Shown piece after piece: positions 1 to 38,090 of a stretch of 38,090 bases of DNA. A program made the translations under genes and the position numbers. The notes below the pieces were generated by a model. The model did no database searches, had not been told where the DNA came from, and was given only the letters and a program-made list of their open reading frames with translations. The stretch's first letter is position 1; every line of letters begins with the position of its first letter. Source of the stretch: Nocardiopsis sp. (lineage in GTDB: Bacteria > Actinomycetota > Actinomycetes > Streptosporangiales > Streptosporangiaceae); contig JAJKHX010000315.1 in NCBI GenBank assembly GCA_021154785.1, positions 1 to 38,090 of the forward strand, given 5' to 3'.

Positions 1-239
1 CCGATGGGCGGCTGCCAGCGTACGAGAGTCGGGGATAGGGTCGGAATACCCGACCAGCGCGACTCCTCGTCGAGGTGTGCCGTCAGGTGCCAGGGCTCCT
101 CGTCGGGGGTGCCGACCAGCAGGAACCCGCCCGGCGACCGGGTGGCCTTGCGCAGTCCCAGCGCGAACGCCCGGGTCCGCTCGAGCCAGCCGGTCGGGGC
201 CAGGAGCGCACGGAGGGTGGTCACCTGATTCGCGTCCAC
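1..239 (-). CDS. Hypothetical protein, N-terminal part (runs off left edge)
   Basis: An open minus-strand frame begins at a GTG at 239 and stays open to base 1, giving 79 codons; the C-terminus lies outside the window. The start reads VDANQVTTLRALLAP and continues with a basic stretch (GLRKATRSPGGFLLVG) and an acidic one (TPDEEPWHLTAHLDEE). A GGAGG lies 12 bases upstream of the GTG, slightly far but acceptable. Codon use is typical of the window and the competing frames are not. There is no signal peptide or membrane segment in the visible part. I recognise no family with confidence and propose no function. The gene diverges from the F420 reductase gene across about 140 bp, which must hold both promoters. 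Confidence 0.6.
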   Translation of the reverse strand, partial: MDANQVTTLRALLAPTGWLERTRAFALGLRKATRSPGGFLLVGTPDEEPWHLTAHLDEESRWSGIPTLSPTLVRWQPPI

Positions 240-293
240 GTATCTATGGTGCCTCCAGCCGACCCCTCCGCGCAGCCATATCCGTACGGACAG

Positions 294-323
294 TTGCGAT
301 CTTTGCGAAACCGCAGGTAACGG
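294..323 (+). promoter_or_regulatory. Weak candidate promoter for the F420 reductase gene
   Basis: In the divergent gap there is TTGCGA (294-299), then 18 bases, then TAACGG (318-323), about 58 bases before the chosen start. The match to the sigma-70 consensus is modest; the location is what supports it. Confidence 0.25.
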
Positions 324-380
324 CCGATCGCATTCTGCCCCGGTGCCGACCCGGCCGGGACATCTGAAAGGATGCAGACC

Positions 381-1049
381 ATGACTGAGCGCGAAACCCC
401 GTCCGTGGACGGACTCGTCGTCGGCATCCTCGGCGGTACCGGGGACCAGGGACGCGGCCTGGCCCGCCGATTCGCGCTGGCCGGGCACCAGGTGCTCATC
501 GGCTCCCGCAGCGCCGAGCGGGCGCAATCGGCCGCGGCGGAGCTCGGGCACGGCGTCCGCGGCCTGGCCAACGCCGACGCCGCCCGCGCGGCGGGCGTCG
601 TGATCGCGGCCGTGCCGTGGGAAGGCCACGGCGAGCTGCTGTCCGCCCTGGCGGGCGAGCTGGCCGGCAAGATCGTCGTGGACTGCGTGAACCCGATGGG
701 CTTCGACAAGCAGGGCGCCTACGCGCTGCCAGTCGCCGAGGGCAGCGCGGCCCAGCAGGCCGCGGCCCTGCTGCCCGATAGCCGCGTGGTGGCGGCGTTC
801 CACCACGTGTCCGCTGTCCTGCTGCTCGACCCCGAAGTCGACACCATGGACCTGGACGTCCTGGTCCTCGGCGACGACCGGGAGGCGACCGACCTGGTGC
901 AGGCCCTGGCGGGCCGGATCCCCGGGGTCCGCGGCGTCTACGCGGGGCGGCTGCGCAACTGCGGCCAGATCGAGGCCCTGACCGCCAACCTGGTCTCGAT
1001 CAACCGCCGCTACAAGGCCCACGCCGGCCTCCGCATCACCGACATCTAA
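381..1049 (+). CDS. npdG: NADPH-dependent F420 reductase (F420:NADP+ oxidoreductase)
   Basis: The 222-residue cytosolic protein is predicted to transfer hydride between NADPH and coenzyme F420, supplying F420H2 to F420-dependent enzymes. It opens with a Rossmann dinucleotide motif (VGILGGTGDQGRGLARRF), followed by GHQVLIGSRSAERA, where the Ser-Arg after the second strand is typical of NADP(H) preference. A later AAVPWEGHGELL and VVDCVNPMGF match the F420 reductase branch of the NAD-binding family, and the length is that of the family. An in-frame ATG at 372 touches the AAAGG ribosome site (367-371), so the ATG at 381, nine bases after it, is the better start. The gene stands alone. An LLM-type oxidoreductase at 23.5-24.3 kb is a possible consumer of F420H2, which is inference. 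Confidence 0.88.
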   Translation: MTERETPSVDGLVVGILGGTGDQGRGLARRFALAGHQVLIGSRSAERAQSAAAELGHGVRGLANADAARAAGVVIAAVPWEGHGELLSALAGELAGKIVVDCVNPMGFDKQGAYALPVAEGSAAQQAAALLPDSRVVAAFHHVSAVLLLDPEVDTMDLDVLVLGDDREATDLVQALAGRIPGVRGVYAGRLRNCGQIEALTANLVSINRRYKAHAGLRITDI

Positions 1050-1213
1050 GACCATTAAACCCTTTACCCCGAACGAGTTCCGTCCCCGCCCCGGCTCGCC
1101 ACTTCCGCACGCTCCCTTGGCGCACCCGGAGTCACCCGCCCCGTTCGGCCATCTCCGCCCCGCGATCCCCGCCCCCTTCCACAAATGCTCCCTTGAGCCC
1201 CACTCGCAGCAAT

Positions 1214-1332
1214 TTGCATATTTATGCAATTGGCCGGAAATCAATGTGGTGGATTTCGGCTATGGGGTGGATTTGGGAGCCTATCCGGTACCGGATCCGC
1301 CCGGTAACCCGAATCCACCCCGCTATTTCCGG
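1214..1332. repeat. Nested inverted-repeat block (candidate structured RNA or small palindromic element)
   Basis: Four dyads are visible. TTGCATA and TATGCAA (1214-1229) are separated by TT. CCGGAAAT (1234-1241) pairs perfectly with ATTTCCGG (1325-1332). Inside that, GGGGTGGATTTGGG (1264-1277) pairs with CCCGAATCCACCCC (1308-1321) with a single G-U. Innermost is the perfect palindrome ATCCGGTACCGGAT (1283-1296). A second copy of GGTGGATTT at 1248-1256 could compete for the right arm. A possible promoter TTGAGC (1193-1198), 18 bases, CATATT (1217-1222) would start a transcript near 1230. No function is assigned. Confidence 0.55.
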
Positions 1333-1421
1333 GCGCATCGCATCGGTCCGGCCTTCCTCGCCACGATCCGGTGGAGCCATGCCAGGCCCGCTCCATCGTG
1401 CTTACGCTCTCCCCGCCGGCG

Positions 1422-1456
1422 GCCCGCGCAGGGCTGCTAATGAGGCATGCGCGGGC
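1422..1456. terminator. Stem-loop between convergent genes, possible terminator
   Basis: GCCCGCGCA (1422-1430) is the exact reverse complement of TGCGCGGGC (1448-1456), with a 17-base loop. The position between convergent genes suits a bidirectional terminator, but neither side has a U-tract, so it would be of the tract-less type common in high-GC bacteria. Confidence 0.4.
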
Positions 1457-1516
1457 TGGCATCAGAAATGCATCTGCCCGTTCGGAAGACGGGATCCAGG
1501 CCGCTCCGGCTGGCTG

Positions 1517-3364
1517 TCAGCTGACCAGCCTGATGCCGTGGACGAGGCCGTCCTGGTCACCGGTGACCAGGACGTCGCCCACGATGGCGGGAGCGGAGTA
1601 GCAGTGCGCCTGGGTGAACCGGACCGAGCCCGCGACGGCGCCGTCGGCGAGCCGCACCTGGACGAGCCATCCTGGTTCGGACACGACCCAGGCGCTGTCC
1701 CCGGCCACGGCCAGGCCCGCGTTCTGCACCCGCGTGCCCAGGCTGGCCTGCCACACTCTGCCGCCGTCGGCCAGGTCCAGCCGGGAAATGACGCTCCGCT
1801 CGGTGGTGAGCAGCACGGTGCCGTCGCCGAGGGGCACGGCGGGCGGGTACATCGTGGTGCCGGGAAACGCCCAGCGCGCGGTGCCGGTGACCGCTTCGAG
1901 GGCCTGCGAGCCGGACACGGTCGCCACCAGGACCGCCCCGGCGCCGAGCACCGCCACGTCGTCCCAGCCGCTGTACAGGGTCACCCGGTGCGGGTCGCCC
2001 GCGACCATCGGGTAGGACCAGGCTTCCTGCCCGGTCCGCAGGTCGTGCGCGCGGGCGTACCCGTCCGCGGCCGCCGTGTAGACGCGCTCGCCGTCGCACG
2101 CGGCCCGCCCGGCCGAGAACCCGCGGCCCGGCACCGACCAGGCGAGCCGGCCGGTGGCGGCCTCGACGGCGAGCAGCCGTTCCCCGGCGGTGAACACCAC
2201 GTAGCCGTCCGGTCCGGCCGTCACCGCCAGCGGCTCGCTGAGCACCGCGGCATCCGCAGCGAACCGCCACCGGAGCTGCCCGGTGGCCGCGTCCAGGGCG
2301 TACAGGTGCCGGTCGGCGGACGGGACGAAGAGCGTGCGGGCGGCGCGGTCGACGCCCGGGCGCCGGTACACCGGCCCGAGCCGCGTGCGCCACAGCCAGG
2401 CCGCCTGCCGGTCACCGGGCCCGGTCCCGGCCCGGAACGCGGCGACGTCCCCGCCGGTCGACGCGGCCACCAGGGCCGGGCCGGCGACGGCGATCCCGGC
2501 CTGCACCGACCCGTTCAGCCGCAGCCGCCACTGCGGGCCGGGGAGCGTGGCGGCGGCCGGGGCCCGGCGCTGTGGCCTAGCCCGAGCCCGGGCCCAGCCC
2601 CAGCCCCAGCGCGGGCGCGGGCGGCGTCCGGATAGCGGCACGGTGACGACCGGCACGCCGGCGGCCGGCGCGCTGAGCTGAGTCCCGTCCCCGGCCACGG
2701 TCTTCCGGCTGACCGCCAGCGCCGGGCCGTCGGCCAGGTCCGCCCAGTAGAAGACGGCCTCGTCCTTGACCGCCCGCAGCGTCACCTGGGTCAGCCCGTC
2801 TAGCCGCGCGACGGTCTCGCGGTGGACGTGGCCGGCGATCAGGCCCCGGACGTCGTGGCGGGCTAGCAGCGCGAGCAGTGCGTCCTGGTCGTCCACCAAG
2901 TCATGCCGGCCGCCGACCGGGAAGTGCTGGAACAGCAGCGACGGCGTGCCCGGGGCCAGGCCGCCGAGATCGCGGGCCAGCCAGTCCAGCGCAGCCGTCC
3001 CGCAGTGCCCCGGCTCGAGCAGCGGCTGCGTCGGGTCGAACGCGACGACGTGGACGCCCCCCGCGTCGAACGAGTACGGCACGGCGCCGAAGTGCGCGCG
3101 GTACAGCTCCTTCGCGGTGGGATCCCACCGCACGTCGTGGTTGCCCGGTACGTGCCTGATGCGCCCGCGCAGCGCGGCCGGGACCGTCTCCTGGTAGCGG
3201 TCGTATTCTCCCGGCAGGCCGGTATCGGTGATGTCGCCGCAGTGCAGCACGAAGTCGGGCGCGAGCCGGGCGATAGCCGCGTACACCAGGCTCAGCCGTC
3301 CCGCCCGGCCACCCGGCGGCAGGCCCACGTGCGTGTCGGTCACCATGGCGAACCGCAGGCTCAT
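1517..3364 (-). CDS. Calcineurin-like metallophosphoesterase fused to a PQQ-type beta-propeller
   Basis: The 615-residue protein has two parts. Residues 1-245 carry the binuclear-metal phosphoesterase signature: D10 and H12 (VTDTHVG), D44 (HCGDITD), N75-H76 (PGNHD), a later QHFPVGGRHD and the closing GHVHRE. After a low-complexity linker of alternating W/G and R/A near residue 255, residues 275-615 are repeated blocks of the type LYALDAATGQLRWRF, LLAVEAATGRLAWSV and ALEAVTGTARWAFPG, the tryptophan-docking blades of PQQ/quinoprotein-like propellers. No signal peptide or membrane helix is seen, so it should be cytosolic. It starts 14 bases after the stop of the upstream kinase gene and is surely co-transcribed with it. 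Substrate is unknown; the propeller is probably a protein- or ligand-binding platform rather than a PQQ enzyme. Functional pairing with the kinase is inference. Confidence 0.85.
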   Translation of the reverse strand: MSLRFAMVTDTHVGLPPGGRAGRLSLVYAAIARLAPDFVLHCGDITDTGLPGEYDRYQETVPAALRGRIRHVPGNHDVRWDPTAKELYRAHFGAVPYSFDAGGVHVVAFDPTQPLLEPGHCGTAALDWLARDLGGLAPGTPSLLFQHFPVGGRHDLVDDQDALLALLARHDVRGLIAGHVHRETVARLDGLTQVTLRAVKDEAVFYWADLADGPALAVSRKTVAGDGTQLSAPAAGVPVVTVPLSGRRPRPRWGWGWARARARPQRRAPAAATLPGPQWRLRLNGSVQAGIAVAGPALVAASTGGDVAAFRAGTGPGDRQAAWLWRTRLGPVYRRPGVDRAARTLFVPSADRHLYALDAATGQLRWRFAADAAVLSEPLAVTAGPDGYVVFTAGERLLAVEAATGRLAWSVPGRGFSAGRAACDGERVYTAAADGYARAHDLRTGQEAWSYPMVAGDPHRVTLYSGWDDVAVLGAGAVLVATVSGSQALEAVTGTARWAFPGTTMYPPAVPLGDGTVLLTTERSVISRLDLADGGRVWQASLGTRVQNAGLAVAGDSAWVVSEPGWLVQVRLADGAVAGSVRFTQAHCYSAPAIVGDVLVTGDQDGLVHGIRLVS

Positions 3365-3378
3365 GTCTTATACGCCCG

Positions 3379-4923
3379 TCAGGATTTGCGCAGGATCGCG
3401 GTGTTCTGCTCGACGTTGTCGGTCCAGCGGTACGCGAGCCCGGTGCCGTGCCGGGTGAACGTCACCGTGCCCGCGACGCAGGCCGGGGTCCCCGGCTCGC
3501 TGAACACCATCACCGCGGACGTCGCCCGGGTCAGCGTCAGGGTGTTCACGCAGTCCTGATCGGTCTCGTGGGCAGTGCGCCCGCCGGCCGCGAACGTGAA
3601 CGAGATCTTGTTCTTCAGGCCGAAGCTCGCATCGCCGAGGGCGGCCATGGTGGCCGTGCCGTTCCAGGTGCCTGCGAACGAAGCCGGGATCTTAGCCCCG
3701 GCTGACGGCGTGGCCTGCGTCCTCTGCGTAGCGTCCGGGCTGGCCGGCTGACTGGACTGGGTGGCGGCCGGGCTCGCCGGGTGGCTGGCCGGCGAGCCGC
3801 TTCCCTGGCTGGCGGAAGGCCCAGACGTCGATCCGTGAGCGAACAGCACCACGCCGAGGGCGATGACGGCGGCGGCCGCGACCCCGCAGGCGGCCAGCAG
3901 CGGGCCCCGCCGGGACCGGGAAGCCGGGCCGCCCGGCACCGAAGGCTGGCTCGGGTAGCCGCCGGGGGCGGTCGGCCCGCCGGCCGGGTACACCGGCCCG
4001 GTGGCCGCCGCCCAGCCGGGTGGCGGCGAGTCGGCCAGCGGCGGCGGCCCGGATCCGGGACCCCAGGTGGCGGGGCCGGACATGGCGGGCGGTGCCTGCG
4101 CGGCGGTCGCGGCTCGCTGCGCCGAGGGATCGACCAGACGGAGCAGCAGGTCACGGGCGGTCGGCCGCCGGCCCGGGTCCTTGTCCAGGCATTCCCGGGC
4201 GATGGCCCGCAGCGACGGCGGCAGGCCGTTGACGTCCGGCTCCTCGTACAGGATGCGGTGCATGACCGCGGACACGCTGTCGGCTTCGAACGCCAGCCGG
4301 CCGGTGGCCGCGTAGATCAGGGTCACCGCCCAGGCGAAGATGTCCACGGCGCTGGTCGGCCGGTGGCCGGCCAGCTGCTCCGGCGCCACGTAGGACGGCG
4401 TGCCGATGAGCCCGCTGGTGATCGTCGACGCGTCGGTCAGCCGGGCGATGCCGAAGTCCACCACGCGCGGGCCGTCCGGGCCCAGCAGCACGTTGGCCGG
4501 CTTGAAGTCCCGGTGCACCACCCCGGCTCCGTGAATCGCGGTCAGCGCGGTGGCCGTGCCGACCGCGAGGCGCTGCAGGTCTCCCTCGGCCAGCGGTCCT
4601 CGCTCGTCCACCCGTTCCTGCAGCGACGGGCCGTCGATGAACTCGCTGACGACGTAACGCCGCTCGCCCTCGGCCGACGCCTCGATGACCCCGGCCGTGA
4701 CGAACGGCTGCACCTGGTGGATCGCGTCGAGCTCGCGGGCCAGCCGCTCCAGGACGTCGGCGTCGGCGGTCGACCGCAGCACCTTGACGGCCACCCGGTC
4801 TTCCCCCGGGTCCGGCCCGCGGCCGAGGTAGACGATGCCCTGGCCACCCTCGCCTAGCCGGCCGAGCAGCTCGAAACGCCCCAGGCGCGCGGGATCGCCC
4901 GGCTCCAGCGGTTTGGACGGCAT
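3379..4923 (-). CDS. Membrane-anchored Ser/Thr protein kinase, PknB-like
   Basis: This 514-residue Hanks-type kinase has a glycine loop at 24-29 (GEGGQG), the catalytic lysine K47 (VAVKVL), HRD at 137-139 within HRDFKPANVLL, DFG at 156-158 and a following SYVAPEQLAG. Residues about 265-335 are a Pro/Gly/Ala-rich cytoplasmic linker. A single membrane helix lies near 340-362 (LLAACGVAAAAVIALGVVLF). A Ser/Thr/Pro-rich stalk follows, then an outer domain of roughly 100 residues beginning FAGTWNGTATM with two cysteines, which may form a disulphide. There are no PASTA repeats, so it is not the cell-wall PknB orthologue. The ribosome site GGAGAAATC directly precedes the ATG. It is the first gene of a two-gene operon with the phosphoesterase-propeller protein and diverges from the CorA-like gene. 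The signal sensed is unknown. Confidence 0.93.
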   Translation of the reverse strand: MPSKPLEPGDPARLGRFELLGRLGEGGQGIVYLGRGPDPGEDRVAVKVLRSTADADVLERLARELDAIHQVQPFVTAGVIEASAEGERRYVVSEFIDGPSLQERVDERGPLAEGDLQRLAVGTATALTAIHGAGVVHRDFKPANVLLGPDGPRVVDFGIARLTDASTITSGLIGTPSYVAPEQLAGHRPTSAVDIFAWAVTLIYAATGRLAFEADSVSAVMHRILYEEPDVNGLPPSLRAIARECLDKDPGRRPTARDLLLRLVDPSAQRAATAAQAPPAMSGPATWGPGSGPPPLADSPPPGWAAATGPVYPAGGPTAPGGYPSQPSVPGGPASRSRRGPLLAACGVAAAAVIALGVVLFAHGSTSGPSASQGSGSPASHPASPAATQSSQPASPDATQRTQATPSAGAKIPASFAGTWNGTATMAALGDASFGLKNKISFTFAAGGRTAHETDQDCVNTLTLTRATSAVMVFSEPGTPACVAGTVTFTRHGTGLAYRWTDNVEQNTAILRKS

Positions 4924-5054
4924 GATTTCTCCATAATCGCGCGGCGGCTACGACAACGCTGCCGTAATTCGCGGTGCCCCGCAACGCGCATCAGCAGACC
5001 GATCCGCGATCCTGAATGCGGGAATCTGCCCCGGCTGACAAGGAGGATCCCGGC

Positions 5055-6074
5055 ATGATCGTTGACTGCGCTTACTACCTGGACGGCCGCCGATCTGAGG
5101 AGGGCGCGATGTCGCTGCCGGAAGCGGCGGCGCGGTGCGGGCCGGGCGGCTTCGTCTGGCTGGGATTGTTCGAGCCGGACGAAGCCGAGCTGGCTCAGGT
5201 CCGGGAGATCTTCGGCCTGCACGAGCTGGCCGTCGAGGACGCGCAGAACTGGCACATGCGGCCGAAGATCGAGACCTACGACAAGGACGTCCAGCTGATC
5301 ATCCTGCGCACGGCGCGCTATGACGACGACGCCGAGCAAGTCGAGTTCGGCGAGATCAGCGTGTTCCTCTCCCCGACCTTCGTGATCGCGGTGCGGCAGG
5401 GAGTGGCCAGCGAGCTGCGCGATGCCAGGCAGCGCCTGGAGCAGCGGCCGGAGCTGCTGGCGGCGGGCAGCTCATCCGCACTCTGGGCGATCATGGACCA
5501 GGTGGTGGACGGGTACGCTCCGGTCGTCGCCGGGCTCGAGGCCGACATCGACCAGATCGAGGCCACCGTGTTCTCCGGCTCGGTGGCGCCGACCGAGCGG
5601 ATCTATTCGCTGCGCAACGAGGCCACCGACTTCTACCGCGCCGTCCACCCGCTGCTCGCGGTGACGTCCATCGTCGAGCGCGCGGCCCAGAAGAAGCTGC
5701 GGCCCTATTTCCGGGACGTCCGGGACCACCTGCTCCTGGTCGACGAGGAGGTCACCGACCAGCGTGACGTGCTGACCACGGTGCTCCAGGCCAACATGGC
5801 GGTGATCTCGGTCGAACAGACCAGGGTCAGCGTCCAGCAGAACTCCACCATCGAACAGCTCACCATCCTGTCCACGGTGTTCCTGCCGCTCACGTTCGTC
5901 ACCGGGTTCTTCGGCCAGAACTTCGGGTGGCTGGTGCGGCACATCGACAGCCCGGTCGCGTTCATCGGCTACGGCCTCGGCGGTCTGGCGGTACCGGTGG
6001 TGCTGCTGTTCTGGTGGCTGCGGATACGCGCGCCGCGCGCCAACGCGGCCGCATCCGGCCTTCCCGGCCGCTGA
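5055..6074 (+). CDS. corA: CorA-family divalent cation transporter with a GQN signature
   Basis: The 339-residue protein has the CorA layout: a large N-terminal cytoplasmic domain, a long helix (about 130-270) and two C-terminal membrane helices, LTILSTVFLPLTFVTGFFGQ and AVPVVLLFWWLRI, ending in a basic tail. It should pass Mg2+ or another divalent ion through a homopentameric pore. The family filter motif at the end of helix 1 is normally Gly-Met-Asn; here it is Gly287-Gln288-Asn289, encoded GGC CAG AAC, so ion preference may differ. The start is the ATG at 5055, with AGGAGG eight to nine bases upstream; an earlier in-frame ATG at 5016 has no ribosome site. It is a single gene, divergent from the kinase. 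Confidence 0.88.
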   Translation: MIVDCAYYLDGRRSEEGAMSLPEAAARCGPGGFVWLGLFEPDEAELAQVREIFGLHELAVEDAQNWHMRPKIETYDKDVQLIILRTARYDDDAEQVEFGEISVFLSPTFVIAVRQGVASELRDARQRLEQRPELLAAGSSSALWAIMDQVVDGYAPVVAGLEADIDQIEATVFSGSVAPTERIYSLRNEATDFYRAVHPLLAVTSIVERAAQKKLRPYFRDVRDHLLLVDEEVTDQRDVLTTVLQANMAVISVEQTRVSVQQNSTIEQLTILSTVFLPLTFVTGFFGQNFGWLVRHIDSPVAFIGYGLGGLAVPVVLLFWWLRIRAPRANAAASGLPGR

Positions 6075-6198
6075 TGTCCGGTTACGCATCCGGTCGCCGG
6101 GTTACCGCGACCAGATCGTTACTTAATGTTCGCGAGTGTTACTTGACGCTCCTATCGGGCGGCGGGAGGCTCGGCAGGTCCCGAGGGAGGGCTCGATC

Positions 6199-9100
6199 AT
6201 GCCACGCCGACGCCGTTTCATTCCGCTCGCCGCCAGCACCGCCTTGCTGGCCGGCCTGGCGGTCACCGTCCCGGCTGCGGTCGCCGTTCCGGCCGCCAGC
6301 GCCGCCGTGACGGCCGCCACGGCACCCGGTGCCCCCGGCACGGCCTCCTACTTCGACCTGGCCAGGAAGGACTGCCTGGGCACGTCGGCCGGAACCGGGT
6401 CCAAAATCTGGTACACCGTGGCCGGCGGGGTGCTCTCCGACGTCTACGAGCCCACCATCGACAACACCGACGTGAGCACGCTGCAGTACATCGTGACCGA
6501 CGGCTCCACGTTCACCGACCTGCAGACACGGGACATGACCTACACGGTCGCCGCCGATCCCGCCGGCATGGCCTGCACGGTGACCTCGGCCGACGCCAAG
6601 CACGGTTACCGGCTGGTCACGACCTACATCACCGATCCGGCCCGGGACACCGTGCTGATGCACACTCAGCTGCAGGGGCTCCCCGGGTCCGGGGTCCGCC
6701 TGGCCGGGCTGCACCTGTACGCCCGGCTCGACGCCCACGTCAACGGCAACGGCGGCGGCGGGATCCAGAACGCCGGCGCCAACTCCGGTGTGGTGGACGC
6801 CTCGGGCGTCCCGGTGGTCTTCAGCACCAACACCGTCACCAACGCGGCCAACCGCGACTACGCGGTGCCGACCTACATGGCCCTGGCCGGCACGTCCGGG
6901 GGCGCGGCCTCCGTCGGCTACGCGGGCTCGGCCAGCGACGGACTCACCCAGCTGGACTCCGCGCGCACCCTGACCTCGTACACCTCCGCCCCGGACGGCC
7001 ACATCACGGCGACCGAGAACGTCACCCCGGGGCCCAGCCACGACGTCACCCTCGCGCTGGGCTTCGGCCGGAGCCAGGCGCAGTCGGTGTCCGTCGCGAA
7101 GAGCTCGCTGAGCCGTCCGTTCGCCCTGGCCGCGGCCAGCTACCTGGCCGGCTGGGTGGGCTACGATGCCCGGCTGCGGCCGCCGCCCGCCCGCGAGGCC
7201 AAGCTGGCCACTCATTACTACCTGTCGGCCAACGTCCTGAAGGCCAGCGAGGACAAGACCTTCCCCGGCGCGATCGTGGCCTCGCTGGCCAGCCCGTGGG
7301 GCCAGTCGGTGCCGGCCGGGGTGACGGCCAACGGCGAGCCGTCCTACTTCGGCTCGTACCGCGAGGTGTTCTCCCGCGACCTGTACGAGGCCTTCACCGG
7401 GCTCATGGCCGACGGGGACGTGGCCACCGCCAGGGCGGCGACACTGTTCCTCTTCGACCACCAGCAACTCCCGGACGGCGCGATGCCGCGCAACTCGCTG
7501 CTGAACGGCAAGGCCGCCCCGGACACCGGCGGCACCCAGCTCGACGAGGCGGCCTACCCGATCCTGATGGCGCACCTGGCCGGGCTCGGCGGTGACGCCT
7601 CCCTGTACACCGACCACATCCGGCCGGCCGCTGACTTCCTCGTCGCCAACGGCCCGTCCGACGGCGTGGAGCGGTGGGAAGAGCAGACCGGCTACTCCCC
7701 GTCCACGATCGCGGCCGAGATCGCCGGCCTGACCGCGGCGTCCGCCATCGCCGCCAGCCACGGCGACGCCGCCCGCGCCCGCCTGTACCAGGCCACCGCC
7801 GACGACTTCCAGCGCACCATCAAGACCTGGACCGTGACCACCACCGGCCCGGACGGACCGCGCTACTTCATCCGGCTGTCCAAGACCGGTGACCCGAACG
7901 CGGCCATCAGCTACAGCCTCGGCAACGGCGGCCCGACCCTGGACCAGCGCGCCGTCATCGACGGCGGCTTCCAGGAGCTGGTCCGGCTGGGCGAGCTCCC
8001 GGTCACCGACCCCGACATCCAGGCCTCGCTGAAGGTGCTCGACAAGCAGATCTCGGTGTCCACGCCCAGCGGCACCGGCTACTACCGGTACGGCAACAGC
8101 GCCGCCGACGGCAGCGCGGACGGCTACGGCGACTGCTACCAGCCCAGCCAGTCCTCGTGCACGGTGCCCGGGGCCCCGTGGCCGCCCACCGGCACCGGCA
8201 CCGGGCACCTGTGGCCGAACCTGTCCGGCGAGCGCGCCGAGTCCGACCTCGCCGCCGGGTCCGCCGGCGGCGCGCAGGCCCTGCTCCAGGCGATCGTCAG
8301 CTTCTCCTCCGGCGTCGGGCTGGTGCCCGAGCAGGCCTGGGAGGACCCGGACCTGGCCGCCTCGCCGTTCGGCAGCGACCCGGCGACGGCCTCGATCGGC
8401 TTCACCGACGGCAAGGCGGCCGGCTCGGCGTCCCCGCTGACCTGGGCCCAGGCTCAGGAAGTGCGGCTGATCGACTCCCTGGGCACCGGGCACAACGTGG
8501 ACACCCCGGCCCTGACCACCGCGCGCTACGTCACCAACGGGCCGCCCGGCAAGCTGCCGGTGACCATCACCGCTCCGGCCGCGGGCAGCACGCTGGCCAG
8601 CGCCACCACCACCGTGACCGGGACGACCGCGCCCGGCGCGGCGGTGACGGTACAGTCCGACGACACCACCACCAACGCCCCGGCCGCGGTGGCCAGCACC
8701 ACCGCGGCGTCCGACGGGACGTTCTCGGTCACGGTGCCGGTCAGCTTCGGCAGCAACGCGATTACCGTGGCGGCCAGCGCCGCCGGCGGCCGCAGCACCG
8801 GCTACGGCCAGGTCACCGTCACCAACGAGGGCGGCGGCAGCACCGTGCTCGACGTGACCGACCCGGCCGGCGACGACAACGGCCCGGGCACCTACCAGTA
8901 CCCGACCGACGCCAGCTTCCACGCCGGGGCGTTCGACCTGACCAGGTTCCAGGTCCTGTCCGACGGCACCTTCACCTACCTGCGCACGACCCTGGCCAAC
9001 CTGGACCCCACCTTCGGGGCGACCGACGGGGCGCAGCTGCTCGACCTCTACGTCCACGTGCCGGGCGCCTCGGCGACCTCCACCCAGGCCGCGTTCGCCT

Positions 9101-9537
9101 CCCGTAACTACACCATCGGGTCGGCCGGCGCCTGGAGCCAGCGGATCGAGGTCCAGGGGTTCGCGGACCCGGTCTGGGTGAACGCGGCCGGCGGCAGCGC
9201 CGGCACCGCGTCGGTGCTCGCCGAGCAGGCCGACCGCACGATCACCATCGCGCTGCCCGAGGCGCAGTTCGGCACCCCGGCCTCGGGCTGGGGCTTCAGC
9301 GTGGTGCTCACCGGCCAGGACGGGTTCGGCACCGACCAGGCGCGCAACTTCACCGCGACCCCCGGCGGCTTCACGTTCGGCGTGTGCGCACCCGGCGGCA
9401 CCGCGCCGATCTGCGCGGTCGACCCCAACACGGTGCCCAGGGCGATGGACGTGCTCACCCCGGCCGGGGTCTCCCAGGCCACCGAGCTCGACCCGGCCAA
9501 GGGCCCGGTGGTCATCCAGCCGGTTGTGGTGCCTTAG
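6199..9537 (+). CDS. Secreted GH15 glucoamylase/glucodextranase
   Basis: The 1112-residue exported hydrolase should release glucose from starch-type or dextran-type alpha-glucans. It has a basic, hydrophobic signal peptide (MPRRRRFIPLAASTALLAGL, cut near AASA), a beta-rich N-terminal domain to about 300 of the glucodextranase type, the (alpha/alpha)6 GH15 catalytic domain, an Ig-like domain (about 785-875, starting PVTITAPAAGSTL) and a C-terminal glucodextranase-type domain. Conserved GH15 segments are EVFSRDLYEAFTGLMADGD, WEEQTGYSPST (Glu494/495, general acid) and LVPEQAWED (Glu711, general base). GAGGGAGGG before the ATG at 6199 fixes the start; the upstream ATG at 6136 has no ribosome site and would bury the signal peptide. 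No CBM20 is visible. Its stop codon overlaps the stop of the convergent neighbour. Confidence 0.92.
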   Translation: MPRRRRFIPLAASTALLAGLAVTVPAAVAVPAASAAVTAATAPGAPGTASYFDLARKDCLGTSAGTGSKIWYTVAGGVLSDVYEPTIDNTDVSTLQYIVTDGSTFTDLQTRDMTYTVAADPAGMACTVTSADAKHGYRLVTTYITDPARDTVLMHTQLQGLPGSGVRLAGLHLYARLDAHVNGNGGGGIQNAGANSGVVDASGVPVVFSTNTVTNAANRDYAVPTYMALAGTSGGAASVGYAGSASDGLTQLDSARTLTSYTSAPDGHITATENVTPGPSHDVTLALGFGRSQAQSVSVAKSSLSRPFALAAASYLAGWVGYDARLRPPPAREAKLATHYYLSANVLKASEDKTFPGAIVASLASPWGQSVPAGVTANGEPSYFGSYREVFSRDLYEAFTGLMADGDVATARAATLFLFDHQQLPDGAMPRNSLLNGKAAPDTGGTQLDEAAYPILMAHLAGLGGDASLYTDHIRPAADFLVANGPSDGVERWEEQTGYSPSTIAAEIAGLTAASAIAASHGDAARARLYQATADDFQRTIKTWTVTTTGPDGPRYFIRLSKTGDPNAAISYSLGNGGPTLDQRAVIDGGFQELVRLGELPVTDPDIQASLKVLDKQISVSTPSGTGYYRYGNSAADGSADGYGDCYQPSQSSCTVPGAPWPPTGTGTGHLWPNLSGERAESDLAAGSAGGAQALLQAIVSFSSGVGLVPEQAWEDPDLAASPFGSDPATASIGFTDGKAAGSASPLTWAQAQEVRLIDSLGTGHNVDTPALTTARYVTNGPPGKLPVTITAPAAGSTLASATTTVTGTTAPGAAVTVQSDDTTTNAPAAVASTTAASDGTFSVTVPVSFGSNAITVAASAAGGRSTGYGQVTVTNEGGGSTVLDVTDPAGDDNGPGTYQYPTDASFHAGAFDLTRFQVLSDGTFTYLRTTLANLDPTFGATDGAQLLDLYVHVPGASATSTQAAFASRNYTIGSAGAWSQRIEVQGFADPVWVNAAGGSAGTASVLAEQADRTITIALPEAQFGTPASGWGFSVVLTGQDGFGTDQARNFTATPGGFTFGVCAPGGTAPICAVDPNTVPRAMDVLTPAGVSQATELDPAKGPVVIQPVVVP

Positions 9538-10730
9538 CCCGCGCCGTCGGCGCTGACGGACCAGGTGAGATAGGGAGGGTGGACGCGGGCGCAGATGGGG
9601 TTGCCCTTGGCGTCGGTCAGCCGGATCCGGGCGAGGAGCGTGTGACCGGGCCGCAGGGCCTCCTCGATGAGCTCCGGATCGATGTCGACGAGCCGGAGCT
9701 TGGCCCCGCGGAACAGCTCCAGCGTCTCGTCGTCCACGAGGTCACCCCAGAACAGCCCGAGGTGGCGATCGTCGCGGACGCCGCGGACGAAGGGCCCGGC
9801 GAAGTCGAAGCCGTCGTCGTCGCGCCGGACAGTGACCGGCATCTCCCAGCGTGCCGCGGACGCGTCGCCCGGTACCGGCTCGATGCCCTGATGGGGCTTG
9901 CCCGGCACGGTCACCGCGCGCCGGTCCGCGCTGCGGCCGCTCAGGGCGACGTGGACGTTCTGATGACCGCGACCGCCCGGCTCCGGCCGGCAGGTGCGGC
10001 CGGGTAGCTCGGAGCCCTCGATCACCACGGTCATCGTCCCGGCCTTCGCGCCCAGCCGCCGGGCCGGGCGGCGAGGCGGAGGCGGCGCCGAATTCTCGGC
10101 GTAGGCGCGCCGCATCAGGTCGCGGACCTCGCCGTCGACGTCGTCCGGACACGTCAGCGCGATCCGCACCGTGACCCCGCCGCCGCCCACGTTCCCCGCG
10201 GCCAGCAGCCGGCCGCCTGGCCTGGCATCGTCCAGTCGCAGGCCCAGGTCCACCCGGTCCCTGGTCGCGGCCCGGATCGCGGCGAACGCACGGCGTGGCG
10301 TGAACAGGGTCACGATGGTCCGGCGGGCCTGCACGGTCACCGGCCCGAGTCCGGGCAGTACCGCCAGGACCGCGTCCAGGATCGGGCGCAGCTGGGGCCG
10401 GTCTGCGTACTGCCCCTCGATCAGCTCGTCCGCGTCGTCGGGCCCGTCCGCGGCCAGCAGGTCACGCCACGGCTCGCCCGGGGCCGCGGTTTCGCGGGTG
10501 GTATCCGGGGCGGAGGCCCGGCGTCGTTCGGCCTCATCTTTAAGCTTCGCCCAGCTGGCGAAGCCGTATTCGCGGGCCACCGCCAGCTGGGCGGCCGACA
10601 GCGTCGTTTTCGCCGAGACCGGCTGGATCCGGCGCCGGGCGCCCGGGTCGCCGCCCGCGGCGGCGCGTTGCAGCTCGCGTGCCTGACGGCGGAGCTGGGC
10701 CAGGTCAGGGCGGTCGGGAAGCTGAGGCAT
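9534..10730 (-). CDS. DUF5655/DUF5990-like multidomain protein with ankyrin-type N-terminal segment
   Basis: The 398-residue cytosolic protein appears to be three pieces. The N-terminus (1-70) has PDLAQLRRQARELQRAA and LSAAQLAVAREYGFASWAKL, the helical segment often seen ahead of ankyrin repeats in actinomycete proteins. Residues about 105-225 (VTVQARRTIVTLFTPRRAFA, then VDLGLRL) resemble DUF5655. The remainder (MTVVIEGSELPGRTC, NVHVALSGR, then a WGDLVDDETLELFRGAKLRL stretch) resembles DUF5990. GAGGAG stands seven bases before the ATG at 10730. The open frame continues far upstream to 12218, but that part is antisense to acoX and acoA and is not coding. No function is known for these domains. 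The gene diverges from acoX and its stop overlaps the glucoamylase stop. Domain names are from memory of the families. Confidence 0.75.
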   Translation of the reverse strand: MPQLPDRPDLAQLRRQARELQRAAAGGDPGARRRIQPVSAKTTLSAAQLAVAREYGFASWAKLKDEAERRRASAPDTTRETAAPGEPWRDLLAADGPDDADELIEGQYADRPQLRPILDAVLAVLPGLGPVTVQARRTIVTLFTPRRAFAAIRAATRDRVDLGLRLDDARPGGRLLAAGNVGGGGVTVRIALTCPDDVDGEVRDLMRRAYAENSAPPPPRRPARRLGAKAGTMTVVIEGSELPGRTCRPEPGGRGHQNVHVALSGRSADRRAVTVPGKPHQGIEPVPGDASAARWEMPVTVRRDDDGFDFAGPFVRGVRDDRHLGLFWGDLVDDETLELFRGAKLRLVDIDPELIEEALRPGHTLLARIRLTDAKGNPICARVHPPYLTWSVSADGAG

Positions 10731-10931
10731 GACACGTCTCCTCGCAAGCCGGGGCCCGCGTTCCGGACTCGCTCGAGACGGTCGTGCTGTCCGGCCAGGA
10801 ACGTGCACAGACCGAGGAGGCGGACTCAGTCCTTCCCGCGGACCCGGAGGCGCCCTCCCGCGCCGGTTCCAGCGTACAGGTATTCCCTTTTGGCCGGCAG
10901 TCGCGCAGAGTGGGGCCAGGAGGTGGGTGCC

Positions 10932-11981
10932 GTGGGCGACGCGATCGTCGGCGTGGTCGCCAACCCGCTCTCCGGTCGCGACATCCGCCGCCTGGTCACG
11001 CAGGCCTCGGTGTTCCCGACGGCCGAGAAGGCCAACATGATCCAGCGCATGCTCACCGCGTTCGGCGCCGTCGGCGTGCACCGGGCGCTGCTCAGCACCG
11101 ACCTCGGCGGCATCTCCGCGGCGGTGTACCGGGCCTGCAGCCGGCACCGCGACTCCGACGCCCGCTGGCCGGAGGTGGAGTTCCTCGACGGCCGCCCGAT
11201 CAGGCAGACCGCGCAGGACACCGTGGACGCCGTCCGGCGCATGGTCATCGCGGGCGCGCGGGTGATCGTCTGCCTCGGCGGCGACGGCACCGCCCGGGTC
11301 GCCGCGTCGGCGGCCGGCCAGGTGCCGCTGCTGGCCCTGTCCACGGGGACCAACAACGTGTTCCCGGCGGTCCGCGAGGCCACCGTCGCCGGGCTGGCCG
11401 CGGGCCTGGTCGCGACCGGCGCGGTACCCGCCGAGGGGGCCACCCGGCAGGCCAAGCTGCTCGAGGTCAGGGCCGGGGACCGGACCGAGACCGCGCTGGT
11501 GGATGTCGCGGTGTCCAGCGAGCGCCACGTCGGGGCCCGCGCGGTCTGGGATCCCGCCACCGTGAGCCAGCTGTTCTGCGCCTTCGCCGAACCCGACGCC
11601 ATCGGCCTGTCCAGCGTCCTGGGCCAGCTCGCGCCCGTAAGCAGGCAGGATCCGTGCGGGGTCACCGCCCGCCTGGCCGCCGCCGCGCCCCGGCAGGTCC
11701 TCGCCCCGGTCGCGCCGGGCCTCGTCGTGCCGGTCGGGGTGGGCGAGATCGAGCCGATGCACCCCGGTTCGGTGCACGCCATCGACGCGCGGGCCGGCGT
11801 CATCGCCGTCGACGGCGAGCGCGAGCTCACCTTCGGGCCCGCGGACCAGCCGGCCGTCCGGCTGCGGGCGGACGGTCCCCGGTGCCTGGACGTCCCCGCG
11901 GTCCTGGCGGCCAGCGCCCGGCTCGGCCTGCTCACCACCATCCACCAGCCTCCGGGAGGAGCACATGACCGACACGGTTGA
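10932..11981 (+). CDS. acoX: AcoX-like protein, NAD-kinase-fold family
   Basis: The 349-residue protein has the ATP-NAD kinase-like core: an N-terminal VGVVANPLSGRDIRRLV and the nucleotide loop VIVCLGGDGTARVAAS followed by LALSTGTNNVFP, the GGDG and TGTNN signatures of that fold. Its position directly ahead of the dehydrogenase E1 genes is that of AcoX, the protein of unknown biochemical role that heads many acetoin-catabolism operons. The start is the GTG at 10932, eight bases after AGGAGG; the open frame extends upstream to 10668 without a ribosome site. The last 17 bases overlap acoA, so the two are translationally coupled. Probably a small-molecule kinase; the substrate is unknown. Confidence 0.85.
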   Translation: MGDAIVGVVANPLSGRDIRRLVTQASVFPTAEKANMIQRMLTAFGAVGVHRALLSTDLGGISAAVYRACSRHRDSDARWPEVEFLDGRPIRQTAQDTVDAVRRMVIAGARVIVCLGGDGTARVAASAAGQVPLLALSTGTNNVFPAVREATVAGLAAGLVATGAVPAEGATRQAKLLEVRAGDRTETALVDVAVSSERHVGARAVWDPATVSQLFCAFAEPDAIGLSSVLGQLAPVSRQDPCGVTARLAAAAPRQVLAPVAPGLVVPVGVGEIEPMHPGSVHAIDARAGVIAVDGERELTFGPADQPAVRLRADGPRCLDVPAVLAASARLGLLTTIHQPPGGAHDRHG

Positions 11982-12951
11982 GCGGAAAGCCCTGACGAAG
12001 GAGCACCTGCTCGGCGTATACCGGGTGATGAGGACGATCCGCGAGTTCGAGGAACGCGTGCACGCGGAGTTCGCGACCGGTGACATCCCCGGATTCGTCC
12101 ACCTGTACGCGGGCGAGGAGGCCTCGGCCGTCGGCGTCTGCAGCAACCTCGACGAACGCGACACCATCGCCAGCACCCACCGCGGCCACGGCCACTGCAT
12201 CGCCAAGGGCGTCGACACCGGCGAGATGATGGCCGAGATCTACGGCCGCCGGACCGGCAGCTGCCACGGCAAGGGCGGCTCCATGCACATCGCCGACCTG
12301 TCCAAGGGCATGCTCGGCGCTAACGGCATCGTCGGCGGCGGCCCGCCGCTGATCTGCGGAACGGCGCTGGCCGCCAAGATCAAGGGCACCGGCGGGGTCA
12401 GCGTGGCGTTCTTCGGCGACGGCGCCAGCAACCAGGGCACCACGCTGGAATCCATGAACCTGGCCTCGGTGTGGAACCTGCCGGCCATCTTCGTGGCCGA
12501 GAACAACGGGTACGCCGAGTCCACCGCCAGCACCTGGTCGGTGTCCAGCGACAACATCGCCGACCGCGCGGCCGGGTTCGGCATGCCCGGCGTCATCGTG
12601 GACGGCTTCGACTTCTTCGCGGTGCACGAGGCGGCCAGCGAGGCCATTGCGCGGGCCCGCGGCGGCGGCGGCCCGACGCTGCTGGAGATGAAGTTCACCC
12701 GGTACTTCGGGCACTTCGAGGGCGACCAGCAGACCTACCGGGCGGGTGAGGTGGAGCACGCGCGGGCCGAACTCGACTGCCTGAAGCGGTTCGCGGCCCG
12801 GGTGACCGAGACCGGGGAGCTGGCCCAGGCCGACCTCGACGCGGTGGACGCCGAGATCGCCGTGCTGATCGAGGGGGACGTGGCGGCGGCCAAGGCCGCC
12901 CCGCTGCCCACCGAGGCCGACCTGCTCACCGACGTCTACGTCCGCTACTGA
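11965..12951 (+). CDS. acoA: Acetoin dehydrogenase-type E1 component, alpha subunit
   Basis: The 328-residue subunit forms, with AcoB, the thiamine diphosphate-dependent E1 enzyme that cleaves or decarboxylates its substrate and passes an acetyl group to the lipoyl E2. Visible signatures are VMRTIREFEERVH, the active-site region STHRGHGHCIAKG, SCHGKGGSMHIAD, and the ThDP/Mg motif starting GDGASNQGTTLESMN and closing with AENNGYAES about 25 residues later. The GHGH and YAES wording fits the acetoin-type or related acetyl-transferring E1 rather than the branched-chain type. GGGAGGAG precedes the ATG and the gene overlaps acoX by 17 bases. It is second in a five-gene operon. Pyruvate or another 2-oxo acid as substrate cannot be excluded from sequence alone. 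Confidence 0.9.
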   Translation: MTDTVERKALTKEHLLGVYRVMRTIREFEERVHAEFATGDIPGFVHLYAGEEASAVGVCSNLDERDTIASTHRGHGHCIAKGVDTGEMMAEIYGRRTGSCHGKGGSMHIADLSKGMLGANGIVGGGPPLICGTALAAKIKGTGGVSVAFFGDGASNQGTTLESMNLASVWNLPAIFVAENNGYAESTASTWSVSSDNIADRAAGFGMPGVIVDGFDFFAVHEAASEAIARARGGGGPTLLEMKFTRYFGHFEGDQQTYRAGEVEHARAELDCLKRFAARVTETGELAQADLDAVDAEIAVLIEGDVAAAKAAPLPTEADLLTDVYVRY

Positions 12952-12970
12952 GCCCTGGAGGAGGCTGGCC

Positions 12971-13984
12971 ATGGCCAGGAACATCACGTACCGCGAGGCG
13001 ATCCACGAGGCGCTGGCCCAGGAGATGGAGCGCGACGAGACCGTCATCGTCATGGGCGAGGACAACGCCGGCGGGGCCGGGGCGCCCGGCGACGACGACG
13101 CCTGGGGCGGCGTGCTCGGCGTGACGAAGGGGCTCTACCACAAGTTCCCCGGCCGGGTGCTCGACACCCCGATCTCGGAGTCGGCGTTCATCGGTGCCGC
13201 GATCGGGGCGGCCACGGCCGGGATGCGCCCGGTGGCCGAGCTGATGTTCGTCGACTTCATGGGCGTCTGCTTCGACCAGATCTACAACCAGGCCGCGAAG
13301 TTCCGGTACATGTTCGGCGGCAAGGCGGTCACCCCCGTCGTGATCCGCACCATGTACGGGGCCGGGCTGCGGGCCGCGGCCCAGCACTCGCAGTCCCTGT
13401 ACCCCCTGTTCACCCATATCCCGGGGCTCAAGGTGGTCACCCCGGCCACCCCGTACGACGCCAAGGGCCTGCTGATCGCGGCCATCAGGGACAACGACCC
13501 GGTGATGTTCTTCGAGCACAAGGCGCTCTACGACATCTCCGGGCCGGTGCCGGAGGAGAGCTACGCGCTGCCGTTCGGCGAGGCCAGCGTGGTCCGCGAG
13601 GGCAGTGACGTCACGATCGTGACCCTGGGCCGGATGGTGCACACCTCGCTCGAGGCGGCCGGGCAGCTGGCCGCCGCGGGGGTCGAGTGCGAGGTCGTCG
13701 ACCTGCGGACCACCAGCCCGCTGGACGAGGACACCGTGCTGGAGAGCGTCGAGGGGACCGGCCGTCTCGTCGTGGTCGACGAGGCCCATCCCCGCTGCTC
13801 GATCGCCACCGACATCTCGGCGCTGGTGGCCAGGAAGGCGTTCGGCTCGCTGCGGGCCCCGATCGAGATGGTGAACGCGCCGCACACGCCGGTGCCGTTC
13901 TCTTCCGCGCTCGAGGACATGTACATCCCGGACGCGCAGCGCATCGCGAATGCCGCCAAGACGGTGACCGGATGGTCCCGGTGA
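12971..13984 (+). CDS. acoB: Acetoin dehydrogenase-type E1 component, beta subunit
   Basis: The 337-residue partner of AcoA contains the transketolase pyrimidine-binding domain (ITYREAIHEALAQEMERDET, VIVMGEDN, ISESAFIGAAIGAATAGMRP, then AELMFVDFMGVCFDQIYNQA) and the C-terminal transketolase domain (VTIVTLGRMVHTSLEAA, CEVVDLRTTSPLDEDTVLES, RLVVVDEAHP). All expected blocks are present and the length is normal. The start ATG lies 19 bases after the acoA stop with GGAGGAGG-type spacing. The stop TGA overlaps the GTG start of acoC (GTGA), so the subunits should be made together. Confidence 0.92.
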   Translation: MARNITYREAIHEALAQEMERDETVIVMGEDNAGGAGAPGDDDAWGGVLGVTKGLYHKFPGRVLDTPISESAFIGAAIGAATAGMRPVAELMFVDFMGVCFDQIYNQAAKFRYMFGGKAVTPVVIRTMYGAGLRAAAQHSQSLYPLFTHIPGLKVVTPATPYDAKGLLIAAIRDNDPVMFFEHKALYDISGPVPEESYALPFGEASVVREGSDVTIVTLGRMVHTSLEAAGQLAAAGVECEVVDLRTTSPLDEDTVLESVEGTGRLVVVDEAHPRCSIATDISALVARKAFGSLRAPIEMVNAPHTPVPFSSALEDMYIPDAQRIANAAKTVTGWSR

Positions 13985-15171
13985 GCGATGACCGGATCGT
14001 CCCGGTGACGATGCCGAAGTGGGGCCTGTCGATGCAGCTCGGCAAGATCACCGCCTGGGTCGTCGGGGAAGGTGACGATGTCAAGGCCGGTGACGACCTC
14101 GCGGATATCGAGACGGAGAAGATCAGCGGGACCCTGGAGGCCGCCGACGGGGGCACCGTGCGCCGCATCGTCGCCCGGGTCGGCGAGGACGTGCCGGTCA
14201 GCGGCACGATCGCGCTCCTCGCCCCGGCCGACGTGACCGACGCCGACCTCGACGCCGCCGTGCAGGAGGCGCGCGCGGTGATCGACGCGGGCGTGCCCGA
14301 CGACGCGGCGGGCGGCCCCGATCTCCAGACGGCCGACGTCGGCGGGCGCCGGATCAGCTTCGCCGGCGCCGGGGAGGACGGGGACGTCGTCCTGCTCGTC
14401 CACGGGTACGGCGGCGACCGGAACTCCTGGCTGTTCCTGCAGGAACCGCTGGCCGCCCGGTACCGGGTGTACGCGCTGGACCTGCCCGGGCACGGCGCCT
14501 CGGCCAAGGACGTCGGCGAGGGCACGCTCGACGTGCTGGCCGGCGCGGTGACCGGCGTGCTGGACGCCCTCGGGGCTGAGCGCGCCCATCTGGTCGGGCA
14601 CTCGCTGGGCGGCGCGGCCGTCCTGGCGGCCGCCGCCCGGGACCCGGGGCGGATCGCGTCGCTCACGCTGATCGCCCCGGCTGGCTTCGGCGCCGAGATC
14701 AACGTCGGCTACCTGCGCGGTTTCGCCGATGCGCAATCGCGACGCGAGCTCAAGCCGGTGGTGACGCAGCTGTTCGCCGACGAGAGCCTGGTGACCCGCC
14801 AGCTTGTCGATGACCTGCTCGCCTACAAGCGGCTGGACGGGGTGGACGAAGCGCTGCATGCCCTGCTCGGGGTGCTGCTCGACGGCGACTCGCAGGGGGT
14901 GAACTCGGCCGCGCTGCTCGCGGCGGCCGGCGGTGCTGGGGCCGGCGGCACTGGGGCCGGCGACACTGGGGCCGGCGGCGCTGGTCCCGGCGGCGCGGTG
15001 CCGGTTACGGTGGTCTGGGGCCGCGACGACCGGATCATCCCCGCCGCGCAGGCCGAGGCGGTGACCGGCGCGGACCACCGCCTGATCGACGATGCCGGGC
15101 ACATGCCGCACATGGAACACCCGGCCCAGGTCCAGGCCGCGATCGAGCAGAACATCGCCCGGGCGACCTAG
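13981..15171 (+). CDS. acoC: AcoC-type E2: lipoyl domain fused to alpha/beta hydrolase-fold acyltransferase
   Basis: The 396-residue E2 component starts with a lipoyl domain (VTMPKWGLSMQLGKITAWVV; lipoylated Lys47 in DIETEKISGT) and continues as an alpha/beta hydrolase (VVLLVHGYGGDRNSW, nucleophile elbow GHSLGG, acid VVWGRDDRI, histidine in DDAGHMPHMEHP). This two-part layout is that of AcoC of acetoin dehydrogenase and differs from pyruvate dehydrogenase E2, which has a catalytic CAT domain and a peripheral-subunit-binding segment; neither is present. The GTG at 13981 overlaps the acoB stop; an ATG nine bases earlier is possible. A Gly/Ala/Thr low-complexity insert near residue 320 comes from a 15-bp tandem repeat. 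No E3 gene is in the window. Confidence 0.88.
   Translation: MSDDRIVPVTMPKWGLSMQLGKITAWVVGEGDDVKAGDDLADIETEKISGTLEAADGGTVRRIVARVGEDVPVSGTIALLAPADVTDADLDAAVQEARAVIDAGVPDDAAGGPDLQTADVGGRRISFAGAGEDGDVVLLVHGYGGDRNSWLFLQEPLAARYRVYALDLPGHGASAKDVGEGTLDVLAGAVTGVLDALGAERAHLVGHSLGGAAVLAAAARDPGRIASLTLIAPAGFGAEINVGYLRGFADAQSRRELKPVVTQLFADESLVTRQLVDDLLAYKRLDGVDEALHALLGVLLDGDSQGVNSAALLAAAGGAGAGGTGAGDTGAGGAGPGGAVPVTVVWGRDDRIIPAAQAEAVTGADHRLIDDAGHMPHMEHPAQVQAAIEQNIARAT
14926..14985 (+). repeat. Four tandem 15-bp repeats inside acoC
   Basis: Four consecutive 15-base units of the form GCCGGCGGCACTGGG, with one or two changes each, encode a five-residue Ala-Gly-Gly-Thr/Ala-Gly pattern in the hydrolase domain. 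The insert lies in a loop between the cap region and the catalytic aspartate strand, and the units keep the frame. Confidence 0.85.
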
Positions 15172-15239
15172 CCGCGGCCGCCCCGCCCGTCCGTGATCAA
15201 CTTGTTGCAGCTGACACCGGAAGGGCGGGAGGCGCCGTG

Positions 15240-16238
15240 GTGAACGTGGTGATTACCGGGGGAGCCGGGTTCCTGGGCTCGCGGCTGGCCAGGGAGCTGC
15301 TGGCCGCGGGCTCGCTCGACGCGGCGGGCGGCGGCGCGTCCCCGCTGTCCCGGGTGACGCTGATCGACCAGGCTCCGGTCCCGCCGGACCTGGCGGCCGA
15401 CGACCGGGTCACGGCCGTTCACGGCGAACTCGGCGAGCTGCTCGACCCGGAGGGCGCCGGGCCGGATACGCTCGCGGGCGCCGACGTGATCTTCCACCTG
15501 GCCGCGGCGGTCAGCGGCGAGTGCGAGGCGGACTTCGACCTCGGCCTCCGGGCGAACCTGCGCGCCACCGAGGCGCTGCTGGCGTCCGGCCGGGCGCTGG
15601 GGACCAGCCCGGTCGTGGTGTTCTCCAGCTCGCTGGCGGTCTTCGGCGGCTCCGAGGACCTGCCGCTCCCCGACGTCGTCGACGACCGGACCCGGCCCAA
15701 CCCGCAGACCAGCTACGGCGCGCAGAAGCACATCGGCGAGCAGCTGCTGGCCGATTACACCAGGAAGGGATTCCTGCGCGGCCGCGCCCTGCGCCTGGTC
15801 AGCGTCAGCGTGCGCCCGGGGCGGCCGAACGCCGCGGCGTCCGGCTTCATGTCCGGCGTCATCAGGGAGCCGCTGGCCGGACAGCGCGCGATCTGCCCGG
15901 TAACCCCGGACACCGAGGTCGCGCTGGCCTCGCCGGCCAAGGCCATCGCCGGGCTCCTGTGCGCGGCCACGGCCAGCGATCAGGCCTGGGGCGGGCGCAG
16001 CGCGGTCAACCTGCCCGCGCTCACCATCAGCCTGGCGGACATGGCGGCTGCCCTGGCCCGGGTCGCCGGGCCTGAGGTGAGCGCGCTGATCGACTGGGTC
16101 CCCGATCCGGAGGTCGCCCGGATGGTCTCCGGCTGGCCCGCCCGCGTCCGCGCTGACCGGGCCGGCCGCCTAGGCCTGACTCCGGACCCGGACTTCGACG
16201 CGATCATCAGGATGCATCTCGCCGAGTCCGGGTCCTGA
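15240..16238 (+). CDS. denD: D-erythronate dehydrogenase-like NAD-dependent epimerase/dehydratase
   Basis: This extended short-chain dehydrogenase of about 332 residues has the NAD motif VVITGGAGFLGSRLA, a FHLAAAVSGECEADFD segment, the serine strand VVVFSSSLAVFGG and the catalytic Tyr-Lys pair in SYGAQKHIGE. The segment RALRLVSVSVRPGRPNAAASGF matches DenD, which oxidises carbon 2 of D-erythronate-type sugar acids. Two GTG starts are adjacent; 15240 is seven bases after GGGAGG and 15237 only four, so 15240 is chosen. It follows acoC by 68 bases on the same strand and is probably the last gene of that operon. DenD is not a usual partner of acetoin dehydrogenase, so the substrate call is tentative. 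Confidence 0.78.
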   Translation: MNVVITGGAGFLGSRLARELLAAGSLDAAGGGASPLSRVTLIDQAPVPPDLAADDRVTAVHGELGELLDPEGAGPDTLAGADVIFHLAAAVSGECEADFDLGLRANLRATEALLASGRALGTSPVVVFSSSLAVFGGSEDLPLPDVVDDRTRPNPQTSYGAQKHIGEQLLADYTRKGFLRGRALRLVSVSVRPGRPNAAASGFMSGVIREPLAGQRAICPVTPDTEVALASPAKAIAGLLCAATASDQAWGGRSAVNLPALTISLADMAAALARVAGPEVSALIDWVPDPEVARMVSGWPARVRADRAGRLGLTPDPDFDAIIRMHLAESGS

Positions 16239-16250
16239 CATCGGCGGGGT

Positions 16251-16532
16251 TCAGACCGTGATGACGGCGTCCGCGCCCTGGCCGGCCGGGGCGGTCTCGT
16301 CATCGAACCACACCCCGCCCTCGGCGAGGTAGCGGAACTGGAGGGTAGTTCCCGCCTTGACCGTCACGGCGGCGCTCCGGGTCTGGTTCGCGCGCTTACG
16401 CAGCGGGTGCGTGTGCGGGTTCCAGTCGTTGAAGTTGCCCACCACCGAGACCGCCCCGCCGGGCTGGCCCTCGGGCAGGGCGAACGTGACGCGGACGGTG
16501 CCGTCGCGGCCGGGCTTGGATGTCTTGATCAC
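16251..16532 (-). CDS. Free-standing CBM48/isoamylase-N glycogen-binding domain protein
   Basis: The 93-residue protein is one early-set Ig-like domain: VRVTFALPEGQPGGAVSVVG, then the signature GNFNDWNPHTHPL and QFRYLAEGGVWFDDETA. NFNDW and the FRY segment match the glycogen-binding module of AMP-kinase beta subunits and of isoamylase/branching-enzyme N-termini. No catalytic domain is attached. It should be cytosolic and bind alpha-glucan or act as an adaptor. The start is GTG with GGAG six bases upstream. It is a single gene, convergent with denD, with its own promoter and a dyad upstream. Confidence 0.82.
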   Translation of the reverse strand: MIKTSKPGRDGTVRVTFALPEGQPGGAVSVVGNFNDWNPHTHPLRKRANQTRSAAVTVKAGTTLQFRYLAEGGVWFDDETAPAGQGADAVITV

Positions 16533-16573
16533 CTAACGCTCCACTCCTGTACTTCAGCCATCTACTCGAGGAG

Positions 16574-16621
16574 ATTATCTCGAATTTATGTGCGTAGTCA
16601 CTTACGTCGCGGCTTAGTGAC
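16574..16621 (-). promoter_or_regulatory. Candidate promoter with overlapping dyad for the CBM48 gene
   Basis: On the minus strand GTGACT (complement of 16596-16601), 16 bases, GATAAT (complement of 16574-16579) is a fair sigma-70-like promoter about 45 bases upstream of the GTG. The dyad GTCACT (16597-16602) and AGTGAC (16616-16621), 13 bases apart, covers the -35 box and could be a regulator site. Confidence 0.42.
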
Positions 16622-16861
16622 ATGGCGTGTCGTGTCCCCGGCCATTCTGGCAGCCCTCCCGCCGCCCGTGGCGGACATCTGGTGAAGTGCCACGGGAATC
16701 ACGAGAACCGAACCTGCCGGCCAGCCTCAGCTTTTACCCGCTGGACCAGGCATGTTAATCATAATGACGTGAGATGTTACAGCGGCTCCTGCGCGCTTTG
16801 ATGTCAGGCGCGTCTTGTGAAACCTATGTGAATTTCGGGGCGCAGCCGTGTGACGGCGACA
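16622..16861. other. Part of a 460-bp gap with no recognised gene
   Basis: The gap between the CBM48 start and the panB stop (16533-16992) carries the promoter/dyad at its left and the panB terminator at its right. Between them there is an AT-richer stretch around 16750-16785 but no frame with coding character and no RNA I recognise. Confidence 0.5.
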
Positions 16862-16913
16862 GGAAAACGGCCCTCGCGGAGGGCGGGCCGAGCCCGGATT
16901 CCCCGCGAGGGCC
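16862..16913 (-). terminator. Rho-independent terminator of panB
   Basis: Reading the minus strand after the panB stop, GGCCCTCGCGG (complement of 16903-16913) and CCGCGAGGGCC (complement of 16869-16879) form a perfect 11-bp stem with a 23-base loop, followed at once by GTTTTCC. Stem plus T-tract 80-130 bases after the stop codon is a good intrinsic terminator. Confidence 0.78.
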
Positions 16914-16992
16914 AGGATTTTCCGTGTCAGACCGGGCCGCTTCGTACAGGTAAACGAAACATGCCAAGGATGTGGCTAAACGGGCAATCTGG

Positions 16993-17868
16993 TTACTGGT
17001 AGGAGTGCGCCTGGCCGGGGAAGGCCCCGCTGGTCACGTCGTCGGCGAAGGCGGTGGCCGCCTCGCTGAGCACCGTGGCCACGTCGGCGTACTTCTTGAC
17101 GAACTTGGCCACCCGCGGGGACAGGCCCGCCATGTCCTGCCAGACCAGCACCTGGGCGTCACAGCCCGGCCCGGCGCCGATGCCGATGGTGGAGATGCTC
17201 AGCTCCTCGGTCACCCGCGCCGCCAGCGGCGCCGGCACGCACTCGAGCACCACCGAGAACGCCCCGGCCGCCTGCAGCACCTTGGCGTCGTGCAGCAGGC
17301 GCTCGCCCTCCTCACCGCGTCCCTGCACCCGGTAGCCGCCGAACGCGTTCACCGACTGCGGGGTCAGGCCGATGTGCGCCATCACCGGGATGCCGGCCGC
17401 GACGAGCTCCTCGACCTGGCGGGCGACCCGCTCGCCGCCCTCGAGCTTGACCGCCTGCGCGCCGGTCTCCTTCAGGAACCTGGTCGCGGCGTCCAGCGCC
17501 GCGGCGGGGGAGGCCTGGTAGGAGCCGAACGGCAGGTCGGCGACGACCAGCGACCGGCTGGTGCCGCGTACCACCGCGGCGGTCAGCGGGATCAGGTCGT
17601 CCACGGTGACCGGGATGGTGGTGCCGTGGCCGTAGACCACCATGGCGGCGGAGTCGCCCACCAGCAGGACCGGGATGCCGGCCCGGTCGAAGATCCCAGC
17701 GGTGAGCGCGTCGTAGGCGGTGAGCATCGGCCACTTCTCGCCGCGGGCCTTCGCCGCGGCGATGTCGCGGACGGTCACCCGGCGGCCGGTACTGGCTCCG
17801 CCGTAGAGCGGCTCTGGCGTGGTCCGCGGTCCTGTCGCGGCCATGGAAACAGCTGCGTCCTGTGACAT
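16993..17868 (-). CDS. panB: 3-methyl-2-oxobutanoate hydroxymethyltransferase
   Basis: The 291-residue enzyme makes ketopantoate from 2-oxoisovalerate and 5,10-methylene-tetrahydrofolate, the first committed step of pantothenate and CoA synthesis. Family motifs are [34 protein letters not shown] (Mg-binding Asp), [40 protein letters not shown] and the late [20 protein letters not shown]. The open frame allows 30 more residues, but the ATG at 17868, nine bases after GGAGG, begins MSQDAAVSM and is the better start. It diverges from the serine hydrolase gene and ends before a clear terminator. Other pantothenate genes are not present. Confidence 0.95.
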
Positions 17869-17924
17869 CTCTGTCGACCTCCGTGTCTCGTGTCGCCCCA
17901 GCGGCGTACCCGGACAGTTAGATG

Positions 17925-17955
17925 ATGACATGCCCGCGGGCCTGCGCGGTATACG
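17925..17955 (+). promoter_or_regulatory. Weak candidate promoter for the serine hydrolase gene
   Basis: ATGACA (17925-17930) and TATACG (17950-17955) are 19 bases apart, about 27 bases upstream of the ATG at 17982, in the divergent gap with panB. The spacing is longer than ideal. Confidence 0.3.
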
Positions 17956-17981
17956 CATCTTTGCTCTGGAAGACTGGGGCC

Positions 17982-19742
17982 ATGGTGGACTTCGCGGAAG
18001 TGGATTCCCTGGCGGCGGGCTATCATCAGCGCGGCGGGCAGCCCGGCCTGGCCTACGGGATCGTCATCGGCGGCGAGCTGGCGCACGCCGGGGGGCTCGG
18101 CGTCCGGCACGTCGGCGGCCCGCCCCCGGACGCCGGGACGGTCTTCCGCATCGCGTCGATGACGAAGAGCTTTACCGCGACCGCCATCCTGGCACTGCGC
18201 GACGACGGCACGCTGCGCCTCGACGACCTGGCCGAGGAATACGTCCCCGAACTAGCGGACTGGCAGCCGGTGAGCCCGGACTCGGCGCGGATCTCGATCA
18301 GGCACCTGCTGACCATGACCGCGGGTTTCCCGACCGACGACCCGTGGGGCGACCGGCAGCAGGGACTGCCGCTCGAGGAGTTCTCGCACTTCCTGGCCAA
18401 GGGCGTGAGCCTCAACTGGGCGCCCGGCACCCGGTTCGAGTACTCCAACCTCGGCTACGCCATCCTGGGCCGGGTCATCACCGCGGTCACCGGCATGGCG
18501 TACCAGGACTACATCCGCCACCGCCTGCTGACCCCGCTGGGCATGTCCCGGACCGGCTACGAGGACGCGGAGTTCGAGGTCCCCGGCCAGCCGCTGACGG
18601 GGCCCGAGGGCATCGCGCGGGGCTACCGGCGATCACCGGCCGGCTGGTCCGAGGTGGGCTTCGATCCGCTGGGCGCGTTCGCCCCGATGGGCGGAGTCTT
18701 CAGCTGCGTGCGCGACCTCACCCGCTGGGTGGCGGGGTTCGCGGCCGCGTTCCCGCCCGGCGAGGTCGACGGGACGCATCCGCTGCGGCGGGCCAGCCGC
18801 CGCGAGATGCAGCTGCCGCAGGTCCTTACCGGCTGGGCCGTCCCGGCCAGCTTCCCCGGCGACGGCGCGTCGTCACCCCCGGCCACGTACGGGTTCGGCC
18901 TGTTCGTCGACGAGCATCCCGTGCTGGGCCGGATCGTCAGCCACAGCGGCGGCTACCCGGGGTTCGGCAGCAACATGGCCTGGCACCCCGCCACCGGGAC
19001 CGGGGTGATCGCCCTGGGCAACAGCACCTACGCCGCGATGGCGCCGCTGGCCGCCCGGATGCTCGAGGCGGTCGTGCGGCAGGCGGAGACGTCCGCCCAC
19101 GGGCCTGTGGTGGCCCTTGGCTCGCCCGGGCCGTGGCCGGAGACGCTGGCCGCCCGGGACGCGGCCGGCCAGCTGCTGCAGTCGTGGGACGACGCGGCGG
19201 CGCACCGGCTGTTCTCGCCCAACGTGGCGCAGGACGCCCCGTTCGAGGAGCGGCGGCGCCGGATCGCCCTGGTCCGCGAGCGCATCGGCGAGTTCGGCGA
19301 CGACCCCGTGCGCCCGCCCGAGTTCGACACGCCCGCCCACTGCCGCTGGTGGCTGACGGGGGAGCGGGGGTCGGTCCAGGTCCAGCTCCAGCTCAACCCG
19401 GAACGTCCGCCCCGGGTGCAGTCGCTCACGCTGGCGGTCCCGCCCGCGGCCGGCTCGGCGCTCCGCGTCACGCTGGACGCGGTGGTCGACTGGATGAACG
19501 GCGCCGACCGTGACTGGCCGCCGGTCATCCCCGTCGCGGCCGGCGTCAGCGCCACCACGATGGCCCGCCGCCTGCGGATGGCCGCCGCCTGGGCCGGGCC
19601 CTGCCGGGTCGGCGGCTTCAAGGCCGGCGACGGCACCGCCTCGGTCGCGGCCGAGCTCCTCGGCGACCACGCCACCATCACCCTCGCCCTGGTCATCGAT
19701 CCGGAGACCCGCCTCCTGCGCCTCGCCGACGTCACCCCGTAG
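17982..19742 (+). CDS. Serine hydrolase of the class C beta-lactamase/penicillin-binding family
   Basis: The 586-residue protein has the three active-site elements of the family: S59-x-x-K62 ([14 protein letters not shown]), the tyrosine motif in [15 protein letters not shown] and the third motif [12 protein letters not shown]. The catalytic domain occupies about residues 1-375. A C-terminal region of about 200 residues, containing [13 protein letters not shown] and [14 protein letters not shown], resembles the extra domain found on several esterase-like members. No signal peptide is seen, so a cytosolic esterase or peptidase is more likely than a beta-lactamase. The ATG at 17982 is preceded by a weak GGAAGA; the open frame starts 60 bases earlier without a ribosome site. 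It is a single gene. Confidence 0.87.
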
Positions 19743-19765
19743 GCCCCACCTGCCCCACAGGCCCC

Positions 19766-19781
19766 CCGCTGTCCCCAGCGG
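19766..19781 (+). terminator. Short hairpin after the serine hydrolase gene
   Basis: CCGCTG, loop TCCC, CAGCGG lies 23 bases after the stop codon. There is no T-tract. The same hairpin recurs in altered form at 19917-19932, so it may belong to the repeat family rather than be a terminator. Confidence 0.35.
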
Positions 19782-19824
19782 CGCCCCTCCAGAGGAAGCC
19801 GACGGGCCATAAAGGCCGCCGCAA

Positions 19825-19880
19825 CCGGATCGATGGAGCATTGAGCCGGCGCTGGCCGGATCGATGGAGCATCGAGCCGG
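19825..19880. repeat. Two tandem 25-bp dyads, possible paired operators
   Basis: Two 25-base units start at 19825 and 19856, 31 bases apart, and differ at one base. Each is itself an inverted repeat: in the second unit the arms are CCGGATCGATG and CATCGAGCCGG around GAG, with one mismatch in 11. A 31-bp period places the two sites on nearly the same helix face. They lie 83 bases after the serine hydrolase stop and 309 before the MFS start. Confidence 0.65.
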
Positions 19881-20056
19881 TTGAAGCTGCTGCCGAACCG
19901 GCGCGGGACTTGGCCCCCGCTGTTCCTAGCGGCGCGCCCTCCGTACGGAGTCGATGTGCCGTCGGGCAGCCTCTCACACGCCCGGCGTGCCATCGGCTCC
20001 GGTAGCGAGAACCTCAAACGTGACGCACATCACAGCAGGCCAGCGGAAATAGATTC

Positions 20057-20079
20057 CGATACGATACCGTTCCGTATCG
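20057..20079. promoter_or_regulatory. TetR-type operator upstream of the MFS-TetR operon
   Basis: CGATACG (20057-20063) and CGTATCG (20073-20079) form an inverted repeat with a 9-base centre; inside it GATAC (20063-20067) and GTATC (20074-20078) form a second dyad. ATAC/GTAT dyads of this kind are typical sites of TetR-family repressors of efflux genes. It lies 109 bases before the MFS start; the regulator is encoded just after the exporter. Confidence 0.6.
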
Positions 20080-20188
20080 ATAGGCGCGGTACCCGGAAGC
20101 TCTCCTAACCGTGGCAACACCGAACCAGGTCAGCACCTTCCCGGTCCGCCAGCAAAGCTTCAAGTGATAGTGATCCGGAAAGGGACAC

Positions 20189-21784
20189 ATGGACTCGCAG
20201 GCCATCTACCGTCGGCGCTGGCTGATTCTCAGCGTGCTGATCGTCGGGCTGCTCGCCATCGTCATCGACAACACGGTCCTCAACGTGGCGCTGAAGACTA
20301 TCGCCGAGCCGCACGGCGGCCTCGGCGCGAGCCAGAGCCAGCTCGAGTGGGCCATCAACTCCTACACGCTGGTCTTCGCCGGGCTGCTGTTCACGTTCGG
20401 GGTCGTCGGCGACAAGATCGGCCGCAAGCGCATGCTCATGATCGGGCTGGCGCTGTTCGGCATCGCCTCCCTGCTGTCGGCCTACGCGCAGACGCCTGAG
20501 CAGCTCATCTTCGCCCGGGCGGCGATGGGCCTGGGCGGCGCCGCGGTCATGCCGCAGACGCTCTCCATCATCTCCAACGTCTTCGAGCCGGCCGAGCGGC
20601 CGCGGGCCATCGGCCTGTGGGCGACCGCGGTCGGCCTGGGCATCGCTACCGGTCCCGTGCTGGGCGGCCTGCTGCTCGACCACTTCTGGTGGGGCTCGGT
20701 CTTCCTGATCAACGTGCCGGTGACCGTGATCGGCGCCATCGCCGCCGCGGTGCTGGTGCCCGAGTCGCGCAACCACGAAGCCGGGGGCATCGACTACGTC
20801 GGCGTGCTGCTGTCCATCGCGGGCCTGATCACGCTGGTCTACGGCATCGTGCAGGGCGGCGACACCGGCTCCTGGGTGCGCCTGGACGTGCTCGGCCCGG
20901 TCGCGGGCGGCCTGGTCATCCTCGGGGTCTTCGCCTGGTACGAGGCTCGCATCGCGCACCCCAGCCTCGACGTGCGGCTGTTCCGCGACCGGCGCCTGTC
21001 GGCCTCGGTGGGCGCACTCGCGCTGGTGTTCTTCGGCATGGGCGGCGTGTTCTTCTTCACCAGCTTCTACCTGCAGAACGTCCGCGGTTACAGCCCGCTG
21101 GCGGCGGGCCTGCTGACCGTGCCGTTCGCGGCCGGCCAGCTGGTGATGTCGCCCCGCAGCGCCGCGCTCGTCCGCGCCTACGGCGCCAAGGCGGCCGGGG
21201 CCACCGGACTGTTCGTCATGGCCGCCGCCGTCGCTGGCTACGCCGCGCTGGGCGCCACCTCGCCGATCTGGGTGCTCGGGGTCCTGTTCGGCATCCAGGG
21301 TGCGGCGATGGGCGTGGTCATGCCGGCCGCTACCTCCGCCGTCATGGACGTACTGCCCCGGGAGCGGGCCGGCGCGGGTTCAGCCCTGACCAACACCGCC
21401 CGTCAGGTCGCGGTGGCGCTGAGCGTCGCCGTCCTCGGCTCGATCCTGGCCGAGTTCTACCGGAACTCGCTCAGCCCCTCGCTGGCCGGCCTGCCGGCCG
21501 CGACCCGGGACGCCGCGTCCTCGTCGATCTCCGCCACCCAGGCGGTCGCGCAGCAGCTCGGCGCATCCGGCCGGTCGCTGCTCGCGCCCGCGAACACCGC
21601 CTTCGTCGGCGCCATGCACGTCACCACGCTGGTCGCGGCCGCCCTCGCGCTGGCCGGCGCCCTGGTGGTGCTGCGCTGGATGCCCGGCAAGCCGCGGAAG
21701 GCCGCGGCCGCCGAGCCAGCGCACGAGCCCGAGCTGGCCATAATGGAGCAGGAGATGCTCCAGACCGTGGAACGAGAGGTGTGA
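20189..21784 (+). CDS. MFS exporter, DHA2 (14-helix) drug:H+ antiporter type
   Basis: The 531-residue integral membrane protein probably exports a small toxic compound using the proton gradient. Helix 1 contains VIDNTVLNVALKTIAE, the DHA2 motif with the membrane-embedded aspartate; loop 2-3 has GDKIGRKRMLM, motif A; and motif C lies in LWATAVGLGIATGPVLGGLL. Hydrophobic segments number about fourteen, as in EmrB/QacA. It ends in a charged cytoplasmic tail. GGAAAGGGACAC precedes the ATG. It is first in an operon with a TetR regulator six bases downstream, and a dyad operator stands upstream. Substrate cannot be told from sequence. Confidence 0.93.
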   Translation: MDSQAIYRRRWLILSVLIVGLLAIVIDNTVLNVALKTIAEPHGGLGASQSQLEWAINSYTLVFAGLLFTFGVVGDKIGRKRMLMIGLALFGIASLLSAYAQTPEQLIFARAAMGLGGAAVMPQTLSIISNVFEPAERPRAIGLWATAVGLGIATGPVLGGLLLDHFWWGSVFLINVPVTVIGAIAAAVLVPESRNHEAGGIDYVGVLLSIAGLITLVYGIVQGGDTGSWVRLDVLGPVAGGLVILGVFAWYEARIAHPSLDVRLFRDRRLSASVGALALVFFGMGGVFFFTSFYLQNVRGYSPLAAGLLTVPFAAGQLVMSPRSAALVRAYGAKAAGATGLFVMAAAVAGYAALGATSPIWVLGVLFGIQGAAMGVVMPAATSAVMDVLPRERAGAGSALTNTARQVAVALSVAVLGSILAEFYRNSLSPSLAGLPAATRDAASSSISATQAVAQQLGASGRSLLAPANTAFVGAMHVTTLVAAALALAGALVVLRWMPGKPRKAAAAEPAHEPELAIMEQEMLQTVEREV

Positions 21785-21790
21785 CCACCC

Positions 21791-22426
21791 ATGCAGCCCG
21801 TGATCCTGGATCAGGGGCCTGACAGCGCGGTGGACGCCGGGCCGGCCGGGACTTCCCGCCGGCCCGGCCGCCCGCGCAGCGAGCAGGCCGAACAGGCGAT
21901 CATCGAGGCCACCCTCGACCTGTTCGCCGAGCAGGGCTTCGAGGGCGTCTGCGTCGAGGCCGTCGCCGCCCGGGCCGGGGTCGGCAAGGCAACCATCTAC
22001 CGTCGCTGGCCGAACAAGGAAGAGCTCCTGCTCGCCGCCCTCAGCTCGATGAAGTCGCCGTTCCCCGAGCCCACCGGCTCGGTCCGGGACGACCTGGTGG
22101 CGCAGATGACGGTGATGTGCGCGGACCGCGCCGACCCGCGCAAGGCGCGCCGCTACGCCCTGCTGCTCGGCGAGGGCCAGAAGTACCCGCGGCTGATGGC
22201 GCGGTACAAGGAGACGGTGATCGGTCCGCGGCACGACGCCATGCGGGCCGTGATCAGGCACGGTATCGCCACCGGCGAGCTGCGGGCCGACACGGACGTC
22301 GAGATCGCGCTGCTCGCCCTGACCGGCACCGTCCTGGCCAAGGAGAAGGCCGCGGACGGCTCGCTGAACGCCGAGTTCGCCGCCCGCATCGTCGACGAAC
22401 TGCTTCTCGGCCTCGCCGCCCGCTGA
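21791..22426 (+). CDS. TetR/AcrR-family transcriptional regulator
   Basis: The 211-residue regulator has the N-terminal helix-turn-helix domain at about 28-75 (AIIEATLDLFAEQGFEGVCV, then VAARAGVGKATIYRRWPNKE), preceded by a flexible RRPGRPRSE arm. The C-terminal ligand and dimer domain starts near residue 85 and contains RYKETVIGPRHDAMRAVIRH, typical of the C-terminal domain family that goes with RRPGRPR-type TetRs. The ATG follows the MFS stop closely, so the two are one transcript and the regulator probably represses its own operon through the dyad at 20057-20079. Confidence 0.93.
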   Translation: MQPVILDQGPDSAVDAGPAGTSRRPGRPRSEQAEQAIIEATLDLFAEQGFEGVCVEAVAARAGVGKATIYRRWPNKEELLLAALSSMKSPFPEPTGSVRDDLVAQMTVMCADRADPRKARRYALLLGEGQKYPRLMARYKETVIGPRHDAMRAVIRHGIATGELRADTDVEIALLALTGTVLAKEKAADGSLNAEFAARIVDELLLGLAAR

Positions 22427-22430
22427 CCCC

Positions 22431-23510
<1,080 letters not shown>

Positions 23511-23516
23511 GAAAGC

Positions 23517-24299
23517 TCAGCCAAGCAGCGGGGCGACGTCCCGGGCCAGCAGCTCGACGAATCCCACCAGGTCAGCGTCCTCCTCGGCGGCGTTGACCGC
23601 GACGTGCGTCGCCCCGGCCGCGGCGTACTCGCTGACCATGGCCGCGATGTCCTTCGCCGGGCTGGCCGCGGAGGCGCTGGCGAAGACCACGACGTCACCC
23701 GGACCGCCCCGGCCGGCCTGGAAATGCCCGACGGTCGCGCGGATCTCTGCGGGCGACCGGCCGCTGGAGATGATCACCCCGTCGGCCAGTTCCCCGGCCA
23801 GCGCCACGGTTCGCGGCCGGACCCCGCCCACCAGCAGCGGGGGCGCCACGGCGGGCGGCCAGTCCAGGGCGACATCCTCCAGCTGGACGTAGCGCCCGTG
23901 CACCGTCACGGTCTCCCCGCGCAGCAGGGCGGACAGCGCGGCGGTGTACTCGCGCAGCAGCGTCAGGGGCGACTCGGCCCGGGCGCCGACCTGGCTCATC
24001 CAGTCCAGCACGCCGTGGCCGATCCCGGCCGTCAGCCGTCCGGGGAACAGCCGGGCCAGCGTGGCCAGCTCCATCGCGGTGAGCGCGACGTTGCGCAGCG
24101 GCACCGGGAGCAGCCCGATCGCCACCGGGAGGCGGCTGGTCATGGCCAGCATCGCGGCGGCGGTGGCGATGCCGCTCTCGGAGAAGCAGTCCTCCCACAC
24201 CCACAGCTGCGCCAGCCCGGCCGCGTCGGCGGCCGCGGCCACCGGCCCGATCCGCTCCGGCGGCTGCGACGGCGGGAAGATGCCAGCCAGCGTGACCAC
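23517..24299 (-). CDS. LLM class flavin/F420-dependent oxidoreductase
   Basis: The 260-residue protein has the luciferase-like TIM-barrel fold: LAGIFPPSQPPERIGPVAAA, LWVWEDCFSESGI, VAIGLLPVPLRNVALTAMEL, RLTAGIGHGVLDWMSQVGA, a LLREYTAALSALLRGETV helix, VGGVRPRTVALAGELADGVI and a C-terminal AAAGATHVAVN strand. The GIGHG and PVPLRN wording fits the F420-dependent subgroup, though FMN use is possible. The GTG at 24299 follows GAGGAG by six bases and lies ten bases after the nadE stop; the longer frame would overlap nadE. It is second gene in an operon with nadE. Substrate unknown. Confidence 0.85.
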   Translation of the reverse strand: MVTLAGIFPPSQPPERIGPVAAAADAAGLAQLWVWEDCFSESGIATAAAMLAMTSRLPVAIGLLPVPLRNVALTAMELATLARLFPGRLTAGIGHGVLDWMSQVGARAESPLTLLREYTAALSALLRGETVTVHGRYVQLEDVALDWPPAVAPPLLVGGVRPRTVALAGELADGVIISSGRSPAEIRATVGHFQAGRGGPGDVVVFASASAASPAKDIAAMVSEYAAAGATHVAVNAAEEDADLVGFVELLARDVAPLLG

Positions 24300-24309
24300 G
24301 GCGCTCTCC

Positions 24310-26178
24310 TCAGGCGTTCGGCGGGCGCGGCTCGCGCCAGCGGCTGGTGATGGGCAGGCGCCGGTCACGGCCGAAGTTCTTCTGGCTGATCTTCGGGCCC
24401 GGCGGGTACTGGCGGCGCTTGTACTCGGCCAGGTCGATCAGCCGGACTACCCGCTCGACCAGGTCGGGGTCGTGCCCGGCCGCGATCAGCGCGGCCGTGC
24501 CCATGTCCTTCTCGACGTAGTCGTCGATCAGCGCGTCCAGCACCTCGTACGGCGGCAGCGAGTCGGTGTCCAGCTGGCCGGGGGCGAGCTCGGCGCTCGG
24601 CGGCTTGTCGATGGAGTTCTGCGGGATCGGGGGAGTGGCCCCGGCTCGCTCGGCTTCGGCGTTCCGCCACCGGGACAGCTCCCAGACCAGCGTCTTGGGC
24701 ACGTCCTTGATCGGCCCGAAACCGCCCGCCGAGTCCCCGTACAGGGTCGAGTAGCCGGTCGCCAGCTCGCTCTTGTTGCCGGTGGTGAGCACCAGGTGCC
24801 CGCCCGCGTTCGACAGCCCCATCAGCACCACGCCGCGCACCCGGGCCTGCAGGTTCTCCGGCGGCAGCCCCTTCTCCGGGAACCCGTGCGGGGTGAGCGC
24901 GTCGCCGAACGCCTCCACCATCGACGCGATCGGGATCGTCATCCCGTTCAGCCCCTGCCGCTTGACCAGTTCCTCGGCGTCGGTGACCGAATGATCCGAG
25001 GAGTACCGGCTCGGCATCAGCACCACGGTCACATTCGACGGCCCGACCGCGTCGGCGGCGATCGTCGCGGTCAGCGCCGAGTCGATCCCGCCCGACAGCG
25101 CCAGGATCACCGACCGGAACCCGTTCTTGCGCACGTAGTCCCGCACCCCGGTGACCAGGGCGGCGTAGACCTCGGCCGGATCGGACAGCCGCGGCCAGAT
25201 CAGCCCGTCGCCCTCAGGGCGTGAGACCTCGGGGACGCCGGCCGCCTCCGCGGCCTCGTCCATCGCCATCGTCCCGGCCGACCCGGACGGCCCGGACGGC
25301 GGCAGGGACACCCGCCTGATCGTGATCACCGACCCGTCGCCCGCGTCCACCGGCTCGTCCGCGGGCGGTTCGCCCGGCGCCGCCGGCAAGTCCAGGTCGG
25401 CCACGACCAGCGCCTCCTCGAACTGCGGGCCGCGGGCGATCAGCGCGCCGTCGGCGGCGACCAGGATCGAGTCCCCGTCGAAGACCAGCTCGTCCTGCCC
25501 GCCGGTCATGTTGGCGTAGGCCAGCGCGGCCCCGGCCTCCCGGGCCCGCCGTACCACCAGGTCCAGCCGCACGTCGTCCTTGCCCCGCTCGTAGGGCGAG
25601 GCGTTCGGCACCGCGAGCAGGGCCGCGCCCGAGCGCCGGCACACCGCCACCGGACCGCCGTCCTGCCATAGGTCCTCGCAGATGGCGATCGCGATCTCGA
25701 CGCTCTCCCCGCTGCCGGCGGGCAGCCGGAACACCGGCAGCGTGTTACCGGGCACGAAGTAACGGAACTCGTCGAACACCCCGTAGTTCGGCAGGTGGTG
25801 CTTGGCCGAGGTGATGACCACCCGCCCGTCGTGCAGCAGCGCCGCCGCGTCCAGCGGGGCGCCGGCCGGCAGCCCGGTGCGCGGGGCCAGGTCAGGCCGC
25901 CGGTCCAGGTAGCCGGTCACGACCGCGATCCCGCCGAGCCCCTCGGCCGCCAGCCGGGCCGCCACCTGGTGCAGCGCCGCGATCGACGCCTCCACGAACG
26001 ACACCCGCAGCGCCAGGTCCTCCACCGGGTAACCGGTCAGCATCATCTCGGGGAACACCACGACCCGGGCCCCGCCCGCCGCCGCCCGGCGGGTCCACTC
26101 CACGATCATCGCCGCGTTTCCGTCCAGGTCCCCGACCGTGGCATTGACCTGAGCCAGCGCAATCCTCAGCATCGTCAC
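24310..26178 (-). CDS. nadE: Glutamine-dependent NAD+ synthetase
   Basis: The 622-residue two-domain enzyme makes NAD+ from deamido-NAD+, ATP and glutamine. The N-terminal nitrilase-type glutaminase (1-280) shows its catalytic triad as Glu44 (VVFPEMMLTGYP), Lys (SAKHHLPNYGVFDE) and Cys (IAICEDLWQD). The C-terminal synthetase (about 330-622) has the PP-loop ALSGGIDSALTATI, then TTGNKSELATGYSTLYGDSA and SRWREPRPPNA at the end. The first codons are GTG ACG ATG, so the start may be 26178 or 26172. It diverges from the methyltransferase gene and heads an operon with the LLM oxidoreductase. Proximity to a GlnA2-type synthetase and panB recalls other actinomycete genomes. Confidence 0.95.
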   Translation of the reverse strand: MTMLRIALAQVNATVGDLDGNAAMIVEWTRRAAAGGARVVVFPEMMLTGYPVEDLALRVSFVEASIAALHQVAARLAAEGLGGIAVVTGYLDRRPDLAPRTGLPAGAPLDAAALLHDGRVVITSAKHHLPNYGVFDEFRYFVPGNTLPVFRLPAGSGESVEIAIAICEDLWQDGGPVAVCRRSGAALLAVPNASPYERGKDDVRLDLVVRRAREAGAALAYANMTGGQDELVFDGDSILVAADGALIARGPQFEEALVVADLDLPAAPGEPPADEPVDAGDGSVITIRRVSLPPSGPSGSAGTMAMDEAAEAAGVPEVSRPEGDGLIWPRLSDPAEVYAALVTGVRDYVRKNGFRSVILALSGGIDSALTATIAADAVGPSNVTVVLMPSRYSSDHSVTDAEELVKRQGLNGMTIPIASMVEAFGDALTPHGFPEKGLPPENLQARVRGVVLMGLSNAGGHLVLTTGNKSELATGYSTLYGDSAGGFGPIKDVPKTLVWELSRWRNAEAERAGATPPIPQNSIDKPPSAELAPGQLDTDSLPPYEVLDALIDDYVEKDMGTAALIAAGHDPDLVERVVRLIDLAEYKRRQYPPGPKISQKNFGRDRRLPITSRWREPRPPNA

Positions 26179-26366
26179 CCCATCAGCCTAGGCCGTAGCC
26201 AGCCGCCCCCCGGCGGCCCGGTACTGCCCAGATCATTGAGGCCGAACGAGGCATGTTTTCCGCCATCGCCCCGTGCAAGCGCGGGCAGGCCGGCGTCACG
26301 CCGAATAGGATGATTCCGGTAACTAGGGACCTGGAATGAGCGGAGGCCGGGACGGAGGACAAGCCG

Positions 26367-27170
26367 GTGACGGGTGGTGTCACCTTCGACGTCAGCGTGG
26401 CGCACCCGGCGCGCATCTACGACTACTGGCTCGGCGGCAAGGACAATTTCGCCGCTGACCGGGTCGCGGCCGAGGAAGTGCTGACCGTCATGCCTGCCAT
26501 GGCCCAGATCGCCCGCAGCGTCCGGCTGTTCCTCGCGGCCGTCGTGCACCACCTGGCGGCCGACGTCGGCATTCGGCAGTTCCTCGACATCGGCACCGGC
26601 CTGCCCACCGCTAACAACACCCACGAGGTAGCGCAGCGCGCGGTGCCTGAGGCGCGGATCGTCTACGTCGACAACGACCCGATCGTCCTGCTCCATGCCG
26701 GGGCCCTGCTGACCGGCACGCGGCCTGGACGGTGTGCCTACGTCGACGCCGACGTGCGGGACCCGGACCGGGTCCTCACCGAGGCGGGCAGCCTGCTGGA
26801 CCTGACCGAGCCGGTGGCCGTCATGATGCTCGGCCTCCTGCACTTCATCCCCGACGCCGACGATCCCTACTCGCTGACCAGGTATTACCTCGACTCCCTG
26901 GCGCCCGGCAGCTACCTGGCCATCTCGCACGCCTCCAGCGACATCAACACCGAGCCGCAGCGGGCGGCGGTGGAGAGATACAACGCCCGCTCGGCCACCC
27001 CGATCGTGCTGCGCTCGAAGGCGGAGGTCGCCCGGTTCTTCGGCGGCCTGGACCTGGTTCCTCCCGGCATCACCCCGCTTGGCCAGTGGGCCCCCGGCAC
27101 GGCCATCCCCGGCCCGGTCGGCCTCCCCACCTACACCGCCCTGGCCCGCAAGCCCGCCGGGCCGCTTTAA
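26367..27170 (+). CDS. SAM-dependent methyltransferase, DUF574 type
   Basis: The 267-residue protein carries the signature of the actinomycete family once called DUF574: HPARIYDYWLGGKDNFAADR, FLDIGTGLPTANNTHEVAQR (the SAM-binding glycine loop), RIVYVDNDPIVLLHAGALL and VMMLGLLHFIPDADDP. It ends LGQWAP and the short YTALARKP. The family is highly multiplied in filamentous actinomycetes and most members have no known substrate. The GTG at 26367 has GGAGGAC upstream. It stands alone between nadE and the glutamine synthetase gene. Confidence 0.93.
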   Translation: MTGGVTFDVSVAHPARIYDYWLGGKDNFAADRVAAEEVLTVMPAMAQIARSVRLFLAAVVHHLAADVGIRQFLDIGTGLPTANNTHEVAQRAVPEARIVYVDNDPIVLLHAGALLTGTRPGRCAYVDADVRDPDRVLTEAGSLLDLTEPVAVMMLGLLHFIPDADDPYSLTRYYLDSLAPGSYLAISHASSDINTEPQRAAVERYNARSATPIVLRSKAEVARFFGGLDLVPPGITPLGQWAPGTAIPGPVGLPTYTALARKPAGPL

Positions 27171-27278
27171 CCGCCAGGAAACACGGGCCGGGCAGACTCG
27201 CTCTTGCGCGTTGCGCGCTCGGCGAAGCAGATCGGCCGGAGGCTGGTCTAGCGGTGAGGAACGTCTAAGGTGATTACC

Positions 27279-28640
27279 GTGGATAGGCAGGAAGAATTCG
27301 TGCTGCGCACGCTCGAGGAGCGTGACATCCGGTTCGTCAGGTTGTGGTTCACCGACGTCCTCGGCACGCTGAAGTCGATCGCGGTGGCACCCGCCGAGCT
27401 CGAGGGCGCCTTCGCCGATGGCATCGGCTTCGACGGCTCGGCCATCGAGGGGTTCGCGCGGGTCTACGAGGCCGACATGATCCTGCGCCCGGACCCCGGC
27501 ACGTTCCAGCTGCTGCCGTGGCGCGGCGAGTACCCCGGGGTCGCCCGGATGTTCTGCGACATCCTGCTGCCCGACGGGTCGCCCTCCTACGCCGACCCGC
27601 GCTGGGTGCTGAAGCGCAACCTGGCCCGTGCCTCCGAGCTCGGCTTCACCTTCTATGCCCATCCGGAGATCGAGTTCTTCCTGCTGCGGGAGCGGCCCGA
27701 GGCCGGCGGCCGGCCGGTGCCGATCGATACCGGCGGCTACTATGACCACACCCCGCACAGCATCGCGCACGACTTCCGCCGCACGGCGATCACGATGCTG
27801 GAGTCGATGGGCATCTCGGTGGAGTACAGCCACCACGAAGGCGCGCCCGGGCAGCAGGAGATCGACCTGCGCTACGCCGACGCGCTGACCACCGCCGACA
27901 ACATCATGTCGTTCCGGCTGGTGATGAAGGAGGTGGCGATCGAGCAGGGCGTCTACGCGACGTTCATGCCGAAGCCGTTCACCGATCACCCCGGCTCGGG
28001 CATGCACTCCCACGTGTCGCTGTTCGAGGGCGACAAGAACGCGTTCTACGAGGCCGGGGCGGAGTTCCAGCTGTCCAAGACGGGCCGGGCGTTCATCGCC
28101 GGCCTGCTGCGGCACGCGCCCGAGATCACCGCTGTCTGCAACCAGTGGGTGAACTCCTACAAGCGGCTGTGGGGCGCGGCCGAGCGGACCGCCGGCGCGG
28201 GCGGCGAGGCCCCCGCGTATGTGTGCTGGGGCCACAACAACCGCTCGGCCCTGATCCGGGTGCCGATGTACAAGCCGCAGAAGGGCAACGCGACCCGGGT
28301 CGAGTTCCGCTCGCTGGACGCCGCCTGCAATCCGTACCTGGCGTTCGCGGTGATCCTGGCGGCCGGGCTCAAGGGAATCGAAGGGGACTACGAGCTGCCG
28401 CCCGGCGCCGAGGACGACGTGTGGGCGCTGACCTCCGCCGAGCGCCGCGCGCTCGGCATCCACCCGCTGCCGCAGGACCTGGACCAGGCCATCAAGGTGA
28501 TGCAGGACAGCGAGCTGGTCGCCGAGACGCTGGGGGAGCACGTCTTCGACTTCTTCCTGCGGAACAAGCGCGAGGAGTGGCAGGAGTACCGCCGCCAGGT
28601 CACCGAGTACGAGCTGGGCCGCTACCTGCCGATGCTCTGA
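27279..28640 (+). CDS. glnA: Type I glutamine synthetase, GlnA2-like
   Basis: The 453-residue enzyme of the GSI family joins glutamate and ammonia (or, in some GlnA paralogues, other amines) with ATP. The N-terminal VRLWFTDVLGTLKSIAV and GFDGSAIEGFARVYEADM, the metal-site strands HPEIEFFLL and HHEGAPGQQEIDLRY, the catalytic GSGMHSHVSLFEGDKNAF, NSYKRLWG and KGNATRVEFRSLDAACNPYL are all present. The length and lack of the conserved adenylylation loop (here GDYELPPGAED) fit the GSI-alpha/GlnA2 group rather than the main GlnA. The GTG at 27279 matches the conserved MDRQxEFVLRT start; another GTG lies nine bases earlier. Confidence 0.93.
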   Translation: MDRQEEFVLRTLEERDIRFVRLWFTDVLGTLKSIAVAPAELEGAFADGIGFDGSAIEGFARVYEADMILRPDPGTFQLLPWRGEYPGVARMFCDILLPDGSPSYADPRWVLKRNLARASELGFTFYAHPEIEFFLLRERPEAGGRPVPIDTGGYYDHTPHSIAHDFRRTAITMLESMGISVEYSHHEGAPGQQEIDLRYADALTTADNIMSFRLVMKEVAIEQGVYATFMPKPFTDHPGSGMHSHVSLFEGDKNAFYEAGAEFQLSKTGRAFIAGLLRHAPEITAVCNQWVNSYKRLWGAAERTAGAGGEAPAYVCWGHNNRSALIRVPMYKPQKGNATRVEFRSLDAACNPYLAFAVILAAGLKGIEGDYELPPGAEDDVWALTSAERRALGIHPLPQDLDQAIKVMQDSELVAETLGEHVFDFFLRNKREEWQEYRRQVTEYELGRYLPML

Positions 28641-28656
28641 CCGCCGGCAAGGTTAG

Positions 28657-29427
28657 CTAGGCCGACGCGGAGATCTTGATGGCGCCGACGTCGGTGGTCG
28701 CGGTGATCACGTGGTCCGACGAGGAACTCTGCCGTACGCCGACGTCCGCGTGACCGACCCGGGCGTCCGCCGAGACCTTGTATGAGTCCTGGCCGGGAAC
28801 GTGGAGGATGATGGCGCCGACGTGGGCGACGGCCGCGATCGTACCTGGCGCGGCGGTGAAGGACGCCGTGATCCCGCCGCCGTCAGTGGTCAGGCTGACC
28901 GAGGCGCCGGACAGGCCGGTGGCGTTGATGAGGCCGACCTTGGCCTTGGCCGTCACGTTCCCGGCAAGGTCGGCGAGCCTGACCGCCCCGGCGTCGGCCT
29001 GCGCCTGGACGGCGACATCGCGTGGTACCTGGAGCGCGTACGCGACGGCGCACACGAGCTGAGACGGGCACGTGTAGGTGACGGTGAGCGTCTTGCCGCT
29101 GAGGGTGCGGGTGGTGACCGGCGGCGTCTTGGAGTAGGTGGCCTGCTGCGTGACCGAGACCGAAGCCCCGCCGCCGCCCGTGACCGTGATATTGCCGACG
29201 TGGCTGATCACCACCACCGTGCTGACAGGCGAGGTGATCCGGTAGCTGGTGGCCGACCGGTGCGTGCCGGGGACGGAAAGCCCCGGGCTCGGGCTCGTCG
29301 TCGTGACCTGCGCTGGCGCCGGGGAAGGTGGGCTCGCGCTGCCACCGGACTGGCAGCCGGTCAGGACCAGCCCGCCCAGGGCTACCCCGCCGAGTACGCC
29401 TGCCGCTGCCCGCCGTATCCGGTGCAT
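28657..29427 (-). CDS. DUF4097-like surface lipoprotein
   Basis: The 256-residue exported protein has a lipoprotein signal peptide with lipobox LVLTGC, lipid anchored at Cys25, followed by a Ser/Pro/Thr-rich stalk. The rest is a run of short beta-strands with the pattern VVVISHVGNITVTGGGGASV, VQAQADAGAVRLADLAGNV, AKAKVGLINATGLSG and ADARVGHADVGVRQSSSS: the repeated V-G-x-I/A-x-V of the DUF4097 beta-helix fold. Binding partner and role are unknown. It is convergent with the glutamine synthetase gene (16 bases apart) and precedes the S9 peptidase stop in the opposite reading order on the same strand, with a 53-bp gap. Confidence 0.8.
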   Translation of the reverse strand: MHRIRRAAAGVLGGVALGGLVLTGCQSGGSASPPSPAPAQVTTTSPSPGLSVPGTHRSATSYRITSPVSTVVVISHVGNITVTGGGGASVSVTQQATYSKTPPVTTRTLSGKTLTVTYTCPSQLVCAVAYALQVPRDVAVQAQADAGAVRLADLAGNVTAKAKVGLINATGLSGASVSLTTDGGGITASFTAAPGTIAAVAHVGAIILHVPGQDSYKVSADARVGHADVGVRQSSSSDHVITATTDVGAIKISASA

Positions 29428-29480
29428 GCTCCTGTCTTACCCGGCCCGCACCGGATACTCCCGTCCGCACCCGCCCCGGA

Positions 29481-31325
29481 TTACTCCTCGAAGCGCCCTC
29501 CGAGGTACCGGGCCAGGAAGCGCTCGGCGGCCGCGTAGAACTTCAGCCGGTTGGCCGGCTTGGCGAAGCCATGGCCCTCGTCGGGGAACAGCATGTACTC
29601 GTAATCGATCCCGGCGTCCTTGAGCGCCGCGACGATCTGCTCCGACTCGGCCTGCTTGACCCGCGGGTCGTTGGCGCCCTGCGCGATCAGCAGCGGGATG
29701 CGGATATCACGAGCCCGCGACAGCGGGGACCGGGACCACAGGAACTCCTTGTCGGTCTCCGGGTTGCCGACCCGCCGGTACAGCTGCGCCGCCATCGGCT
29801 TCCAGTACGGCGGGATCGTGTCGAGCAGCGTCTGCAGGTTCGACGGGCCGACGATGTCCACCGCGCAGCGGAACACATCCGGGGTGAAGGCCGCGCCTAC
29901 CAGGGCCGCGTAGCCGCCATAGGAGCCGCCGTAGATGGCGACCTTGTCCTGGTCGGCCCAGCCCTGGTCCACGGTGTACTGGACCGCGTCCAGCAGGTCG
30001 TCGTGCATCTTGGCGCCCCACTCGCGGTCGCCGGCCGACACGAACGACTTGCCGTAACCGGTCGAGCCGCGGTAGTTCACCTGCACGCACAGGTACCCGC
30101 GGTTGGCCAGCCACTGCGCCTCGGGGTCCCAGCCCCAGACGTCACGGGCCTGCGGCCCGCCGTGCACGTTGAGCACGGTGGGCAGCCCGGACCGCCCGCC
30201 GTCGGGCGGGAAGGTGACGTACCCGTGCACGGTCAGCCCGTCGCGCGCCTTGAACGAGAACGGCTCCATGTGGGCCAGCCCGTAGCCGGACAGTTCCGGG
30301 CGGCTGGAGAACAGGTGGCGGCCGGTGCGGGTGGCCCGGTCGAAGGCGTAGTACTGGATCGGGCCGGCGTCGTCCATGAACGCGATCAGCCAGGTGGAGT
30401 CGGCCTCGTCGCGGCCGATCGGCTGCGGGTCGCCGTGGTGGAGCGCCTCGATGGCCTCCCAGTCCGCCCGTACCGCCGGGTCGAGCACGTGGTACTCGGT
30501 GCGGTCCTTGAGCACCTCGACGATCTGCGGTTCCCGGGTGTCCGGATGCAGCGTCGCGCCCGCGACGTCCGCCTCGGGGTCCTCCAGGAGCACCTGGGCG
30601 TCGCCGGAGGCGAGGTCGATCTTGACCAGCCGGCCGGTGTCGGTGCCGGCCGAGCTGATCGCCAGCAGGGAGTTCCCGTCGCCCGTGAACGCCAGCACGT
30701 CGCTGGCCGGGGCGTCGTCGGCCGTGATGGTCAGCAGCGTCCGCCATTCCGCGTCGGCGCTGTCGCGGACCAGCAGGTCGAACCCGCCGTCGGGCAGCGG
30801 CGCGATCGCGCCGCGGACCACCAGGTCCTCATCCGCCAGCCAGCCGGCGTATCCGGGGTTCTCGATCAGCTTGTCCAGCTCGCCGGTGGTCAGGTCCAGC
30901 TTGAAGACGTCGTGCAGCTGCGGGTTCTCCCGGTTCATGGCCACCAGCACCTCATTGCGGTGGCTCTTGCGGGTGGCGATGATGCGCGCCTGGATGTCCT
31001 CGAATGGCGTCAGGTCGCGCCGGGCCATCGTGCCCATGTCGACGTCGTACAGCCGCCAGTTCTCATCGCCGCCGGTGTCCTGCACGTAGAGCAGGTGCTG
31101 GCCGTCCCGGGCCCAGGTGAAGGACCGGATGCCCCGGTCGGTGTCGTCGGTGACGACCTTCGCGGCGTCCCAGTCGACGCCGGCGGCCGTGACGGGTGCG
31201 ACCCAGACGTTCAGCACCCCGTCGCGCGGGGCGATCCAGGCTAGCTGGCTGCCGTCAGGAGAGATATGCGGGCTGACCCGTTCGGGGTTGCCGAAGAGCA
31301 CTTCACGGGGAATCAGTTCGACCAT
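29481..31325 (-). CDS. S9 family peptidase (prolyl oligopeptidase/acylaminoacyl peptidase type)
   Basis: The 614-residue cytosolic serine peptidase has an N-terminal beta-propeller (about 10-340; SPHISPDGSQLAWIAPRDGV, IRSFTWARDGQHLLYVQDT) and a C-terminal alpha/beta hydrolase. The triad is Ser468 (YGGSYGGYAALVGA), Asp in LLIAQGANDPRVKQAESEQI and His in LFPDEGHGFAKPANRLKFY. HGGPQARDVWGWDPEAQWLA supplies the oxyanion hole. There is no clear ribosome site before the ATG at 31325. The orphan copy of the aldehyde dehydrogenase 3' end stops only 35 bases upstream on the same strand, so this gene probably once followed that dehydrogenase in an operon. Confidence 0.93.
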   Translation of the reverse strand: MVELIPREVLFGNPERVSPHISPDGSQLAWIAPRDGVLNVWVAPVTAAGVDWDAAKVVTDDTDRGIRSFTWARDGQHLLYVQDTGGDENWRLYDVDMGTMARRDLTPFEDIQARIIATRKSHRNEVLVAMNRENPQLHDVFKLDLTTGELDKLIENPGYAGWLADEDLVVRGAIAPLPDGGFDLLVRDSADAEWRTLLTITADDAPASDVLAFTGDGNSLLAISSAGTDTGRLVKIDLASGDAQVLLEDPEADVAGATLHPDTREPQIVEVLKDRTEYHVLDPAVRADWEAIEALHHGDPQPIGRDEADSTWLIAFMDDAGPIQYYAFDRATRTGRHLFSSRPELSGYGLAHMEPFSFKARDGLTVHGYVTFPPDGGRSGLPTVLNVHGGPQARDVWGWDPEAQWLANRGYLCVQVNYRGSTGYGKSFVSAGDREWGAKMHDDLLDAVQYTVDQGWADQDKVAIYGGSYGGYAALVGAAFTPDVFRCAVDIVGPSNLQTLLDTIPPYWKPMAAQLYRRVGNPETDKEFLWSRSPLSRARDIRIPLLIAQGANDPRVKQAESEQIVAALKDAGIDYEYMLFPDEGHGFAKPANRLKFYAAAERFLARYLGGRFEE

Positions 31326-31361
31326 GGACCATGCCTATCACACGGTCCAGAGTGCCAGCCT

Positions 31362-31456
31362 TACCCGGAGAACCAGTGCGTGGGACCGGGGCTGGTGTTG
31401 TGGTAAATGTGCTTCTTCTCCTGATATTCATCCAGGCCGGAGGGGCCGAGCTCGCG
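31362..31456 (-). repeat. Left direct repeat: orphan copy of the aldehyde dehydrogenase C-terminus
   Basis: On the minus strand it encodes REL followed by GPSGLDEYQEKKHIYHNTSP and GPTHWFSG, the same 31 residues as the intact gene, and stops with TAA (31361-31363) where the intact gene has TAG. The three base differences from the right copy are all synonymous. Homology ends at the CGCGAGCTC that encodes Arg-Glu-Leu. Confidence 0.85.
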
Positions 31457-31581
31457 CCGACCTGCGCCGACGCCTCTGGTGGCCGTCTAGCTGCGGGTTT
31501 TACCGTTGACTGCGTTGGCGGGCGTTGGCTGTTGGATGCTGTTTGACGGCCCGGCGACGGCCCGGCTCGGGGTCGGTCACG

Positions 31582-31853
31582 GTGACCGCCAGCCCATACG
31601 ACGAGCCCCTGTCCGCCCTGCGCGAGCGGGTCGAGAACCTAGCTACTTGGCTAGCCATCTGGGAGCACCGCGCCGAGCCCGACGCCGCGCCCGTCGCTGC
31701 GCCAGTGACGCCGTGGACGCGGCAGACGCCGCGCTGGGCGAGCTGTACCGCATCCGCGCTCAGCTCGTGAGCGAGATCCGCGATGCCGACGACGCCACGG
31801 CGGCCAGGGTTGACGCGCTGCTGAACCGCAGCCGGGAAGAGGGTGAGGCATGA
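31582..31853 (+). pseudogene. Small helical protein gene, frameshifted
   Basis: From the GTG at 31582 the frame reads VTASPYDEPLSALRERVENL and ATWLAIWEHRAEPDAA, then leaves the natural frame. A second frame continues with RRCASDAVDAADAALGELYR, IRAQLVSEIRDADDATAARV and DALLNRSREEGEA to the TGA at 31853. Joined near 31685-31700 by a one-base shift, the two halves make one plausible helical protein of about 90 residues. Its stop overlaps the next start (ATGA). I recall similar small proteins in actinomycete integrative elements but cannot verify this here. A sequencing error or programmed shift could also explain it. Confidence 0.55.
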
Positions 31854-32040
31854 CGGACAGCCAGGGCGAGCGCGGCCTGTGGGCCGCAGCAGGCGAGCCG
31901 GGGAACTCCGCGATGTGCGGTGCCCGGTACGAGGCCGGCCACCTGGTCCGCCGCGACCGGATGCGGGCGGCCGGGTCTGTATCGCCTGCGGCCGGGAGCC
32001 GGGCGAGGCGGGCATCCTGGACCAGCTCGACGGCCGGTGA
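31850..32040 (+). pseudogene. Small zinc-ribbon-like protein gene, frameshifted
   Basis: The ATG at 31850 overlaps the previous stop. The first frame reads MTDSQGERGLWAAAGEPGNS, then AMCGARYEAGHLVRRDRM; a second frame continues with GGRVCIACGREPGEAGILDQ and LDGR to the TGA at 32040. A one-base shift near 31960-31972 joins them into about 62 residues with two Cys-x-x-Cys pairs (CGAR is preceded by M, so the first pair is incomplete: only one Cys is seen in AMCG; the second is CIAC). The conserved look of both halves across a frame change marks it as broken or mis-read. Confidence 0.5.
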
Positions 32041-32270
32041 GGCAGTACCCCGCGTTTGCCGGCCGCGCCCGGTACCCTCTACGCCGGGGACACGCATTAT
32101 CACAACTGATTACTAGCCACGCGGCAGGCTATCCACCGTCACGCTATGCGGTAGCCCGCTTACGACGTTGCAGCCGCCTGGCACGGCGAGGTCTCATGTG
32201 CGGGTGCTGGCTGGCCCGGCTCCACGGCGCATAGGCTGGCTAATAGGTGACGACACGACCCGAGGTGACG
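32041..32270 (+). promoter_or_regulatory. Upstream region of the element's regulator gene
   Basis: These 230 bases contain no credible gene. TAGGCT at 32232-32237 would suit a -10 box for either a very short leader to the ATG at 32271 or a leaderless message from the GTG at 32247. No clear -35 box is seen. Confidence 0.3.
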
Positions 32271-33512
32271 ATGCTCGATGACCTCGCCGGGAAGCGAACC
32301 GGCGAGCGAATCCAGATCCTGCGCGAGCGCAGGGGGCTGTCCCGGCCGGTGCTGGCCGGGCTGGTCGGCATGTCCGCCTCGTGGCTGAAGGGGATCGAGC
32401 GCGGGACCAGGCTGCCGCCGCGCCTGCCGCTGCTGGTCAAGCTGGCCGAGGCGCTGGCCGTGGGCGACGTGGCCGTGCTGGCCGGGACCGACATGGACCT
32501 GGGCGGCGCGGCGTCGGTGCCGGTGTCCTCGTTCGCCCGCATCCCGCATGACGCGGTGCCCGCCATCCGCGAGGCCATCCGCGACCCGCTGCTGACCGTC
32601 CCGGCCACCTTGATCGACGTGGCCGCGCTCGCGGCCAGGGCGGCGGACGCCTGGCTGCTGTGGCACCAGTCCGCCGAGCACCGCACCGACGTAGGCCGCA
32701 TCCTGCCCCGGCTGGTCACCGATGCCCGCATCGCGGCGCGCACTGCCGAGGGCTCCGACCGCCGGGCCGCCAGCGCGGTGCTGGCCGACGTGTACGCCCT
32801 AGTCCAGCACGAGGTGGTCTGGGCGAGCGAGGCCGAGCTGACCTGGACGGCGGCCGACCGGGCGATGACCGCCGCGCAGGACGCCGACACGCCAGAGGCG
32901 CTGGCCGGGGCGGCGTGGACGCTGGGCATGGTGCAGCGGGGGGCCGGTGACACCGACGCCGCGCTGACCCTCGCGCAGGAGGCCGCCGGGCTGCTCCAAC
33001 CGCGCCTGGAGGACGCCGATGACGAGACACGCGGGCTGTACGGCGCGCTCCAGCTCCACGCCGCGACCACGGCGGCCAGGGCTGGCCGCGAGGGGGACGC
33101 CTGGCGTCACTGGGACGCGGCCAGCGTCACGGCCGAGCGGCTGCCCGACGGCTACTACCACCCGTGGACCATGTTCGGCGCGGCCAACGTGAAGCTGCAC
33201 GCGGTGTCGATCTCGGCGGACCTGTCCCGGTCGGCCGAGGCGCGCAACCGGGCCGAGGAGATCGACCCCGAGGAGATCCCCAGCCGGGAGCGACGCGCAC
33301 GGCTTGGGGTGGAGATCGCGCGGTCCTATCACCAGCGCCGCGACTACCCGGCCATGCTGCACTGGCTGGAGACGGCCTATGCGACCTCGGCCGATTCGGT
33401 GCGTTACTCCCCGACGGCGCGGCAGATGACCGCTGACGCGGTGGATCACGGCGGCCCGCTGATCAGCCGCAGGGCGCGCTCGCTGGCCGGGAGCATCGGC
33501 CTGCCCCTCTAG
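32271..33512 (+). CDS. XRE-type helix-turn-helix regulator with helical-repeat C-terminal domain
   Basis: The 413-residue protein starts MLDDLAGKRTGERIQILRER and has an XRE-type helix-turn-helix at about 10-65 (GLSRPVLAGLVGMSASWLKG, IERGTRLPPRLPLLVKLAEA). The rest is alpha-helical with TPR-like pairs (AASAVLADVYALVQHEVVWA, DTPEALAGAAWTLGMVQRGA, HAATTAARAGREGDAWRHWD, VEIARSYHQRRDYPAMLHWL), ending SRRARSLAGSIGLPL. This layout is common among actinomycete regulators that may sense peptides or small ligands. The ATG at 32271 has GAGGTGACG before it; a GTG at 32247 is an alternative. It is the only large intact gene in the element, and should be its master regulator. Ligand and targets are unknown. 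Confidence 0.85.
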   Translation: MLDDLAGKRTGERIQILRERRGLSRPVLAGLVGMSASWLKGIERGTRLPPRLPLLVKLAEALAVGDVAVLAGTDMDLGGAASVPVSSFARIPHDAVPAIREAIRDPLLTVPATLIDVAALAARAADAWLLWHQSAEHRTDVGRILPRLVTDARIAARTAEGSDRRAASAVLADVYALVQHEVVWASEAELTWTAADRAMTAAQDADTPEALAGAAWTLGMVQRGAGDTDAALTLAQEAAGLLQPRLEDADDETRGLYGALQLHAATTAARAGREGDAWRHWDAASVTAERLPDGYYHPWTMFGAANVKLHAVSISADLSRSAEARNRAEEIDPEEIPSRERRARLGVEIARSYHQRRDYPAMLHWLETAYATSADSVRYSPTARQMTADAVDHGGPLISRRARSLAGSIGLPL

Positions 33513-33626
33513 CCAGGGGGCGCACCCTGCACCCCGCCGGGCTGGTCCGCACTGCGGGCCGGTTGGTCGCCCGGTGTCTTCATATCGTCGCCGCTGACGA
33601 CAAGATCACGGCAGGAGACGATCGCC

Positions 33627-33851
33627 ATGGGCAGGGCCGCCGCAGCCAGCGGGCAGAGCGATCCGTTCGCGGTAGACGAGGAAGCCGCGCTGGCCGAGCT
33701 GGAGCGCACGTGGGCAGACGGCGGCTACCACGCCTTCAGCGCCGGGGGCGGCCTGTGGTACGCGGTCAGTAGCGCGGGCGAGGTGCTGACCGGGGACACG
33801 CCCGACGCGCTGGACCGGGCTATCCGGGCGCACTGGGCGGCGTGGCAGTGA
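33627..33851 (+). CDS. Small acidic hypothetical protein
   Basis: The 74-residue protein begins at an ATG with AGGAG nine bases upstream and reads DPFAVDEEAALAELERTWAD, then GGYHAFSAGGGLWYAVSSAG and DTPDALDRAIRAHWAAW. The pattern, a short helix, a small sheet with W-Y and a closing helix, recalls small proteins found next to XRE regulators in actinomycete mobile elements (from memory). It has no membrane segment. Its stop overlaps the start of the next small frame (GTGA). Confidence 0.65.
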   Translation: MGRAAAASGQSDPFAVDEEAALAELERTWADGGYHAFSAGGGLWYAVSSAGEVLTGDTPDALDRAIRAHWAAWQ

Positions 33852-34022
33852 CGCCCGGCCGCGACCATGATGTCAGTGAGATGACCGCTTGAGCGCGCCC
33901 GGCGCGACCTGCGAGTGAGCCTGGCCCTGGCCATGCCCGGCTCCCCTATGCGGGAACCCATCCTCGCGCAGATGAGCGCGATCGATGCCGCCCTGGCCGC
34001 ACGCACCGACGGCAGCTCATGA
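33848..34022 (+). pseudogene. Small helical protein gene, frameshifted
   Basis: The GTG at 33848 overlaps the previous stop. The first frame reads VTPGRDHDVSEMTA and stops at 33892; a second frame, open from 33885, reads LERARRDLRVSLALAMPGSP and MREPILAQMSAIDAALAART to the TGA at 34022. A one-base shift near 33885-33890 would give a single protein of about 58 residues with an amphipathic helix and a MREPILAQMSAID motif. The second half could alternatively be translated alone from the GTG at 33915 (35 residues). Confidence 0.5.
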
Positions 34023-34114
34023 TCTACCTGTGTAGCTGCGGCTTCGCCACGGATGACCGAGATTGGTTCGACGGGCACCTGTTCACGCATCCAGGCCACC
34101 AGACGCGACCGTAG
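34019..34114 (+). CDS. Tiny Cys/His protein, possible zinc-binding peptide
   Basis: This 31-residue frame overlaps the previous stop by four bases (ATGA). It reads MIYLCSCGFATDDRDWFDGH, then LFTHPGHQTRP. Cys5, Cys7, His20, His24 and His27 give a C-x-C then H-x3-H-x2-H arrangement that could hold one zinc ion. The tight overlap and residue pattern argue that it is real despite its size. Function unknown; it is the last recognisable gene of the element. Confidence 0.5.
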   Translation: MIYLCSCGFATDDRDWFDGHLFTHPGHQTRP

Positions 34115-34212
34115 CCCCGCAGCGCGACTCCCACGCCACCATGAGCGCCGACGACCACGAGCAGCGATGAGCGCGCAGGCCCGTCAGATAGCACATATCC
34201 GCAGGTCAGCGG

Positions 34213-35679
34213 CTACCCGGAGAACCAGTGCGTGGGACCGGGGCTGGTGTTATGGTAAATGTGCTTCTTCTCCTGATATTCGTCGAGGCCGGAGGGGCCG
34301 AGCTCGCGGCCGATGCCCGACTTGCCGAACCCGCCCCATTCCGCTTGCGGAAGGTAAGGGTGGTAGTCGTTGATCCACACGGTGCCGTGCCGGAGCGCGC
34401 CGGCCACCCGTTCGGCCTGTCCTGCGTCGGCGGTCCATACCGCGCCGGCCAGGCCGTAAGCGGTGTCGTTGCCGAGCCGGATCGCCTCCTCCTCGGTGCT
34501 GAACCGCTCGACGGTCACGACCGGGCCGAACACCTCGTCCTGCACCACCGCCATCTCGCGGTGGCAGCCGGCGAACACCGTGGGCCGCAGGAAGAACCCA
34601 GCCGCCAGGTTCGGCTCCGGGGGCCGCTGGCCGCCGGCCAGCAGGTCCGCCCCCTCGGACAGCCCGAGCTGGACGTAGCGCTCCACCTTCGCGCGGTGCG
34701 CGGCGGAGATCAGCGGGCCGCACTCGGTCTGCGGGTCCAGGCCGCTGCCCAGCCGGATCCGGTCGGCCCGGGCGGCCAGCTCGGCCACGAAGCTGTCGTG
34801 CAGCGAATCCTGCACGATCAGCCGCGCGCCGGCCGAGCACACCTGGCCTGAGTGCAGGAACGCCGCGGTCAGCGCGTTGTCCACCACGGTGTCGAAGTCG
34901 GTCCCGTCGAACACGATGTTGGGGTTCTTGCCGCCGAGCTCGAGCGCCACCCGCCGCACCCCGCGCGCCGCCGCGGCCATGATCTTCTCGCCGGTGCCCA
35001 GGCCGCCAGTGAAGGAGATCAGGTCCACTCCCGGGTGCGCGACCAGCGCCTGCCCGGCCGTGCCGCCCTGGCCGAGCAGCAGGTTGAGCACGCCGGGGGG
35101 CAGCTCCGCTTCCTCGAACAGCCCGACCAGGGCCACCGTGGACAGCGGGGTCAGCTCGCTGGGCTTGATCACGGTCGTGTTGCCCGCGGCCAGGGCGGGC
35201 GCGAGCTTCCAGGAGATCTGCAGCAGCGGGTAGTTCCACGGGGCGATCAGCGCGCAGACGCCGACCGGCTCATGGGTGATCCGGCTGGTCACGTTGGCGC
35301 GGCCCGGGTCGACCACCCGGCCCGCGTCGGCGCCCGCGACCCCGGCGTAGTACCGGAACACCGCGGTGGTGTCGTCCACGTCGGCCCGGGCCTCGTTCAC
35401 CGTCTTGCCGGTGTCCAGGCTCTCCGTGTGCGCCAGCTGCTCACGGTCCCGCTGCAGCAGGTCGGCGATCTTGGCGAGCAGCGCGGCCCGGTCGGTCACC
35501 GTCGACCGGCGCCACGGCCCGTCGAACGCCTCCCTGGCCGCCGCGACGGCGGCGTCGACGTCGGCGGTGCCCGCCTCGGCCAGCGTGTCCAGCGGGGTGG
35601 CGTCGAACGGGTTGATGGTCTGCGCCGTGCCGCCGTCCGCGGCCTCGGTCCACTTTCCCGCGATGTACAGGTATCTCAC
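34213..35679 (-). CDS. NAD(P)-dependent aldehyde dehydrogenase, betaine-aldehyde dehydrogenase-like
   Basis: The 488-residue cytosolic enzyme oxidises an aldehyde to its acid. It shows the cofactor segment PVGVCALIAPWNYPLLQISW, KPSELTPLSTVALVGLFEEA, SFTGGLGTGEKIM, the base in VALELGGKNPNIVFDG, nucleophile Cys281 (HSGQVCSAGARL) and AVVQDEVFGPVVTVERF. The C-terminus (GTVWINDYHPYLPQAEWGGF, GKSGIGRELGPSGLDEYQ) resembles actinomycete GbsA/BetB-type betaine-aldehyde dehydrogenases, so glycine betaine synthesis is a reasonable guess, but no choline-oxidising partner is near. The GTG start has GGAG six bases upstream. The final 31 codons are the right direct repeat of the inserted element. Confidence 0.9.
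   Translation of the reverse strand: MRYLYIAGKWTEAADGGTAQTINPFDATPLDTLAEAGTADVDAAVAAAREAFDGPWRRSTVTDRAALLAKIADLLQRDREQLAHTESLDTGKTVNEARADVDDTTAVFRYYAGVAGADAGRVVDPGRANVTSRITHEPVGVCALIAPWNYPLLQISWKLAPALAAGNTTVIKPSELTPLSTVALVGLFEEAELPPGVLNLLLGQGGTAGQALVAHPGVDLISFTGGLGTGEKIMAAAARGVRRVALELGGKNPNIVFDGTDFDTVVDNALTAAFLHSGQVCSAGARLIVQDSLHDSFVAELAARADRIRLGSGLDPQTECGPLISAAHRAKVERYVQLGLSEGADLLAGGQRPPEPNLAAGFFLRPTVFAGCHREMAVVQDEVFGPVVTVERFSTEEEAIRLGNDTAYGLAGAVWTADAGQAERVAGALRHGTVWINDYHPYLPQAEWGGFGKSGIGRELGPSGLDEYQEKKHIYHNTSPGPTHWFSG
34214..34308 (-). repeat. Right direct repeat: native 3' end of the aldehyde dehydrogenase gene
   Basis: These 95 bases match 31362-31456 at 92 positions. They form the last codons of the intact dehydrogenase and the T and A of its TAG stop. 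The differences (His CAT/CAC, Asp GAC/GAT, Leu CTC/CTG) leave the protein unchanged. Confidence 0.88.
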
Positions 35680-35708
35680 GCGCTGCTCCCGTGCCTCGGC
35701 TGAAGGTC

Positions 35709-35737
35709 ACTATAGACGGGCCGGGGAGCCGCGTTAA
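35709..35737 (-). promoter_or_regulatory. Promoter of the aldehyde dehydrogenase gene
   Basis: On the minus strand TTAACG (complement of 35732-35737), 17 bases, TATAGT (complement of 35709-35714) is a good sigma-70-type promoter, with its -10 box about 30 bases before the GTG at 35679. Confidence 0.55.
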
Positions 35738-35777
35738 GAGGCGGAAACTGGCGGGAATCATGCGCCGTCGTACGCGT

Positions 35778-36039
35778 TAATATAGGGGAAGGCATCCGAG
35801 AGCCGAGCCGGTCGTCCGACGACTTTCCCTGTGCTGAGTCATCAGCCCACCCGTCGGCGGTTCAGGATTTCGGGTAACAGCCTGCCGTGGCCCGCAGCGT
35901 TGATCGTCGGAGATCCGCGAGGCGGCCCCGGCGTTCAGGGCATCAGGCTCTCTGCCCGGGACGGTTCCTCGTCCCAGCCGGGAGACTGTGCGGCATGCTG
36001 CCGTGGCCACCGTGCCCCGGCAACCTAGAGGAGAAGTCT
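35778..36039 (+). promoter_or_regulatory. Long, possibly structured leader of the helicase gene
   Basis: TAATAT (35778-35783) could be a -10 box, giving a leader of about 250 bases. The leader includes the dyad GTCGTC-C-GACGAC (35811-35823) and a GGGACG/CGTCCC hairpin near 35956-35975, and ends in GAGGAG before the TTG. No -35 box is convincing and no known riboswitch class is recognised. Frames inside it lack coding character. Confidence 0.35.
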
Positions 36040-38090
36040 TTGGCTCGACCAGGCCAGCGCCAGACGAGCGCTCGCCGTACCGCCCCGCGCAATCAGCGAC
36101 GCGTCCGCCACCAGGGCGACGTCGTGTCGGTGCTCGCGCGCAACGCCCGTGAGGTAGAGGCGGCCGCCCAGCGCGGCCGCGTGACGCCTGCCGTGCGCAC
36201 GAAGTTCCAGGCCATCGCCCTGCTGCTGCGGGACGAGCGGGCCCGGGTGCGGGCGGCGGACGTCAGCGACAGTCACCGGTCCGAGCAGCTCAGGCGCCTG
36301 GACGGCGTCGCGACCATCCTGGCGACGACCGCCGTCCGCGACGCTCAGCTGCTGGCGCTGCTCGCTGAGGACTCCGACGTCTCCGACGCGGCCCGGTCCC
36401 TCAAGCGGGAGATGCTGCGGGACCTCGGCATTGAGCCGGCGCCCGAAGAGATCGCGCCGGCCGAGCCTGCGACCGCTCCCGCCGAGACCGAGCGGCGGGT
36501 CGTGCCGCAGTCGGTGATCTCCCGGCAGCTGGCGAACCCCTTCCTCGCCCCCGACTTCTCGGCCGCCCCGGCGCCCGCCGCGCGTCCGCGCCGCCTGGGC
36601 AACTGGGAACTGCTCAACCCGCTGCTGAGTTCCTTCGAGCGCGCCGGCGGGGGAGCCTCCGCCTGCATGGCGCTCCCGGCCCCGACGGCCCGGTTCACCC
36701 CGCCCGGCCTGGAGCTGATGCCGCACCAAGGCGAGGTGGTCGCCGCGGCGGCGGCCGGTCACCGGACGTTCCTGCTCGCCGACGAGCCGGGCCTGGGCAA
36801 GACGGCCGAGGCGCTGCTCGCCGCGGAAGCGGCGAACGCCTACCCGCTGCTCGTCGTCGTGCCGAGCGTCGTCAAGACCAACTGGGCCCGGGAGGCGGCC
36901 CGCTGGACGCCCCACCGCCCGGCCACCGTGGTGCAGGGCGACGGCGAGGCGGTCGACGGCTTCGCCGATATCGTCATCCTCAACTACGAGGTGCTCGACC
37001 GCCACATGGGCTGGCTCGGCGACTTCGACTTCCGCGGCATGGTCGTGGACGAGGCCCACTTCATCAAGAACAAGTCCTCGCAGCGCTCGCAGCGTGTCCT
37101 GGCGCTGTCGGACCGCATCCGGTCCCGGGCGGCCCGGCCCCTGCTGATGGCGCTGACCGGCACCCCGCTGATCAACGACATCGACGACTTCCGGGCGATC
37201 TGGCAGTTCCTCGGCTGGATCGATGACAGCAAGCCCCTCGACGAGCTGACAGACGCGCTCGAGGACACCGGCCTGACCCCCGCCGACCGCGGCTTCTACA
37301 CCGCGGCCCGCCAGTGCGTGATCGACCTCGGCATCGTGCGCCGCCGCAAGGTCGACGTGGCCGCCGACATCCCCGCCCGCCGCATCGCCGACCTCCCCGT
37401 CGAACTGGACGGACGCGTCGGCCGGTCGATCCGGGCGGCCGAGAAGAACCTGGCCGGCCGGATGGTGGCCCAGTACGAGAACGCGCTCGCGAACCGGTCC
37501 TCCGACGCCGCCGTCGAGGGCATCGATCACGACCTCGTCCGCAAGGTGGCCCGGTCCGAGCTGAAGGACACGACCACCAAGACGTCCGGCGAGAACGTGT
37601 TCACCATGATGCGGCGCATCGGCCAGGCCAAGGCCGAGCTGGCCGCCGACTACGCGACGCAGCTGGCCCGCAGCGCCGGCAAGGTCGTCTTCTTCGCCAG
37701 GCACGTCGACGTGATGGACGCCGCGGAGGAGACCTTCGCCCGGCAGGGGGTGCGCTCGTCGTCCATCCGTGGCGACCAGACGCCGACGACGCGGCAGGCG
37801 AACATCGACGCGTTCGTCAACGACCCGGACGTCGCCGTCGCGGTGTGCTCGCTGACCGCGGCCGGCGTGGGCCTGAACCTGCAGGTCGCCTCGAACATCG
37901 TGCTGGCCGAGCTGTCCTGGACCGACGCGGGGCAGCCCCAGGCCATCGACCGCAGCGACCGCAGCGGGCAGACCGAGCCGGTCACCGCGTCGCGCATCAT
38001 CGCCGCGCAGACCATCGACGCCCGCATCGCGGGCCTGATCGACGGCAAGGCCGGGCTCGCCGCCCGGGCCCTGGACGGATCCGACGAGGA
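36040..38090 (+). CDS. SNF2-family DEAD/DEAH box helicase (runs off right edge)
   Basis: A TTG at 36040, six bases after GAGGAG, opens a frame that is still open at the window end (683 codons). An N-terminal region of about 225 residues starts LARPGQRQTSARRTAPRNQR (basic) and is helical. The ATPase core follows: motif I DEPGLGKT (248-255), LLVVVPSVVKTNWAREAARW, motif II DEAH (337-340), motif III MALTGTPLIND, and in the second lobe KVVFFARHVDVMDAAEETFA, CSLTAAGVGLNLQVASNIVL and motif VI QAIDRSDRSGQT. The VLAEL-x-W wording is close to SMARCAL1-type SNF2 enzymes. It should be a dsDNA translocase that remodels protein-DNA complexes or anneals strands. Few residues seem to be missing at the C-terminus. 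Confidence 0.88.
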   Translation, partial: MARPGQRQTSARRTAPRNQRRVRHQGDVVSVLARNAREVEAAAQRGRVTPAVRTKFQAIALLLRDERARVRAADVSDSHRSEQLRRLDGVATILATTAVRDAQLLALLAEDSDVSDAARSLKREMLRDLGIEPAPEEIAPAEPATAPAETERRVVPQSVISRQLANPFLAPDFSAAPAPAARPRRLGNWELLNPLLSSFERAGGGASACMALPAPTARFTPPGLELMPHQGEVVAAAAAGHRTFLLADEPGLGKTAEALLAAEAANAYPLLVVVPSVVKTNWAREAARWTPHRPATVVQGDGEAVDGFADIVILNYEVLDRHMGWLGDFDFRGMVVDEAHFIKNKSSQRSQRVLALSDRIRSRAARPLLMALTGTPLINDIDDFRAIWQFLGWIDDSKPLDELTDALEDTGLTPADRGFYTAARQCVIDLGIVRRRKVDVAADIPARRIADLPVELDGRVGRSIRAAEKNLAGRMVAQYENALANRSSDAAVEGIDHDLVRKVARSELKDTTTKTSGENVFTMMRRIGQAKAELAADYATQLARSAGKVVFFARHVDVMDAAEETFARQGVRSSSIRGDQTPTTRQANIDAFVNDPDVAVAVCSLTAAGVGLNLQVASNIVLAELSWTDAGQPQAIDRSDRSGQTEPVTASRIIAAQTIDARIAGLIDGKAGLAARALDGSDE

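Follow-up and report, generated by a model that had tools for sequence, protein, structure and literature searches.

Probable remnant of an integrative element that has lost its integrase, inserted at an aldehyde dehydrogenase 3' end in Nocardiopsis sp.

The 3' end of an aldehyde dehydrogenase (ALDH) gene in Nocardiopsis sp. has been used as an insertion site, a reading well supported by sequence comparison with three relatives in which the site is empty, and the 2.85 kb that now separates two copies of this gene end is probably a decayed integrative element (prophage or AICE-like) that has lost its integrase. With this case, the protein genes targeted by integration at their 3' ends come to include a catabolic dehydrogenase. 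The case also offers the ALDH 3' end as a testable attB for actinobacteria and gives an example of what remains after the decay of a gene-end element: losing the donated gene end would damage the host gene, so the scar persists. The window analysed is an entire contig (C315; 38,090 nucleotides) of a fragmented assembly (577 contigs, 74% complete), and its relevant features are as follows.

29481-31325, minus strand: S9 (prolyl oligopeptidase family) peptidase, the native neighbour of the ALDH 3' end (domain search; gene order in relatives).
31362-31456, minus strand: orphan copy of the ALDH 3' end, read as the outer att junction (repeat; distance to the peptidase start; empty sites in relatives).
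31401-31429 (partner 34253-34281), no strand assigned: identical stretch between mismatches, the likely crossover interval (alignment of the copies).
31576-31853, plus strand: P1, small gene with a frameshift near 31680-31698 and an ATGA overlap with P2 (two-frame match here, one frame in the homologs of genome G029).
31850-32040, plus strand: P2, putative small Cys-containing gene, apparently frameshifted near 31970 (three-frame reading).
32256-33512, plus strand: intact HTH_31 regulator (HTH_31 domain; match to PHROG 5823).
33627-33851, plus strand: P3, intact 74-codon ORF after the regulator.
33867-34022, plus strand: P4, putative small gene with an in-frame TGA at 33882 and an ATGA overlap with P5 (frame reading).
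34019-34114, plus strand: P5, 31-codon ORF (MIYLCSCGFATDD...).
34213-35679, minus strand: betaine aldehyde dehydrogenase (BADH)-like ALDH, the target gene, its frame restored (ORF, domain search).
34214-34308, minus strand: gene-completing copy of the ALDH 3' end, read as the inner att junction, its last part probably element-borne (repeat; same encoded peptide as the orphan).

The 95-nt pair 31362-31456 / 34214-34308 (92 of 95 positions identical, 97%; period 2852) is the single strong direct repeat in the 38-kb contig, scoring 86 against the 19 reached by shuffled sequence, and is the pair from which a first-pass annotation had started. The genome, as represented by its 74%-complete assembly, holds these two copies of the 95-bp sequence and no third. 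The right copy constitutes the last 95 bases of the ALDH ORF, through the TA of the stop codon, at which identity between the copies ends; the left copy is an orphan stopping 37 bp short of the start of the peptidase ORF, so one copy completes the dehydrogenase and the other lies beside the next gene, as had been described. A repeat of the gene's 3' end thus marks both borders of the element, where no tRNA or Rfam RNA was found. The copies differ at 31400, 31430 and 31433, each time synonymously, which is what would be expected of an attP copy that had evolved as a functional gene terminus; both copies encode the same 31-residue peptide, and the ALDH, restored by the element's copy, has an intact frame and an unchanged C-terminus. 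If the mismatches are differences between attP and attB, the crossover likely fell within the 29 bp between 31401 and 31429. The ALDH itself contains a full Aldedh domain, its nearest model being that of betaine-aldehyde dehydrogenases, although it scores under that model's curated cut-off. The same ALDH is carried by a Nocardiopsis suaedae record (L094). Near the end of the contig analysed here lies an ORF for an SNF2-type helicase (35887-38088) with generic matches to the defence helicases DpdE, DrmD and ZorD.

Insertion through the 3' end, as the first-pass annotation had proposed, predicts relatives with one repeat copy and the ALDH directly before the peptidase, and this is the arrangement in one genome of the same genus (G001) and two of other genera (G003 and G014), which lack the element. 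The gap between the two genes at these empty sites is about 300, 75 and 70 bp, respectively; in G014 the match to the ALDH is confined to the last 135 codons (L213, G014:C104, 9973-10377). Two full tandem dehydrogenases, the arrangement named beforehand as speaking against insertion, were not seen. Only one mismatch lies downstream of the likely crossover, and there all three relatives share their base with the orphan and not with the gene copy; the two on the upstream side do not indicate which copy is native. The orphan is therefore best read, from this alignment, as the native gene end, with the ALDH now terminating in the copy supplied by the element. The two copies are far closer to each other (97%) than to the ALDH ends of relatives (74-81%), which means that the element acquired its copy from this lineage or one closely related to it, a point that counts against the reading as a decayed integrative element.

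The genes between the repeats all lie on the plus strand, opposite to the ALDH, and comprise a regulator and tiny genes with no recombinase domain, in agreement with the first reading of the locus; interior GC (72.7%) equals that of the flanks. P1 matches proteins of G029 with z scores of 14.7 and 22.4, in one frame there and in two frames here, and one of these homologs lies near a DUF2637 gene and the C-terminus of a tyrosine integrase. P2, for which no solid homolog was found, and P4 appear to be broken as well, on weaker support than P1. Some of the frameshifts may reflect errors of sequencing, but the genes nearby are intact. P3 shows a weak likeness to the ORF that follows the regulator in G001 (score 45, shuffle maximum 39-40), and P5 has a 50% match on contig G003:C98, which also carries a large serine recombinase and a Replic_Relax gene. 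The ATGA overlaps of P1 with P2 and of P4 with P5 are of the kind seen in coupled genes.

The match of the regulator to PHROG 5823 (E 1.4e-83) spans the entire protein. Full-length relatives (37-40% identity) occur in the Streptomyces temperate phages Ignacio and Chymera, where, as here, small ORFs accompany the regulator and an integrase then follows: in Ignacio, four small ORFs precede a serine integrase about 1.2 kb from the regulator, and in Chymera a tyrosine integrase lies about 3.5 kb beyond it. In a Streptomyces plasmid, the order is regulator, two small ORFs, recombinase. Unlike these phages, the present element contains no structural, lysis or integrase genes. The closest homologs of the regulator, in G001 (88%) and G014 (84%), lie away from the ALDH; dN/dS against them (0.13 and 0.11, respectively) shows purifying selection on the regulator family, not on this copy specifically. 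Searches with defence models returned generic HTH matches to the regulator and nothing more.

No Phage_integrase match is present on this contig, as compared with ten elsewhere in the genome, and no HTH_17 excisionase was found on it; Resolvase (serine recombinase) has no match anywhere in the genome. Beyond the HTH, the interior ORFs have no curated Pfam match and include neither rep nor FtsK-like tra genes, and those tested by Pfam and PHROGs revealed no PICI-like integrase or packaging-hijack genes of their own. Larger, integrase-bearing elements beside the same 95-bp sequence, which the first-pass annotation had proposed to look for elsewhere, did not turn up in 343 family genomes, 80 named-genome loci or viral contigs. 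Among the 343 family genomes the orphan ALDH 3' end described here is the single one; no duplicated ALDH 3' end occurs within 10 kb downstream at the 80 named-genome loci or at eight viral loci, a degenerate core pattern matches no viral contig, and neither an intact version of the element nor an integrase specific for the ALDH site was found in the collections searched.

The lack of a recombinase together with the broken small genes favours a stub left by a larger element, and a P1 that is frameshifted here and has homologs near integrase genes fits the same origin. We infer the recombinase type, the larger ancestor and the order of events as follows. The circular form would have carried an attP reproducing the terminal ~95 bp of the ALDH gene. 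A site-specific recombinase, probably the tyrosine integrase of the then larger element, would have joined this attP to the 3' end of the chromosomal gene. The gene would thereby have received from the element a new end with synonymous changes, its native end being displaced by 2.85 kb to the position beside the peptidase. A later internal deletion would have removed most of the element, integrase included. What survived would be the two att junctions, the phage-type regulator in intact form, one small ORF and the damaged small genes, a stub that cannot move by itself.

Other routes could lead to a similar structure. A non-replicating circle carrying an ALDH 3' end could have entered by Campbell-type homologous recombination through the 95 bp with no need of an integrase, none of which is present, and the species-specific character of the element's gene end (97% to the native copy, 74-81% to relatives) would suit such an origin. 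However, identity stops at the stop codon, the relatives of the cargo genes lie near recombinases, and 95 bp is short for RecA-dependent recombination, making this route unlikely. Whether the locus holds a satellite that borrows an integrase or the stub of a larger element had been left undecided by the first-pass annotation, and the evidence sides with the latter. A small, still mobile satellite that relies on the integrase of a partner element sharing its att site would account for the compact unit, the near-identical att copies and the intact regulator without a recombinase, and the genome does encode other tyrosine integrases on other contigs; yet P1 is frameshifted, and no partner element sharing the att site, no attP and no second occupied site was found in the 343 family genomes, the 80 named-genome loci, the viral contigs or the genome's own 74%-complete assembly. 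With nothing positive in its favour, we regard a mobile satellite as quite unlikely. A tandem duplication of the ALDH followed by loss of most of one copy would also leave two 3' ends in the same orientation, but is hardly credible: in the relatives one ALDH occupies the locus, next to the peptidase, and the interior contains a phage-type regulator and no further ALDH sequence. An unrelated 2.8-kb stretch joined through the repeat during assembly has to be considered for a genome so fragmented (577 contigs, 74% complete); judged from the assembled sequence, such an artefact is very improbable, since the longest exact run common to the copies is 38 bp, which allows an assembler to distinguish them, the outer flanks both match the native gene order of the relatives, and the GC content of the interior is that of its surroundings.

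A last alternative concerns the regulator. Counting against the stub, none of its ten nearest homologs in the family has a Phage_integrase nearby among the matches listed (some contigs being short), so the regulator can stand alone, and long repeats around the homologs include none attributable to att sites. In G154, a regulator homolog and a small ORF form a lone islet beside glnA (L077, 9453-11097); congeners such as G108, in which about 0.2 kb separates the two flanks, lack the module at this position. Taken together with the homologs lacking a listed integrase, this comparison hints that lone regulator islets may recur. The ALDH locus could then be a minimal integrase-less islet, a regulator and small ORFs between att copies, still moved in trans and belonging to a family of such islets whose locus varies between genomes of this actinobacterial family, a reading that we consider decidedly unlikely. 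Two other homologs have repeats in their surroundings: a 46% homolog in G138 is enclosed by a 71-bp imperfect direct repeat (L082, 7820-7890 and 13020-13090; 5.2 kb period), and the 88% homolog of G001 lies between transposase-like ORFs (L073, G001:C317, 1-3900) on a contig whose end bears an inverted 111-bp copy of the regulator's 5' region, which may stem from assembly.

The decayed element at the ALDH 3' end resembles several known systems. The E. coli prophages e14 and phage 21, which occupy the icd 3' end, bring with their attP a copy of this coding end that restores the protein. As in these prophages, the gene end here appears restored by an attP copy, with the displaced native end at the far junction, but e14 and phage 21 possess their own tyrosine integrase and target icd, whereas here the integrase is missing and the target is an ALDH. 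An actinobacterial host and a P1 relative close to a DUF2637 gene and the C-terminal part of a tyrosine integrase are reminiscent of actinomycete integrative and conjugative elements (AICEs); by contrast, int, rep and tra are absent here, and most AICEs with a tyrosine recombinase use tRNA 3' ends as sites (PMC3218068). Att sites in protein genes that the element completes are well known (PMC12884075), and a description of an ALDH 3' end as attB was not found in the open-access literature searched; the kind of event is thus known, while the target gene is apparently new.

The earlier remark that no described element uses this gene accordingly stands for that literature, with one qualification. 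The viral contigs L166 and L170 (IMG/VR; 1-2743) contain, at the contig end, a PatD-like ALDH (40-41% identical) whose stop codon lies 32 bp from an integrase on the opposite strand, and matches at identical positions occur in L167-L169 and L172; the L166 integrase has Arm-DNA-bind_2 and Phage_integrase domains. This arrangement, in which an integrase abuts an ALDH 3' end, suggests that the 3' end of another ALDH is used as an att site by prophages, and proviruses of this type may be a precedent for the present target, though they involve a different ALDH subfamily and host and a full phage with an Arm-DNA-bind_2 integrase. Neither a duplicated gene end nor a far-end att was found in the records of L166-type proviruses, and the E. 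coli collection contained no such prophage. An unannotated 'Bacteriophage sp.' scaffold from human faeces (L085, MT835479.1) also includes a stretch (9001-9175) 82% identical to the ALDH 3' region, which is probably host DNA.
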